This document shows, in pieces, positions 1-64,000 of a stretch of 64,000 nucleotides of DNA (its first letter is position 1; each line of letters begins with the position of its first letter). This DNA comes from Bacteroidota bacterium. GTDB lineage: Bacteria > Bacteroidota > Bacteroidia > Bacteroidales > JACABE01. Where the stretch lies: positions 1-64,000 of the forward strand of contig JACABE010000022.1 of assembly GCA_013377005.1 (NCBI GenBank), given 5' to 3'. The position numbers and the translations under genes are program-made. The notes below the pieces were generated by a model. That model was not told the origin of the DNA and did not search any database. It saw nothing but the letters and a program-made list of their open reading frames with translations.

Positions 1-692
1 TTTAAAATTCAATGAACAACTTTTTTTATTTTTTTCTCTAAATGCACAACGGGTGATAAAAGTAATAATCAATATGAACGAATAACCCAAACATTTAATA
101 ATAATGGAAATGTGCTTATTAAATTATTATAGGATTGGCAAAACAATGCATGGGTAAATAGTTCAAAATCCACTTTTTCTTATGATGCCAATGGAAATAG
201 GCTTACTTATTTATCGGAACAATGGATAAATAATGCTTGGGGAAGTAGTTTCGTAAATACTTACACTTACGATGCCAATGGGAACTCAATAACTGGAATA
301 AATGAAGAATGGATAAATAATACTTGGGTATTATCGTTAGGCGCTTTGGACGTTTATTCTTCAAAAAATAAAATTTACGAAGTATCTAATTCTATTCGGT
401 ATGATGCCCATTTTGTTTCGTTTACAACAGGAATAACAGAGAACAAAACATTATACCATTAAATATCTACCCCAACCCAGCCACCTCCAAGCTAACTATA
501 AACCTCCAACAGCTAACAAGCTTACAAAACACCACAGTTTCCATTTATGATGTGCAAGGGAAACTACTATTACAACAAAACATAACACAGCCACAAACAG
601 AACTTAATATAGCACCATTAGCCAAAGGCATATATATACTCAAAGTTAATAATGATACTAAAAGTATGCAAAGTAAATTTGTGAAGGAATAA
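1..692 (+). pseudogene. Remnant of a T9SS-sorted secreted repeat protein (paralogue of 23148..24506), 5' end outside window
   Basis: Conceptual translation QYERITQTFNNNGNVLIKLL*DWQNNAWVNSSKSTFSYDANGNRLTYLSEQWINNAW... matches the 452-aa protein at 23148..24506. In-frame TAG at 130-132; frameshift near 460 before the CTD NIYPNPATSKLTINLQQL...QSKFVKE, which ends at 692. Confidence 0.85.
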
Positions 693-790
693 ATTATACT
701 CAACCCTTTCAGTGTTTCAAACGCTGGCAAGGTTAATATTTATATCATTGTCCTTAAAAATTTCATACCGTAGATTTACATTCTTTTTTT

Positions 791-798
791 TATCTTTG
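791..798 (+). promoter_or_regulatory. Bacteroidetes -7 promoter box TATCTTTG upstream of recQ
   Basis: TAnnTTTG motif 32 nt before the putative start. Confidence 0.5.
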
Positions 799-830
799 TA
801 CTATACGAATCAATTTAATTTCGGGACATA

Positions 831-2729
831 TTGCCACTTAAAACAATCTTATTAAAATACTGGGGTTATAGCCAATTTCGTCCCTTGCAGGAAGATATTA
901 TTCAATCTGTTCTGGATGGGAAAGATACATTGGCATTGTTGCCCACGGGTGGCGGTAAATCCTTGTGCTTTCAAGTGCCTGCCATGGCAATGCCCGGTAT
1001 ATGCATCGTAATAACTCCGCTCATTGCACTGATGAAAGATCAGGTAGATAATCTTAACAAACGAGGTATTAATGCTAAAGCCATTTATTCGGGTATGCAT
1101 CCCAACGAAATTGAGATTACGCTTAATAACGCAGTATATGGCGATATAAAACTGCTTTATGTTTCGCCAGAACGCTTGCAAACCGACACTTTTCGTGAGC
1201 ATTTGAAAAAGATGAAGGTAAATTTAATTGCTGTTGACGAAGCCCATTGTGTTTCGCAATGGGGTTACGACTTTCGTCCACCTTATTTAAAAATAGCTGA
1301 TATAAAAGCTCTTTTGCAAAATGTTCCCATACTTGCACTCACCGCCACAGCTACATCTGAAGTGGTTGAAGATATACAAAACAAGCTGGAGTTTAAACAA
1401 AAGAATGTATTTCAAAAAAGTTTCGAACGTAAAAACCTTACCTATTTTGTTATCAAATCAGATGATAAGCTTGCTCGTTTGCTTCGGCTTATTAATAAAG
1501 TAAAAGGAACAGGTATTGTTTATGTGAGAAGTCGTAAAAAAACCGTTGAAGTAGCAAACTTCCTTAATAAAAACGGCATTAAAGCTGGTTATTATCATGC
1601 AGGATTAGAAACAAAGATACGCAACGAACAGCAAAAACTATGGATGCAGGACTCTAATAAAGTTATTGTTGCAACCAATGCTTTTGGGATGGGAATTGAT
1701 AAGCCAAACGTTCGTTTTGTTGTGCATCTTGATTTAACGGATACCTTGGAAGCTTATTTTCAGGAAGCGGGCAGGGCAGGAAGAGATGAACTTCCTTCAT
1801 TTGCTATAATTTTACACGACAATGCCGATGTGCTTGCACTCGATCAAAACTATCAAAACGCTTATCCTGAGAAAGAATATATAAAGAATGTGTATCAAGC
1901 ATTGGGAAACTACTTCAAAATACCTGAAGGAATTGGTAAAGACCAAAGTTATAATTTTGATTTACGCGATTTTTGCGATCAGTTTCGTTTCAATCTTATT
2001 ACTGCTTATAATTCATTGAAGTTTTTAGAGAAAGAAGGCTACATCATCTTAAATGAAGACCCGAATCAATCATCTGTAATACATTTTACCATTGGTAAGG
2101 AAGATTTATATCGTTTTCAAATAGAAAATCCATCTACTGATAATTTTATTAAAATCATTTTGCGTTCGTATGGTGGTGTATTTGCCGATTTTGTTAAAAT
2201 CAGTGAAGTAGAAATTGCCAAACGCAGCAACAATGAGGTTGAGAAAGTGCAAAAAATGCTTCATTTATTAACAAAAATGCAGGTATTAAATTATGTTCCG
2301 CAAAGAAACAAACCTTACATAACTTATTTAATAGAAAGAATTTCTACAAATGATGTTTTCCTTTCAAAGGAAACCTATGAATTTCGTAAGAAAAATGCAC
2401 TTAAACGCATCGAAGCTGTGAAAGAATACATTGATATGTCAACCAAGTGTCATAGTCAGTTTTTATTGGAGTATTTTGGTGAAACCAAAAGCAAGCGATG
2501 CGGGAAATGTGATGTTTGTCTCGAACGGAATAAAATGGAGCTTAACGAATATGAATTTGATAATATTCTGGAACAGATAAAGCCACTCTTAAAAGCTAAA
2601 GTACTCACAGTAGAAGATTTAGTAAATGAAATTGATGCTGATGAAGATAAAATATTAAAGGTGTTGCAGTGGTTGCTCGATAACGATAAAATTAAGAAAG
2701 CAGGAGGAATGGAATATACTTGGAAGTGA
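831..2729 (+). CDS. recQ: ATP-dependent DNA helicase RecQ
   Basis: Helicase motifs LLPTGGGKSLCFQVPA, VDEAHCVSQWGYDFRP, QEAGRAGRDE, and a CGKCDVC zinc-binding region; TTG start. Confidence 0.95.
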   Translation: MPLKTILLKYWGYSQFRPLQEDIIQSVLDGKDTLALLPTGGGKSLCFQVPAMAMPGICIVITPLIALMKDQVDNLNKRGINAKAIYSGMHPNEIEITLNNAVYGDIKLLYVSPERLQTDTFREHLKKMKVNLIAVDEAHCVSQWGYDFRPPYLKIADIKALLQNVPILALTATATSEVVEDIQNKLEFKQKNVFQKSFERKNLTYFVIKSDDKLARLLRLINKVKGTGIVYVRSRKKTVEVANFLNKNGIKAGYYHAGLETKIRNEQQKLWMQDSNKVIVATNAFGMGIDKPNVRFVVHLDLTDTLEAYFQEAGRAGRDELPSFAIILHDNADVLALDQNYQNAYPEKEYIKNVYQALGNYFKIPEGIGKDQSYNFDLRDFCDQFRFNLITAYNSLKFLEKEGYIILNEDPNQSSVIHFTIGKEDLYRFQIENPSTDNFIKIILRSYGGVFADFVKISEVEIAKRSNNEVEKVQKMLHLLTKMQVLNYVPQRNKPYITYLIERISTNDVFLSKETYEFRKKNALKRIEAVKEYIDMSTKCHSQFLLEYFGETKSKRCGKCDVCLERNKMELNEYEFDNILEQIKPLLKAKVLTVEDLVNEIDADEDKILKVLQWLLDNDKIKKAGGMEYTWK

Positions 2730-2732
2730 ATT

Positions 2733-2781
2733 TAATTATTAATTATAACCATTAACCATTAACAAATAACCAATAACAAAT
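2733..2781. repeat. Seven in-register heptamers (TAATTAT x2, AACCATT x2, AACAAAT/AACCAAT/AACAAAT) between recQ and mpg
   Basis: Direct reading; 7-bp period ending at the ATG of the next gene. Confidence 0.8.
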
Positions 2782-3364
2782 GAGATTAGAAAAAGCATTC
2801 TATTTAGGTGATGATGTAGTGCAGATTGCAAGGGATTTGTTAGGAAAATATTTATATACAAATTTTGATGGATCCATTACGGCTGGTATCATTACCGAAA
2901 CAGAAGCTTATGCAGGTATTACCGATAAGGCATCGCATGCTTATGGCGATCGTCGTACACTTCGCACCGAAATTATGTATCGAGAGGGAGGAATAGCTTA
3001 TGTTTATCTATGTTATGGAATGTATTCGCTTTTTAATGTAGTTACCAATATAAACGGGATTCCCCATGCTGTTTTGATACGAGGCATTCATCCCGTTGAA
3101 GGACTTGAAAAGATGAAAGAACGCTATTCTCAAAGAAAGCAGAATAATTATTCAGTAGATGGACCTGGCAAGCTTTCCAAAGCACTCGGTATTCATTATT
3201 CACATTCAGGTATAGATTTACAGGGCAATCAAATTTGGATTGAAGAAAAAGGAGTTACCGTTAATCAGGAAAACATATTCGTGAGCAAACGAATAGGAGT
3301 GGAGTATGCAAAAGAAGATGCTTTATTACCTTATCGATTTGTTTTAGGAAATTATGAATTATGA
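2780..3364 (+). CDS. mpg: DNA-3-methyladenine glycosylase (AAG/MPG family)
   Basis: ARDLLGKYL, ETEAYAGITDKASHAYGDRRTLRTEIMY, YVYLCYGMYSLFNVVTN, DGPGKLSKALGI motifs. Confidence 0.95.
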   Translation: MRLEKAFYLGDDVVQIARDLLGKYLYTNFDGSITAGIITETEAYAGITDKASHAYGDRRTLRTEIMYREGGIAYVYLCYGMYSLFNVVTNINGIPHAVLIRGIHPVEGLEKMKERYSQRKQNNYSVDGPGKLSKALGIHYSHSGIDLQGNQIWIEEKGVTVNQENIFVSKRIGVEYAKEDALLPYRFVLGNYEL

Positions 3365-3440
3365 ATTATGAATTATTAATTATTAATTATTAATTATTAA
3401 TTATTAATGAAAACCAATAACCAATAACTATTAACCAAAT
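3350..3440. repeat. Thirteen in-register heptamers (AATTATG x3, AATTATT x5, then AATGAAA/ACCAATA x2/ACTATTA/ACCAAAT)
   Basis: Direct reading; array starts inside the last codons and stop of mpg and ends on the ATG of the next gene. Confidence 0.9.
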
Positions 3441-4134
3441 GAAAACATTACATCTGGAACAAAAGAAAGAATTCTATAGCTATCTTACTGCTTTTGTTTC
3501 CGACAATAAAAAATCAAAAATAGATGAAATTGTATTATCACGTACACGACATTTAACGGTAGTGTTAGAGGATATTTTTCAATCGCAGAATGCAAGTGCA
3601 GTATTACGAACTTGTGATTGTTTTGGTATTCAGGATGTACATATTATCGAAAATCGTTATCCTTATGAAATTAATCCTGATGTGGAATTGGGTTCTGCAA
3701 AATGGCTGAATATGAACCGTTATAATACGAGTGAACATAATACATTGGAAGCATTTAATGCATTGAGAGAAAAAGGATATAAAATAGTTGCCACATCGCC
3801 TCATAAAAATGATTTAATGATACAGGATTTACCCATTGACAATAAAATAGCATTGGTATTTGGCACAGAAAGAGAAGGATTATCAGAAATAGCGCTTCAA
3901 AATGCAGATGCTTTTGTAAAAATACCCATGTATGGATTTACCGAAAGCTTTAATATTTCTGTTTCGGCAGCTATGTCGGTTTTCTATCTTTCAGAAAAAA
4001 TCCGCAATGCTGGCATCCAATGGCAACTGCAAGAGGAAGAAATCTACGATATTAAGTTAAACTGGATAAGCAATGTTATTAGAATGGCAGAGCTAGTGAA
4101 AGATGATTTTTTGCTTAAAAAAGGATGGATTTAA
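3439..4134 (+). CDS. TrmH-family RNA (SpoU-type) 2'-O-methyltransferase
   Basis: SQNASAVLRTCDCFGIQDVHIIE, LVFGTEREGLSE, FTESFNISVSAAM SPOUT motifs. Confidence 0.9.
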   Translation: MKTLHLEQKKEFYSYLTAFVSDNKKSKIDEIVLSRTRHLTVVLEDIFQSQNASAVLRTCDCFGIQDVHIIENRYPYEINPDVELGSAKWLNMNRYNTSEHNTLEAFNALREKGYKIVATSPHKNDLMIQDLPIDNKIALVFGTEREGLSEIALQNADAFVKIPMYGFTESFNISVSAAMSVFYLSEKIRNAGIQWQLQEEEIYDIKLNWISNVIRMAELVKDDFLLKKGWI

Positions 4135-4248
4135 TAATAAAAAATATATTCGACAATTTAATTTCACTACCTATGTAAAACTATGCTTAAAAAAGTGTAA
4201 TTTTACCAAATGTTTAGTACAAATAATTATTAGTTAAATATTTAAATT

Positions 4249-4476
4249 ATGGGAAAAGGCGATAAAAAAACAAAAAGAGGAAAGATTATCTTGGGTTCTT
4301 CGGGAATAAAACGTCCTAAGAACAAGAAGAAATCTATTTCAGTTGAAGTAGTAGCTCAAAAACCTATTAAAGAAGCAGCAGCTCCAAAACCTGCTAAAAA
4401 AGAAAAAGTAGAAACAGCTGAGGTAAAACCGGCTGAAAAGAAAACTACTGCGAAAAAAACACCAACTGTAGAATAA
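4249..4476 (+). CDS. 30S ribosomal protein THX (bTHX) with Lys/Ala-rich C-terminal tail
   Basis: N-terminus MGKGDKKTKRGKIILGSSGIKRPK matches the Thx family pattern. Confidence 0.8.
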   Translation: MGKGDKKTKRGKIILGSSGIKRPKNKKKSISVEVVAQKPIKEAAAPKPAKKEKVETAEVKPAEKKTTAKKTPTVE

Positions 4477-4479
4477 CAA

Positions 4480-4512
4480 AAAGAGAGGATTTTCAAAATC
4501 CTCTCTTTTTAT
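4480..4512 (+). terminator. Rho-independent terminator
   Basis: AAAGAGAGGATTTTCAAAATCCTCTCTTTTTATTT just after the bTHX stop. Confidence 0.85.
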
Positions 4513-4703
4513 TTATAATAATGCCTTCAGGCATTTAATGTTTATTGAAAAGATAGCAAGATGTTGTTAATATTAGTGCATTTAGGTGAAAAAGCCTTAT
4601 AGAAACAATATAATATCCCTAAAGGAATATAGGAATATAAGTTGTAAAATATTAAAGTGTTTTTTAATAAATATATCACTTATTCATTGGATCGACCTAA
4701 AAT

Positions 4704-4859
4704 AATTTACGCTGCAAAACAAGCATTTAAAATAGTGTGAGCCTTGCAGTAAGCAATACACGAGTAGCGAAGTAATTGAAATCAACAAAGACGAAAATGT
4801 TTCTTTCGCTACGGCTTGTATTACGAAGGGATTTTAAATGCGTAGTTTTGAAGTAAATT
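4704..4859. repeat. Imperfect long palindrome (arm 1 of nested element)
   Basis: 4704-4733 AATTTACGCTGCAAAACAAGCATTTAAAAT pairs with 4831-4859; 4749-4771 pairs with 4805-4830. Confidence 0.75.
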
Positions 4860-4866
4860 GTTTTCA

Positions 4867-4985
4867 GTCTTGAATTTTTGTAACTTTTTGTTCAAGCAAA
4901 AAGCTATTAAATCTAAAAATATAAGTTTTTTGATAGTGTTATTACGTTCTTTTGTCTTGAAACAAAAGAACCAAAAGTTCAAGAC
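4867..4985. repeat. Central inverted repeat of nested element (30-nt arms)
   Basis: GTCTTGAATTTTTGTAACTTTTTGTTCAAG (4867-4896) vs CTTGAAACAAAAGAACCAAAAGTTCAAGAC (4956-4985). Confidence 0.8.
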
Positions 4986-4992
4986 TCCGAAT

Positions 4993-5149
4993 AATTAATT
5001 TGCAAAACTACGGCTTTAAAAAGCCACGCAATCCAAGCCATTCCGAAACAAATAGATTTCCATTGTATATTCATTTATCCTTCGGAATTCGTGGATTGCT
5101 TGCAAAATACCCTCGCATTTTTTAAAGCCTTGTTTTGCTACAATTAATT
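4993..5149. repeat. Imperfect long palindrome (arm 2 of nested element)
   Basis: 4993-5023 AATTAATTTGCAAAACTACGGCTTTAAAAAG pairs with 5118-5149; GCAATCCAAGCCATTCCGAA (5028-5047) pairs with TTCGGAATTCGTGGATTGC (5081-5099). Confidence 0.8.
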
Positions 5150-5265
5150 ATTCAATGTCAGTGTTAATTCGAGGCTATTTTCTTTTATTTATGTAATTCC
5201 AAATTACTAAGTTTCAAATATACATTGTGTATTTTTACTTCTCAGTATAATTGCTTGTTCCTTTC

Positions 5266-5727
5266 TTAGTATCCTCTTTTCTTTCCGCTTACTTTTTCGA
5301 AAACAACCTTAAATAAAGCTACATTGGTAATGGCTGGAAGCGAATATTTAAAATCGCGTTGGGTGTATTTTTGCATAATCTTATTCATCCATATTGTTTT
5401 TTCGGGAATATCTTCAATAAACTCAACTTTTCCGTAAACAATCACACTTTTAAATTTCATACTATAGCTGCATGCAACTTCCACATCGTGATGATGCAAT
5501 TGATGGGCAGTGCTGAATACAATACATACATTGGGATTGGCTTTTAATATTTCCATTTTCTTGCCAACAGGAGCTGAGTGAAAGTACAACACATTGTCTT
5601 CGTATGCAAAATTGAAAGGCAGGTTGTAAGGCATCCCTTTTTCGTCAACCATACTCATATAGCAGGCTTCGCATTGATTGATTACTTCTTCTATTTCCGA
5701 TTTTTGGGTGATTATATTACTCTTCAT
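5266..5727 (-). CDS. Pyridoxamine 5'-phosphate oxidase-like FMN-binding protein (NimA-like family)
   Basis: CEACYMSMVDEKGMPYNLPFNFAYEDNVLYFHSAPVGKKMEILKANPNVCIVF pattern. Confidence 0.8.
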   Translation of the reverse strand: MKSNIITQKSEIEEVINQCEACYMSMVDEKGMPYNLPFNFAYEDNVLYFHSAPVGKKMEILKANPNVCIVFSTAHQLHHHDVEVACSYSMKFKSVIVYGKVEFIEDIPEKTIWMNKIMQKYTQRDFKYSLPAITNVALFKVVFEKVSGKKRGY

Positions 5728-6103
5728 GCTTGGTTTTTTTTATAATTACTATTTTGCCTTCTTTAATTTTATTGGGTAGTTCGAGCAAATAGCTGACAAT
5801 AGATAAAATAACGCTAAAGGCAAGCGCCCACCAAAAACTATCAACCTTAAATTCGGGAACCAAACTGGAAGCAAGCAATATGATAAAAGCATTTACTACC
5901 AGCAAAAAAAGCCCCAAACTAAATATGGTAGCCGGAATGGTAAGTAGTATTAATATTGGTTTTAAGAAAATATTCAGCAAGGTGAGCACTATGGCTATCA
6001 CAATAGCGGTAGTATAATCTGGTACATGAATACCAGCCTTGAGCAAATAAGCCGTAATAATAACGGCAAGGGAAGTTACCAGTATTTTTAAAAGAAATTT
6101 CAT
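5717..6103 (-). CDS. Phage holin family / four-TM membrane protein (superfamily IV-like)
   Basis: TM-rich 128 aa, ...IVIAIVLTLLNIFLKPILILLTIPATIFSLGLFLLVVNAFIILLASSLVPEFKVDSFWWALAFSVILS; 11-bp overlap with the downstream gene. Confidence 0.8.
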   Translation of the reverse strand: MKFLLKILVTSLAVIITAYLLKAGIHVPDYTTAIVIAIVLTLLNIFLKPILILLTIPATIFSLGLFLLVVNAFIILLASSLVPEFKVDSFWWALAFSVILSIVSYLLELPNKIKEGKIVIIKKTKHEE

Positions 6104-6129
6104 AGTTTCGTTTATTGATTTTTCTGATA

Positions 6130-6137
6130 CAAATCTA
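6130..6137 (-). promoter_or_regulatory. -7 box (TAGATTTG on minus strand) for 5717..6103
   Basis: TAnnTTTG motif upstream of start. Confidence 0.4.
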
Positions 6138-6335
6138 CATATTTTATGTGATTCCGAAGGAAAGAATTTGCAGTGAATTTACTAATAGTTGCATCTTATC
6201 CGTTTTTTTGCGAGAGATATATTTGACTCACGAATGCTCTTTCGATAATTATTTAAAATACCCCAATCAAAGCTATCTGTGAGTTTTTTTTTCGGAATTA
6301 TAAACTAATTGGTTGAATAAAAAAAATTACTATCT

Positions 6336-6734
6336 TTGGATAAAATTTTAACATTCAAAGATCTGAAAACAAAAGAATTAATAACAAACTTTACTTTAGG
6401 AATAATAATTAATATAATAAGTTCTCTAATAATAGGAGCATTTACAGTAGAAAAATTTTTAATTACAGATATTCGTATAAATGGATTTATTTACTTAGGA
6501 TTTTTAATAATTCTTATAAGTTTAATTATTTATAAGGTAATACGAGTTGAAATTTTAAAAAACAAAATAAAACAAGAAATCATTAATAATAAAGAGATTT
6601 ACGAGAAAAATTACAGAAAAAGCCCAGTAATTAATAAAGAGCATGAAAAAGAATCTATGTTTTTGATTTTATCTGATGCTTATTGTTTTTTGACTGTAAA
6701 AAAACTAAAAAAATACATAAATGAATCTTATTGA
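6336..6734 (+). CDS. Hypothetical small membrane protein, IS passenger ORF (start uncertain)
   Basis: 132 aa with two predicted TM segments; no ATG near the 5' end; TTG start overlaps a TATCTTTG box at 6331-6338; 14-bp overlap with the transposase start. Confidence 0.5.
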   Translation: MDKILTFKDLKTKELITNFTLGIIINIISSLIIGAFTVEKFLITDIRINGFIYLGFLIILISLIIYKVIRVEILKNKIKQEIINNKEIYEKNYRKSPVINKEHEKESMFLILSDAYCFLTVKKLKKYINESY

Positions 6735-7695
6735 AATTTCAAATAAATACCCAACAGAATTAGAAGCAATAAAGCACTTTGAAAGTGTAAGATGTAATAA
6801 AACAATAACTTGTCCTTATTTTAAGTCAAAAAATATAGGCAGTAGAAATATAGATTACCATTATCATTGTAAAGATTGCCAAAAGTATTTTTCTGTATCC
6901 ACAGGAACAAAAATACATAACACAAGATTAGAGCTTAAAACATGGTTATATGTTTTTTCATTAATAACCGATGCAAAAAAGGATTATCAGCATTACAAAT
7001 ACAAAGGAACTTAAATATAAGTTATCCTACTGCATTATCAATGTGTCATAAAATTCGTGAATTAATGATGATTGAAAACAACAAAGTTGAATTATCAAAT
7101 ATTGTTGAAATGGATGAAACATTTGTAGGAGGTAAACCAAGAAAACAAGCCAATTATGAAGGATTAAAACAAAAAAGACAAATTGAATACGATTTAACAC
7201 TAAGACACCTAAAAGAAGAGGGTTTTAAAATAGAAAAAGGTAAAAAGAAAATGAAATCAGACATAGGAATAAAAAGAGGTAGAGGCTCAGAAAAGAAAAC
7301 ACCAGTTGTAGGTATGGTTTCAAGAGATGGCGAAGTAATTGCCCAAAGTAATGAAAAATCTAACTTACAATAACCTTAAAAATATGATAAATAAATACGT
7401 TGATAAAGATGAAAGTATTTTATTTACTGATGATTATAAAGGATATCGTAAAATTGATGAAATTATAGAATATGTAAAAATAGACCATCATAAAATGTAT
7501 TCTTACAAAGGTATTAATACAAATACGATTGAATCATTTTGGGCTATTGTTAAACGTCAAATAATAGGACAGCATCACCACGTTAGCGTAAAGCATTTAC
7601 CTAAATATGTTCCTGAAACTGTCTTTAAATTCAATAATCGTAATGATGATGATATGTTTGAGACTTTAGTTAAATTTAGTATGTTAACCAATTAA
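6721..7695 (+). pseudogene. IS1595-family (ISXO2-like) transposase in three frames (6721-7014, 6942-7373, 7339-7695)
   Basis: Zinc-ribbon CPYFKSK..HCKDCQKYFSVSTGT; DDE-type core VEMDETFVGGKPRK ... FTDDYKGY ... NTIESFWAIVKRQI continues through two frame changes (near 6975-6981 and near 7341-7345). Confidence 0.85.
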
Positions 7696-7743
7696 TTTAT
7701 AATTCCGTTAAATAAATTACATGATCATTTTGTAAAAGAGAAA

Positions 7744-7762
7744 GTCCCTATCAGAAAGGGAC
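7744..7762. repeat. Short hairpin GTCCCT-N7-AGGGAC
   Basis: Direct reading, just downstream of IS. Confidence 0.4.
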
Positions 7763-7948
7763 GATCCTTTGAGAGAATCATAAAAAATCGTCAATCAAAA
7801 AGTAAACACAACACACAACACACAAAACCTTTACTAACTATAAACCTTCATTTTAGATCCTTAACTTAATGAAATTGCCCGTCGGGTTGAAGGACTCTAG
7901 GATATAGATAATAAGGATTATCTTTTATAAACTTTAAATTCTACAATT

Positions 7949-8866
7949 ATGAAAAAAATTAGTATGTTTTTGTTGTTTGGAGTAATCTTCTTACAATTTT
8001 CTTTTAGTCAAAACTATGTTTCCTTTCCGACAGCAACTGCACATTGGAATTGTTTATTCTGGCATCAATGGCAACCAGACAATTATAATTTGACAAACTA
8101 TCAATATTTACAACAAGGTGATACACTACTGAAGGGTAAAAATTATAATAAGATTTACCTTAAACTAGTTGATATGCCCGAACCAGCAATCTATATCGGA
8201 GGTTTGAGAGAGGATACTGTAAAACAAATTTTCTTTTTCCCTGCTTCAACCACAATTTCGACACCTGGTCCTCACACATTTCCAAATGATACATCCGAAC
8301 AGTTGTTATATACATATAAGAATCTCAGTATCGGAAAGGTTTTATTAATTAATCCTTTACATGATTCAGTAAAAGTCCTTGGAATTGATTCAGTTTTAAT
8401 CGGAAACACATACAGAAAAAGGTTCGAAATACAAGGAGGTTTACTATTGGGACCTGAATATTGGATTGAAGGCATCGGGAGTACAAAAGACTTATTGTCT
8501 TCATATACTTACGAATTCGAATGGCAATACTTTACGCTCTGCTATGGTGACACAAACACATATTACATTAATTCACCCAATGGAAATGATTCATGTCATT
8601 ATTCAAAGATTACAGGGATTTCAGAAAGCAAGTTTTCTAACATAAAAGTTTACCCAAATCCAACCTCTGATTTCCTAACTATAGAAACTCCATTTGATGG
8701 CACAATAATCAATGCAGCAATTTATTCTATACAAGGACAGATGTTGCTAAAGAAAGAATTTAATCATCAAACCGAAATGGATATTCGAAAACTAAACGTC
8801 GGACTTTATTTTCTGCATATTAAAGCTGGAAACAAGAAAATAATCACCCGATTTATTAAGAAATAG
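7949..8866 (+). CDS. Secreted protein with T9SS type A sorting domain
   Basis: Signal peptide MKKISMFLLFGVIFLQFSFSQ; C-terminal IKVYPNPTSDFLTIE...GLYFLHIKAGNKKIITRFIKK. Confidence 0.85.
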   Translation: MKKISMFLLFGVIFLQFSFSQNYVSFPTATAHWNCLFWHQWQPDNYNLTNYQYLQQGDTLLKGKNYNKIYLKLVDMPEPAIYIGGLREDTVKQIFFFPASTTISTPGPHTFPNDTSEQLLYTYKNLSIGKVLLINPLHDSVKVLGIDSVLIGNTYRKRFEIQGGLLLGPEYWIEGIGSTKDLLSSYTYEFEWQYFTLCYGDTNTYYINSPNGNDSCHYSKITGISESKFSNIKVYPNPTSDFLTIETPFDGTIINAAIYSIQGQMLLKKEFNHQTEMDIRKLNVGLYFLHIKAGNKKIITRFIKK

Positions 8867-9001
8867 GAATTAGGCACTACTCCCCAATAAATCAATTGAA
8901 TAGAATTTGATAAAGATAAATACAAACTATACATGTATTTATTTGTTTTTGTGTTGAAATATTTAAAGCAAAGAATAAATGCTTTATAAATTAATACAAC
9001 A

Positions 9002-9637
9002 ATGAAACAAGAAAACAGATTATATGAAAGAGCTTATCAATTAAGTTTGTTCACAATATTTTACAATATTATTGAAGGCATTCTCTCAATGATAATGGGC
9101 TATAAGGATGAAACATTAACTTTATTCGGGTTTGGGATTGATAGTTTTATCGAAGTAATATCGGGTATAGGTATTGCAATGATGATAATGAGAATAAGGA
9201 AAAATCCAAATAGTCAGATAGATAAATTCGAAATTAAGGCGTTAAAAATTACAGGATATTCTTTTTACATTCTCTCAATAGGATTATTAATAGGGGTTGT
9301 TCTGAACATTTATTTTAAGCATAAGCCTGAGACAACATTATGGGGAGTTGTTATTTCATTAGTATCAATAATCATTATGATTTGGCTGATGATTTCTAAA
9401 AGAAATATTGGCAAACAATTGAACTCGGAACCTATTTTATCAGATAGTAATTGTACAAAGATTTGTATTTATATGTCAATTATTTTACTCTTATCAAGCC
9501 TTATATACGAATTAACCGGATTTGTATATGCTGACACCATTGGCACATTAGGATTGATTTATTTCTCTATAAAAGAAGGAAAGGAGGCTTTTGAAAAGGC
9601 TCAAGGTAAATCATGTTGTAATAATTGTTCTTGTTAA
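9002..9637 (+). CDS. Cation transporter, CDF-like, with Cys-rich C-terminus
   Basis: Multiple TMs, FGIDSFIEVISGIGI, YADTIGTLGLIYFSIKEGKEAFEKA, terminal SCCNNCSC. Confidence 0.65.
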   Translation: MKQENRLYERAYQLSLFTIFYNIIEGILSMIMGYKDETLTLFGFGIDSFIEVISGIGIAMMIMRIRKNPNSQIDKFEIKALKITGYSFYILSIGLLIGVVLNIYFKHKPETTLWGVVISLVSIIIMIWLMISKRNIGKQLNSEPILSDSNCTKICIYMSIILLLSSLIYELTGFVYADTIGTLGLIYFSIKEGKEAFEKAQGKSCCNNCSC

Positions 9638-9660
9638 AATAAATATTTATAAGAAAATAA

Positions 9661-9693
9661 AAAGAGCCCTGATATAACCAGAGCTCTTTTAAA
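9661..9693. terminator. Bidirectional terminator between convergent genes
   Basis: AAAGAGCCCTGATATAACCAGAGCTCTTTT. Confidence 0.75.
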
Positions 9694-9713
9694 GATTATT
9701 TTAGATTGAACTA

Positions 9714-10715
9714 TTATGCACCCAAAGTAGCTACCATAACAGCTTTAATTGTGTGTAAACGGTTTTCGGCTTCGTCAAAAACAATTGACATCGTTGATTC
9801 GAAAACGTCTTCGGTAACTTCCATACCATCCAAACCATATTTTTGGAAAATATCTTCGCCCATGGTAGTTTCGCGGTTATGGAAAGCAGGTAAGCAATGT
9901 AAGAATTTTACATGAGGATTGCCTGTTTTCTTCACAACATCCATATTCACCTGATAAGGTTTCAGTAATTTAATTCTTTCAACCCATACTTCAGCAGGTT
10001 CGCCCATTGATACCCATACATCTGTATATAAGAAATCAACACCTTTAACACCTTCGGCAACATCTTCAGTCAAGGTAATTTTAGCACCGGTTTCTTTTGC
10101 AATTTCGCGGCATTTAGCTACTAATTCTTCGGTTGGCCAACAAGCTTTAGGAGCAGCAGCACGAAAATCCATACCCATTTTAGCAGCACCTACCATTAAT
10201 GAATTGCCCATATTGTTTTTAGCATCGCCTAAATAACAAAAAGCTACTTTGTTTAAAGGTTTGTCGGTATGTTCTTTTATGGTTAAAAAGTCAGCTAAAA
10301 TCTGGGTAGGGTGGAACTCAGTTGTTAAACCATTCCAAACAGGAACACCAGCATATTTGCCTAAGTCTTCAACAATGCTTTGTCCGTAACCGCGGTATTC
10401 GATACCATCATACATTCTACCCAAAACGCGGGCAGTATCTTTCATTGATTCTTTTTTACCGATTTGCGAACCTGAAGGTCCTAAATAAGTAACATGAGCT
10501 CCTTGATCTAAGGCAGCTACTTCAAAAGCACAACGTGTACGTGTAGAATCTTTTTCAAAAATAAGGGCAATGTTTTTACCTTTAAGTTTTTGTTGTTCGG
10601 TACCTGTGTACTTTGCTGTTTTTAAACTTGCAGCAAGTTCTAATAAGAAATTAATTTCCTGAGGAGTAAAATCCAATAATTTAAGGAAATTTCTGTTTTT
10701 TAAATTAAAAGCCAT
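9714..10715 (-). CDS. arcB: Ornithine carbamoyltransferase (catabolic ArcB-like)
   Basis: [61 protein letters not shown] motifs; adjacent to carbamate kinase. Confidence 0.9.
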
Positions 10716-10790
10716 TTTTATATATGTTATTAAGTTATTATTTTATTGGTTATAAGGTAGCAGAATTTAAGATTGATTGCTTTTTACCTG

Positions 10791-10818
10791 ATTCCTAATT
10801 CCTAATTCCTAATTATAA
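10791..10818. repeat. Heptamer repeat ATTCCTA x3 + ATTATAA overlapping the arcC stop
   Basis: Direct reading. Confidence 0.75.
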
Positions 10819-11750
10819 ATAACCGTTCCGCCGTCTTCTTTCCCCAATTCACTGGCAGTAGTTATGATACACTCTTTTCCACCGTTTTCAACAAAGTAAA
10901 GAGCAGCTCTTACCTTAGGAGCCATGCTGCCTTCAGCAAAATGACCTTCGGCTAAGTATTGTTTTGCTTCAGCTATAGTGATTCTGTCTAATCTCTTTTC
11001 TTCAGGTTTATTGAAATTAATGCAAACTTTAGGAACATCTGTTAAAATATAAAATTCGTCGGCACCAATTTGAGTTGCCAATAAAGAAGAAGCCAAATCT
11101 TTGTCGATAACAGCATCAATTCCTTGTAATTTATTAGGTTCAACATGGAAAACAGGAATACCGCCACCACCGACAGTAATTACAATTTGTCCGTCTCTTG
11201 CCAATTGTTTTATAGAGTGAATATTGTTTATTTTCATTGGTTTTGGCGAAGCCACAACTTTACGGAAACCTCTTCCTCTTGGGTCAGCAGCAAATTTAGC
11301 TCCGGTTTCGGCTGCATATTTATCAGCTTCTTCTTGAGTGTAATAAGGTCCAACTGGTTTAGTTGGGTTTTGAAATGCTGGATCGTTTTTATCAACTTCT
11401 ACTTGTGTGATAATGGTAATGATATCACGTTCCATGTGTTCTTTTTCCAATACATTACGCATTTGTTGTTCTATCATATAACCTATAGAACCTTGGGTTT
11501 CGGCTACACAAAAGTCGATAGGCATGGCAGGAATACCAAACATTTTATGTCCGCCTTCGTGTTGTAATAATACATTGCCCACCTGTGGTCCATTACCATG
11601 ACCAATTACGATATCATAATCTTTTTTTAATAATTCCAATAATTGAGTACATGTATTGAAAACATTGGCTTCCTGTTCATCAATAGTTCCAATCTGATCA
11701 CCTCTTAAAAGTGCATTTCCACCGAATGCAATAACTGCTAATTTTTTCAT
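10809..11750 (-). CDS. arcC: Carbamate kinase
   Basis: VIAFGGNALL, GHGNGPQVGN, GGGGIPV, TDVPKV motifs. Confidence 0.95.
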   Translation of the reverse strand: MKKLAVIAFGGNALLRGDQIGTIDEQEANVFNTCTQLLELLKKDYDIVIGHGNGPQVGNVLLQHEGGHKMFGIPAMPIDFCVAETQGSIGYMIEQQMRNVLEKEHMERDIITIITQVEVDKNDPAFQNPTKPVGPYYTQEEADKYAAETGAKFAADPRGRGFRKVVASPKPMKINNIHSIKQLARDGQIVITVGGGGIPVFHVEPNKLQGIDAVIDKDLASSLLATQIGADEFYILTDVPKVCINFNKPEEKRLDRITIAEAKQYLAEGHFAEGSMAPKVRAALYFVENGGKECIITTASELGKEDGGTVIYN

Positions 11751-11901
11751 TGTTAAATAGAATCTTATATATTTAAATAATTAATTTTATCTGAAAAAAA
11801 TAACAGACTTTCTTAGCCTTTTTGTTCATATTGAACGCTTAGTATAAGTAAGCCTGTAAATGTAATAAACTCTTTAATAAACAGTAAGAGTTATAATTTC
11901 G

Positions 11902-11909
11902 GCAAATTT
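11902..11909 (-). promoter_or_regulatory. -7 box TAAATTTG upstream of arcC
   Basis: TAnnTTTG on minus strand, ~150-nt leader. Confidence 0.4.
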
Positions 11910-11985
11910 ACATATTTTTTTTTGAAAATAACAAAATTTTCTAACTGTAAATTTAAAAAGAAAGAGTAAGGATTTCTGATTTCAA

Positions 11986-12828
11986 TTATTGATGCTGTCC
12001 TGTTTCAATTTTTCCTGTATTGGTATCTAATTCAGACCCGAACATGCTGTGAGGAATCATAAAAATTGCCAGTAAAACTACCATTGCAACTATAGCAAAA
12101 CTTCTTTTTTCACGATTTCTAAACATCATATAAACTGCAATTATCCAAAATATAAAGGCTACAGCAGTTTTATCATCAGTAAGATCTTTGCCAAGTGGCC
12201 AACCTGTCCAGTAAGCTCCAAATGCATATTTTTGAACAATTGGACCTAATATAATACCACCTAAGAATAAAGTTATTGTTGTAACCAATGCGTAATTAAA
12301 AGTATGTTTACCTTTTATAATTGCTTCAATACCTGCTCGGGTTGAAAAAAGCATTGCCAAAAACATAAATAAAATATGTGGCAATAAAATATACTTTGGA
12401 ACTTCTCCTGTAAATCTGATTACAACAGGTTCTACATTAAGCGCATAATTTTCGTTCCCATATTTAAGAAAAACCCTGTATTCTAATTTTCCGGCTGCCG
12501 GTTGAGATGGAAGACTACCTTCTATATTATCTCCATTCTGAACCATACCAACTTCTATCCATTCTTCAGAAGTCCTATATCTCTTATATAGAATTGAACC
12601 TCCGAATATTTTTGATTTGTTTTCTATTTTAATTACAGCATCACAACTTACGCCATCTTTTGTGTTTTCCTGCGAACGCAATAATTTATATTTAACTTCT
12701 TTATTAGCAATTGTAATACTCCCTTTTTTGGGATAGGTGGGGCCTGTCATTCTTTGATAAACAGCAATAGATAAAGTAAAGACTACTGCAAATATCCAAA
12801 AGAGAATTGATTTAACAATGTAACTCAT
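11986..12828 (-). CDS. Hypothetical membrane protein (five or more TM segments, N-terminal extracytoplasmic beta-rich region)
   Basis: 280-aa ORF, TM-rich C-terminal half. Confidence 0.75.
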   Translation of the reverse strand: MSYIVKSILFWIFAVVFTLSIAVYQRMTGPTYPKKGSITIANKEVKYKLLRSQENTKDGVSCDAVIKIENKSKIFGGSILYKRYRTSEEWIEVGMVQNGDNIEGSLPSQPAAGKLEYRVFLKYGNENYALNVEPVVIRFTGEVPKYILLPHILFMFLAMLFSTRAGIEAIIKGKHTFNYALVTTITLFLGGIILGPIVQKYAFGAYWTGWPLGKDLTDDKTAVAFIFWIIAVYMMFRNREKRSFAIVAMVVLLAIFMIPHSMFGSELDTNTGKIETGQHQ

Positions 12829-12847
12829 AATTCCTGTATTTTAATGA

Positions 12848-15799
12848 TTAATTTTTGATTTGGTTTAATATGTCATATATATGCTGATGAATATCTGTAC
12901 GGATATTCATTTTACTTAATTTCCCATTAGATGCCTCTGGGTTTACTCTGTTGGAAAGAAAAATATAGAGTAGATTTTGTTCTGGATCAGCCCAAACATA
13001 AGTTCCTGTAAAACCAGAATGTCCGAAACTTTTTTGAGAAGCACTTATACATGCAGGTCCATTTTCTGATGGCTGCAATAATTGTCTGTCAAAGCCCAAT
13101 GCTCTCCGATTATTATTTTCAGGATATTGCTGACGCGTAAACCTTGAAATGGTTGAATCATTTAATAGTTTTTTTCCACCATATTCTCCATGCTGTAATA
13201 ATAATTGGAAAATAATTGCTAAATCACCAGCATTAGAAAAAAGTCCAGCATGTCCCGAAACACCTCCCAACATTGCTGCACCTGGGTCATGCACATAACC
13301 TCTGATTAATTGTTTGCGAAAGACAGTATCGTTCTCAGTAGGAATAATATTTTCCAATTTAGTACTGTTTAATGGATTAAAACATGTATATCTTAAACCA
13401 AGAGGAATATAAAATTGTTCATTCAAATATTGTTCAAATGATTTTTCTGTAATTTTTTCAACTAATTCTTTAAGTAGATAAAATCCTAAATCACTGTATT
13501 CATATTCTTCTTTCTCATTCAAATCAGAATTTATAATAGATTGAATAATATTCTCTTTATAATTCTTTGAAATGTACAAACTGTCTGCAACTTTAATCGT
13601 ATGCTTAATATCAAGTATTTTGCTGTAAATAGTACTATCGAGAACTCCATTAATCAATGTTTCTTTATAAAATGGAATCCATGATTTTAGTCTTGCCTGA
13701 TGACACATTATTTGGCGAATCGTAATATTTTTCTTATTTGAATGTCTTAAATATTTTAAGTAATAGGATAGTTTTTTATCTAAATTAATTTTCCCATCCT
13801 CATATAATTTCATCATAGCTAAGGTAGTGGCAGCAACTTTAGTAACAGATGCTACGTCATATAAATCTGTATTTCTTACTAAGACATTACTGTCATAAGT
13901 TGTAGTTCCAAATGATTTTTTATAGAAAATCATACCATCTTTAGCAATAAGAATTTGACAACCAGGGTATGCTTTTTCTTTAATTCCTTTATTCGCAATA
14001 GAATCAATAATATTTAATGACGCTGCATTTATTTTTACTTCTTCGGGCAAACAATCACCCAATCTGGTTTTTGGTGTAATTATTTGAGTATTTATTGGAT
14101 ACTTTCCTGTGATAGTAACAGGAAGTGTTCCTGAAGATTGAAAACCTCCAAAGAGTAATTCTGCAGATAATAATTGAGTTTCGGTTTTGTCTTGATTAGA
14201 AACAATAATAGCTGAAGCATTCAGAGTTCCATTAAAAATACTTAAAGCATAAGGATAGGCAAAGAAATTAAGAATGAGATTGGTTGTTTTTGATAGCGTG
14301 TCAATTAATTTGATAGTTTGCTTAGAAAAACCGAAATTTTTAGAAGCCAAACTACTGGTGTTATGAACCGCAACAATGAGTAAATTGTGACGATGAAATA
14401 AATTAAACAGACTATCTATTGTGTTTTCAGTAAAATCTTTAGGGATATTATAATTAGTTGTATTTGTGTAATTCTCAATAGATTTTTGAAAGTCAGTTTT
14501 CAAGCTATCGCCTATCGAAAGTACACCAATATTATATTTTCCTAAATCTTTTAGTGGAAGTATTTTATCTTTGTTTAAAATGATAGTAATAGCCTGTCGA
14601 AATGATTCGTAATTGATAATATCAGCAGATTTTGTATTAACATTTCTATATAAGCTTTCAATATTAATAGGTTTATAATTATTTAAACCTGCTAAATATT
14701 TGTATTCTAAAACTTTTTTGCATTTTTCATCCATCTCTGTTTTACTTAAGTAATTACTATCAATGGCTGTTTTAATACTGCTGATGGCAATATCAATGTT
14801 TTCGGGTAAAAGTAAAATGTCATTTCCTGCTTGTAATGCTTTTACCTCAATTACACCGGGTTTAAAGTAATTGGTTACACCTTTCATTTCCAATGCATCC
14901 GTAAAAATTAAGCCATTAAAACCCAATTTTTTTTTCAACAAATTACTTACTATCGTTTTGGATAAAGAAGTTGCAGTATTAACAGTTATCGTATCATAAG
15001 CTGGTACTAAAAGATGAGCAACCATTACACCTGTAACCCCATTCTCTATTAGCTTTTCAAAGGGATAAATGTCAAGTGTATCAATAGTTTCTTTCGAATG
15101 GTTAATAGTGGGCAATGTATGGTGCGAGTCGGAATCTGTATCACCATGCCCTGGAAAGTGCTTTGCGGTAGTAATAATTCCATTATCCTGCATACCTTTC
15201 ATATACATAATTCCTTTTTGGGCGACTTTCCATTTATTCTCACCAAATGAACGACTATTGATTACTGGGTTTTTAGGGTTTGAATTGATGTCAACATCCG
15301 GGGCAAAATTGATATGAATACCCATCATTTTACATTGGTTTGCAATTTCTTTCCCCATGTTGTATATTAAACTGTCGTTATCTAAAGCACCTAAAGTCAT
15401 TTGTTTGGGAAAAGCTGGAGTGCTGTCCAATCGCATATTTAGACCCCATTCGCCATCAATTGAAATAAACAAAGGCGTTTTTGCAGATTTTTGATAGTAA
15501 TTAGTAACATTAGCCTGAGCAACCGGTCCTCCTTTAAAAAAGCAAATTCCTCCTAGGTTATATTTTGCAATTGATTTTGCAATTGAATCATAATATGACT
15601 GACTTTGATCGGAAAATGACCTTATAATAAAAAGCTGGGCAATTCTTTCAGTTGGCGTAAGTGAATTAAAAACAGAATCAACCCACTTCTCTCTTTCAGT
15701 GTCGTTTTTTAATGGTAAACTGATTTTTTGAGAAAAACTATAATATGATAAAAAAAGTATAATTAGGAAAAGGATGTGTTTTATATTCTTCATTGTCAT
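12848..15799 (-). CDS. GH3 beta-N-acetylhexosaminidase-like domain fused to beta-lactamase-family serine hydrolase
   Basis: GH3: FISIDGEWGLNMRL, TAKHFPGHGDTDSDSHH, LIFTDALEMKGV. Serine hydrolase: DVASVTKVAATTLAMMKLYEDGKI (SxxK), EYSDLGFYLLKELVEK (YSD), FGHSGFTG. Confidence 0.92.
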   Translation of the reverse strand: MTMKNIKHILFLIILFLSYYSFSQKISLPLKNDTEREKWVDSVFNSLTPTERIAQLFIIRSFSDQSQSYYDSIAKSIAKYNLGGICFFKGGPVAQANVTNYYQKSAKTPLFISIDGEWGLNMRLDSTPAFPKQMTLGALDNDSLIYNMGKEIANQCKMMGIHINFAPDVDINSNPKNPVINSRSFGENKWKVAQKGIMYMKGMQDNGIITTAKHFPGHGDTDSDSHHTLPTINHSKETIDTLDIYPFEKLIENGVTGVMVAHLLVPAYDTITVNTATSLSKTIVSNLLKKKLGFNGLIFTDALEMKGVTNYFKPGVIEVKALQAGNDILLLPENIDIAISSIKTAIDSNYLSKTEMDEKCKKVLEYKYLAGLNNYKPINIESLYRNVNTKSADIINYESFRQAITIILNKDKILPLKDLGKYNIGVLSIGDSLKTDFQKSIENYTNTTNYNIPKDFTENTIDSLFNLFHRHNLLIVAVHNTSSLASKNFGFSKQTIKLIDTLSKTTNLILNFFAYPYALSIFNGTLNASAIIVSNQDKTETQLLSAELLFGGFQSSGTLPVTITGKYPINTQIITPKTRLGDCLPEEVKINAASLNIIDSIANKGIKEKAYPGCQILIAKDGMIFYKKSFGTTTYDSNVLVRNTDLYDVASVTKVAATTLAMMKLYEDGKINLDKKLSYYLKYLRHSNKKNITIRQIMCHQARLKSWIPFYKETLINGVLDSTIYSKILDIKHTIKVADSLYISKNYKENIIQSIINSDLNEKEEYEYSDLGFYLLKELVEKITEKSFEQYLNEQFYIPLGLRYTCFNPLNSTKLENIIPTENDTVFRKQLIRGYVHDPGAAMLGGVSGHAGLFSNAGDLAIIFQLLLQHGEYGGKKLLNDSTISRFTRQQYPENNNRRALGFDRQLLQPSENGPACISASQKSFGHSGFTGTYVWADPEQNLLYIFLSNRVNPEASNGKLSKMNIRTDIHQHIYDILNQIKN

Positions 15800-15836
15800 A
15801 TAGATGTCTCAAGTGGGAAAAATAAATTTATAGCGA

Positions 15837-15844
15837 CAAAGATA
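15837..15844 (-). promoter_or_regulatory. -7 box TATCTTTG upstream of the GH3 fusion gene
   Basis: TAnnTTTG on minus strand. Confidence 0.45.
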
Positions 15845-15890
15845 GTTTTTCTCTGTTAAAATTACAAACTGAAATGCTAAAGCGGATATC

Positions 15891-15927
15891 AAAAAAAAAG
15901 TCCCGTTGATTTCGGGACTTTTTTTTG
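15891..15927. terminator. Terminator hairpin downstream of HU gene
   Basis: AAAAAAAAAGTCCCGTTGATTTCGGGACTTTTTTTTG. Confidence 0.9.
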
Positions 15928-15940
15928 ATAAAGAAGTAGA

Positions 15941-16213
15941 TTATTTTACTTTTCCAGCCAAGTCATTTCCAGCTTTAAATTTTACTACTTTTTTAGCAGC
16001 AATTTTAATTTCTTTACCAGTTTGTGGGTTGCGACCTTTTCTAGCTGCTCTTTTAGCAATTGAGAAAGATCCAAAACCTACTAATGCTACTCTATCACCT
16101 TTTTTTAATGATTTAGTAGTTGCACTAATGAAAGCGTCTAATGCTTTTTTGATGTCAACTTTAGTCAATTTTGCTTCAGCTGCCATTGCGTCAATTAATT
16201 CTGCTTTGTTCAT
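15941..16213 (-). CDS. HU-family DNA-binding protein
   Basis: [28 protein letters not shown]...[24 protein letters not shown]. Confidence 0.97.
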
Positions 16214-16254
16214 TTTTGTAAATGATTTAATGATTAATAACTATATTAACAGGA

Positions 16255-16284
16255 CAAATATAAGCATAAAATAACGAAAGTCAA
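16255..16284 (-). promoter_or_regulatory. Promoter: TTGAC / 17 bp / TATATTTG upstream of HU
   Basis: Direct reading on the minus strand. Confidence 0.55.
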
Positions 16285-16401
16285 GTGATTTGTAATAAAA
16301 ATAATAGAAATGTTAATAAAATAGCTGTTTTGTTAATAACTTTTCTGAAAAATGCCCTATAACAAGGAGTTTTAGGCTTATTTCGTTAAAAAAGTAACCA
16401 A

Positions 16402-17367
16402 TTATAAGGCTTTCCAATTATTGTTAACGGGATATCCCCTTAATAAGTCGGCAATTGTCATTCTGTTTTTTCCTGCAATCTGTATTTCTGATAAAAAAAC
16501 ATAGCCATTAGGCGTTGAAATTTTAAGATAAGTTTTATTATCAGTATATATTTTTCCTGAAAATTCATTATTACTTGAAATATTTGCCGTTGCTTTATAT
16601 ATTTTAATATAATATTCAGTTAAATCTTCAGAAATAAGAATTGTATAAGCAGCAGGTGCAGGACTTAAACCTCTGATTTTATTCACAATATCATTGCAGC
16701 TATTTTTCCAGATGATCTTACAATCTTGTTTATGAATTTTGGGAGCTTTGTTTAGTTTGCAGTTGTTAATAAGGATTTCTTGAGAGATTGGTTTTACATT
16801 ATCTGTAAAGATTGCTTCTACAGTTTTTATGATTAATGTTGAGCCTATTGATTTCAATTTATCATATAATTCTCCATAAGTTTCATCATCGTTTATCATA
16901 ACCTTTTTTGAAAAAATAATTTTTCCTTCATCAATATTTTCATTTAAGAAAAAAGTTGTGACACCTGTTTCTTTTTCTCCATTCATAATAGCCCAGTTAA
17001 TAGGCGCAGCTCCACGATAGTCTGGCAGAAGAGATGCATGTAGGTTAAAAGTTCCTAAGCGAGGCATTTGCCATACTTTTGACGGAAGTTTTCTGAAAGC
17101 AACTACAATGAATAAATCTGCATTTAGTGATTGTAAGCTTTGCAGAAATTCCTCATCTGAGAGATTTTCTGGTTGAAGTAGGTTAAGAGTATTTGCTACA
17201 GCAAATGCTTTTAAAGGAGAAGCAGTAATTTTTTTTCCTCGTCCGCTTGGTTTATCAGGTGTGGTTACTACTGCTTTAATATTAAACTGATTTTGTAAAA
17301 GTGCTTCTATCGATGCTACTGCAAAATCAGGTGTTCCAAAAAAAATTATTGATTGTTGAAAAATCAT
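16402..17367 (-). CDS. fmt: Methionyl-tRNA formyltransferase
   Basis: FFGTPDFAVASIEALL, VVTTPDKPSGRGKK, NLHASLLPDYRGAAPINWAIMNGEKETGVT. Confidence 0.96.
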   Translation of the reverse strand: MIFQQSIIFFGTPDFAVASIEALLQNQFNIKAVVTTPDKPSGRGKKITASPLKAFAVANTLNLLQPENLSDEEFLQSLQSLNADLFIVVAFRKLPSKVWQMPRLGTFNLHASLLPDYRGAAPINWAIMNGEKETGVTTFFLNENIDEGKIIFSKKVMINDDETYGELYDKLKSIGSTLIIKTVEAIFTDNVKPISQEILINNCKLNKAPKIHKQDCKIIWKNSCNDIVNKIRGLSPAPAAYTILISEDLTEYYIKIYKATANISSNNEFSGKIYTDNKTYLKISTPNGYVFLSEIQIAGKNRMTIADLLRGYPVNNNWKAL

Positions 17368-17380
17368 AAAATCTTACTAA

Positions 17381-17881
17381 TTAGGAATTTTCTTCGATAT
17401 CTTGTTGAAAAGCGATCATTTTAATAGCTGTAATTGCAGCTTCAATACCTTTGTTGCCATGCTTTCCCCCCGAACGGTCTTGAGCTTGTTCAATAGTATT
17501 TGTTGTTAACACACCAAAAATAACAGGTGTATTATAATCAGTGTTTAATTTCATTATGCCATCAGCAACTGCATTGCAAATAAAATCAAAATGACGAGTT
17601 TCACCTTGAATTACACATCCTAAGCAAATAACTGCATCAACATCTGTATTTTCCAATACTAATTGAGCACCCATAACGAGTTCAAAACTGCCAGGGACAT
17701 GTTTAACTATAATATTTTCTTTTTTTGCTCCATTTTCAATCAAGCAGTCAAGAGCTCCTTTATAAAGAGATTCAGTAACTTGCTCATTCCATTCAGAAAC
17801 TACAATACCAATAATCATATCTTGGACCTTAGGTATAGTTTGTGAATTGTAAGTTGATAGATTTTTGAGATTTGTTGCCAT
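17381..17881 (-). CDS. ribH: 6,7-dimethyl-8-ribityllumazine synthase
   Basis: HVPGSFELVMGAQLVLENTDVDAVICLGCVIQGETRHFDFI, GVLTTNTIEQAQDRSGG, GNKGIEAA. Confidence 0.96.
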   Translation of the reverse strand: MATNLKNLSTYNSQTIPKVQDMIIGIVVSEWNEQVTESLYKGALDCLIENGAKKENIIVKHVPGSFELVMGAQLVLENTDVDAVICLGCVIQGETRHFDFICNAVADGIMKLNTDYNTPVIFGVLTTNTIEQAQDRSGGKHGNKGIEAAITAIKMIAFQQDIEENS

Positions 17882-17903
17882 ATCGTTAATTTTTTATTTT
17901 AAA

Positions 17904-17948
17904 AAACAATGGGCAATTTGCTTATTATATGCAAATTGCCCATTGTTT
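17904..17948 (-). terminator. Strong hairpin (18-bp perfect stem) between TPR gene and ribH
   Basis: AAACAATGGGCAATTTGC-N9-GCAAATTGCCCATTGTTT with a U-tract on the minus strand. Confidence 0.8.
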
Positions 17949-17966
17949 ATGATTTTTTATTATATA

Positions 17967-18656
17967 TTATTGATTTAACATTCCTTTTGCTTTTGCAATG
18001 TATTTATCAATTTCTCTGCTTTCTTGAGATTTGAAAAATTCTTTTTTAATTCTTTCATAAGTTTTTAAAGCATTAGTCCAGTCACCTTTTTCTTCATACA
18101 CAAAGCCAGCTTTCATCAAACTTTGAGGAGAAGAAAAATTATTGATATTTTGATCTGCAGCTTTTAAGTAATATTCAAGAGCTTTATCTAAGTTGTTCAA
18201 TTCTATATATGCATCACCAATTGATGATGTAGCTATTGATGCAACTATTTGATCATCACCATTAAACTTTTCTAAATAATTGATAGCTTCTTGAAATTGC
18301 CCTTTTTTAAGATAAATAATTCCAGTATAATATTTTGCAAGATTTGATGCTTTTGTAATCCCGTAATTATCAATAACTTCAAGAAAACCGATATGTTCAC
18401 CATCTCCATTTAAAGCTAAATCAAGAGAGTCAAGTTCAAAATATTTTTCTGCATAAAACATTTCAGCATGTGCTTTGACTTCCTGAGGTTTGAGATAAAA
18501 TTGTTTAACTCCAAAATATCCCAAAACCAATGCCATCAAGGTTACTAGAACAATAATAATAATCTTTTGATTTTTTTCAATAAATTGTTCTGTTTTACCT
18601 AAAGCTTCTTCTACTGCAATGATTTTTCCTTCAGTACTGTTTTGTTTGTTTGCCAT
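17967..18656 (-). CDS. TPR protein with N-terminal TM (YfgM-like)
   Basis: Single TM IIIIVLVTLMALVLGYFGV followed by TPR-like units. Confidence 0.8.
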   Translation of the reverse strand: MANKQNSTEGKIIAVEEALGKTEQFIEKNQKIIIIVLVTLMALVLGYFGVKQFYLKPQEVKAHAEMFYAEKYFELDSLDLALNGDGEHIGFLEVIDNYGITKASNLAKYYTGIIYLKKGQFQEAINYLEKFNGDDQIVASIATSSIGDAYIELNNLDKALEYYLKAADQNINNFSSPQSLMKAGFVYEEKGDWTNALKTYERIKKEFFKSQESREIDKYIAKAKGMLNQ

Positions 18657-18676
18657 ATTTTTTTAAATTTAGAGTG

Positions 18677-18684
18677 CAAAATTA
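18677..18684 (-). promoter_or_regulatory. -7 box TAATTTTG for the TPR gene
   Basis: TAnnTTTG on minus strand. Confidence 0.45.
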
Positions 18685-18867
18685 AAAAAAAAATTAGAAT
18701 ACGTAACAATATTTTTATACAATGAATTTTTTAGTTTAAAAACATTACATAAAATTCTGAAATTAAATGAATAATTCAAATCATACTATAGAAAGCATTT
18801 TAAAGAAAAATCATTAAAAAAATGAATAATCTTTTTGAAATCAGTTTTTTATTTAAAATACTTTTCA

Positions 18868-18875
18868 TAATTTTG
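18868..18875 (+). promoter_or_regulatory. -7 box TAATTTTG for rpsA (~110-nt leader)
   Basis: TAnnTTTG. Confidence 0.45.
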
Positions 18876-18962
18876 CACTCCAATTTTTGAATTATGTTTT
18901 TACTATATTAATGTATTCATAATCTACAAATTGAGTATATAGTTAACTTTATTTATTAACCA

Positions 18963-18978
18963 GGTAGTTTTGACTACC
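18963..18978 (+). promoter_or_regulatory. Hairpin GGTAG-TTTTGA-CTACC in the rpsA leader
   Basis: Perfect 5-bp stem 14 nt before the start codon. Confidence 0.35.
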
Positions 18979-18992
18979 ACAAAAAGAATGAA

Positions 18993-21134
18993 ATGACAGA
19001 CGAATTAAATGTCAACCAAGAAGCTGAAAACAGCGAAGAAATCACAAATCAATTAGACGAACAAGTTGTGGATGCAGCTAAAGAAGAAGAAGTTGCAATA
19101 GCTGAAAATGCTGCGCAAGCAGAAGCTGAAGAAGTTGTTCCTCAAATTGAAACAGTAAAAGAAGAAGTTGCTGTTGTTGAAGAACCTGTTACTAAAGTTC
19201 CAACTAAACCTCGTTACGTTAAAGAAGTAATTTCTCTTGAAGATTTCGATTGGGATGCTATCGGAAAAAAACAATTAAATTATTCTTCCGATGAAAGAAA
19301 AAAATTAGAAGATGTTTACGACAAAACATTTAGCCAAATTGTAGAACAAGAAGTTGTTGATGGTATTGTAGTTGCTAAAAATAACCGTGAAGTTGTTGTT
19401 AACATTGGTTTTAAATCTGATGGTGTTATTCCTCTTTCAGAAACAAGATATAATCCTAATTTAAAAATTGGTGATACAATTGAAGTATATGTAGAAAGTC
19501 AAGAAGATGTAAATGGTCAATTAATACTTTCACATAAAAAAGCAAGATTATTAAAATCATGGGATAGAGTTAATAAAGCATTCGAAACTCAGGAAATTAT
19601 TACCGGTTATGTTAAATGCAGAACTAAAGGTGGTTTAATCGTTGATGTTTTTGGAATTGAAGCTTTCTTACCAGGTTCACAAATTGATGTGAAACCAATC
19701 AGAGATTATGATATTTTTGTTGAAAAAAATATGGAATTCAAGGTTGTGAAAATTAACCATGAATACAAAAATGTAGTTGTTTCTCATAAAGCTCTTATCG
19801 AAGACGAAATTGAACAACAAAAAGCTGATATTATTGCTAAACTTGAAAAAGGACAGGTACTTGAAGGTACTGTTAAAAATATTACTTCTTATGGAGTATT
19901 CATTGATTTAGGTGGTGTTGACGGTTTAGTTCATATTACTGATTTATCATGGGGTAGAATTAATCATCCAGAAGAGATTGTTACATTGGATGAAAAAATC
20001 AATGTTGTTATTCTTGATTTTGACGAAAACAAAAAACGTATTGCTTTAGGTTTAAAACAATTAACTCCTCATCCTTGGGATGCTTTAGATGCTAAGCTTG
20101 CTGTTGGTGATAAAATTAAAGGAAAAGTTGTTGTTATAGCTGATTATGGTGCATTTATGGAAATCGTTCCTGGTGTTGAAGGTTTAATCCACGTTTCAGA
20201 AATGTCATGGTCGCAACATTTAAGAACTGCTCACGATTTCTTGAAAATTGGAAATGAAGTTGAAGCTGTTATCTTAACATTGGATCGCGAAGAAAGAAAA
20301 ATGTCATTAGGTATTAAACAATTAATTCCAGATCCTTGGACAAATATTGCTGATAAATATCCTTTGAAATCTAAACATAATGCTGTTGTTCGAAACTTTA
20401 CCAATTTTGGTATTTTTGTTGAATTAGAAGAAGGTGTTGACGGATTAATTCACATTTCTGATCTTTCTTGGTCTAAGAAAATTAAACATCCAGCTGAATT
20501 TACTAAAATTGGTGATTCAATTGAAGTAATCGTATTAGAAGTAGATAGCGAAAACAGACGTTTAAGTTTAGGTCATAAACAATTAGAAGAAAATCCATGG
20601 GAAATCTTCGAAACTGTTTTTACAGTTGATTCAATTCATAAAGGAACCATCGTAAGTTCATCTGATAAAGGTGCTATTATAGCTTTACCTTATGGTGTTG
20701 AAGGTTTTGCACCACTTCGTCATTTGGTGAAAGAGGATGGAAGTAATGCTAAAACTGATGAAGCTATTGATTTTAAAGTCTTAGAATTTTCAAAAGACAG
20801 CAAGAAAATTATTGTTTCTCATTCTAAAATTTTCCAGGATGTTGCCAATGAAGAAAAATCAAAAGCAGATACTGATAACAAGCGCAAAGAAAGAGATCAG
20901 AAAAAAAGCGTTAAACAAAACAACGATAATTTAGAAAGATCTACTTTAGGCGATATCGAAGCTTTATCAAACTTGAAATCTGAAATGCAAAAATCAGAAA
21001 TGGAAAAATTAGAAGCCATGACAAAAAGAGCTGAGGATAAAAAAGCTAAAAAAGTTGCACCAGAAGTTGTTGAAGAAAAAGAAGCAACTCCTGAAACTGA
21101 AAATACTCCAGATGTAGAATCTACGATTGAATAA
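18993..21134 (+). CDS. rpsA: 30S ribosomal protein S1 with acidic N-terminal extension
   Basis: Multiple S1 repeats, e.g. GTVKNITSYGVFIDLGGVDGLVHITDLSWGRINHPEE; C-terminal Lys/Glu-rich tail. Confidence 0.95.
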   Translation: MTDELNVNQEAENSEEITNQLDEQVVDAAKEEEVAIAENAAQAEAEEVVPQIETVKEEVAVVEEPVTKVPTKPRYVKEVISLEDFDWDAIGKKQLNYSSDERKKLEDVYDKTFSQIVEQEVVDGIVVAKNNREVVVNIGFKSDGVIPLSETRYNPNLKIGDTIEVYVESQEDVNGQLILSHKKARLLKSWDRVNKAFETQEIITGYVKCRTKGGLIVDVFGIEAFLPGSQIDVKPIRDYDIFVEKNMEFKVVKINHEYKNVVVSHKALIEDEIEQQKADIIAKLEKGQVLEGTVKNITSYGVFIDLGGVDGLVHITDLSWGRINHPEEIVTLDEKINVVILDFDENKKRIALGLKQLTPHPWDALDAKLAVGDKIKGKVVVIADYGAFMEIVPGVEGLIHVSEMSWSQHLRTAHDFLKIGNEVEAVILTLDREERKMSLGIKQLIPDPWTNIADKYPLKSKHNAVVRNFTNFGIFVELEEGVDGLIHISDLSWSKKIKHPAEFTKIGDSIEVIVLEVDSENRRLSLGHKQLEENPWEIFETVFTVDSIHKGTIVSSSDKGAIIALPYGVEGFAPLRHLVKEDGSNAKTDEAIDFKVLEFSKDSKKIIVSHSKIFQDVANEEKSKADTDNKRKERDQKKSVKQNNDNLERSTLGDIEALSNLKSEMQKSEMEKLEAMTKRAEDKKAKKVAPEVVEEKEATPETENTPDVESTIE

Positions 21135-21153
21135 GAGTATTCTTAACTATATT

Positions 21154-21183
21154 AAAATCCCGGCTAGCCGGGATTTTTTTTTT
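21154..21183 (+). terminator. Rho-independent terminator after rpsA
   Basis: AAATCCCGGCTAGCCGGGATTTTTTTTTT. Confidence 0.9.
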
Positions 21184-21212
21184 GGCTTGTCTTATTATTC
21201 TTAAAAAGAATG

Positions 21213-21220
21213 TAAATTTG
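21213..21220 (+). promoter_or_regulatory. -7 box TAAATTTG for rnz
   Basis: TAnnTTTG. Confidence 0.45.
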
Positions 21221-21238
21221 TAAATTAAAATCATTTCT

Positions 21239-22165
21239 ATGAAACCTTTTTCTGTTACAATATTGGGTTGTGGGTCTGCAACTCCTTCCAAAACAAGAAA
21301 TCCAAGTGCTCAGATAGTTAATATTCACGACAGATTAATGATGATTGATTGCGGTGAAGGTTCACAAATGCAAATGCGTAGATTTTACATTAAAAATAAC
21401 CGAATCAATCATATTTTTATCAGTCATTTACATGGCGATCATTATTTAGGTTTAATGGGCTTATTGTTTACTTATCATTTGTTTGGGAGAACTGAAGAAA
21501 TGCATATTTATGCTCCGCAAGAATTGAAAGACGTTATTGATTTACAATTGAAAGTTTCAAATTCACAATTATTATACCCGTTGATTTTTCATCCTATTAC
21601 ATCCAATACTAAAACGTTATTACTTGAAAACAATACGTTTAAGGTGTTTTCGTTTCCGGTTCAACACAGTGTTAACTGCTGGGGTTTTGTATTTGAAGAA
21701 AAAAATTGTGGATATAAAATTAATAAAGAATTTATTACTCAGGAAAAGCCAACTATTGAAGAGATTCAAAGCATTAAGCAAGGTGCAGACTTTATTAATT
21801 CGCAAGGTGTGGTTTTTGAAAATTCTGATATTGTATTGCCTGCTGACTTGTTAAGGAGTTATGCGTATAGCTCAGATACTATTTATGATGAAAATATTAT
21901 TCCATTTATTGAAAACACTTCATTATTATACCACGAAGCTACTTTTATGCATGACAAAGCTGACGTAGCCAAACAAAAATTTCATACAACAGCCAAAGAA
22001 GCAGCTACAATAGCTTATAAAGCTAAGGCTAAAAAGCTGATTATTGGTCATTTTTCAGCCCGTTATGATGATAATTTGGCTTTATTAGCCGAAGCTCGCG
22101 AATATTTCCCCAATACCATTGCTGCTGAAGATGGGTTAAAGGTGGAAATAAATGTTGAGTTATGA
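21239..22165 (+). CDS. rnz: Ribonuclease Z
   Basis: GCGSATPSKTRNPSAQ, IDCGEGSQMQMRR, IFISHLHGDHYLGLMGLL, HSVNCWGF, LLYHEATFMHD, GHFSARY. Confidence 0.96.
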   Translation: MKPFSVTILGCGSATPSKTRNPSAQIVNIHDRLMMIDCGEGSQMQMRRFYIKNNRINHIFISHLHGDHYLGLMGLLFTYHLFGRTEEMHIYAPQELKDVIDLQLKVSNSQLLYPLIFHPITSNTKTLLLENNTFKVFSFPVQHSVNCWGFVFEEKNCGYKINKEFITQEKPTIEEIQSIKQGADFINSQGVVFENSDIVLPADLLRSYAYSSDTIYDENIIPFIENTSLLYHEATFMHDKADVAKQKFHTTAKEAATIAYKAKAKKLIIGHFSARYDDNLALLAEAREYFPNTIAAEDGLKVEINVEL

Positions 22166-22184
22166 ATGATGAATGATGAATGAG
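22157..22184. repeat. Heptamer repeat GAATGAT x2 + GAATGAG at the rnz stop codon
   Basis: Direct reading; overlaps stop TGA at 22163-22165. Confidence 0.65.
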
Positions 22185-22194
22185 TTTGTCTAAT

Positions 22195-23070
22195 TTATTC
22201 CTTCACAAATTTACTTTGCATACTATTAGTATCATTATTTACTTTTACTACATATATGCCTTTGGCAAAAGATGCAATATTAAGCTCTGTTTGTGGCTGT
22301 TTTATGCTTTGTTGCAAAAGCAGTTTTCCTTGTACATCGTAAATGGAAACGGTGGTGTTTTGCAGTTTGGTAAGTTGTTGGAGGTTTATAATTAAGTTAG
22401 AAGTGGCAGGGTTGGGGTAGATTAATATGTTTGGAGTTATCATTTCATAATTATTTATTGATAGAGTTGTAGTATCTGGAAACCCACAGGATACCGTATC
22501 TTTTTTATAATAAACTAGATAATATCCATCATCAATTTGTGGATATCCTGCATATTGATGAATGGATTCAACCAGTCCCAAACCCTCACCATATTGATAG
22601 CTATAATAATTACCTTCAAAAATGCAATGTATGCATGCCGTATATTTATAAGTTAATTTCCCGCACCATCGGGATGAATATGAAGATAAATAACTAAACG
22701 AATTGCCTACTGTATCATAAATAGGCCAATTTATATATGCTGAATCAAAAGTTGTATTAAGATCTGTATAAAAAACAGTATCATTGTATGAGTTGAAGAA
22801 ATAATCAAGATGAGAAACAGGATTGCTGCTAAATTGAGTATAATAATTGTTAAAATGCCTTATATAAAAGACCGTATCGTTTAGTGCTGAGAAATGTTTT
22901 CCAACAATAGTAAATCTTGTAGCATTAATAGGAGTGTAAGAGTCTTTATAATGAAATTGATCATAAATATTGAAATCATAAATTTGTCCTTTTGTTAATG
23001 TAGTTTGACCCTTTAATAAAGGGGTTATGATTATAAATAGTATTAATATGTAAAGTTTTTTCATAATCAT
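22195..23070 (-). CDS. Secreted protein with T9SS type A sorting domain
   Basis: Signal peptide; CTD NILIYPNPATSNLIINLQQLTKLQNTTVSIYDVQGKLLLQQ...QSKFVKE. Confidence 0.9.
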   Translation of the reverse strand: MIMKKLYILILFIIITPLLKGQTTLTKGQIYDFNIYDQFHYKDSYTPINATRFTIVGKHFSALNDTVFYIRHFNNYYTQFSSNPVSHLDYFFNSYNDTVFYTDLNTTFDSAYINWPIYDTVGNSFSYLSSYSSRWCGKLTYKYTACIHCIFEGNYYSYQYGEGLGLVESIHQYAGYPQIDDGYYLVYYKKDTVSCGFPDTTTLSINNYEMITPNILIYPNPATSNLIINLQQLTKLQNTTVSIYDVQGKLLLQQSIKQPQTELNIASFAKGIYVVKVNNDTNSMQSKFVKE

Positions 23071-23105
23071 TGTTTTAGGTTGTTGTTGTTTGTGTATTTG
23101 TATTG

Positions 23106-23138
23106 AAACCTGACAGGTTTTTAAAACCTGTCAGGTTT
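23106..23138. repeat. 33-nt palindrome, copy 1
   Basis: AAACCTGACAGGTTTTTAAAACCTGTCAGGTTT; identical to 24549-24581. Confidence 0.95.
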
Positions 23139-23147
23139 GAGTTTTGT

Positions 23148-24506
23148 TTATTCCTTCACCAATTTACTTTGTATGCTATTATTATCATTATTTACTTTTA
23201 CTACATATATACCTTTGGCAAAAGATGCAATATTAAGTTCTGTTTGTGGCAGTGTTATGCTTTGTTGTAAGAGTAGTTTTCCTTGTACATCGTAAATGGA
23301 AACGGTAGTGTTTTGTAGCTTGGTTATTTGTTGTAGGTTTATGGTTAGTATGTTAGTGGCAGGGTTGGGGTAGATGTTAATTTGTTTATTATTGTTTTCT
23401 ATTATCCCAGTTGTAAACGAAACAAAGTGGGCTTCATAACGAGAAGTTGGACCTAAGTCATAAATGAGCCCTTCAGAAGAATAAACTCCCAAATTAACAC
23501 CCATATATAATAGCCAATTATTATTTTGCCATATTTCATACTTACCTGTTATTGAGTTTCCATGTGTATCATAAATAAAGGTAATTTTATTAGCATTTAA
23601 CCAAGTATTATTTTCCCAGCTTTCACATAATTTACAAATCAGATTTTTATCTATATCGTATGTATAAGTATTTTTAGGAAAAACTACCCATGAATTGTTT
23701 TGCCAGTGTTCCCATAAAACAGTAAGATAATTTCCATTGGCAACATAAGTGTAAGTATATTTATTATTATTTTCCCAAGCATTATTTTGCCATACTTCAT
23801 CTATTTCAGTAAGTAAATTGCCGTTGATATCAAAAGTATATATTTCATTACTACTATTTTCCCAAACATTGTTTTGCCATACTTCGGATAAAGAAGTAAG
23901 CAAATTTCCATTGGCATCGTATGAATAAGTTTCTTTAAAATTATTTATCCATGCGTTGTTTTGCCAAAATTCACATAAAGAAGCAAGCCTATTCCCATTT
24001 GTATCATAATTATCTGTGAATTTGGAAAAATTTACCCATGCATTGTTTAGCCAAGATTCATGTAATTCATTAATTATATTCCCATTAGTATTGTATGTAT
24101 AAGTAGATTTAAAATAATTTACCAATTGATTGTTTTGCTCTTCTTCCCATAATTCAGTAAGCTGATTTCCATTTGCATCATAAGTATAAGTATATTTATT
24201 ACTATTTATCCAAGTATTGTTATACCATAATTCTGATAATTGAGTAAGAACATTTCCATTATTATTAAATGTTTGTGTTATTCTTTTATAAAAATTATTG
24301 CTAATATCAAAGGTAACTATGGTATCATAATTCCAGGTGATTGAATTGGTCGATTTTTGTTTAAGGTTTTTATGATTAGGGAAATTATCGTGGAGTGGAT
24401 TATTAATTGCTTCCTTGCCTAAGTTAGTTATAGGATGATTTTTCTGCTGTGCATTTGCAATATTAAATGCAAATAATGCAATCATTAATATGTAAATTCT
24501 TTTCAT
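23148..24506 (-). CDS. Secreted 29-aa-repeat protein with T9SS type A sorting domain
   Basis: Signal peptide MKRIYILMIALFAFNIANAQ; about 9 units like WQNNAWINNFKETYSYDANGNLLTSLSEV; CTD NIYPNPATNILTINLQQI...QSKLVKE. Confidence 0.9.
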   Translation of the reverse strand: MKRIYILMIALFAFNIANAQQKNHPITNLGKEAINNPLHDNFPNHKNLKQKSTNSITWNYDTIVTFDISNNFYKRITQTFNNNGNVLTQLSELWYNNTWINSNKYTYTYDANGNQLTELWEEEQNNQLVNYFKSTYTYNTNGNIINELHESWLNNAWVNFSKFTDNYDTNGNRLASLCEFWQNNAWINNFKETYSYDANGNLLTSLSEVWQNNVWENSSNEIYTFDINGNLLTEIDEVWQNNAWENNNKYTYTYVANGNYLTVLWEHWQNNSWVVFPKNTYTYDIDKNLICKLCESWENNTWLNANKITFIYDTHGNSITGKYEIWQNNNWLLYMGVNLGVYSSEGLIYDLGPTSRYEAHFVSFTTGIIENNNKQINIYPNPATNILTINLQQITKLQNTTVSIYDVQGKLLLQQSITLPQTELNIASFAKGIYVVKVNNDNNSIQSKLVKE

Positions 24507-24548
24507 AATCTCTTTTGTTTAAAATTGTTGTTTGTGTATTTGTTTGCG

Positions 24549-24581
24549 AAACCTGACAGGTTTTTAAAACCTGTCAGGTTT
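24549..24581. repeat. 33-nt palindrome, copy 2
   Basis: AAACCTGACAGGTTTTTAAAACCTGTCAGGTTT. Confidence 0.95.
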
Positions 24582-24592
24582 GAACCAAAACA

Positions 24593-25330
24593 TTATTCTG
24601 TTTCGCTTATATTTTCATTATCGTCTTTTGCATTGCGTCCTTTGCGTTGGGCAAGGAGGTGGTTGTAGTTTTGGATGCGGAGGTTGAGTTCTTTTACAAA
24701 ATTGGTGTAGTGGGTTTCGCCGTTCACTATGATAAGGGCATTGATGCGTTTTACAATTGTGTGATAAATGCTGTCTATCGCAGTGCGTACTTCTTTCATG
24801 CGAAGCTGGGTTTTGGCAGCTTCTTCGGTGTAGCGTTTGCTTTTGATGGTTTCGAACTGATTGTTATTATTTATTAATTCAAGCACCCAATCTTTAATTC
24901 CGATAATGGTAGCATCGTTGGCATAAGTGGTTTGCAGGTCGGTGGTTAAACTTTTGATGGCGGCTGTTTCTTCGTCGAAAGGCTTGCGGGCGAGGTTGCC
25001 ATAATGGTCGAAAACGGGTTGCAAACGAGCCGCAGCTTTTTTTACTTCGGGATTAAAATGGCGGGAGGCTGCATTAACGGCATCGCTTAAGCCACGGAAA
25101 GTAGCGTCGCGGATAATGTCGGCTTCGGCTAAATCTTCGGTGGAAGCACTTTTGCGGATTACGTCCAATGCATCTGCTTCATCTTTAAACTGCGGAACAT
25201 AATCGTGAAATTGGGCATCAATGCCCAAGGTAGCGGCTGTGTTGGTTTCAACCAATGCTTTAAATTCGGATTGAAACTGAAAATGTTCTTCGTTGCGAAG
25301 ATTGTTTAAGTTAAGACTTTGAATTTCCAT
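24593..25330 (-). CDS. DUF6261-like protein
   Basis: 245-aa helical ORF, LRNEEHFQFQSEFKALVE...; visibly higher GC than neighbours. Confidence 0.75.
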   Translation of the reverse strand: MEIQSLNLNNLRNEEHFQFQSEFKALVETNTAATLGIDAQFHDYVPQFKDEADALDVIRKSASTEDLAEADIIRDATFRGLSDAVNAASRHFNPEVKKAAARLQPVFDHYGNLARKPFDEETAAIKSLTTDLQTTYANDATIIGIKDWVLELINNNNQFETIKSKRYTEEAAKTQLRMKEVRTAIDSIYHTIVKRINALIIVNGETHYTNFVKELNLRIQNYNHLLAQRKGRNAKDDNENISETE

Positions 25331-25721
25331 AATTGTTTGATTTAATGAATATATACTTTATTTAATAGTCATTTTATAAAATTTCATGGTAAATGTGTAT
25401 GATATTTTGTCCGGAATAGTATGAATTGGCAAAACAGGTGTGCATTGAACATTCAGAATACTCTGAAAGTTCGCCGTAGATTTTCTGTATATATTTATGC
25501 TGTATCATAGCACTTTAGTGGTTATCTATTGATAATTTAAATACAAAAAACAGTATAGAAGTAGTTTTTAATTTTCCAATTGAGGATACAAATGTATGAA
25601 ATTTTAGAACGTATTAACAAAATATTGAAAAATATTTTGTTAATCTTAGGGTTTCTGAAAACAGTCAGGTTTGATTACTTTCTTGTTCAAAAAAATAAAA
25701 TCATCAACTAAAAGAAAGTTT

Positions 25722-25729
25722 TATATTTG
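25722..25729 (+). promoter_or_regulatory. -7 box TATATTTG
   Basis: TAnnTTTG 25 nt before start. Confidence 0.45.
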
Positions 25730-25753
25730 CATCAAAAAAAATAAACCAATCCT

Positions 25754-26269
25754 ATGCAAGCACTCAAAGGAATAAATATATTGCTCAGGGCTATGGAACC
25801 CGAAGATATTGATACGCTATACAATTGGGAAAATGATACCAATGTATGGCATATATCAAACACTGTAGCTCCTTTTTCGCGATATGTAGTAGAGCAATAC
25901 GTTTTTAGCATGCAGGATATTTATACTGCCAAGCAATTGCGACTAATGATAGAGGCTGATAAAAAGCCTATTGGCTGCATAGATATTTTTGATTTCGATC
26001 CCACAAATAAAAAAGCAGGCATAGGCATATTGATAGCCGATGAAATGCAAAACAAAGGCTATGCCTCTGACGCTTTGCAGACTTTAATCAAATACTGTTT
26101 CAATGCCCTGCAGTTGCATCAATTGTATTGCAGTATTCTCACCGACAACGAAGCCAGCTTAAAATTATTCACCAAACATGGATTTACCGTTTGCGGCACT
26201 CGAAAAGATTGGCTAATTGTAAACAATGTGTGGAAAGATGAGCACTTTTTGCAGTTGCTAAACGAATAG
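25754..26269 (+). CDS. GNAT family N-acetyltransferase
   Basis: LRAMEPEDIDTLYNWEND, GIGILIADEMQNKGYASDALQTLIKYCFNALQLHQLYCSI. Confidence 0.93.
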   Translation: MQALKGINILLRAMEPEDIDTLYNWENDTNVWHISNTVAPFSRYVVEQYVFSMQDIYTAKQLRLMIEADKKPIGCIDIFDFDPTNKKAGIGILIADEMQNKGYASDALQTLIKYCFNALQLHQLYCSILTDNEASLKLFTKHGFTVCGTRKDWLIVNNVWKDEHFLQLLNE

Positions 26270-26294
26270 ATAGATTGGTTTTGTCATATTTTTT

Positions 26295-26302
26295 TAACTT
26301 TG
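26295..26302 (+). promoter_or_regulatory. -7 box TAACTTTG for mltG
   Basis: TAnnTTTG 26 nt before start. Confidence 0.5.
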
Positions 26303-26327
26303 CATCCCGAAATACCAAAGCTTAATA

Positions 26328-27356
26328 ATGAAGAAAAATAAAAAATATATTTTAACAGGCATTGTTGTATTATTGCTTGTTGCATGCACTATTGGGTTTA
26401 TATTTTATTTAAAAATATTTTCGCCCAACGTTGCAAAAGAAAAAGCCTACCTATACATTCATACCAATGCCGATTTTAAGCAGGTAATGCAAACAATTCA
26501 GCAGGAAAATCTATTAAAGAGCACAACTTCTTTTGAATGGCTGGCCAATAGAAAAGGCTATACAAATAATGTAAAAGCCGGGAAATACTTGTTAAAAGCT
26601 GGCATGAATAACAATCAAATAATAAATATGCTTCGTTCGGGCAATCAGGAAGCCGTAAATTTGGTTTTCAATAATATTCGCACCAACGAACAATTAGCCG
26701 GTAAATTAGCCAAGCAAATAGAAACCGATAGCACAACTTTAATTCGCCAATTCAACAATCCTGATTTTCTTTCCACTTACAAAACAACTCCTGAAGAACT
26801 GCGTTTACTATTTATTCCCAATACGTACAAAATATGGTGGAATATATCAGCCGAAGAATTAATGAGCCGCATGCAAAAAGAATACGAAAAGTTTTGGAAC
26901 GACGATCGCAATGCAAAAGCCTACACCGCTGGATTGAATCGCAAAGAAATTGCTATCATTGCTTCCATAGTGGAAGAAGAAACCAATCAGAAAGCCGAAA
27001 AACCAACAGTTGCAAGCGTATATGTTAACCGACTCAGAAAAGCTATGTTGCTACAAGCAGACCCTACGGTAAAATATGCAGTAGGTGATTTTACAATTAA
27101 GCGCATACTCAACAAACATTTATCTACCGATTCGCCTTATAATACTTATAAGTATGCAGGTTTGCCTCCCGGACCTATTTGTATTCCTTCTATTTCATCA
27201 ATAGATGCAGTATTGGAAAACAAAAAGACTGATTATTTGTATTTTTGTGCCAAAGAAGATTTCTCAGGCTTTCATAATTTTGCTAAAACCATGGACGAAC
27301 ATTTGACAAATGCACGTAAATACCAGAAAGCACTTAATCAACGAAAAATATTTTAA
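26328..27356 (+). CDS. mltG: Endolytic transglycosylase MltG
   Basis: IIASIVEEETNQKAEKPTVASVYVNRLRKAMLLQADPTVKYA, YNTYKYAGLPPGPICIPS. Confidence 0.95.
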   Translation: MKKNKKYILTGIVVLLLVACTIGFIFYLKIFSPNVAKEKAYLYIHTNADFKQVMQTIQQENLLKSTTSFEWLANRKGYTNNVKAGKYLLKAGMNNNQIINMLRSGNQEAVNLVFNNIRTNEQLAGKLAKQIETDSTTLIRQFNNPDFLSTYKTTPEELRLLFIPNTYKIWWNISAEELMSRMQKEYEKFWNDDRNAKAYTAGLNRKEIAIIASIVEEETNQKAEKPTVASVYVNRLRKAMLLQADPTVKYAVGDFTIKRILNKHLSTDSPYNTYKYAGLPPGPICIPSISSIDAVLENKKTDYLYFCAKEDFSGFHNFAKTMDEHLTNARKYQKALNQRKIF

Positions 27357-27386
27357 CATAATTATCTAACAAAAATAAAGTATCAA

Positions 27387-28208
27387 ATGAAAATATTAAC
27401 TTCATTATTAGCAGTTATATTATTAACAAGCACTAGCTTGTTTGCCTTAAAACCTCAAAAAGAATACAAAGTATTACCCGATGAATTTGGTTTAGCTTAT
27501 GATAAGCTGACTATACCTACCAAAGACAATATGCAATTGGCAGCATGGTTATTTAAAGCACCATCTGAATCTAAGAAAGTAATTATTTTAAGTTACAATG
27601 GCGAAGGCAATATGTCGAAAATGATTGAAATGGCTAGCCAGTTTCTAACCCTGGGTTACAATGTAATTACCTATGATTATCGTGGCTATGGCGAAAGCAG
27701 CGAATTTAAAATCAACAATAACTTTTACATGTATGCTCAGTTCGAAAAAGATTTGAATGCAGTTATAGATTATACCCGTAAATATTATTCAAAATTTCGC
27801 CAGCTCGATTTGTATGGACAGGGTATGGGAGCAGGTTTATCAATAGCTATAGGATGTAATCGTTCAGAAGTAAATAAAATTATTGCCGACTCTCCATACA
27901 ATACCTTAGAAAGTGTGCAAAAAAGAATAAAGGAAATAAAAAATGAGGATGTAATGATTCCTTTGGCATTTGATAAATATCTTATCGAACCCGAATATGC
28001 AGTGGCTGAAAGAGGAAAGAATGTTGCCGGCATACTGATTATATGGGGCGAAAAAGAAGAAATATGTGCTCAAAAGGATGTGCGTGTTTTACGAAAGCTT
28101 GCCAAATGTCCTACCACGGATTATAAAGTATTAGGTGCTACTGCTGAAAATACTTTCTCAATCAATAAACCAAAATATCTGGAAGAACTCAAAAACTTTA
28201 CAAAATAA
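27387..28208 (+). CDS. Alpha/beta hydrolase with signal peptide
   Basis: VITYDYRGYGESSEF, LYGQGMGAGLSIAIG (nucleophile elbow GQGMG, atypical), IADSPYNTLE. Confidence 0.75.
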   Translation: MKILTSLLAVILLTSTSLFALKPQKEYKVLPDEFGLAYDKLTIPTKDNMQLAAWLFKAPSESKKVIILSYNGEGNMSKMIEMASQFLTLGYNVITYDYRGYGESSEFKINNNFYMYAQFEKDLNAVIDYTRKYYSKFRQLDLYGQGMGAGLSIAIGCNRSEVNKIIADSPYNTLESVQKRIKEIKNEDVMIPLAFDKYLIEPEYAVAERGKNVAGILIIWGEKEEICAQKDVRVLRKLAKCPTTDYKVLGATAENTFSINKPKYLEELKNFTK

Positions 28209-28210
28209 AT

Positions 28211-29554
28211 ATGAAGGCATTTAAAGCATACGATATAAGAGGTGTTTACAACACCGATTTTAATAAAACGGATGTGTATCGCATCGGTTATTTTTTACCA
28301 TCATTATTAAAAACCAATAAAGTATTGGTTGGAAGAGATGTGAGAGAATCCTCTCCGGAGATTTATGAATTCTTATGCAAGGGAATTACTGATAGTGGTG
28401 CTGATGTATATAATATCGGCCTATCCACAACACCAATGGTGTATTGGGCTACCGCTAAATTCGGATTCGATGCTTCGGTAATGATTACTGCATCTCACAA
28501 TCCAAGAGAATACAATGGATTGAAAGTATCCCGTACCAATGCATTGCCGGTGGGTTTAGATTCAGGTTTGGGCGAATTGAAAAAGCTAATAGAAACCGCT
28601 GATATTATCGTTGCACCTCAAAAAGGAAAGATTATTGAATATGAAGTAAAAGATAAATATCTAGATTTCCAGCGTCAATACTTAGCCGATATAAGCAATT
28701 TGAATATATCAATAGACTGTTCCAATGGAATGGCTGCGCTACTAATAAAAGATATTTTAGGAAATCAACCAATATATATATTCGATGATATGGATGGAAC
28801 ATTTCCTAATCACGAAGCCAATCCCTTGGAAGCAGAAAATATCGTTGATTTACAAAAAATAGTTGCTGAAAACAAAAGCGACATTGGAGTTATCTTTGAT
28901 GGTGATGCCGATCGCGTAATGTTTGTAGATGAAAATAGCAAGTTTATCTCTCCAGATCTTATAATAGGCTTATTGGCACATTATTTCTTAGAGGAAAAGG
29001 GCTTAAAAGGAAATGTGCTGCAAGATATTCGTACATCAAAAGCTGTAGGCGATTACATTCGCAAATTTGGCAGCGAAATGCACACATGGAAAGTAGGTAG
29101 GGCTTATGCAGCTCTTAAACTTCGCGAAATAGATGGTATTTACGGCGGTGAGTTAGCAGGACATTATTATTTCCGCGACTTTTATTATTCCGATTCAGGA
29201 ATTATGGCATGTTTAATAGTATTGGAAATAGTAAGCAAGTTAAAGGCAAAAGGAATAAAGTTATCAGAAGCTATTGCTGATATATCTAAATTTGCTAATT
29301 CGGGTGAAATTAATTTCAAGATCGAACAAAAGCAGGAAGCAATGGATGCCATTCGTGATTATTTCTCTGCTCAGGAAAAGCCAACTGCATATTTTGATTT
29401 CGATGGATACAGGGTTGAGTTTAAAGATTGGTGGTTTAACGTTCGTCCGTCAAATACAGAACCTTATTTGCGTTTTCTAGCAGAAGCTACAAATACCAGT
29501 ATATTGGAAACTAAGATAGCAGAGGTAAAGAAGATTATCAATGCTTTCAAATAA
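28211..29554 (+). CDS. Phosphomannomutase/phosphoglucomutase
   Basis: MKAFKAYDIRGVYN, MITASHNPREYNGLKV, IFDGDADRVMFVDE, GELAGHYYFRDFYYSDSG, VRPSNTEPYLRF. Confidence 0.95.
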   Translation: MKAFKAYDIRGVYNTDFNKTDVYRIGYFLPSLLKTNKVLVGRDVRESSPEIYEFLCKGITDSGADVYNIGLSTTPMVYWATAKFGFDASVMITASHNPREYNGLKVSRTNALPVGLDSGLGELKKLIETADIIVAPQKGKIIEYEVKDKYLDFQRQYLADISNLNISIDCSNGMAALLIKDILGNQPIYIFDDMDGTFPNHEANPLEAENIVDLQKIVAENKSDIGVIFDGDADRVMFVDENSKFISPDLIIGLLAHYFLEEKGLKGNVLQDIRTSKAVGDYIRKFGSEMHTWKVGRAYAALKLREIDGIYGGELAGHYYFRDFYYSDSGIMACLIVLEIVSKLKAKGIKLSEAIADISKFANSGEINFKIEQKQEAMDAIRDYFSAQEKPTAYFDFDGYRVEFKDWWFNVRPSNTEPYLRFLAEATNTSILETKIAEVKKIINAFK

Positions 29555-29607
29555 ATTAGATAATTTTTATTTTTCCCCTGATGATAAAAAACAATTTCAA
29601 TTTCTTT

Positions 29608-29649
29608 AGACCTTTTCGCTTTATAAAAAAGCGAAAAGGTCTTTTTTTT
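29608..29649 (+). terminator. Rho-independent terminator (13-bp stem) of the phosphomannomutase gene
   Basis: AGACCTTTTCGCT-TTATAAAAA-AGCGAAAAGGTCT + T-tract. Confidence 0.92.
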
Positions 29650-29652
29650 ACA

Positions 29653-30558
29653 ATGATTGTACTTGTTTTTTTAGTTTTTTCACCAATTAACAGTTTAGCC
29701 CAATTAAATCCAGATTTATCAGATTCAAATAAAGTAAATAAAGCCCGTTTGAAAGGTGTAATTATTACAGAAAGTGCTTTGTTTGCAGCTTCAATGACTG
29801 GTTTGTATGCTTTATGGTATAAAGATTATCCTATGAATGGGTTTCATTTGATAAATGATAACGGAGAATGGCAACAAATGGATAAGATGGGTCATGCAAC
29901 TACGTCGTATTATTTTGGCAAAATTGGTTATGAAGCATTAAAATGGTCTGGTGTTAAAGAAAATAAAGCAATCTGGTATGGAGGTTTGTATGGTTCTGCT
30001 TATTTATTAACCATCGAGATATTAGATGGATTCTCTGCTGAATGGGGGTTTTCTTTAGGCGATTTTAGTGCAAATACTTTTGGTTCGGCTTTATTTATTA
30101 GTCAGCAATTGGCTTGGCACGAACAACGGGTTATGCTAAAATATTCGTCGCATACAACGGATTATGCTCAATACCGACCCGACTTATTGGGGAGCAATCT
30201 TCCTCAACGGATTATAAAGGATTATAATGGATGTACTTTTTGGCTATCAGGTAATATTTATTCTTTTTTACCTAAGAGTTCAGGCTTTCCTAAATGGTTG
30301 AATGTGGCTATAGGTTATGGTGCCGAAGGTATGATAGGAGGACATAGCAATCCATTGGTGTACAAAGGAAATACAATGCCAAGTTTTGATCGTTATCGTC
30401 AGTTTTATCTTTCTTTGGATATTGATCTTACACGCATTTCTACTAAATCTAAAACCTTAGATTTAATTTTTGATCTTATCGGATTTATAAAAATACCCTT
30501 GCCAACATTGGAGTACAATACCAAAGATGGCTTTAAAGGGCACGGATTGTATTTTTAA
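29653..30558 (+). CDS. DUF2279-like (YfiM-type) membrane/envelope protein
   Basis: Start corrected to ATG 29653 (signal peptide MIVLVFLVFSPINSLAQ); DKMGHATTSYYFGKIGYEALKWSGV. Confidence 0.75.
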   Translation: MIVLVFLVFSPINSLAQLNPDLSDSNKVNKARLKGVIITESALFAASMTGLYALWYKDYPMNGFHLINDNGEWQQMDKMGHATTSYYFGKIGYEALKWSGVKENKAIWYGGLYGSAYLLTIEILDGFSAEWGFSLGDFSANTFGSALFISQQLAWHEQRVMLKYSSHTTDYAQYRPDLLGSNLPQRIIKDYNGCTFWLSGNIYSFLPKSSGFPKWLNVAIGYGAEGMIGGHSNPLVYKGNTMPSFDRYRQFYLSLDIDLTRISTKSKTLDLIFDLIGFIKIPLPTLEYNTKDGFKGHGLYF

Positions 30559-30568
30559 ATATAAAACT

Positions 30569-30599
30569 AAAAAGGCTACCTCTTAAAGGCAGCCTTTTA
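30569..30599. terminator. Bidirectional terminator
   Basis: AAAAAGGCTACCTCTTAAAGGCAGCCTTTTA. Confidence 0.75.
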
Positions 30600-30603
30600 A
30601 ATA

Positions 30604-31569
30604 CTAAATTAAACCTTGTTTATGCTTTTCTTCTATGACTTTCAGCATATCTTGTGTCATAGCATCTAGGTCGAAAGCAGGTTGCCAGCCCCATTCTGCT
30701 TTTGCACAGCTATCGTCAATAGAGTTCGGCCAAGAATCTGCAATTGCCTGGCGGAAATCAGGTTTGTATGTAATTTCAAAATTAGGCATATATTTCTTAA
30801 TTGATTCAGCTAGTAATTTAGGCGTTACACTAAATGCCCCTACATTAAAGTCTGAATGGTTTTTTAGTTTGTTAAAGTCTGCATGAAATAAATCAATGGT
30901 AGCTTTTAAACAGTCAGGCATATACATCATAGGTAGCATTGTGTTTTCGCTAAGGAAACATTCAAATTTGCCTGATTTGACTGCTTCAAAATAAATAGCT
31001 ACGGCATAATCTGTAGTGCCACCACCAGGTAAAGTTTCGTTACTAATAATGCCCGGATAGCGTAAACCTCTGATATCCATTCCATATTTAGATACATAAT
31101 AATCAGCTAATAATTCACCTGCAACTTTAGTAACTCCATACATAGTAGTAGGTTTTAATATCGTTTTTTGAGGAGTATTATCAACAGGAGTAGTGGGGCC
31201 AAAAGCTGCTATAGAACTTGGTATTAAAACTCTTTTTAATTCTTTTTCACGAGCAAGTTCTAACACATTTATTAATCCATTAATATTAATATTCCAAGCA
31301 AGCATAGGATTTTTTTCTCCAACTGCTGAAAGAATGGCTGCTAAGTGAATGATGGCATCTATTTGATATTTATCAATAATTGAACCCATTGTATCTTTAT
31401 CAAGTACATCTAATTGTTCAAAAGGACCACTAGATTTTATCTTTTTACTTGCATTTGCACATTTATCTGATGCAATTACATTTTTGCCACCATAAGTAGA
31501 ACGGAGTGCCATTACTAATTCGGATCCAATTTGACCAGATGAACCTGTAACTAATATTTTTTTTATCAT
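30604..31569 (-). CDS. NAD-dependent epimerase/dehydratase, SDR-type L-threonine 3-dehydrogenase
   Basis: ILVTGSSGQIGSELV, IIHLAAILSAVGEKNP, TMYGVTKVAGELL, GLRYPGIIS...GGGTTDYAV. Confidence 0.88.
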   Translation of the reverse strand: MIKKILVTGSSGQIGSELVMALRSTYGGKNVIASDKCANASKKIKSSGPFEQLDVLDKDTMGSIIDKYQIDAIIHLAAILSAVGEKNPMLAWNININGLINVLELAREKELKRVLIPSSIAAFGPTTPVDNTPQKTILKPTTMYGVTKVAGELLADYYVSKYGMDIRGLRYPGIISNETLPGGGTTDYAVAIYFEAVKSGKFECFLSENTMLPMMYMPDCLKATIDLFHADFNKLKNHSDFNVGAFSVTPKLLAESIKKYMPNFEITYKPDFRQAIADSWPNSIDDSCAKAEWGWQPAFDLDAMTQDMLKVIEEKHKQGLI

Positions 31570-31635
31570 TATTTGTTTGATTTTGTGAGTTTTGAAAAGC
31601 TGTTAATTTGAAAATAGCTTGTGTGTATAAAGGAG

Positions 31636-31643
31636 CAAAGTTA
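31636..31643 (-). promoter_or_regulatory. -7 box TAACTTTG
   Basis: TAnnTTTG on minus strand. Confidence 0.4.
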
Positions 31644-31876
31644 AAGATTTTGTCGGAAATCAATGATAAAAATCATTAAAATTTTCTTAGAATTCAATCA
31701 TTAAATTTATCTAATTAGAATGATTTGTTTATTGCTTTTTCAATGAATTTTTGTTTGTTAAAAAATCATAAAAAGTAAGATACTAGTAAGATGTGCTTTT
31801 AATTTTAAAGTATTTGGCATAAATATTGTTTATTAAAAAATGTCGTTAAAAATAGTGTTTATATCTTATTTATTTA

Positions 31877-31884
31877 TAATTTTG
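31877..31884 (+). promoter_or_regulatory. -7 box TAATTTTG
   Basis: TAnnTTTG upstream of the DUF1573 gene. Confidence 0.45.
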
Positions 31885-31940
31885 TAAACTAAATTTTTGA
31901 CTTTAATTCACTTCATTAATAAAATTAAAAAACTAAAAAA

Positions 31941-32405
31941 ATGAAAAAAGTAATCTTTTCTATCGTAATGTTTACATTAGCATTTGCTACAGTTAAAGCT
32001 CAGGATGCTGCTATTCCTGTAAATCCAAATGGACCGGATATTCAATTTGTTAAAACTGTACATGATTATGGTACAATTATCCAAGGTGCTGATGGAAATT
32101 GCGATTTTAAATTTAAAAACACTGGTAAAGAACCTTTGATTCTTTCTAATGTAGTTTCATCTTGCGGTTGTACTGTTCCAAGTTGGACTAGAGATCCAAT
32201 TATGCCGGGCAAAGAAGGTACTATCAAAGTTAAGTATGATACAAACCGTATTGGTATGATTGGCAAACAAATTACTGTAATGTCAAATGCAAAAACTGAA
32301 AGAGTTGTATTGCAAATTACTGGTAAAATTGAACCAAAACCAACTGAACAAATGCCGGAAAAAACTGTGACGCCTGGAACAACTCCTGCTCCAATTAGCC
32401 ACTAA
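31941..32405 (+). CDS. DUF1573 domain-containing secreted protein
   Basis: HDYGTIIQGADGNCDFKFKNTGKEPLILSNVVSSCGCTVPSWTRDPIMPGKEGTIKVKYDT. Confidence 0.92.
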   Translation: MKKVIFSIVMFTLAFATVKAQDAAIPVNPNGPDIQFVKTVHDYGTIIQGADGNCDFKFKNTGKEPLILSNVVSSCGCTVPSWTRDPIMPGKEGTIKVKYDTNRIGMIGKQITVMSNAKTERVVLQITGKIEPKPTEQMPEKTVTPGTTPAPISH

Positions 32406-32429
32406 GATTCATAGAACCTTATTTTATAC

Positions 32430-32462
32430 AAATCCCGTTGGAATTTTTCAGCGGGATTTTTA
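32430..32462 (+). terminator. Rho-independent terminator
   Basis: AAATCCCGTTGGAATTTTTCAGCGGGATTTTT. Confidence 0.8.
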
Positions 32463-32489
32463 ATTATTAAACTTTAAAAATAAACCAAA

Positions 32490-33689
32490 ATGCCAAAAAT
32501 TTCAGCAAAAGGTAAAAGTATGCCAGAATCACCTATCAGAAAATTAGTTCCATTTTCTGATGAAGCAAAAAAAAGAGGGCGTAAAGTATATCATTTGAAT
32601 ATTGGACAACCAGATATTGAAACTCCTGAAGGAGCTATGAATGTGCTTAAAAATACAGATATTAAAGTAGTTGAATACAGTCATTCTGCAGGGATTCTAT
32701 CTTATCGAAAAAAATTGGTTGAATACTATAAAAAATGTCATATCAACATTACTGAAAATGATATTATTGTAACTAATGGAGGTTCTGAAGGAATTATATT
32801 TGCGTTTATGGTTTGTATGGATCCTGGTGATGAGATTATTATTCCCGAACCTTTTTACGCTAACTACAATGGTTTTGCAACAGAAGCTGGTATTACTGTA
32901 AAACCTATTGTTTCTATTATTGACAATGGTTTTGCATTACCTCCAATAGAAGAGTTTGAAAAACTCATCACACCAAAAACTAAGGCTATCATGATTTGTA
33001 ATCCAAATAATCCTACAGGTTATTTGTATTCGAAAGAAGAATTACAATCACTAAAAGAAATTGTAAAGAAACATGATTTATACCTTATGTCTGATGAAGT
33101 TTATCGCGAATTTTGCTACGATGGAAACGAGCATTTTTCTGCAATGAATCTGGAAGGTATTGAAAATAATGTTATTTTGCTGGATTCTGTATCTAAACGA
33201 TACAGTGCTTGCGGTGTTCGTATTGGTTGTTTTATTTCTAAGAATAAAGAAGTAATGACCACTGCAATGAAGTTTGCTCAGGCTCGTTTAAGTCCGCCTA
33301 CTTTTGGGCAGATATTGTCAGAAGCAGCCTGTGATACGCCTCAATCTTATTTCGACAAAGTTATTAAAGAATATGTAACTCGACGTGATTTAGTGGTAGA
33401 AGCAATCAATAAAATGGATGGTTGTTTTTGTCCAAATCCAAAAGGTGCTTTTTATGCTGTTGCTCGATTACCAATTGATAACGCTGATAAATTTTGTCAA
33501 TGGTTATTAGAGGATTTTGAGTACAAAAACGAAACTGTAATGTTAGCTCCTGCTACAGGTTTTTATTCTACAAAAGGTAAAGGAACTGATGAAGTTAGAA
33601 TAAGTTATGTGCTAAAAGTAGAAGATTTAAAAGCATCAATGAAATGTTTGGAAGAAGCTATAAAAATCTATCCAGGGAAAACGAATTAA
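32490..33689 (+). CDS. Pyridoxal-phosphate aminotransferase (class I/II, aspartate aminotransferase-like)
   Basis: YHLNIGQPDIETPEG, TNGGSEGI, NPNNPTGYLYSKEEL, DSVSKRYSACGVRIG. Confidence 0.93.
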   Translation: MPKISAKGKSMPESPIRKLVPFSDEAKKRGRKVYHLNIGQPDIETPEGAMNVLKNTDIKVVEYSHSAGILSYRKKLVEYYKKCHINITENDIIVTNGGSEGIIFAFMVCMDPGDEIIIPEPFYANYNGFATEAGITVKPIVSIIDNGFALPPIEEFEKLITPKTKAIMICNPNNPTGYLYSKEELQSLKEIVKKHDLYLMSDEVYREFCYDGNEHFSAMNLEGIENNVILLDSVSKRYSACGVRIGCFISKNKEVMTTAMKFAQARLSPPTFGQILSEAACDTPQSYFDKVIKEYVTRRDLVVEAINKMDGCFCPNPKGAFYAVARLPIDNADKFCQWLLEDFEYKNETVMLAPATGFYSTKGKGTDEVRISYVLKVEDLKASMKCLEEAIKIYPGKTN

Positions 33690-33706
33690 GAGATTTAAAA
33701 AATATG

Positions 33707-33737
33707 AAAAAGGCTGCCAAAAAATGACAGCCTTTTA
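33707..33737. terminator. Terminator hairpin
   Basis: AAAAGGCTGCCAAAAAATGACAGCCTTTT. Confidence 0.8.
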
Positions 33738-33781
33738 TTATTTGTCTTTACCCTGAAGCCCAATTTAAAAGATGTCATTAA

Positions 33782-34807
33782 TTATTTAAAATTTTGGAAC
33801 ATTGTTTTCAATGCAATTACACTTTCGCCTTCTGCTATTACTTCAAATTCTGGCTGGATAGATAATTGAACTTTATACATATTACTTGAATAGGATTCAA
33901 TACCTTTTAATGAGCCTAAATTAGCAAGAAAGTTTTTGTTAATCAGTAAGAAGTTATCTATATCCAATAAATTAACAACTTCAGAAAATTTTGTATTGGT
34001 TTGTAAAAGTAAATTTTCAACTGTTTTAATATAAGTAATTCCACTATTAGTATACACATAAGCAATACTGTCAAAACTTATTTCAACTGGCTTCTTTGTA
34101 TCATATAATACGATATATTTACCCAATAGTTTATTGTCTTTATAAACGAATTTTTTATTAGGTAAGCCTTTTTCATCATACCAGAACCAAATTCCGTCTT
34201 TTAAATTATTTTTATACTTACCTTGATTTCTTAATTTTCCTTCAGGAGTAAAAACCTGATAAATTCCCTCTAATTTATCATTTTTAAATTGAGTTTTTAA
34301 TGTACCACCAGAATAATTCTGTTCCCATATACCTTCTCTTTTCCCATTTTTCCAGTTTATTCTGTCAGTTAAAGTTCCATCATCATAATAGGTTTTCCAC
34401 TCTCCATTTTTTAAAGTAGCTCGATATGACTCTTCTCTTATTAAGACTCTATTTATATTGTAATACTTCCATGTACTGTCTTTATGAGTGCTGATATAAT
34501 ACCCTTCCGACATCAAATTTCCATTTGGGTAATAGGTTGTGGTATTAGAACGAAGCCCTTTTTCAAAAAACTTAGAAATTGCTTTTGTCTGTCCATCTTC
34601 ATAATAATATTTAAATTCACCAATAGGATAATTGTCTAAAAAAGAGCCTTCATATTTTAAGATTCCTTTTTCATCTTTCTTTTTCCAAAAACCTTGTTTT
34701 TTACCAGATTTGTCGGTTTTATTTATTGTATCGGTTACTTGTTGTGAGAAAACAAGGGTAGAAAAATAAAACAAAGAAAGAAATAATATACCATTTTTTT
34801 TTGACAT
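33782..34807 (-). CDS. MORN-repeat-variant (YwqK-like) secreted protein
   Basis: Start corrected to MSKKNGILFLSLFYFSTLVFSQ; repeats GKREGIWEQNYSGGTLKTQFKNDKLEGIYQVFTPEGKLRNQGKYKNNLKDGIWFWYDEKG. Confidence 0.82.
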   Translation of the reverse strand: MSKKNGILFLSLFYFSTLVFSQQVTDTINKTDKSGKKQGFWKKKDEKGILKYEGSFLDNYPIGEFKYYYEDGQTKAISKFFEKGLRSNTTTYYPNGNLMSEGYYISTHKDSTWKYYNINRVLIREESYRATLKNGEWKTYYDDGTLTDRINWKNGKREGIWEQNYSGGTLKTQFKNDKLEGIYQVFTPEGKLRNQGKYKNNLKDGIWFWYDEKGLPNKKFVYKDNKLLGKYIVLYDTKKPVEISFDSIAYVYTNSGITYIKTVENLLLQTNTKFSEVVNLLDIDNFLLINKNFLANLGSLKGIESYSSNMYKVQLSIQPEFEVIAEGESVIALKTMFQNFK

Positions 34808-34814
34808 AATGCTT

Positions 34815-35381
34815 TTATCTATTGTTATTAATAAGTTTTGCAAAATCAATTAATGATTTTGAAATAAAATCAATTAATTCAGGATATTGTTTAGCTTTAC
34901 TCAGATTATCAGAAATAAAAACTGTTTTCATTCCTAATTTTTTGCCAAAAATCATATCGCTTAAAGAATCGCCAATCATTAATGATTTTTTGAAAATAAT
35001 TTCTTTAAAATCTTTTTTTGCCTTTAATCCCATACCAATATTAGGCTTACGATAAAAACTTCCACTTTCTTTTAAATCAGGACAAAAATAAACTTGGTCA
35101 ATTCGTCCCTTATTATTTTTAATTTGATGAATCATGTCTTGATGAATTGAATGTAATTCATCTTCTGTCATCAATCCTTTGCCTATACCTTGCTGATTTG
35201 TTACTATTACTATTTTTCCGAAAATTAAATTAAAAATTTGTAAAGCGTTTAACACACCTTCCTGGAATTTGAAATCTTTTGATTTTTTTACATAATCATC
35301 TACTAATCTATGATTTATAACCCCATCTCTGTCAATAAATAAGGTCCAGTTATTGTCAAAATTTGTAGGAAAAGTTTTCAT
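34815..35381 (-). CDS. gmhB: D-glycero-D-manno-heptose-1,7-bisphosphate 7-phosphatase-like HAD-IIIA hydrolase
   Basis: LFIDRDGVINHRLVDDYVK, IVTNQQGIGKGLM, YFCPDLKESGSFYRKPNIGM, MIGDSLSDMIFGKKLGM. Confidence 0.85.
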   Translation of the reverse strand: MKTFPTNFDNNWTLFIDRDGVINHRLVDDYVKKSKDFKFQEGVLNALQIFNLIFGKIVIVTNQQGIGKGLMTEDELHSIHQDMIHQIKNNKGRIDQVYFCPDLKESGSFYRKPNIGMGLKAKKDFKEIIFKKSLMIGDSLSDMIFGKKLGMKTVFISDNLSKAKQYPELIDFISKSLIDFAKLINNNR

Positions 35382-35954
35382 TTATTTGGGGAAAAGATTG
35401 GATTCAACCAATTCACATATAATGTGCCCAATTAAAATATGAGCCTCCTGTATGCGGGGTGTATCATTAGAAGGAACATTTATTAAATACTTTGATAAAT
35501 GTTTCATTTTACCTCCGCTTTCACCGGTAAAACTAACTGTAATCATTCCGAGTTCATTGGCTACTTCAAGTGCTTTTACAATGTTTATTGAATTTCCTGA
35601 TGTAGAAATACCTAATAATATATCACCTTTTTTTCCTTTGGCTTTAACTAAACGAGCATAAACTTCATTGTAAGAATAATCATTGGCAACAGCTGTTAAA
35701 TAGGAAGTATTTACATGTAATGCTTCTGAGTTTAAAGGAGGTCTGTCATAATAAAACCTACCTGAAAATTCAGCTGCTAAATGTTGTGCATCAGCTGCAC
35801 TTCCTCCATTACCACAAAACAATACACAGCCATTTTTTCTGAAAGTTTGAATAATTTCTTGAGCAATTTCACGGATAGTTATTAATAAATGCTCATCCTT
35901 TAGTAGTTTAGTTTTAAGATCGATAGATTGTTGGATAGATTCTTTTATTCGCAT
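35382..35954 (-). CDS. gmhA: Phosphoheptose isomerase (SIS domain)
   Basis: LFCGNGGSAADAQHLAAEFSGRF, GDILLGISTSGNSINIVKAL, QEAHILIGHIICELVE. Confidence 0.93.
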   Translation of the reverse strand: MRIKESIQQSIDLKTKLLKDEHLLITIREIAQEIIQTFRKNGCVLFCGNGGSAADAQHLAAEFSGRFYYDRPPLNSEALHVNTSYLTAVANDYSYNEVYARLVKAKGKKGDILLGISTSGNSINIVKALEVANELGMITVSFTGESGGKMKHLSKYLINVPSNDTPRIQEAHILIGHIICELVESNLFPK

Positions 35955-35965
35955 TTTTTTGTTTA

Positions 35966-36916
35966 TTAATCAATTCTTTTTTCAATTAAATATGTATTTC
36001 TTATAGAAGAACTTCTACCTATCATTTCGGCTAAAAATCCAGCTAAAAATAATTGCACACCTATTATCATAGATGCTATTGATATGTAAAAGTAAGGGCT
36101 ATCGGTAACCAAAGGAGCTCTCATTTGATGATAAAGTGCATATAATTTTTCGCTACCCAACCAAATTGCAGCGAAGAAGCCAACGATAAAAATTAAAGTA
36201 CCTATTAAACCAAAAAAATGCATTGGTCGCTTGCCAAATTTTGAAACAAATGTAATGGAAATTAAATCAAGATAACCTTTTATAAATCGGTCCAGTCCAA
36301 ACTTTGTAACACCATATTTTCTAGCTTGATGTGATACTACTTTTTCTCCTATTTTTGAAAAACCTGCCCATTTGGCAATTACTGGAATGTATCGGTGCAT
36401 TTCTCCATACACTTCAATACATTTTACTACATCATTTTTGTAAGCTTTTAAACCACAATTAAAATCGTGTAATTTTATTCCCGACATTTTTCTTGTAGTC
36501 CAATTATAAAATTTGGTAGGAATTGTTTTCATAATAGGATCAAAGCGTTTTTTTTTCCAACCTGAAACTAAGTCGAAGTTTTCTTCTTTAATCATACGAA
36601 ATAACTCTGGTATTTCGTCAGGGCTATCTTGTAAATCGGCATCCATTGTGATAATTACATCAGCTTTAGCAGCTTCAAAACCTACATTTAAAGCTGCAGA
36701 TTTTCCATAATTTCTTCTGAATTTTATGCCTTTAATGGCTGTATTCTGATCCGAAAGTTTTTCAATCACATTCCATGATTGGTCATTACTTCCATCATCC
36801 ACCATAATGACTTCATAAGAAAAATTGTTTTCAATCATAACTTTATCAATCCAGGCAGCTAATTCTCCTAAAGATTCATCTTCGTTGAACAGAGGTATAA
36901 TTATAGAAATATCCAT
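35966..36916 (-). CDS. Glycosyltransferase family 2 (DPMS/ArnC-like, two C-terminal TMs)
   Basis: SIIIPLFNEDESL, VMVDDGSNDQSW, ITMDADLQDSPDEIPEL, HDFNCGLKAYK. Confidence 0.93.
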   Translation of the reverse strand: MDISIIIPLFNEDESLGELAAWIDKVMIENNFSYEVIMVDDGSNDQSWNVIEKLSDQNTAIKGIKFRRNYGKSAALNVGFEAAKADVIITMDADLQDSPDEIPELFRMIKEENFDLVSGWKKKRFDPIMKTIPTKFYNWTTRKMSGIKLHDFNCGLKAYKNDVVKCIEVYGEMHRYIPVIAKWAGFSKIGEKVVSHQARKYGVTKFGLDRFIKGYLDLISITFVSKFGKRPMHFFGLIGTLIFIVGFFAAIWLGSEKLYALYHQMRAPLVTDSPYFYISIASMIIGVQLFLAGFLAEMIGRSSSIRNTYLIEKRID

Positions 36917-36979
36917 TCTATTTTCTTGTTATTAGGTAATATATTAATTTAGTTAATGATAATTAGTTAATTAATCTGC

Positions 36980-37495
36980 TTATTTCTGGTGTTTATAAAA
37001 AACGGATATCAATAAAGGTAAAAACAGACTTAATAAAAGCAATTGTCCGAAGGCATAAATTCCTATAGCAAATGGTGTTATTGAATGAATTTGTTGCTGA
37101 ATTTGTTTCATTTCTTCGTTTGTTATATCCTTATTATTTATTAACGTATTTATGCTCACAAAATTTTTGATAAATTCAATATCTATATATTTTGTGTAAA
37201 AAATCATAAAAAATGCAAATACTATGGAAGTTGTTATCCCAATAAATACACCGGAAATATAAACTTCTTTAAATGTAATATTACCTTTGATTTTTTTTTG
37301 TTGATAACTTCTTATGCCCAAAAACATCGCAAATAATAAAATTAAATAATTCCATATCAAAACAGGAGTATGACCTGACCCAAAAGTAAAATAATATATC
37401 GTGGTAAGCAATGCCATTAAAATACCTGAACTCAGACTATAAATGTTTGATATAAATGCAATTTTTTTTAGAAAATCCGTTTTTTTTGAAGGCAT
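36980..37495 (-). CDS. DUF4199-like membrane protein
   Basis: Four-TM 171-aa ORF; LLFAMFLGIRSYQQKKIKGNITFKEVYISGVFIGI. Confidence 0.75.
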   Translation of the reverse strand: MPSKKTDFLKKIAFISNIYSLSSGILMALLTTIYYFTFGSGHTPVLIWNYLILLFAMFLGIRSYQQKKIKGNITFKEVYISGVFIGITTSIVFAFFMIFYTKYIDIEFIKNFVSINTLINNKDITNEEMKQIQQQIHSITPFAIGIYAFGQLLLLSLFLPLLISVFYKHQK

Positions 37496-37510
37496 TCGTA
37501 TTAATAAAAA

Positions 37511-38062
37511 CTATAAAACAATAGGTTCTTCTTTTTTTACAAAAAAGGCTATAATTAAACTTAAAATTACTGAAAAAAATGCAGTAGAAAGAAGTCCTAC
37601 AATTGCCATAATTTCTGGACGCATAAATATTTTTGTATATTTCATTGCCATATCCATTTGTTCCTGAGTCATATTAGGGTTGCTTTCAAGCATTCCTTCT
37701 TGTGTTTTTTCTAATATTTGATTAATCATTCCTTTATCAATAAACTTTAAAAATATATAAGTCCAAATGAGCATTAAAATTGAAGCAAAAAGTCCAATCA
37801 GAAAATTAGATAGAAATGCTTTACCATAAGGTAGATATCCAGTATCAGTATATGAAGTTCTGTATTTTGTACTTCCTATATACATAGCAGTTATTAATAA
37901 AATATAGCTAACCCATGATAATGCTTTGTTCATTGACAAATCAAAAGCGTAAAGGATTACAGAATAAACTATCATAGCAAATCCAACCATAATACCATAA
38001 GTCATTGCGTTTGCTGCAATACTTTTAGTTTTTTGTGTATTAATAATTTCAAAATTTTCCAT
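37511..38062 (-). CDS. DUF4199-like membrane protein (tandem paralogue)
   Basis: TAMYIGSTKYRTSYTDTGYLPYGKAFLSNFLIGLFASILM. Confidence 0.8.
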   Translation of the reverse strand: MENFEIINTQKTKSIAANAMTYGIMVGFAMIVYSVILYAFDLSMNKALSWVSYILLITAMYIGSTKYRTSYTDTGYLPYGKAFLSNFLIGLFASILMLIWTYIFLKFIDKGMINQILEKTQEGMLESNPNMTQEQMDMAMKYTKIFMRPEIMAIVGLLSTAFFSVILSLIIAFFVKKEEPIVL

Positions 38063-38115
38063 AAAATATTTTTTAGTGAATAAGATTAAAGACTAATGTT
38101 GTTTGACTTTCCATG

Positions 38116-38123
38116 CAAAAATA
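38116..38123 (-). promoter_or_regulatory. -7 box TATTTTTG
   Basis: TAnnTTTG on minus strand. Confidence 0.4.
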
Positions 38124-38237
38124 ACAATTTTAAATAAGATTTTGCAGAAACAATAATAAAACTTCGTCAAATTTTAATGCACTTGAATAAAAAATCAAAC
38201 TTTACAATAATATTCTAACATAAAAGCCTTAAAATAA

Positions 38238-40352
38238 TTATTTTACAATTATTTTTTGCCTCAAAATTTCTTTTTTGCTGTTACTTAATTGTAATAAGTA
38301 AATTCCTGATTTTATATTATTTAAGTTAATTTCCTCTTTAATTTTTCCGAATAGATTTTTCCTATTTTCTGAGTATATTAATTTCCCTTCCATTGAATAT
38401 ATATCAAACATAACATCTTGTTTATCTGTAATATTCATCATAATATTTAAAGTTTTATCAACAGGGTTAGGATAAACAAATATATTTTCAATTCCAGTAA
38501 TCGCATTTATTCCTACATTCGAGGATGTATAGCTTATTTCCCAACCTGCAAACTCATTTTCATAGTCACTTATCCATTCTATTATAGCTTCATCTGAGTT
38601 TACTGTAAAATCCTGTGGAATATTACTTCCTGAGAAAGTTGCCAATACTGAATCAGGGAAAAAAGTTTTCACTCTTAAAATATCCTTATTAGCTTCTGTA
38701 GTAAAATTAATAAAGTGCAAAGTAATATTTGTGGTAGGTGTGTTTGGTGAAATTTTCCATGTACAATATGTATTTGGATTGTATTTTTTATTACCACTTC
38801 CATCAGTAAAAGTTCCTGAAGTAGTATTCAAATATTTATAGCTACTGCAATAATCAGGAGTAGTAGCTTTATAATTGATAAAAAAGCCAGCAAATAAACT
38901 ATCGTTGTCTGAAGTAAAACTTACAAAAGCTTCCTTTCCATTGAATGAAACAGATGTTGGAATACTATCTCCAGAATAACTGCCCATCAAAGGTGCTGAT
39001 GAATTAATACCTTTGTAAATCTTCACAATACCATGATTAAGTTTTGTTTGCAATGAAGAAAAATTAAAATTTAGAGATGAAATAGAATCTCCTACAGGTG
39101 TTATTAGCCATATACAATTGCTGTTTGCCTGATAATTATTAATAGGACCACTTCCATCTTCAATGCTACCTTCAGTGGCTGTCAAAGTTTTTTGTCCGCC
39201 ACAATAAGAAGGATAAGTATACAGTGCTGTGTCTGGATAAATGTTGATAATTAATTCCTGTGCAAGATTAAAATTATTATTTCCTGGTGACAATGCATTC
39301 AGATAGAAATAACCGTCAGAAACACCACTCCAGCCAAAATTGAAATGAAAATAAGTAGTATCCTGATAACCATCACACACAAAAGCATGTCCATCTACAT
39401 TGGGTACCGACCATCCTGCATAATATAAAGGCATCTTTTTATCAAGTTGTGTTATCATCAAACTATCCCATCTCAAATTAGTGCTATCACGAAAAACATA
39501 ACGAACTGCTGGAGAATACTTGAAATAAGTTTTTAAAACATATGCTGCTGAATGGTTATACATTCCCGAACTATTTGCGCTATAATGCATATCAACACCT
39601 ATGCCGCTTTGTGAAATCAATTCGCTGATAGCTAAATTTGGCTTTGTTGGTACATCGCACATTGCATCCCATTTATAATAAGTGTTTTCATAATCAGCAG
39701 AAAGATTTCCGTAAACATTATGTGTATATGAATAATTTCCCTTTCCATGACTAGGAAATCTATAATAATACATTAACTGCCCAAGGCAGGTAGCTACACA
39801 TCCTGTTACACAATGTCCTCCAGGACCGGCAGCATCAGCTGGGCATTTGATATTAAAGTTATTATCTTGATCCCATTTTGAATGTATAAATGGACTTACT
39901 GATTTAGAAGAGTTTTTTTCATTATTAGTGTTAGTTATGCTTAACCATCTGTTTTTTATTTCATTATTTGCTGATAAATTGTTTTTTCTTGCATATAAAA
40001 TACTTTTTTTATATGCATCCATCCACATTTTAAAAGCAGGAATTACATTATTTGGATGATAAGTACTCTCAAAAGAATAAGCCAAAATAGGAGTAGTGTT
40101 ATTTTCTCCAGAAATCAATATATATCCATAATCAGCAATGTTAAAAATGTAAAAAACTGCAATATTATTATCACTGATAGTATAACTCTCGCTGATAAAA
40201 ATATCCTTTGTAATAATTTGTGAATTAGCTTCTTTAAATTTCTGAGCATAAAAATTCAGAGCTAGTTTCTTTGCAGTTTCTATCGGAACAATAGCTGCAT
40301 ATTGCATATTAATAAACGATACAAAAAATAAGAAGAATATAATTTTTTTCAT
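38238..40352 (-). CDS. C10 (streptopain-like) peptidase with two CUB-like domains and T9SS sorting domain
   Basis: Catalytic Cys TGCVATCLGQLMYYYRFP; catalytic His GHAFVCDGYQDTTYFHFNFGWSGVSDGYFYLNAL; CUB-like YCGGQKTLTATEGSIEDGSG; CTD IFVYPNPVDKTLNI...LRQKIIVK. Confidence 0.93.
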   Translation of the reverse strand: MKKIIFFLFFVSFINMQYAAIVPIETAKKLALNFYAQKFKEANSQIITKDIFISESYTISDNNIAVFYIFNIADYGYILISGENNTTPILAYSFESTYHPNNVIPAFKMWMDAYKKSILYARKNNLSANNEIKNRWLSITNTNNEKNSSKSVSPFIHSKWDQDNNFNIKCPADAAGPGGHCVTGCVATCLGQLMYYYRFPSHGKGNYSYTHNVYGNLSADYENTYYKWDAMCDVPTKPNLAISELISQSGIGVDMHYSANSSGMYNHSAAYVLKTYFKYSPAVRYVFRDSTNLRWDSLMITQLDKKMPLYYAGWSVPNVDGHAFVCDGYQDTTYFHFNFGWSGVSDGYFYLNALSPGNNNFNLAQELIINIYPDTALYTYPSYCGGQKTLTATEGSIEDGSGPINNYQANSNCIWLITPVGDSISSLNFNFSSLQTKLNHGIVKIYKGINSSAPLMGSYSGDSIPTSVSFNGKEAFVSFTSDNDSLFAGFFINYKATTPDYCSSYKYLNTTSGTFTDGSGNKKYNPNTYCTWKISPNTPTTNITLHFINFTTEANKDILRVKTFFPDSVLATFSGSNIPQDFTVNSDEAIIEWISDYENEFAGWEISYTSSNVGINAITGIENIFVYPNPVDKTLNIMMNITDKQDVMFDIYSMEGKLIYSENRKNLFGKIKEEINLNNIKSGIYLLQLSNSKKEILRQKIIVK

Positions 40353-40382
40353 AAACCTAATGTATTAAAAGAATATTAAATG

Positions 40383-40390
40383 CAAATCTA
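40383..40390 (-). promoter_or_regulatory. -7 box TAGATTTG
   Basis: TAnnTTTG on minus strand. Confidence 0.4.
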
Positions 40391-40694
40391 CAAAACAAAT
40401 TCATTTACAAAAAATATATAATCAAAATTACAGGGCAAACACATTTTAAATAAGTAATGTCAAATGCGATTTTAAAGAATTCTTTCCAACAAATTAAACT
40501 TATTTAAGTGATTAATGACATTTATTTTAGACAATATTTTTCCATTTTTCTCCGATAGTTTCTCATTCTATTTTCGGTCCAATATTTTACTTATCCTTTT
40601 ATTACAATCGATTTCTAACAACACATAATCCGTTAATTATCATTACATTATTTTATAAAGTGCAAATGAAATGTCAAAATTTTAAATCATTTTT

Positions 40695-40934
40695 TTATAT
40701 TCTATTATCAATGATGGGCTTAAGTAAATATTCTAATCCATTCAACTTAATTTCATATAATGTTTCAAGCATTATACCCAATTTCCCGGTAGGAAATCCT
40801 TTTTGTTTAAACCAAACCAAATAAGGTTCAGGTAAATGGCATAATACACAACCTTTATATTTTCCGAAAGGCATTTTCATGTTTGTAAGTTCAACAAGAA
40901 TTCCTGAATTAGCTGAAAAATCAACTTCTTGCAT
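40695..40934 (-). CDS. DUF3820 family protein
   Basis: MPFGKYKGCVLCHLPEPYLVWFKQKGFPTGKLGIML. Confidence 0.85.
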   Translation of the reverse strand: MQEVDFSANSGILVELTNMKMPFGKYKGCVLCHLPEPYLVWFKQKGFPTGKLGIMLETLYEIKLNGLEYLLKPIIDNRI

Positions 40935-40963
40935 AGGTTATATTATTAAATATGATTCTTCCT

Positions 40964-40971
40964 CAAAAGTA
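40964..40971 (-). promoter_or_regulatory. -7 box TACTTTTG
   Basis: TAnnTTTG on minus strand. Confidence 0.4.
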
Positions 40972-41087
40972 AATAAAATATTGAAGATAAAGCGAAGGAA
41001 AATACTTAAAGCAGAACAACCCTAAACAAAAAGCGTCTTATTTTTTTATTTTAAATAGAATTATATAATCACAACTATTAATATTGT

Positions 41088-41095
41088 TATTTTTG
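41088..41095 (+). promoter_or_regulatory. -7 box TATTTTTG for rpe
   Basis: TAnnTTTG. Confidence 0.4.
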
Positions 41096-41150
41096 CAATT
41101 CAAATACAATTCGAAAAATTAAAAATGCAATTCATTCAACAACCCTAGAT

Positions 41151-41798
41151 ATGAAAAAATTTGTAGCACCATCCTTATTATCAGCTGATTTTGCTTGCCT
41201 CGAAAAAGATATTGAAATGATAAATCAAAGCCAAGCAGGATGGTTTCATATTGATGTTATGGATGGTGTTTTTGTTCCTAATATTTCTTTTGGTCCTCCG
41301 GTTATCAAACATATTAAAAAAATTGCACAAAAACCATTGGATGTACATTTAATGATTATTAATCCTGATCGCTATTTTGAGGTTTTTAAAGAAGCAGGTG
41401 CTGATATACTTACAATTCATTACGAAGCATCTCCTCATTTACATCGTTCTGTATCAGCTATTAAAAACCTTGGTATGAAAGCTGGAGTTGTACTTAATCC
41501 ACATACTAGCGTAGCTTTACTCGAAAATATTATTATTGATGTTGATTTGATATTACTTATGTCAGTTAACCCTGGGTTTGGCGGACAAAAATTTATAGAA
41601 AATACTTATTATAAAATATTTCAACTAAAAGAAATGATAGAAAAGCGAAATCCTGATTGTTTGATAGAAATAGATGGAGGGGTTGATACAATAAATGCTG
41701 CTAAATTATATCAAGCCGGTGCTGATGTATTAGTTGCCGGAAATAGTATATTTACCTCAAATAATCCAATAGAAACTATTAAACTCTTAAGCTATTGA
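41151..41798 (+). CDS. rpe: Ribulose-phosphate 3-epimerase
   Basis: PSLLSADFACLEKDI, HIDVMDGVFVPNISFGP, DVHLMI, MSVNPGFGGQKFI, EIDGGV. Confidence 0.97.
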   Translation: MKKFVAPSLLSADFACLEKDIEMINQSQAGWFHIDVMDGVFVPNISFGPPVIKHIKKIAQKPLDVHLMIINPDRYFEVFKEAGADILTIHYEASPHLHRSVSAIKNLGMKAGVVLNPHTSVALLENIIIDVDLILLMSVNPGFGGQKFIENTYYKIFQLKEMIEKRNPDCLIEIDGGVDTINAAKLYQAGADVLVAGNSIFTSNNPIETIKLLSY

Positions 41799-41877
41799 TT
41801 TTAATTTTACTCTATTTTTGATTTTATTTGCTATTCTTTATCTGGCTGTATATTTTTTAATATATCAACATTTTTTA

Positions 41878-41885
41878 TATCTTTG
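41878..41885 (+). promoter_or_regulatory. -7 box TATCTTTG
   Basis: TAnnTTTG upstream of the DUF2231 gene. Confidence 0.45.
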
Positions 41886-41909
41886 TGGTAAATAATAAAA
41901 ATAATTCTT

Positions 41910-42338
41910 ATGATGTCAGTAACTCATCTTCATCCACTTTCCGTTCATTTTCCAATAGCATTGATTATTGTTGGATTTTTTGCAGAAATTGCATTTCTAA
42001 TTTTTAAAAAACAATCATACTTATTTGATTTGGGCTTTTATCTACTAATAATAGGCACAATTTCTGCTACCCTTGCCTTATTTACAGGTGCTATGTTTAC
42101 TTCTGAAATGAAAGGTATAGCCGGTGAAATTCAGGAAACACATGAATTATTAGCATGGATTACTATATCTATTCTTGTTTTTACTTCTTTACTTCGTATT
42201 TTTCTTAAAGCAAAAAATAATAATAATTACCGTTTAAAATGGCTTGTATTCTTTTTATATTTGCTTGCAGCCGTTTTTATAGGTCTTACAGGTTATTATG
42301 GAGGAACACTTGTTTACAATTATATGATGCCACTTTAA
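41910..42338 (+). CDS. DUF2231 domain-containing membrane protein
   Basis: HLHPLSVHFPIALIIVGFFAEI, ATLALFTGAMF. Confidence 0.85.
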   Translation: MMSVTHLHPLSVHFPIALIIVGFFAEIAFLIFKKQSYLFDLGFYLLIIGTISATLALFTGAMFTSEMKGIAGEIQETHELLAWITISILVFTSLLRIFLKAKNNNNYRLKWLVFFLYLLAAVFIGLTGYYGGTLVYNYMMPL

Positions 42339-42364
42339 TATTTAACCCTTAAATAAATTTAATC

Positions 42365-42976
42365 ATGAGAAACATTTTTTTAATCGCATTCGTAATTTTA
42401 ATTGCATTAACGGGCTGCAAACAAAGTAATCCTGTTAAAACAATAGAAAACCTCAAAGCAGGTATCAAAGGAGAAACAACTGCTAGTGCAAAATATGCTG
42501 CTTTTGCGCAAAAAGCAAGAGAAGAAGGCTTCAATAATATTGCAAAACTTTTTGATGCCAGCTCTAAATCGGAATCAATTCATGCTGCAAATCATAAAAA
42601 AGTATTGGAAGATTTAGGTAATAAAATGGATGATTTTAAACCAGAATTTGAGGTTAAATCAACTGCAGAAAATCTTCAAGCTGCTATTGACGGAGAAACC
42701 TATGAATCAACAACAATGTATCCTCAATTTCTTGCAGATGCTAAAGCAGAAAAAGTAGAGAATGCTCAAAAATCCTTCACGTGGGCATTTGATACCGAAA
42801 AAAAACATCAACAATTTTATATCAAAGCATTGGAAGCATTAAATGCAAATTCTGAAAAAACTTTACCTTTTGAATATCTTGTTTGTCCTGTATGTGGTAA
42901 TACATACGATAAAGCCAATGTTGATGAAAAATGTGCATTTTGCCAAACAAGTAAAGAAAAATTTATAATTTTCTAA
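42365..42976 (+). CDS. Rubrerythrin with rubredoxin-like C-terminus and N-terminal lipobox
   Basis: LIALTGC lipobox; ENLKAGIKGETTASAKYAAFAQKAREEG, ENLQAAIDGETYESTTMYPQF, CPVCGNTYDKANVDEKCAFCQTSKEKF. Confidence 0.9.
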   Translation: MRNIFLIAFVILIALTGCKQSNPVKTIENLKAGIKGETTASAKYAAFAQKAREEGFNNIAKLFDASSKSESIHAANHKKVLEDLGNKMDDFKPEFEVKSTAENLQAAIDGETYESTTMYPQFLADAKAEKVENAQKSFTWAFDTEKKHQQFYIKALEALNANSEKTLPFEYLVCPVCGNTYDKANVDEKCAFCQTSKEKFIIF

Positions 42977-42998
42977 TTTTTTTCAGACTAATAAATCT

Positions 42999-43436
42999 AT
43001 GACAGATAAATCAAAAGAATTAACAGCATCAATTCATCTGTTAAATGAAAAACTTCATTTTGAAGGTAATGTTATAGGAAATAACCCGATTTCTATTGAT
43101 TATACTTTTCCATTGGGCGATAATCTTGGATACACTTCTCTTGAGTTACTCCTTCTGAGCCTTTCTTCTTGTGTAGGGAGTTCAATGCTTGTTTTTTTAC
43201 GAAAAATGAAAAAGAACATTAGCGGATTGGATATCAAAACTATAGGAATTAGAAAGGAAGAACATCCTACAGCATTTAAAACAATTTATCTTGAATTTAT
43301 TTTAAAATCTAAAGATACATCTTCAGAGGATTTTGATAAAGTTATTAAACTTTCTGAAGAAACGTATTGTCCTGTTTGGTCTATGATTAAAGGAAATGTT
43401 GAAATAATAGTTACGCATCATATTGTTTCAACATAA
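42999..43436 (+). CDS. OsmC family protein
   Basis: SLELLLLSLSSCVGSSMLVFLRKMKKNISG ... EETYCPVWSMIKGNVEI. Confidence 0.9.
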   Translation: MTDKSKELTASIHLLNEKLHFEGNVIGNNPISIDYTFPLGDNLGYTSLELLLLSLSSCVGSSMLVFLRKMKKNISGLDIKTIGIRKEEHPTAFKTIYLEFILKSKDTSSEDFDKVIKLSEETYCPVWSMIKGNVEIIVTHHIVST

Positions 43437-43492
43437 AAGCTGTGAAATTATTCCTACAAAGATGCTTAATATTTCTTGTAAAATATTTTTTA

Positions 43493-43525
43493 AAAAAGGA
43501 GAAGCTAAAACTTCTCCTTTTTTTA
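43493..43525 (+). terminator. Rho-independent terminator
   Basis: AAAAAAGGAGAAGCTAAAACTTCTCCTTTTTTT. Confidence 0.88.
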
Positions 43526-43595
43526 TACAATCTTTTATAATAACCTTCTAATAAATTAAGCTCTCTTAATTTCAGATTTTCAGAAATATTCTATT

Positions 43596-44816
43596 TTATT
43601 TGAATAAAATAGGAATTAATGTAATATAAATACCTGCAATAATTGCAGTTGTTATTACTCCGCATATATTTGCACCTAAAGCATGTTGTAATATTACAGA
43701 TTGTGGATTGGCTTTGGTTACTTCTTTTTGAGCAACTTTTGCAGTTGTCGGAACACAACTTACAGCAGCAATGCCTATTACAGGATTATATTTTTTTCCG
43801 GAAATAAAGTACATAGCGTATCCACCTAATATGCCTCCAATTCCTGATATAAGCAGTGCAACTATTCCCAATATTAAAAGCATTAATATTTTTGGGTTAA
43901 GAATTAAATGGGCTTCGCACAAAATCCCTAAAAGTAAACCTAAGAAAAAAGTAGAACCATACAAAAGAGGACCACTAATAAATTCAGCAATATGAGTTAA
44001 TCCTGATTCTCTTACTGCAACTCCTATAAATAAAGAGAAAAATAAAGGAGATGCAACAGGAAATAGCAAACTAAGAATTACACATATAATCACAGAAAAA
44101 GCTAATTTTTGATTAGAACTTACAGGTTTCACTTTGCTAATATCTGATTCCATTTTTATAGCTCGTAATCGTTTAGGTATTAATAACCTTATTAAATAGG
44201 GATATCCTCCGTAAGTTAAACCCAAATATAGGTATGCAACCACAGTAATAGGCACAAATAATTCTTTAGATAAGCTAAGCGATGTAAATAATACCATTGG
44301 TCCATCAGCTCCACCCACCATAGCTACAGAAGCAGCGTCATTAGCTGTAAAACCAAGAGCCATTGCAATTGGTATTGTTAAAAACGTTCCTAACTCACCG
44401 AATAATGCGAGAAACATACTTACAAATGGACGTTGTAGTAAAAACCCAACATCTAATAAAACACCAATTCCCATAAATACAAAACATGCTATCAAACCAT
44501 TACTAAATGTAAATGTATATATTGGTTGCAACCAATATAATTGCAATACATCTATCAATTGATTAGGATTGGTAATCAATGGATCGACAAATAAATTCCC
44601 TTGTTGTCCGTTAGGCATAAATAAAATGCCTGCGTTAATAGTAGCCATACCTAATCCCATAGGAATCATAAGCAATGGTTCTAATATTCCTTTCTTACCA
44701 AGATAAACCAATAATAATCCTAAAAATATTAGTACAATTCGTGCAATAAAAATATTGGTATCAGAAGCTGCTAAAGTTGCTATACCTTGAAACAGATTTA
44801 AAAAATTATTTCCCAT
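43596..44816 (-). CDS. oadB: Sodium-translocating decarboxylase beta subunit (OadB-like)
   Basis: GVLLDVGFLLQRPFVSMFLALFGELGTF, VGGADGPMVLFTSLSLSKEL, GIAAVSCVPTTAKVAQKEV, QHALGANICGVITTAI. Confidence 0.93.
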   Translation of the reverse strand: MGNNFLNLFQGIATLAASDTNIFIARIVLIFLGLLLVYLGKKGILEPLLMIPMGLGMATINAGILFMPNGQQGNLFVDPLITNPNQLIDVLQLYWLQPIYTFTFSNGLIACFVFMGIGVLLDVGFLLQRPFVSMFLALFGELGTFLTIPIAMALGFTANDAASVAMVGGADGPMVLFTSLSLSKELFVPITVVAYLYLGLTYGGYPYLIRLLIPKRLRAIKMESDISKVKPVSSNQKLAFSVIICVILSLLFPVASPLFFSLFIGVAVRESGLTHIAEFISGPLLYGSTFFLGLLLGILCEAHLILNPKILMLLILGIVALLISGIGGILGGYAMYFISGKKYNPVIGIAAVSCVPTTAKVAQKEVTKANPQSVILQHALGANICGVITTAIIAGIYITLIPILFK

Positions 44817-45123
44817 AATAATGATCAATTAGTTCGTTAGAATTGTTAGTTTTTTTTAATTTGAAATGACCCTCTATGTTCATTCCGTATCTATTACTTA
44901 ATATTTCGTTACTATTCATTGTATCACGATACAATCTTCTGATACGAATTTTTTTTATGTTCCTTGCTCGTCGAACATCTTTTAAATACTTGCGGTCATA
45001 TTTGTGCAAGTCTCCAGATGCATTTATTATCAAAACTATAAGTTTTATTATAAATGCAATAAAAAAGCCTATTACAATGGTTAATGCCATTAAATAGGCA
45101 ACTTTTGTTAAAATATCTAACAT
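44806..45123 (-). CDS. Single-TM small protein, candidate OadG-like gamma subunit
   Basis: 105 aa, N-terminal TM, immediately upstream of oadB with overlapping ends. Confidence 0.55.
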   Translation of the reverse strand: MLDILTKVAYLMALTIVIGFFIAFIIKLIVLIINASGDLHKYDRKYLKDVRRARNIKKIRIRRLYRDTMNSNEILSNRYGMNIEGHFKLKKTNNSNELIDHYYGK

Positions 45124-45269
45124 ATTATTTGTTTGAAATTATTTAAAATATTTGCTTGTACGTTAATCACTTAATTGATATATTTGTAAAATATTGTAAC
45201 TGTATAATTTATACTTAAATGAGTAATTAATATTTAGTAAAGCTAAGAAGGCTTGAATAATCAAAAATA

Positions 45270-45641
45270 TCAAATTAAGAGCACGCCTGCCTTAAGATAA
45301 GAAACTTGCAAATTACGTTGTGTAAATTGAATAATTTTAGTAGGTAAGTGTGTGTATTTTAGTGATTTTTTTTTGACTAAATTGGGTATAATAAAAAAAA
45401 CTGTTTTATATTCGTTAACGAAGCGAATTTGAATAGGTTCAACTTTTATTCCTGGTAAATTTTGAAAATTAGGTTCTGTTATTGTTTCTTCATTGATGAT
45501 GTAATTAAAATTTCTATAATTAGTTTGAGCATAGATTGTTTTATTACCATAAGAGAAATTACAATAACATACGTTTACACAAGTCTTAAATACAAGTATA
45601 ATCCCTAAAAAAAGAATAATATTCAATAAATTATATTTCAA
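45270..45641 (-). CDS. Hypothetical protein with N-terminal hydrophobic segment
   Basis: 123-aa ORF preceded by a TACTTTTG box (45665-45672); no recognised family. Confidence 0.45.
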   Translation of the reverse strand: MKYNLLNIILFLGIILVFKTCVNVCYCNFSYGNKTIYAQTNYRNFNYIINEETITEPNFQNLPGIKVEPIQIRFVNEYKTVFFIIPNLVKKKSLKYTHLPTKIIQFTQRNLQVSYLKAGVLLI

Positions 45642-46043
45642 AGATTATTATATTTTATCTGATGCAAAAGTAAAAAACATTTGTTAAATTTACTTTAAAA
45701 TTGAATACATTTATTTAAAAAAAATAAACTATTGTTCAAAAGAACTTTATGAGTTTATTTAAAGAGAAAAATCTAACTTGTGCTCTAAGAAACTATTTTT
45801 ATTTAGAAATTTAAAACATTTTTTCTCAATAAATCAATGAAGTTACAACTTATCAAAAACTGAATTATAAATCCGAAAATTACCATTTCAATGGATTTTT
45901 TTATGATAGGTTATTTATACAATAATATCTAATTATTTAATTTAAATAATTTAAAATCAGTTATATAATAAACTTTTATTAAGTATGAGCTAAAAAAGAA
46001 TAATATTTTTAAGTTTTTTTATAGAAATTACTCTAGAAATATA

Positions 46044-46051
46044 TATTTTTG
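46044..46051 (+). promoter_or_regulatory. -7 box TATTTTTG
   Basis: TAnnTTTG; overlaps the ORF-track TTG start at 46049, so the true start is likely 46091. Confidence 0.4.
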
Positions 46052-46090
46052 CTTAAATTTGAACACATAAACTATAAAAACTTAAAGATT

Positions 46091-46531
46091 ATGGAAAATA
46101 CTACTGACAAAATCAACAGTTTCTTTAGATTTGAGGATTTGAGGATTTATCATAAAGCAATTGATTTTTTTGATTGGGTTCAACAAACAATTAGCTTTTT
46201 TCCAGAAGATGCCAAACTTACTATTGGAATGCCAATGTCTAAAGCAGCTCAAGCAATTGTGATAAATATTGCTGAGGGTTCTGCTCGTAATAAAAGCCAA
46301 TTTGTTTATTATTTAAAAATGGCTAAAAGTGCAGTAAGAGAATGTGTCGTTTATGCCACAATAGCTAAAACACTTCATTATATATCAGATGAAACAGATG
46401 AAGAAGGCAGACGCCAATTAATGGAGCTTACTAAAATGACAGGTGCTTTAATTGCTTCTTTGCAAAAAGCTCAATTAGCGAGTGGACAAATAGACGAAAA
46501 ATTAAGCGATGATATTAATTTTGATGATTAA
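46091..46531 (+). CDS. Four-helix bundle (S23/IVP-like) protein
   Basis: FRFEDLRIYHKAIDFFDWV ... MSKAAQAIVINIAEGSARNKSQFVYYLKMAKSAVRECVVY. Confidence 0.88.
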   Translation: MENTTDKINSFFRFEDLRIYHKAIDFFDWVQQTISFFPEDAKLTIGMPMSKAAQAIVINIAEGSARNKSQFVYYLKMAKSAVRECVVYATIAKTLHYISDETDEEGRRQLMELTKMTGALIASLQKAQLASGQIDEKLSDDINFDD

Positions 46532-46608
46532 TATTTGTAATTGCCCATTGTATGAAAATTCTTATTTTATAATTTAAATCATTAATATTTTTATTAAGTA
46601 GTATTATT

Positions 46609-47859
46609 ATGGCTATACTTAAAGCATTTAAAGGACTGCGTCCTCCTGTTACTATTGCAAAAGATCTTGCTTCTCGACCTTATGACGTTTTAAACTCTGC
46701 AGAAGCTCGCGAAGAAGCAAAAGGTAATGATTATTCTTTACTTCACATTATCAAACCAGAAATAGATTTACCTCTTGGAATTGATGAGCATGATCAAGTT
46801 GTTTATGAAAAAGCAAAAGAAAATTTCCTTAAATTCCAAAACAATAAATGGTTAGTTCAAGATGAAAAAGAAAAACTTTACATTTACGCACAAACTATGG
46901 ATGGACTTACTCAATATGGAATTGTTGGTTGTGCAGGAGTTGAAGATTATATGAATGGTATTATTAAAAAACACGAGTTAACTAGGAAAGATAAGGAAGA
47001 AGACCGCATGAAACATGTTCGCATAACCAATGCAAATATGGAACCTGTTTTTTTTACTTATCCTGCTGTTGAAGAAATAGATATAATAGTCGAGAATATT
47101 GTAAAAAATCAAAAAGCAGAATATGATTTTACCGCCAATGATGATTTTGGTCATCATTTTTGGGTAATCAACGATGACATTATTATTAACAAAATCATTG
47201 AATTATTTAAATTAAAAGTTCCTTATACTTATGTTGCTGATGGTCATCATCGTACGGCTGCAGCTGCATTGGTAGGAAACGAAAAGAAAAGTAAAAACCC
47301 AAATCATAATGGTTCAGAGGAATATAACTTTTTCTTGGCAGTTCATTTTCCTGATAATCAATTAAAAATCATTGATTATAATCGTGTTGTAAAAGATTTA
47401 AATGGACTCACTTCAGCTCAGTTACTCGAAAAGTTAGATAGATCATTTGTTTTAAAAGAAGAAGGCAATGAAATTTACAAACCGTCTAAATTACATGAGT
47501 TTAGTATGTACTTAGATCATAAATGGTACTCACTTGTTGCAAAAGAAGGCACTTATAATGATATAGACCCTATTGGAGTTTTGGATGTAACCATTTTATC
47601 AAATTTAGTCTTAGATAATATTCTTGGGATTAAAGATTTACGTACCGATAAACGAATTGATTTTGTTGGTGGAATTAGAGGCTTGGGCGAATTAAAACGT
47701 AGGGTTGATAACGGCGAAATGAAAGTTGCATTTGCTTTATATGCTGTTTCGATGAAACAATTGATTGATATTGCCGATACTGGTAATATTATGCCTCCCA
47801 AAACTACTTGGTTTGAACCAAAATTGCGAAGTGGATTAATAGTACATGAATTAGCTTAA
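46609..47859 (+). CDS. DUF1015 family protein
   Basis: FKGLRPPVTIAKDLASRPYDVLNSAEAREEAKGNDYSLLHIIKPEI, YVADGHHRTAAA. Confidence 0.92.
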   Translation: MAILKAFKGLRPPVTIAKDLASRPYDVLNSAEAREEAKGNDYSLLHIIKPEIDLPLGIDEHDQVVYEKAKENFLKFQNNKWLVQDEKEKLYIYAQTMDGLTQYGIVGCAGVEDYMNGIIKKHELTRKDKEEDRMKHVRITNANMEPVFFTYPAVEEIDIIVENIVKNQKAEYDFTANDDFGHHFWVINDDIIINKIIELFKLKVPYTYVADGHHRTAAAALVGNEKKSKNPNHNGSEEYNFFLAVHFPDNQLKIIDYNRVVKDLNGLTSAQLLEKLDRSFVLKEEGNEIYKPSKLHEFSMYLDHKWYSLVAKEGTYNDIDPIGVLDVTILSNLVLDNILGIKDLRTDKRIDFVGGIRGLGELKRRVDNGEMKVAFALYAVSMKQLIDIADTGNIMPPKTTWFEPKLRSGLIVHELA

Positions 47860-47912
47860 CGAAATAAAGTTATTATTGTACAATAATTAATAACTTCTTA
47901 TTGTAATCAAAT

Positions 47913-47950
47913 AAAAAGCTCTTACTTAAAATTTGGTAAGAGTTTTTTCT
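47913..47950 (+). terminator. Rho-independent terminator
   Basis: AAAAAGCTCTTACTTAAAATTTGGTAAGAGTTTTTTCT. Confidence 0.7.
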
Positions 47951-48014
47951 TTAAGCCCAAATTCATTTAACTTATTTAAACACTTATTTTGAGCTAATAT
48001 TTCTAAAATTTGCT

Positions 48015-48022
48015 TAGGTTTG
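48015..48022 (+). promoter_or_regulatory. -7 box TAGGTTTG
   Basis: TAnnTTTG upstream of the permease gene. Confidence 0.45.
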
Positions 48023-48043
48023 CATATTAAAATCATTAGATAA

Positions 48044-49468
48044 GTGAAAAAGATTTATTTATTTGTAATAAAATTGTATTTAGGTCCTTTGGTAATGACT
48101 TTTTTTATTGCCATGTTTATCCTATTAATGCAGTTTTTATGGAAATATATTGATGATTTTGTTGGCAAAGGCTTAGAATGGTATATTATTGTAAAATTAA
48201 TGTTTTATGTATCTGTTACATTTGTTCCTATGGCTTTGCCATTGGCAATATTACTTTCTTCGTTGATGACTTTTGGAAATTTAGGGGAAAAATATGAACT
48301 TACAGCCATAAAAGCTTCCGGTATTTCCTTGCGAATTATAATGAAACCGCTGATAATGATATCAATAATTATTAGTGGAATAGCTTTCTACTTTTCTAAT
48401 AATGTAATGCCTTATGCCAATTTAAAGTTTAAAACCTTGCTATATGATGTTCAATCAAAAAAACCTGCTGTAAATATTCAGGAAGGAATGTATTATGATG
48501 GAATTGATGGTTTCATAATTAAAATTGGCAAGAAAGATAAGGATGGAAAAACCCTTCATAATATTATGATTTATGATCATACAGAGCGAAGTGGTAATTC
48601 TAAATTAACAATTGCAAAATCAGGCAAAATGGAGCTTACCTCTGATAATCGTTTTCTTTTCTTTACATTGTATGATGGCAATAACTATAATGAAAATTTG
48701 AATACTTATGAAAATATGCAAACACGTCCTATGATTCGTTCAAGTTTTAAACAAGAATTTCGTAGGTTCGATTTGTCAGCTTTTGCTTATTCAAAGACGA
48801 ATGAAAATTTATTTAAGAATCATTTTCAAATGCTTAATTTAAAGCAATTAACACAAACAGAAGATACTCTTAAAATAGGCTTGAAGAACAAAAAAACTGA
48901 GTTTTATAAGAATTCGATGAATCGTTTTCAGTTTTTAACATCTTTATACGATACTACAACTAAATTTAAAAAAGACACAACTCTTAATTTAAAAAATAAT
49001 ATTCTATCTTCATTTGAAGCATCAAAAAGAAATACATTGCTTGAAACAGCTTTGCAATCAGCTCGAGCAGCGAAAAATGAAATAGATTATTGGTCAATTG
49101 ATTTTAAAGATAACGAAGAATATATCCGTCGTTATGATATAGAATGGCAACGAAAATTTACATTGTCAATTGCTTGCCTGATTTTGTTTTTTATTGGAGC
49201 TCCATTAGGAGCAATAATCCGAAAAGGAGGTTTTGGTTTACCTGTCGTTATGTCTGTATTATTTTTTGTAATATTTCATATAATATCTATGATTGGTGAA
49301 AAGTCAGCTCGTGAAGGTATTCTTGGTGCTTTTCAGGGAATGTGGCTATCATCTCTTATCTTTTTGCCGATAGGTATTATATTAACCTTTAAAGCAACTA
49401 CAGATTCTCCTCTTTTTGATAGTGATGTATGGGCTAGGGTAATAAAAAAGCTTATTAGGAGAAACTAA
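48044..49468 (+). CDS. LptF/LptG family permease (GTG start)
   Basis: MKKIYLFVIKLYLGPLVMTFFIAMFILLMQFLWKYIDDFVGKGL; C-terminal ACLILFFIGAPLGAIIRKGGFGLPVVMSVLFFVIFHIISMIGEK. Confidence 0.92.
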   Translation: MKKIYLFVIKLYLGPLVMTFFIAMFILLMQFLWKYIDDFVGKGLEWYIIVKLMFYVSVTFVPMALPLAILLSSLMTFGNLGEKYELTAIKASGISLRIIMKPLIMISIIISGIAFYFSNNVMPYANLKFKTLLYDVQSKKPAVNIQEGMYYDGIDGFIIKIGKKDKDGKTLHNIMIYDHTERSGNSKLTIAKSGKMELTSDNRFLFFTLYDGNNYNENLNTYENMQTRPMIRSSFKQEFRRFDLSAFAYSKTNENLFKNHFQMLNLKQLTQTEDTLKIGLKNKKTEFYKNSMNRFQFLTSLYDTTTKFKKDTTLNLKNNILSSFEASKRNTLLETALQSARAAKNEIDYWSIDFKDNEEYIRRYDIEWQRKFTLSIACLILFFIGAPLGAIIRKGGFGLPVVMSVLFFVIFHIISMIGEKSAREGILGAFQGMWLSSLIFLPIGIILTFKATTDSPLFDSDVWARVIKKLIRRN

Positions 49469-49583
49469 TAAAATTACGATTAGAAATTAGCATACAAAGT
49501 TCAATAGTGAAAATTTAAAATTATGGGGAACCAATAAATCAGTAGCTTAATAATTTAAAATATAATAACCAGATAACTAAGCA

Positions 49584-50792
49584 ATGAATATTCTGCAAAT
49601 CTGCAATAAACCTCCTTTTCCTCCACTTGAAGGTGGTTCTTTGGCAATGAATGCAATTACCCAAGGTTTGCTAAGCAAAGGACATAAAGTAAAAGTTCTT
49701 TCAATTAGTAGTTTTAAAAATCAGGTTTTATTAGAATCTTTTCCTGAATGGTATTTAAAATCTACTCAATTTGAATCTGTTTTCATTGATTTAAAAATAA
49801 AAATTTTACCAGCTTTTTTAAATTTATTTTCTTCAAAATCATATCATGTGCAACGATTTATTTCCAAAGATTTTGAAAGAAAACTAATTGAAATACTAAA
49901 ACGAAATACTTATGATATTATACAATTAGAAACTTTATACATTACTCCTTATCTTTCAGTAATTCGTAAATATTCAAATGCTAAAATTGTTTTCCGTGCG
50001 CATAATGTTGAACATTTAATTTGGGAGCGAATAGCAAAAGAGGCTAAAAATCTTTTTAAAAATTTGTATTTAAATCATTTAGCATTAACTTTAAAAAAAT
50101 ATGAATTGTCGGTTTTAAATGAATACGATGGAATTGCCGCAATTACAAAAAATGATGCAGATTTTTTTAATAATTCAGGATGTTTTAAACCTCTAACGGA
50201 TATTTCATTTGGAATAGATATTATGAAATATGCATGTGATTATGACTATAATAAAATTGATTTATTTTATATAGGAGCAATGAATTGGATTCCGAATCAA
50301 CAAGGAATTCATTGGTTTTTTGATAGTGTTTGGAATTTAATTTGTTATAAAATTCCTGATTTGAAATTTTATCTTGCAGGAAGAAGCATGCCTAATTGGT
50401 TGCTACAATCAAAATATCCAAATATTGAAATTCTAGGTGAAGTTGAAGATGCGAAGGCTTTTATAAATTCAAAATCTATCATGGTCGTTCCTTTATTTTC
50501 TGGAAGTGGAATTAGAATTAAAATTATAGAGGCAATGGCTATGGGTAAAGTAGTTATTACTACCAGTATTGGTGCCGAAGGAATAAATTATACAAATAAC
50601 AAGGACATAATAATTGCTAATACGATTGAAGATTTTAAAAATGCAATTATTGAGATTGTTAATAATATGGAAAGAAGAAAAATGATAGGTGAAAATGCTC
50701 GAAAACTAATAGAAAAGGAGCATACAAATAACTTACTTACTGATAAATTAATTGCTTTTTATGAACAAATATTGAAAAAGAGTTCGTTATGA
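49584..50792 (+). CDS. Glycosyltransferase (GT-B, GT4-like)
   Basis: KPPFPPLEGGSLAMNAITQGLLSKGHKVKVL, VPLFSGSGIRIKIIEAMAMGKVVITTSIGAEGI. Confidence 0.92.
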   Translation: MNILQICNKPPFPPLEGGSLAMNAITQGLLSKGHKVKVLSISSFKNQVLLESFPEWYLKSTQFESVFIDLKIKILPAFLNLFSSKSYHVQRFISKDFERKLIEILKRNTYDIIQLETLYITPYLSVIRKYSNAKIVFRAHNVEHLIWERIAKEAKNLFKNLYLNHLALTLKKYELSVLNEYDGIAAITKNDADFFNNSGCFKPLTDISFGIDIMKYACDYDYNKIDLFYIGAMNWIPNQQGIHWFFDSVWNLICYKIPDLKFYLAGRSMPNWLLQSKYPNIEILGEVEDAKAFINSKSIMVVPLFSGSGIRIKIIEAMAMGKVVITTSIGAEGINYTNNKDIIIANTIEDFKNAIIEIVNNMERRKMIGENARKLIEKEHTNNLLTDKLIAFYEQILKKSSL

Positions 50793-51955
50793 AAGTATTT
50801 GTTGTCTTATCAAGGGTTCCTTATCCATTGGATAAAGGTGATAAATTAAGAGCATTTAATTTTATTCGTTATTTATCTGAATACCATGATATTTATTTAT
50901 GTTGTTTAAATGAACATCCCTTACATCCTAATGCTTTATCAAAAATAAAACCTTTTTGTAAAGAGATTTATATCATCAATATATCTAAGATTAGTATTTT
51001 TTTTAATCTTTTTAAGACTCTTTTTACAGGAAAACCTTTTCAAATAGGATACTTTTATAATAATAAAGCTAAAAAGCGAATCGACTCCATTATAAAAACC
51101 ATTTCTCCAGATCATATTTTTTGCCAATTATGTCGTATGGCGGAATATGTAAAGGATATTAATATTCCTAAAACTATTGATTATCAAGATGTTTTTTCTT
51201 ATGGTATTAAACGCAGAATTCTTACCGATGAGTTTTATTTGCAAGTATTATTACACTCTGAATATAAGCGGTTGATTAAATATGAACATGATGTTTTTGA
51301 TTGTTTCGAGCATAAAATTATTATTTCTGAAACTGATAGAAATTTGATTCCTCATAATCAGAATAATGAAATTCATGTTATACCCAATGGGGTTGATACT
51401 TCTTATTACTTTCCTATTGAAACAGAAAAGAAGTACGATATTATTTTTACAGGCAATATGGCTTATCCTCCTAATATTGATGCATGTCAATATCTTGTAA
51501 AAGATATTTTACCTTTGGTAATGAAAAAGTATCCTAATATTAAAGTATTGCTTGCAGGAGCCAGTCCTCATTTTTTAGTCAGAAAGTTAAAGTCAAATAA
51601 TGTAGAAGTAACAGGATGGGTGAATGATATGCGCAATTGCTATGCAAAATCTACTATTTTTATTGCACCAATGCGAATAGGAACCGGATTGCAAAATAAA
51701 TTACTTGAAGCTATGGCAATGCGATTACCCTGTATCACAACCACTCTTGCTAATGATGCATTGAAAGCAATGGACAGTAGAGATGTTTTGATTGGTAATA
51801 CACAGGAAGAACTTGCTCAACATATTTGCTATTTACTTGAAAATAAATATAAATCTAATGAAATAGCTCTTAATGGATATTATCTTGTACAGTCAAATTT
51901 TAGCTGGGCAAAAAACATTGAAGAATTAAATCAAATAATTACTAATACTAAATAA
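50789..51955 (+). CDS. Glycosyltransferase (GT-B, GT4-like, resembling sugar transferases of the TIGR03087 type)
   Basis: LSRVPYPLDKGDKLRAFNFIRYLSEYHDIYL, VIPNGVDTSYYFP, IFIAPMRIGTGLQNKLLEAMAMRLPCITTTLANDAL. Confidence 0.9.
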   Translation: MKVFVVLSRVPYPLDKGDKLRAFNFIRYLSEYHDIYLCCLNEHPLHPNALSKIKPFCKEIYIINISKISIFFNLFKTLFTGKPFQIGYFYNNKAKKRIDSIIKTISPDHIFCQLCRMAEYVKDINIPKTIDYQDVFSYGIKRRILTDEFYLQVLLHSEYKRLIKYEHDVFDCFEHKIIISETDRNLIPHNQNNEIHVIPNGVDTSYYFPIETEKKYDIIFTGNMAYPPNIDACQYLVKDILPLVMKKYPNIKVLLAGASPHFLVRKLKSNNVEVTGWVNDMRNCYAKSTIFIAPMRIGTGLQNKLLEAMAMRLPCITTTLANDALKAMDSRDVLIGNTQEELAQHICYLLENKYKSNEIALNGYYLVQSNFSWAKNIEELNQIITNTK

Positions 51956-51957
51956 GA

Positions 51958-53529
51958 ATGCTGGTTTTAAAGAAAATATGGAAAGAAAAAACATTGCTTT
52001 GCATTTTAGTTATTGCATTTGTTGTGAGATTAGTGGCAGTAATTTTTGCCAAAGGTTTTGGTATGCATGATGACCATTTTTTAGTGGTTGAAGCAGCCCA
52101 ATCGTGGGTTGATGGAAGTGATTATAATAAATGGTTACCTTGGTCGCCAGGAAATCAAGGTCCTGATGGGCATAGTTTTTTTTATGTAGGGATTCACTAT
52201 GTTTTGTTCTCTCTTATAAAATGGCTGCATATTGATGATCCTCAATCGAAGATGTTCGTTATTAGATTAATACATGCATTTTGGTCATTATTGGTTGTGT
52301 ATTTTGGATATAAGATTGTTGAAAAGTCTGTACACAAAAAGCTTGCTATTCAAGTTGGTTTACTATTATCGTTGTACTGGTTTTTCCCATGGATAAGTGT
52401 GAGGAACTTGGCAGAAGTGTTTTCTATTCCGTTTTTAATGTGGGCAATTTGGTTGATATATAAAAAACAAGAGTTTAATGAGTTTGCTAAAGAGTTCTTT
52501 TGGGCAGGATTTTTATTTGGATTAGCTTTTTCAACAAGATTTCAGACAGCTTTGTTTATTTCGGGTGTTGGATTGGTATTATTGATTCGCTGGCAATGGA
52601 AACCAATATTGTTTCTTGTGTTGGGCTTTTTAATGTCTGTTTTTTTATTTGAAGGAATTATTGACTGGATTTTATGGGGAAAACCTTTTGCCGAAATGCA
52701 GGTTTATATTCAATATAACATTGATCATTCAAATGATTATATTGTATCTGCATGGTATACTTATTTTTTGTTGTTGGGTGGAATATTGCTTCCCCCAATA
52801 AGTTTATTCCTTTTTGCAGGTTTTTTTAGAAGCTGGAAAAAATATTTATTATTATTTTTACCAACGTTTGTTTTTCTAATTTTTCACAGTACTTTTCCTA
52901 ATAAACAAGAACGGTTTATACTTACCATCGTCCCATTTTTTATTATTACAGGAATTTTAGGTTGGGATTTGATTGTTACTCATTCAAAATTTTGGCAACA
53001 CAGAAAAAAAACACTAAAAGTTTGCTGGATAATTTTCTGGAGTTTAAATTTAGTTTTAATGCCTTTTATATCGACTCATTATTCGAAAAAAGCTAGGGTT
53101 GAATCTATGACATATATTTCACATTATTTGAATAATGATGTTAATAAAGTGAAGTATAGAGACTTTCCTTATTTAATGCTTGAGAACAGTAATGCTTCAA
53201 GTACTAAAATTGCTCCAGAGTTTTATTTAGGGCAATGGATATATACTTATGATGTATGCATAACTTCCCCTATAGATTCTATATATAAATTAGATGCGAA
53301 TAAAAAAAATGAATTTGCACCTCGCTTTATACTGTTTGAAGATACTAAATTACTTAATCAGAGAGTAGATAATTTAAGGAAGTATTTCCCTAATATTGAA
53401 TATGAAGCTACTATTGAACCTGGATTTATTGATAAATTATTGTATCGATTAAACCCAATTAATCAGAATCAAACTATAATAATATATCGAAATAAAGATT
53501 TTTATCCACAAAAATTACAAATTAAATAA
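51958..53529 (+). CDS. Polytopic glycosyltransferase, GT22/Alg9-PIGB mannosyltransferase-like
   Basis: Multiple TMs; FGMHDDHFLVVEAAQSW acidic loop; HSTFPNKQERFILTIVPFFII resembling the GT22 HKEERF region. Confidence 0.75.
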   Translation: MLVLKKIWKEKTLLCILVIAFVVRLVAVIFAKGFGMHDDHFLVVEAAQSWVDGSDYNKWLPWSPGNQGPDGHSFFYVGIHYVLFSLIKWLHIDDPQSKMFVIRLIHAFWSLLVVYFGYKIVEKSVHKKLAIQVGLLLSLYWFFPWISVRNLAEVFSIPFLMWAIWLIYKKQEFNEFAKEFFWAGFLFGLAFSTRFQTALFISGVGLVLLIRWQWKPILFLVLGFLMSVFLFEGIIDWILWGKPFAEMQVYIQYNIDHSNDYIVSAWYTYFLLLGGILLPPISLFLFAGFFRSWKKYLLLFLPTFVFLIFHSTFPNKQERFILTIVPFFIITGILGWDLIVTHSKFWQHRKKTLKVCWIIFWSLNLVLMPFISTHYSKKARVESMTYISHYLNNDVNKVKYRDFPYLMLENSNASSTKIAPEFYLGQWIYTYDVCITSPIDSIYKLDANKKNEFAPRFILFEDTKLLNQRVDNLRKYFPNIEYEATIEPGFIDKLLYRLNPINQNQTIIIYRNKDFYPQKLQIK

Positions 53530-56123
<2,594 letters not shown>

Positions 56124-56264
56124 TTATGCGAAAATAATGAACTTGTTTTACCGTTAACTTAAATTTTGCTACCGTTAACTGATTCGTATTAATTATTTTT
56201 TATATTAATTTGCTTTCTGATTCAAAAAAAGTACTTTTATACTTTATTTTAACCATAATAAAAT

Positions 56265-56270
56265 AGGAGG
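56265..56270 (+). promoter_or_regulatory. Strong Shine-Dalgarno AGGAGG
   Basis: AGGAGG 7 nt before ATG 56278. Confidence 0.6.
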
Positions 56271-56277
56271 AATCATA

Positions 56278-57615
56278 ATGAAAAAAACAACTACATTAAT
56301 TTTATTTTTTACATTGCTTTTTATGAATGCTATGCCACAACAATTTGAATGGGTGAAAACCTACGCAAGTTCAATGGGTGAATTACGTTGTGTAATTATT
56401 GCAAATGACCATAATTATATTGCTTGTGGTCAGAAACCTAACTCCATAGGTTATATTTTAAAAACTGACACTTCGGGAGCTTTAATCTGGAATAAAGCTT
56501 ATAATTATTTGAAAGAAATTTTTCAAATAGTACAAACCAACGATGGAGGTTTTGCATTATATGCTACAAATAAAACAACAAACAAAGGAATGTTTATTAA
56601 AACTGATTTGAATTGTGATACTTTATGGTCAATAACATTAAAAGGTGTCTCACGTAATAATAAATGTTTCATTCAGACGTCTGATAATGGATATGCATTA
56701 GCCTATACTAACACAGATACATTATTTTTAACTAAATTAAATTCATCAGGTAGTCAACTTTGGTCAAAACAATTTTATCATGTATTTAATGCTACTTCTA
56801 TTTCTCAAGCTTCCGATGGTGGGTTCCTGATAAGTGCTAACATAACTAATAATGGATATATTTTAAAAACAAATTCTGTTGGAGACTCTCTTTGGGCAAA
56901 TATTGTTAATATTTCAGGTACTCAGGAATTAATGGGTGTAGTTGAATCAAATGATCATAATTACGTATCGGTTTATAATATCTATGCTGGTTGCGATTAT
57001 ATAACAAACATTAGAAAAATGACTTCATTCGGGTCTGTTTTATGGGAACATAGAATATTGGGTACATATTACAGTACAGCTTGGTCGTTATGTAATACAA
57101 AAGACCATGGATTTATAGTTGCAGGTTATTTTCTAAATCCGAATATAATTGGAGGCTTTGAATATGCTATTAGTAAAATTGACAGTATTGGCGTAGAAAA
57201 GGATTTATATTTATACAGTGGTACTGGTAGCGGTTACTCATATTCCGTCGTACAGGAAAACGATTCTATTTTTATTACTTCTGGATATACTAGTGATGGA
57301 AGTGCAGGTAGCGGTCTTCCTATACCTTGTTTAGCAAAATTAAAAGCAAATAAAAATTTATTAGCAATCACTGAGTTTTATGAACCTACTCAATTGTCTG
57401 TTTATCCCAATCCTGTTAAAGAGGTTCTTACTATAGAAACTAATTCTAATAAAAATCAAAGTGTAGAAATATTTAACCTTTTTGGGCAAACAGTATATAC
57501 TAACATTATTAATAAGAAAGCAACAATAAATACTTCTACTTTCGCAAATGATGTTTATATCATAAAGCTTAGTTCAGATAAAGAAACAGTGGTAAGGAAG
57601 TTTGTAAAAGAATAA
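56278..57615 (+). CDS. Secreted protein with T9SS type A sorting domain
   Basis: Signal peptide; propeller-like repeats (NDGGFALYATN, SDGGFLISANI, KDHGFIVAGYF); CTD LSVYPNPVKEVLTIE...VVRKFVKE. Confidence 0.88.
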   Translation: MKKTTTLILFFTLLFMNAMPQQFEWVKTYASSMGELRCVIIANDHNYIACGQKPNSIGYILKTDTSGALIWNKAYNYLKEIFQIVQTNDGGFALYATNKTTNKGMFIKTDLNCDTLWSITLKGVSRNNKCFIQTSDNGYALAYTNTDTLFLTKLNSSGSQLWSKQFYHVFNATSISQASDGGFLISANITNNGYILKTNSVGDSLWANIVNISGTQELMGVVESNDHNYVSVYNIYAGCDYITNIRKMTSFGSVLWEHRILGTYYSTAWSLCNTKDHGFIVAGYFLNPNIIGGFEYAISKIDSIGVEKDLYLYSGTGSGYSYSVVQENDSIFITSGYTSDGSAGSGLPIPCLAKLKANKNLLAITEFYEPTQLSVYPNPVKEVLTIETNSNKNQSVEIFNLFGQTVYTNIINKKATINTSTFANDVYIIKLSSDKETVVRKFVKE

Positions 57616-57870
57616 AACTTTATAATTAGGCACGACATTAAGGTAGTGTATATTTATACTTAGAAGATTTTAGCTTAAGTCTAGTAATTTATTCGCATAA
57701 AACAACGACCTAAAGGAAGTTTAAGGAAATTCGGATGAAAAATCTATTTACTAATTGAAAAATAGGTTTTTCATTTATTATAAAATTATGGGGTTTGAAA
57801 TTATTTAAACGAAATAAAAACGGTTATCAAACAATAATATTTAATATAATACTTCATTACACTTCTTAAT

Positions 57871-57929
57871 TTAAACGAGAGCTCGGGCAATAGTTCTCAC
57901 TACTGAGAATGCTTAAACGAGTGCTCGTT
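57871..57929. promoter_or_regulatory. Three dyad-symmetric sites spaced 21 bp centre to centre
   Basis: CGAGAGCTCG (centre 57880.5), TTCTCACTACTGAGAA (centre 57901.5), CGAGTGCTCG (centre 57922.5); outer sites in a direct repeat TTAAACGAGWGCTCG. Confidence 0.5.
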
Positions 57930-58002
57930 CTCAAAATCTCAACATTTTAAACCATAGAAATTTTATAGCTTTGTACAACTGGAAACATAGAAGGCTTTCC
58001 TG

Positions 58003-58023
58003 ATTCTTAATTCCTAATTAATT
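58003..58023. repeat. Heptamer repeat ATTCTTA/ATTCCTA/ATTAATT
   Basis: Direct reading. Confidence 0.45.
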
Positions 58024-58025
58024 CT

Positions 58026-58033
58026 TACTTTTG
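58026..58033 (+). promoter_or_regulatory. -7 box TACTTTTG
   Basis: TAnnTTTG 23 nt before start. Confidence 0.5.
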
Positions 58034-58055
58034 CATTTCTAAAAATACATGCGAA

Positions 58056-58775
58056 ATGAATACCATAGAAGTTTGTTTTACTCCAAAACTTTACAGCGAA
58101 ATTGTTACCAATAATAATTTTATTGTGGTAATGGTAGATATATTACGTGCCAGCACTTCGATATGCGCTGCTTTTGCGAATGGGGTAGAGGCTATTATTC
58201 CCGTGGCATCGCTGGACGAAGCCAAAGAATATAAAGCCAAGGGCTATCTGGTGGCTTCGGAAAGAGAAGGCATCGTGATGGGTTTTGCCGATTTTGGCAA
58301 CTCTGCCTTTAATTTTATGACCGAAGCCGTCAAAGGCAAAACCATAGCTTATAGCACCACCAATGGCACACAAGCCATCGAATTGGCTAAAAATGCCGAA
58401 GGACTTGTAATAGGTGCTTTTTCAAATATCACTGCACTAAGCCGATGGTTAATCAATCAGCATTCGAATGTAGTGATATTATGTGCAGGCTGGAAAAACA
58501 AATTCAATCTGGAAGATTCGATATTTGCAGGAGCTTTGATTGAACAACTGCTTACTTCTGCTGACCTTAAAATGGATTGCGATTCGGCCGAAGCTGCCTT
58601 GGATTTATGGAGTATTGCAAAATCAAATCCTCTGGCATATATTCAAAAAGCAGCCCACCGCGAACGTTTGCGTAAACTTAAGCTGGATGATGTGCTTGAA
58701 TTTACTTTTCAGCTCGATACTGCCAATGTAGTACCTATATTGAAAGATGGGGTGTTGGTTAATATACAGATTTAA
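58056..58775 (+). CDS. comB: 2-phosphosulfolactate phosphatase (ComB family)
   Basis: VVMVDILRASTSICAAFANGVEAIIPVASLDEA, GFADFGNSAFNFM, STTNGTQAI, LCAGWKNKFNLEDSIFAGALI. Confidence 0.9.
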   Translation: MNTIEVCFTPKLYSEIVTNNNFIVVMVDILRASTSICAAFANGVEAIIPVASLDEAKEYKAKGYLVASEREGIVMGFADFGNSAFNFMTEAVKGKTIAYSTTNGTQAIELAKNAEGLVIGAFSNITALSRWLINQHSNVVILCAGWKNKFNLEDSIFAGALIEQLLTSADLKMDCDSAEAALDLWSIAKSNPLAYIQKAAHRERLRKLKLDDVLEFTFQLDTANVVPILKDGVLVNIQI

Positions 58776-58807
58776 TTTTTTTGAATTAGCATACACTCAA
58801 TAAAACA

Positions 58808-58840
58808 GAAGCCCGAAGTATTATTCTTACTTCGGGCTTC
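58808..58840. terminator. Bidirectional terminator, 13-bp perfect stem
   Basis: GAAGCCCGAAGTA-TTATTCT-TACTTCGGGCTTC. Confidence 0.88.
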
Positions 58841-58846
58841 CGCTTT

Positions 58847-61800
58847 TTATTCAGTTGTTTTTTCAGGTTCTGGTGTTGGTTCTTCACTTGTAGCTCCGGC
58901 AGCTTGCATGCGCTTAATAAAATCGTTGCGTTTGCGTTCTGTAGAAAGATAATAGGAGTAGGCAGGCAAACCATTATCAGCATCTAAACGTCGTTTGTCA
59001 GGTTTTTCTTTGGTAATATAATCGTTAAAATCTTTTACCGACGAATAAGCCTGCATCAAATTATTGCTGTAGTTGAAGAAATACCATTCCGACTCATCCA
59101 ATTCGAGATACAACGTTAAAATATCGCCACTTCGCTTTTTAATGAGCTGCAAATATCCTTTCACATATTTATTAACCTGAGTTTTTCCAATATTTCCTAC
59201 ACCAATTTCGCCCAAAGAAATAAACGATTTTGTGGTAGAATCGTACCTGAGCTTAACATCGGTAAGCAACATGGTATAATCCAGTTTGTCCGGAACTTTG
59301 CGCAAAGCACCGTACATATTAATTTCGTTTACTACTTTTTCCGCATCTTTTTCGCCTAATATTTCGGTGAATGATTTTTTAACTTTAGTTGCTGTAGAAT
59401 TTTCAATTGACGTCAAGCTATTATTGGTATATAAGCTTTGTCCCATCAATTTCATAGCATCGGCATTGAAAAAGAAGTTTAACGGCATCACCAGATCAAA
59501 AGTAGCTTCATTGCTCCTCATATTATTGGTTACATTCCCAAAACTACTCATTTCAACCCTGCCCAGCTTGGTTCCCAAATTAATATTTCCCTCTCCGCTT
59601 GTAACACAACTGTTCACATCCATCACAAGCATATTGCCAGCAGTATCCGGATTTAATAATTTAGTTTGCGAAGCTATTCTGTATTCTTTTTTATCTTTAA
59701 AATACATCATAAAACCATTGGCAGAAACCACAGCGGTGTCGCTGTAAAAACGTTTGCTGTTGGCAAAAGAAGTATAAATTTGTCCTGTATTTGAATAAAG
59801 AACTGCGGCAGCCATTTTCTTTCCATTAATGTCTTTAGGTTCGCTGCCAATAGGAATCATTATCTTTTTGGGATTAATTTCGGCACTGAATTTTAACCAA
59901 CTAAGCGCATCTTCGCTGCAAGTATGATGAATTTGAGTTCCTCCAGTGAAAAATAAAAACTCATTAGCTGCTCTTAACTCTACATTGCCGGTAAAATCAA
60001 AAGCAGGACTTAATGCAAAATCGCTGGAATCGGAAATATATCCTTTGGCTAATGTTTGCCTGTTGCTGTCAACAACTATTTTATTGAAATAAATCTGATG
60101 TTTTAAATCGTTTTCGTCTACATAATCATAGTTTCCATTGGCTACGTAAGCGTATTTGCCTTGAATAGTAGCATTAGCCTGATAAAAATTATGAAATTTT
60201 GTAGCGGTGTCAGCCAATATATTTGCATTAACGAATGGTTGCATTTCAGCTTGACGCAAAATCACAACCTTGCCTTTGTCGGGAGCTATGGCAGCATCAG
60301 CAACTCTTATAAATTTAACATCTTCGGCAGTTAAAATATAATCTTTCATATTAAATACTGCTCTCGGCGACTTGAACTTTAAAGAATCCTGAGCCGGATG
60401 GGTTGACACAAAATCAGAACCCGGCAAATCAGCCGATAACAATTCCTTTAAAGACAATTTATCAATACCTTCAGTTCCGGGTTTTTGAGTGTTTCTCAAT
60501 GCAATTTCATCTTTATCCATCGACCAGTCTAAGAAATCCATATAACATTGATATCTGTTAATCGGGAAATTAACTTTTGAAACGCCTCCATTTGATTTGA
60601 ATTCGCCATTTCGCTTTTTAAAATCAATATGAGATTTGTAGTTTTCGGTATTAAATGCTAAATCTGTTAAATCAAATGTTCTTAAACGGAAATTAGCAGT
60701 ATCGGCATCAAATAAATGTTGCTTAAATTGATACATATTCGATTCCATTTCTGCTTTTTCAAACACCATATTTCCGCTTCCTGTCAATCCTTTTGGTGTT
60801 AAAATTACACGACCACTAAGTTTCGATTCATTGTTGTACATTGCAAAAGCACTATCAATCTGATCAACAATTAATGAATCCTGATAAGGTCTCCAGTGTT
60901 CTTTTACATTATTTGAAGATAATTGGGGATATTCCATTAATGCTGTTTGCTCTTTAATGTCGAATTTCTGAGCAATGGTATTCATTGAATCGGGGAAGAA
61001 TATAAAATTATTCGATTGAGAAGTTGAAGTTATATATTCTAATTTTCCATTACCTCTAAGACCTTGATTACTTAAATCGATTTTATCAAAGTATTTGCCT
61101 TTTCCACCATAGTTTGCCAATCCTGTGGAAGGCGTTTTCTTAATAAATCCTAAGGAATAATCGGGTTGAACTTTGAGTGGTTCTGTAATTTCAGGGAAAA
61201 TACCTGCCGAAGTTAGGTTGCCGTTAAATGTAAGGCTATCGGTTGGAATTCTATCCAGGTTTTCAATTTTAAAAGGCTTCACACGATAAAAGAATTTATC
61301 TTTTGTATATACACCATGTTGAATACTTGGTTTGTTATAATAAACATAAGATTCTTCGTGGCTTGTAAAAACCGGATATTCAGGATGCGATTTTAAACCC
61401 GATTTATTGGTAGGATAATCAACCAAAAGTTCTCCTTTTAAGTCCTCTATTACGGTGTTTAATCTCACCAACGGACGTTCGCCTTTTTCGTTAGTAGTAA
61501 AAGATAATACTCTAACACTCATTGAATCTATTACCGGCATATTTAATTTAAAGTCGTCGTATTGAAATGAACATCCTTTGGCAAAATAATCAAAACGACC
61601 GGCATGAATACGACCGGAAAATGTAAAATCTCGGTTCTTTTTTACCAAAATTTCTTGCTTACTTGGATAAACAAACACACTTTGCGAATCGCTTAATAAT
61701 ACAACTGGAATACCTTTTATTTTTAAATCGAAATTCAACAAGCTTAATGAAGCATTAATTCCATCATCAACCGAGGAATAAAACTGTAATGCATCATAAT

Positions 61801-63388
61801 CGGTTTTTTTATTTAATGCTTTTATATACTCGTTTACTTTATCTTTAACGAAAACAACTTCATCATCAGAATCGTATATTAAAAAGCCCATGTTTGCAAG
61901 ACGAATGAGCATTACCTTAACCTGTTCAGGTTCAATTTTCATTTGTTTTGAGAGGTCACTCACATAAATTTGCTGTGTGTCATAGCTATCTACATATTTT
62001 TTTATCCGATATAAGGGATTAATTTCATCTATTCCTTGCAATTTTGCAAAACGTGCTTCTGAGTAATAGTTAAAAGATTCAAAAGTTGCCCGACTACTTC
62101 TTCCAGGTGATCTTATCATACTGAAATCAATTTTAGGCTCATCCGTTTTCCAGTACATCGCTTCAAAATACATATCCAATTTATGATAGGTATTAAAAAA
62201 CGGACTTTCTGAAATATCATTCATACCACGAATTAAAGTTAATTCTTTAGTTTCACTCATATATTTCATTTCCAAGCTAGGATGGTAGATCGAATCTCCT
62301 TTCCAGTATATTGTTACTGAAGCAAGATTGGATGAAATTTTATCTTTGTGGATTGTAAATGATTTTGAGGCTGTCACTACAAATTCTTTCTCATCTTTCT
62401 TAAATCTTAAATAGGCATCCTGAAATTTATCGCCTGTACCTAAAATTTTAACCCCATTCATTGCAAATCCTCCTTCGTAATCAATGTTTGGAAAAATGTT
62501 TTTAATGCTTAATCGTTTATCATAAGAATTGAAGCGGGGGTAAGATGCTTTATCTTCGGTAACATCTGCCATCACTTTTTCTTGAATACTACCCAATAAA
62601 AAGGTAGAAAAATATGCAGGATAAAAGAATTTAGCTGAGTCGGATGAAAATTTGGAAAAGCGCATATCAACCTCATAATTGGCAATTTGAGCATACACTT
62701 CATCGGGGCCGAAACCTGCTCTTTCCCATGTAAGTTTTCCGCCTTCGCCTATCCATTTATTTTCTATGGGAAAGTAAGTACCCTTTGTATTTAAAATAAC
62801 GGAACTGTCTTTATTTGCTTGGCAAATTAAATCCAATGATGGAAAAACAACTTTGATGGTACTATCGTTTTCATAGTGAAAATCATTACTTGTTGAATAC
62901 CATTTTATTGCTTTTGATGTAAATAAATAATTGGTTTTTAATAAACTTCGGGTGTTTTCCATGAAATCTACAAAATACCTGCTCTTTTTAAAGTCGAGTA
63001 AGCTAATAACACCCTTAAACCAAGCATTGTAACTTTTTTCATTTTGATCGCTTTTTTTGAAATCAATGATGCAACTGAGAAAACTAAAGAAATGCGGAAA
63101 TGCACGCATTTTTGCTTTCAGCATTAAATTGGCAGCGGAAAGGAGTTGTATTTTTTCATTATCATCAAAACTACCTGAATTCCATAATTGCTCAAAATTT
63201 ACTAACATGGCTTCTGCCGAAGCTTTTTGGTCTTTGTCAGCGTTTTTATCTTCTTTGAACAGGGATTTCATCTCTTCAATATAAAAACTTTTGTCCTTTG
63301 AAAAGCTTTTCATGTTTTGAGAAAACGAATTTTGAAATGAGAACAAGACAGAAATTAACATGAACAAGAAGAAACGTTTTGCCAACAT
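58847..63388 (-). CDS. Very large secreted/envelope protein of unknown function (about 1513 aa)
   Basis: Long ORF with signal peptide MLAKRFFLFMLISVLFSFQNSFSQ from a corrected start at 63388; internal winged-helix-like segment and beta-rich repeats; no family recognised. Confidence 0.85.
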   Translation of the reverse strand: MLAKRFFLFMLISVLFSFQNSFSQNMKSFSKDKSFYIEEMKSLFKEDKNADKDQKASAEAMLVNFEQLWNSGSFDDNEKIQLLSAANLMLKAKMRAFPHFFSFLSCIIDFKKSDQNEKSYNAWFKGVISLLDFKKSRYFVDFMENTRSLLKTNYLFTSKAIKWYSTSNDFHYENDSTIKVVFPSLDLICQANKDSSVILNTKGTYFPIENKWIGEGGKLTWERAGFGPDEVYAQIANYEVDMRFSKFSSDSAKFFYPAYFSTFLLGSIQEKVMADVTEDKASYPRFNSYDKRLSIKNIFPNIDYEGGFAMNGVKILGTGDKFQDAYLRFKKDEKEFVVTASKSFTIHKDKISSNLASVTIYWKGDSIYHPSLEMKYMSETKELTLIRGMNDISESPFFNTYHKLDMYFEAMYWKTDEPKIDFSMIRSPGRSSRATFESFNYYSEARFAKLQGIDEINPLYRIKKYVDSYDTQQIYVSDLSKQMKIEPEQVKVMLIRLANMGFLIYDSDDEVVFVKDKVNEYIKALNKKTDYDALQFYSSVDDGINASLSLLNFDLKIKGIPVVLLSDSQSVFVYPSKQEILVKKNRDFTFSGRIHAGRFDYFAKGCSFQYDDFKLNMPVIDSMSVRVLSFTTNEKGERPLVRLNTVIEDLKGELLVDYPTNKSGLKSHPEYPVFTSHEESYVYYNKPSIQHGVYTKDKFFYRVKPFKIENLDRIPTDSLTFNGNLTSAGIFPEITEPLKVQPDYSLGFIKKTPSTGLANYGGKGKYFDKIDLSNQGLRGNGKLEYITSTSQSNNFIFFPDSMNTIAQKFDIKEQTALMEYPQLSSNNVKEHWRPYQDSLIVDQIDSAFAMYNNESKLSGRVILTPKGLTGSGNMVFEKAEMESNMYQFKQHLFDADTANFRLRTFDLTDLAFNTENYKSHIDFKKRNGEFKSNGGVSKVNFPINRYQCYMDFLDWSMDKDEIALRNTQKPGTEGIDKLSLKELLSADLPGSDFVSTHPAQDSLKFKSPRAVFNMKDYILTAEDVKFIRVADAAIAPDKGKVVILRQAEMQPFVNANILADTATKFHNFYQANATIQGKYAYVANGNYDYVDENDLKHQIYFNKIVVDSNRQTLAKGYISDSSDFALSPAFDFTGNVELRAANEFLFFTGGTQIHHTCSEDALSWLKFSAEINPKKIMIPIGSEPKDINGKKMAAAVLYSNTGQIYTSFANSKRFYSDTAVVSANGFMMYFKDKKEYRIASQTKLLNPDTAGNMLVMDVNSCVTSGEGNINLGTKLGRVEMSSFGNVTNNMRSNEATFDLVMPLNFFFNADAMKLMGQSLYTNNSLTSIENSTATKVKKSFTEILGEKDAEKVVNEINMYGALRKVPDKLDYTMLLTDVKLRYDSTTKSFISLGEIGVGNIGKTQVNKYVKGYLQLIKKRSGDILTLYLELDESEWYFFNYSNNLMQAYSSVKDFNDYITKEKPDKRRLDADNGLPAYSYYLSTERKRNDFIKRMQAAGATSEEPTPEPEKTTE

Positions 63389-63399
63389 TTTGTTTAATT

Positions 63400-64000
63400 T
63401 TATTTGATAAATCTTACAGCTACCCAATTATTTTTTGATATATAACGCTCAAAAGCTATATCATATTTTGCACATTCTTCTTTAATTATAGGAATATCTT
63501 GTTCGTAAAAGCCACTCATCAGTAATACACCATTGCTATTTAACGATAAAGCATAAGCTTGAATGTCGTTTAGTAAAATATTTCGGTTTATATTTGCAAT
63601 GATTACATCAAAATGCATGGAGGGCAATAAGGAAGCATCTCCTAAAAATACTTTAATGTCGGGCACATTATTCATTACAATGTTTTCGAGTGAATTATTA
63701 TAAGCCCATTCATCGTTATCAATAGCCACTACATCTCTTGCTCCTAACTTAGCTGCAAGAATTGCAAGCACACTTGTTCCGCAACCCATATCTAATACAG
63801 ATTTGTTTTTCAAATTTTCTTCAAGTAAGAATTCTATCATATTGGAAGTGGTTTCGTGATGAGCAGTTCCAAATGACATTTTTGGCATAATTACCAAATC
63901 AAATTCAATATCTTTATTTTCGGGATGAAATGGAGCTCGAATACCGCATCTGTTGTTGATAACTACTGCATCATAATTACTTTCCCAAACTTCGTTCCAG
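63400..64000 (-). CDS. prmA: Ribosomal protein L11 methyltransferase, 5' end beyond window
   Basis: PKMSFGTAHHETTSNMIEFLL, SVLDMGCGTSVLAILAAKLGARDVVAIDND, DVIIANINRNILL; frame stays open to 64000 (WNEVWESNYDAVVINNRCGIRAPFHPEN). Confidence 0.93.
   Translation of the reverse strand, partial: WNEVWESNYDAVVINNRCGIRAPFHPENKDIEFDLVIMPKMSFGTAHHETTSNMIEFLLEENLKNKSVLDMGCGTSVLAILAAKLGARDVVAIDNDEWAYNNSLENIVMNNVPDIKVFLGDASLLPSMHFDVIIANINRNILLNDIQAYALSLNSNGVLLMSGFYEQDIPIIKEECAKYDIAFERYISKNNWVAVRFIK

Follow-up and report, generated by a model that had tools for sequence, protein, structure and literature searches.

Why does a gap between two convergent genes hold several hundred nucleotides of nested palindromes and no gene? 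Our analysis of the window, that is, the whole 64,000-nucleotide stretch of a Bacteroidales genome (contig JACABE010000022.1), revealed that the gap contains an inverted, tail-to-tail pair of non-coding interspersed repeat units, which belong to a class-wide family. The gap is bordered on the left by a gene for a Thx-type small ribosomal protein (4249-4476, plus strand; PF17070 at E 8e-6, below the curated cut-off) and on the right by a pyridoxamine 5'-phosphate oxidase-type gene (5266-5727, minus strand; PF12900, E 2.8e-18). An intrinsic-terminator-like hairpin of the upstream gene (4478-4510, plus strand) lies 180 nt before the first unit, outside the element. The Thx-type protein (75 aa) carries a Lys/Ala-rich C-terminal extension, which is also present in its relatives from two genomes of the same genus, G001 and G002, and its Pfam match covers residues 1-27 only.

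The first-pass annotation had described two palindromes and a 30-nt inverted repeat at 4704-5149, and both are real. We found inverted repeats between the arms (4714-4732/5120-5138 and 4832-4850/5003-5021; 19 nt, 89%) as well as within each arm (4716-4733/4831-4848 and 5005-5022/5119-5136; 83%), and positions 4690-5160 folded as one RNA reach -149 kcal/mol compared to -84.9 +/- 5.1 kcal/mol for dinucleotide shuffles (z -12.7, 0/100). Folded singly, the arms give z-scores of -3.1 (A) and -7.8 (B). The extent had been drawn too narrowly, as the whole pair spans 4689-5164 and comprises two units of ~215 nt, A on the plus and B on the minus strand. Moreover, the 30-nt repeat is not an element between the arms but consists of the two unit tails and is enclosed by a 58-nt inverted repeat (4846-4903/4949-5006), and instead of the proposed cloverleaf-like hairpins each arm folds into a long hairpin, which bears a small side loop, and a pseudoknot. 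That no open reading frame explains the gap holds true, the only one being a 53-aa frame at 4821-4982. A decayed gene was rejected, since neither arm has a significant frame and the family is non-coding elsewhere; the locus thus turned out to be neither a decayed gene nor a single-copy sequence without homologues, the two outcomes named beforehand as counting against the annotation.

Across the genera examined, units are 176-223 nt long and consist of a long hairpin followed by a tail of ~40 nt, in which the loop of a second hairpin pairs back upstream to form an H-type pseudoknot. The long hairpin is closed by G[A/G]C...G[T/C]C, which is GAC/GTC in the window units. In unit A (4689-4908, plus strand), the hairpin (4694-4869) runs from GAC at 4694-4696 to the closing GTC at 4867-4869 and includes helices 1-6 of the covariation analysis, while helices 7 and 8 make up the tail (4870-4908), where TTGAA (4870-4874) pairs with TTCAA (4891-4895) and ACTTTTTG (4883-4890) with CAAAAAG (4897-4903). 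A spacer at 4909-4943, which is not conserved, separates the two tails. Unit B (4944-5164, minus strand) is full-length, inverted and of another subfamily, beginning with TGACATTGAATAATTAATTG; its hairpin occupies 4984-5159 (GAC 5159-5157, GTC 4986-4984) and its tail pseudoknot 4944-4983, including the TTGAAACAAAAGAACCAAAA motif (4957-4976 on the plus strand). This tail is also present in Chryseobacterium. A covariance model built from 37 units, all from genomes of the genus (R1), matches unit A over its full length (model positions 1-219) with 211.8 bits (E 4.5e-59) and unit B with 196.9 bits, both by construction since they are among its training sequences.

The same genome contains a second whole pair (contig C12:247306-247822) with a longer spacer and 78% overall identity to the window pair (81% for unit A, 92% for unit B), a single unit of a third subfamily on contig C13, and fragments. 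Genomes of the same genus carry tens of units, mostly single, and the element is therefore the unit rather than the pair; altogether, units occur singly, as inverted pairs and in arrays. R1 matched all five genomes of the family (at least 5 matches in G000, 38 in G001, 42 in G002, 7 in G003 and 12 in G004), where the counts include partial matches and opposite-strand matches of palindromes and are to be read as lower bounds of copy number. The first-pass annotation had linked the TTGAAACAAAAGAACCAAAA motif to intergenic DNA of Bacteroidetes, and this was borne out: exact copies of a 32-nt form of the tail that includes the motif occur in 32 genomic stretches of Bacteroidetes, most of them from Chryseobacterium and its relatives, and others from Riemerella, Cloacibacterium, Kaistella and one Saprospiraceae genome. 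R1, which was built without these stretches, matches most of those on which it was run over the full length of the model at ~40-80 bits. At E <= 1e-5, R1 detects the family in 110 of the 296 class genomes and in 75 of the 166 genera, and a model of Chryseobacterium units (R2) matches 140 of the 150 genomes of that genus at E <= 1e-15; these E-values are rough because the calibration was short. With regard to specificity, only units and one apparent unit fragment scored below E 1e-6 in 464 kb of window and Chryseobacterium DNA. Distant model hits, read by eye, mostly share 5' G[A/G]C[C/A]T and 3' G[T/C]CTTGA, and a leader of 15-25 nt upstream of the units is lineage-specific. Units were found on chromosomal contigs, and plasmid, phage and viral collections gave no match at the sensitivities used.

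An autonomous version was considered and rejected, as matches of odd length and truncated copies proved to be decayed or interrupted units rather than gene-bearing ones, and no autonomous relative or parent insertion sequence was met among the loci read. One 4.5-kb contig of G001 is flanked by two units and carries a DinD-like and a nuclease-like gene, both assigned by eye only, along with other repeats; there was no sign that the units form the ends of its content.

The structure is supported by compensatory change. The closing pair is compensated in distant families (GAC/GTC, GGC/GCC or GCC/GGC), and in the alignment of the 37 units of the window genus 96.7% of cells are paired and 27 pairs changed on both sides. 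The covariation score was 0.296 for the window genus, compared to 0.035-0.062 with slid partners, and 0.314 for Chryseobacterium units. In the hardest test, 30 copies of a single orthologous junction, it was still 0.264, with slid controls at 0.097 or less. Part of this covariation could stem from arm-to-arm template switching or gene conversion between copies. Support for the pseudoknot comes mainly from the pair of columns 196-214, which is paired in 37 of 37 units (UA 18, AU 16, CG 2, GU 1), because the other pseudoknot pairs hardly vary. Two of the pseudoknot pairs are broken in six of the 37 units. A joint change of TCTTGA and TCAAGA to TCTAGA and TCATGA in six units of G001 (L098, L100, L103, L106, L107 and L109) breaks two such pairs and leaves two self-complementary hexamers. 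Other variants include a Chryseobacterium copy (L256) with an inverted loop of the tail hairpin, TCTTGAAA in place of TTTCAAGA, and several G001 and G002 units (L110, L125, L126, L132 and L210:4094-4213) in which the short palindrome CCCGCACGTGCGGGA substitutes part of the unit hairpin and pairing is kept.

The folds also distinguish the strands. In three alignments, which partly overlap as two of them (A3 and A4) are both from Chryseobacterium, G-T cells exceed A-C cells by 46 to 10, 83 to 11 and 197 to 11, and the sense strand is the more stably folded one in 36 of 37, 25 of 27 and 26 of 30 units. The excess of G-U pairs over A-C mismatches on one strand means that this strand is the folded, selected form. 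Since G-T pairs are tolerated in single-stranded DNA too, the selected form is one defined single strand that may be either RNA or ssDNA, between which this test cannot separate.

Comparison of orthologous junctions showed that units are gained and lost. A presence/absence comparison at the window junction, as the first-pass annotation had suggested, found no units in G001, where the two genes are ~300 nt apart, and none in G002, where they are ~83 nt apart; judging from these sequences, gain in the window lineage would be the simplest reading, and loss is also possible. In Chryseobacterium, the junction between a fucosidase and a glucosidase gene is filled in ~37 genomes, cleanly empty in at least 13, with overlapping stop and start codons (TAATG), and decayed in several others, where the hairpin is gone and GACAT|AAGTC plus the tail are kept. 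Among filled copies, identity to the reference unit is 77-98%, and the flanking genes have 80-95%; in some copies the unit reaches 95-98% where the flanking genes have 82-86%, and whole unit arms have been exchanged between subfamilies, which together suggests that copies have been replaced by others, in addition to being under constraint. No target-site duplication was seen between filled and empty alleles at two junctions, where an additional 20-30 nt of flanking sequence makes the ends hard to place, and no recent insertion was identified among the loci examined.

Placement relative to genes differs among lineages. Of 22 Chryseobacterium loci, which a manual count reduces to ~15 independent junctions, 21 have the upstream gene in the same orientation as the unit, and units often lie ~20 nt past a stop codon and ~20 nt ahead of the next start. 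The window genus has a weak same-strand preference (16/25), and orientation is mixed among 19 loci of other genera. Tail-to-tail pairs as marks of convergent genes were considered and failed, as pairs are also found where the neighbouring genes are co-directional or divergent; that the window pair lies between convergent genes may thus be chance. Relative to replication, 21 of 23 units in one complete genome (G062) are co-oriented with the fork, with the origin taken from sampled GC skew, and dividing each of nine single-contig genomes into two arcs accounts for 77 of 85 unit orientations (64 expected; maximum of 72 in 500 shuffles). The use of dnaA as origin marker was wrong, fitting 58 of 85 in the reverse sense; on G062:C1, dnaA is at 334 kb and the sampled-GC-skew origin near 2.3 Mb, ~2 Mb away.

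Several insertion sequences were observed in the same genomes. An IS110/IS1111-type element (PF01548, PF02371) is inserted in the unit tail, directly behind TCAAG, and the same site is used by a shorter, ~150-nt derivative that lacks a transposase; one or the other occupies some nine units in G002 and a single one in G001 (L152:4768-6156 on the minus strand, L155:3128 onward, L157, L144-L150 and L156). By analogy with ISPa11, which uses REPs, it is a probable RNA-guided insertion sequence that takes the repeat as its target (PMC11187229). In the window itself, an IS1595 (ISXO2-like) transposase at 6721-7695 is split over overlapping frames, two of three with PF12762, and is probably a broken copy. 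Moreover, a Y1 transposase (164-aa frame) is present in five identically scoring copies (G000:C12:228398, C23:98163, C36:2877, C56:143 and C56:95692); flanking hairpins (CCCCGCCGC.../...GCGGCGGGG) of the two copies read suggest a recently active IS200-like element.

Taken together, we consider it probable, though by no means settled, that the units are a structured repeat which is spread in trans and which, as an RNA structure at the ends of transcripts and between cistrons, the host tolerates or has co-opted. Support for this mechanism comes from the multi-copy family, the compensated closing pairs and the covariation, and likewise from the strand bias, the gain and loss of units, their placement in Chryseobacterium and their orientation relative to the replication fork. 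For the enzyme and the function we infer the following: the unit would be non-autonomous, and an enzyme encoded elsewhere would recognise the unit in its folded, single-stranded form, either RNA or ssDNA of the lagging strand, and copy it into intergenic sites. Once in a transcript, the unit would form a structure at the 3' end of the mRNA or between cistrons that does no harm or is of use, similar to BIME, ERIC or BOX elements, and could persist because of this. In the window, transcripts of the two convergent genes, if they ran past the terminators, would each enter a unit of their own in sense orientation. The weak or mixed same-strand rule outside Chryseobacterium counts against placement at transcript ends and between cistrons, and no mobilising enzyme was identified.

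Purely selfish ssDNA, which folds on the lagging strand and is moved by an HUH transposase (Y1, IS200/IS605 or RAYT-type) with no RNA role, would also account for strand-specific folding and for the fact that 21 of 23 units point in the direction of the fork, which places the folded strand in the lagging-strand template. Y1 transposases are indeed present in all four genomes of the genus. However, a scan of eight Y1 loci of G000-G003 with their flanks for a RAYT-like partner gave no unit match and only chance-level tail matches, the six Y1 loci inspected are flanked by their own short hairpins, and numbers of Y1 genes (10, 5, 7 and 5) do not track those of units (at least 5, 38, 42 and 7). Since replication alone would also not lead one to expect that upstream genes in Chryseobacterium tend to share the strand of the unit, we regard this explanation as rather unlikely. 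Strong covariation, the pseudoknot and the class-wide spread, along with conservation that at some loci exceeds that of flanking coding sequence, would fit many paralogous genes for trans-acting small RNAs, functional and not mobile. Such a family is improbable given that copy number varies about tenfold within a genus, that only the lineage-specific leader and no conserved promoter-like block was recognised upstream, that units lie inside operons ~20 nt from both genes, and that inverted pairs, arrays, and truncated and empty alleles resemble a repeat.

Group IIC introns are placed in sense just past terminators, and at several Chryseobacterium loci units likewise follow terminators or stop codons directly in sense. 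A non-autonomous retroelement, whose RNA would be copied into DNA and integrated by a reverse transcriptase supplied in trans, is further suggested by the RNA-like fold and the conserved 3' pseudoknot, but a series of 5' truncations or a poly-A-type tail was not noticed, and truncated copies at the fucosidase/glucosidase junction have lost the hairpin rather than the 5' end, which makes this origin quite improbable. Finally, long imperfect palindromes, the unit arrays of Riemerella and Chryseobacterium, and the targeting of units by an IS110/IS1111 element, whose relatives target attC (PMC11187229), recall decayed double attC-like sites of integron cassettes or another array of site-specific recombination sites. 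We give this idea hardly any credence: it is largely refuted by the absence of cassettes from the arrays examined, whose spacers of tens to ~170 nt contain no coding gene, and unit orientations alternate in the Riemerella arrays. We retain the repeat spread in trans as our reading. A bolder version of it, possible but doubtful, would make the unit a previously undescribed, class-wide mobile non-coding RNA, that is, a pseudoknotted RNA (or ssDNA) of ~200 nt which serves as substrate of a dedicated enzyme and has been recruited many times as an intercistronic or 3'-end RNA module in Bacteroidetes.

We know of no recognised class-wide equivalent of REP/BIME, ERIC or BOX elements in Bacteroidetes. 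The family provides such a repeat, abundant and with covariation strong enough for reliable models, and it seems to be a widespread genome element that was overlooked. Its copies break draft assemblies, and as it moves over evolutionary time, copies at operon junctions could set the relative expression of their neighbours. This raises the questions of which enzyme spreads the repeat and whether the pseudoknot acts in mRNA. The filled, empty and decayed alleles of one Chryseobacterium junction represent a natural experiment. No catalogued RNA family matched: none of the 4227 Rfam families reached its gathering threshold on a unit in any of 34 loci of the class, and a search relaxed to E 1 gave only sub-threshold matches in the window and locus L054. 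A literature search found no name for the family, and a text search of 5.39 million papers for the tail sequence gave no match.

The Flavo-1 RNA motif (RF01705) is, like the present family, a computationally found structured motif of Bacteroidetes, and in F. psychrophilum it lies sense or antisense of transcribed regions indifferently (PMC9723704). It was found neither in four genomes of the genus, with control genomes likewise lacking a match, nor at gathering threshold in any related locus scanned. Small interspersed repeats of Bacteroidetes also include the BrickBuilt MITEs of Porphyromonas gingivalis and a Cardinium MITE (PMC5771137, PMC9769881), compared here by description only; that of Cardinium is linked to the inverted repeats of a parent insertion sequence, whereas no such parent was seen for our units. 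The first-pass annotation had left the choice between a non-autonomous MITE/REP-like pair and a structured RNA, and a multi-copy interspersed repeat and a covarying structure were both confirmed. A classic MITE is not supported, as no terminal inverted repeats were found, the ~40-nt 3' tail extending past the closing stem and the ends not being inverted copies, and as no target-site duplication was seen at the two junctions compared, where the ends are blurred.

REP/BIME elements are likewise interspersed, non-coding, palindromic and intergenic, with many copies, inverted pairs and arrays. Both are also targeted by an IS110-type element, IS621, ISPa11 and ISPpu10 having been described in REPs (PMC11187229 and its references). 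In contrast to the 20-40 bp palindromes of REPs, the units have 176-223 nt, a 3' pseudoknot and class-wide conservation, and no GTAG/CGTC tag was identified beside them; a CTAC(GAAG) 5' of the hairpin was seen in the window genus only and is not shared by the other genera. ERIC/IRU, Correia (CE/NEMIS) and pneumococcal BOX/RUP repeats share with the units a length of 100-200 bp, an intergenic location and tight folding when transcribed, and have been reported to affect expression of co-transcribed genes (PMC3049150). These repeats are described as MITE-like and restricted to narrow host groups, whereas the present family spans 75 genera with strand-specific covariation. The placement of units in Chryseobacterium is compatible with an ERIC/BOX-like effect on neighbouring genes, and overall the family is best read as a BIME/ERIC/BOX-like, genome-resident structured repeat.
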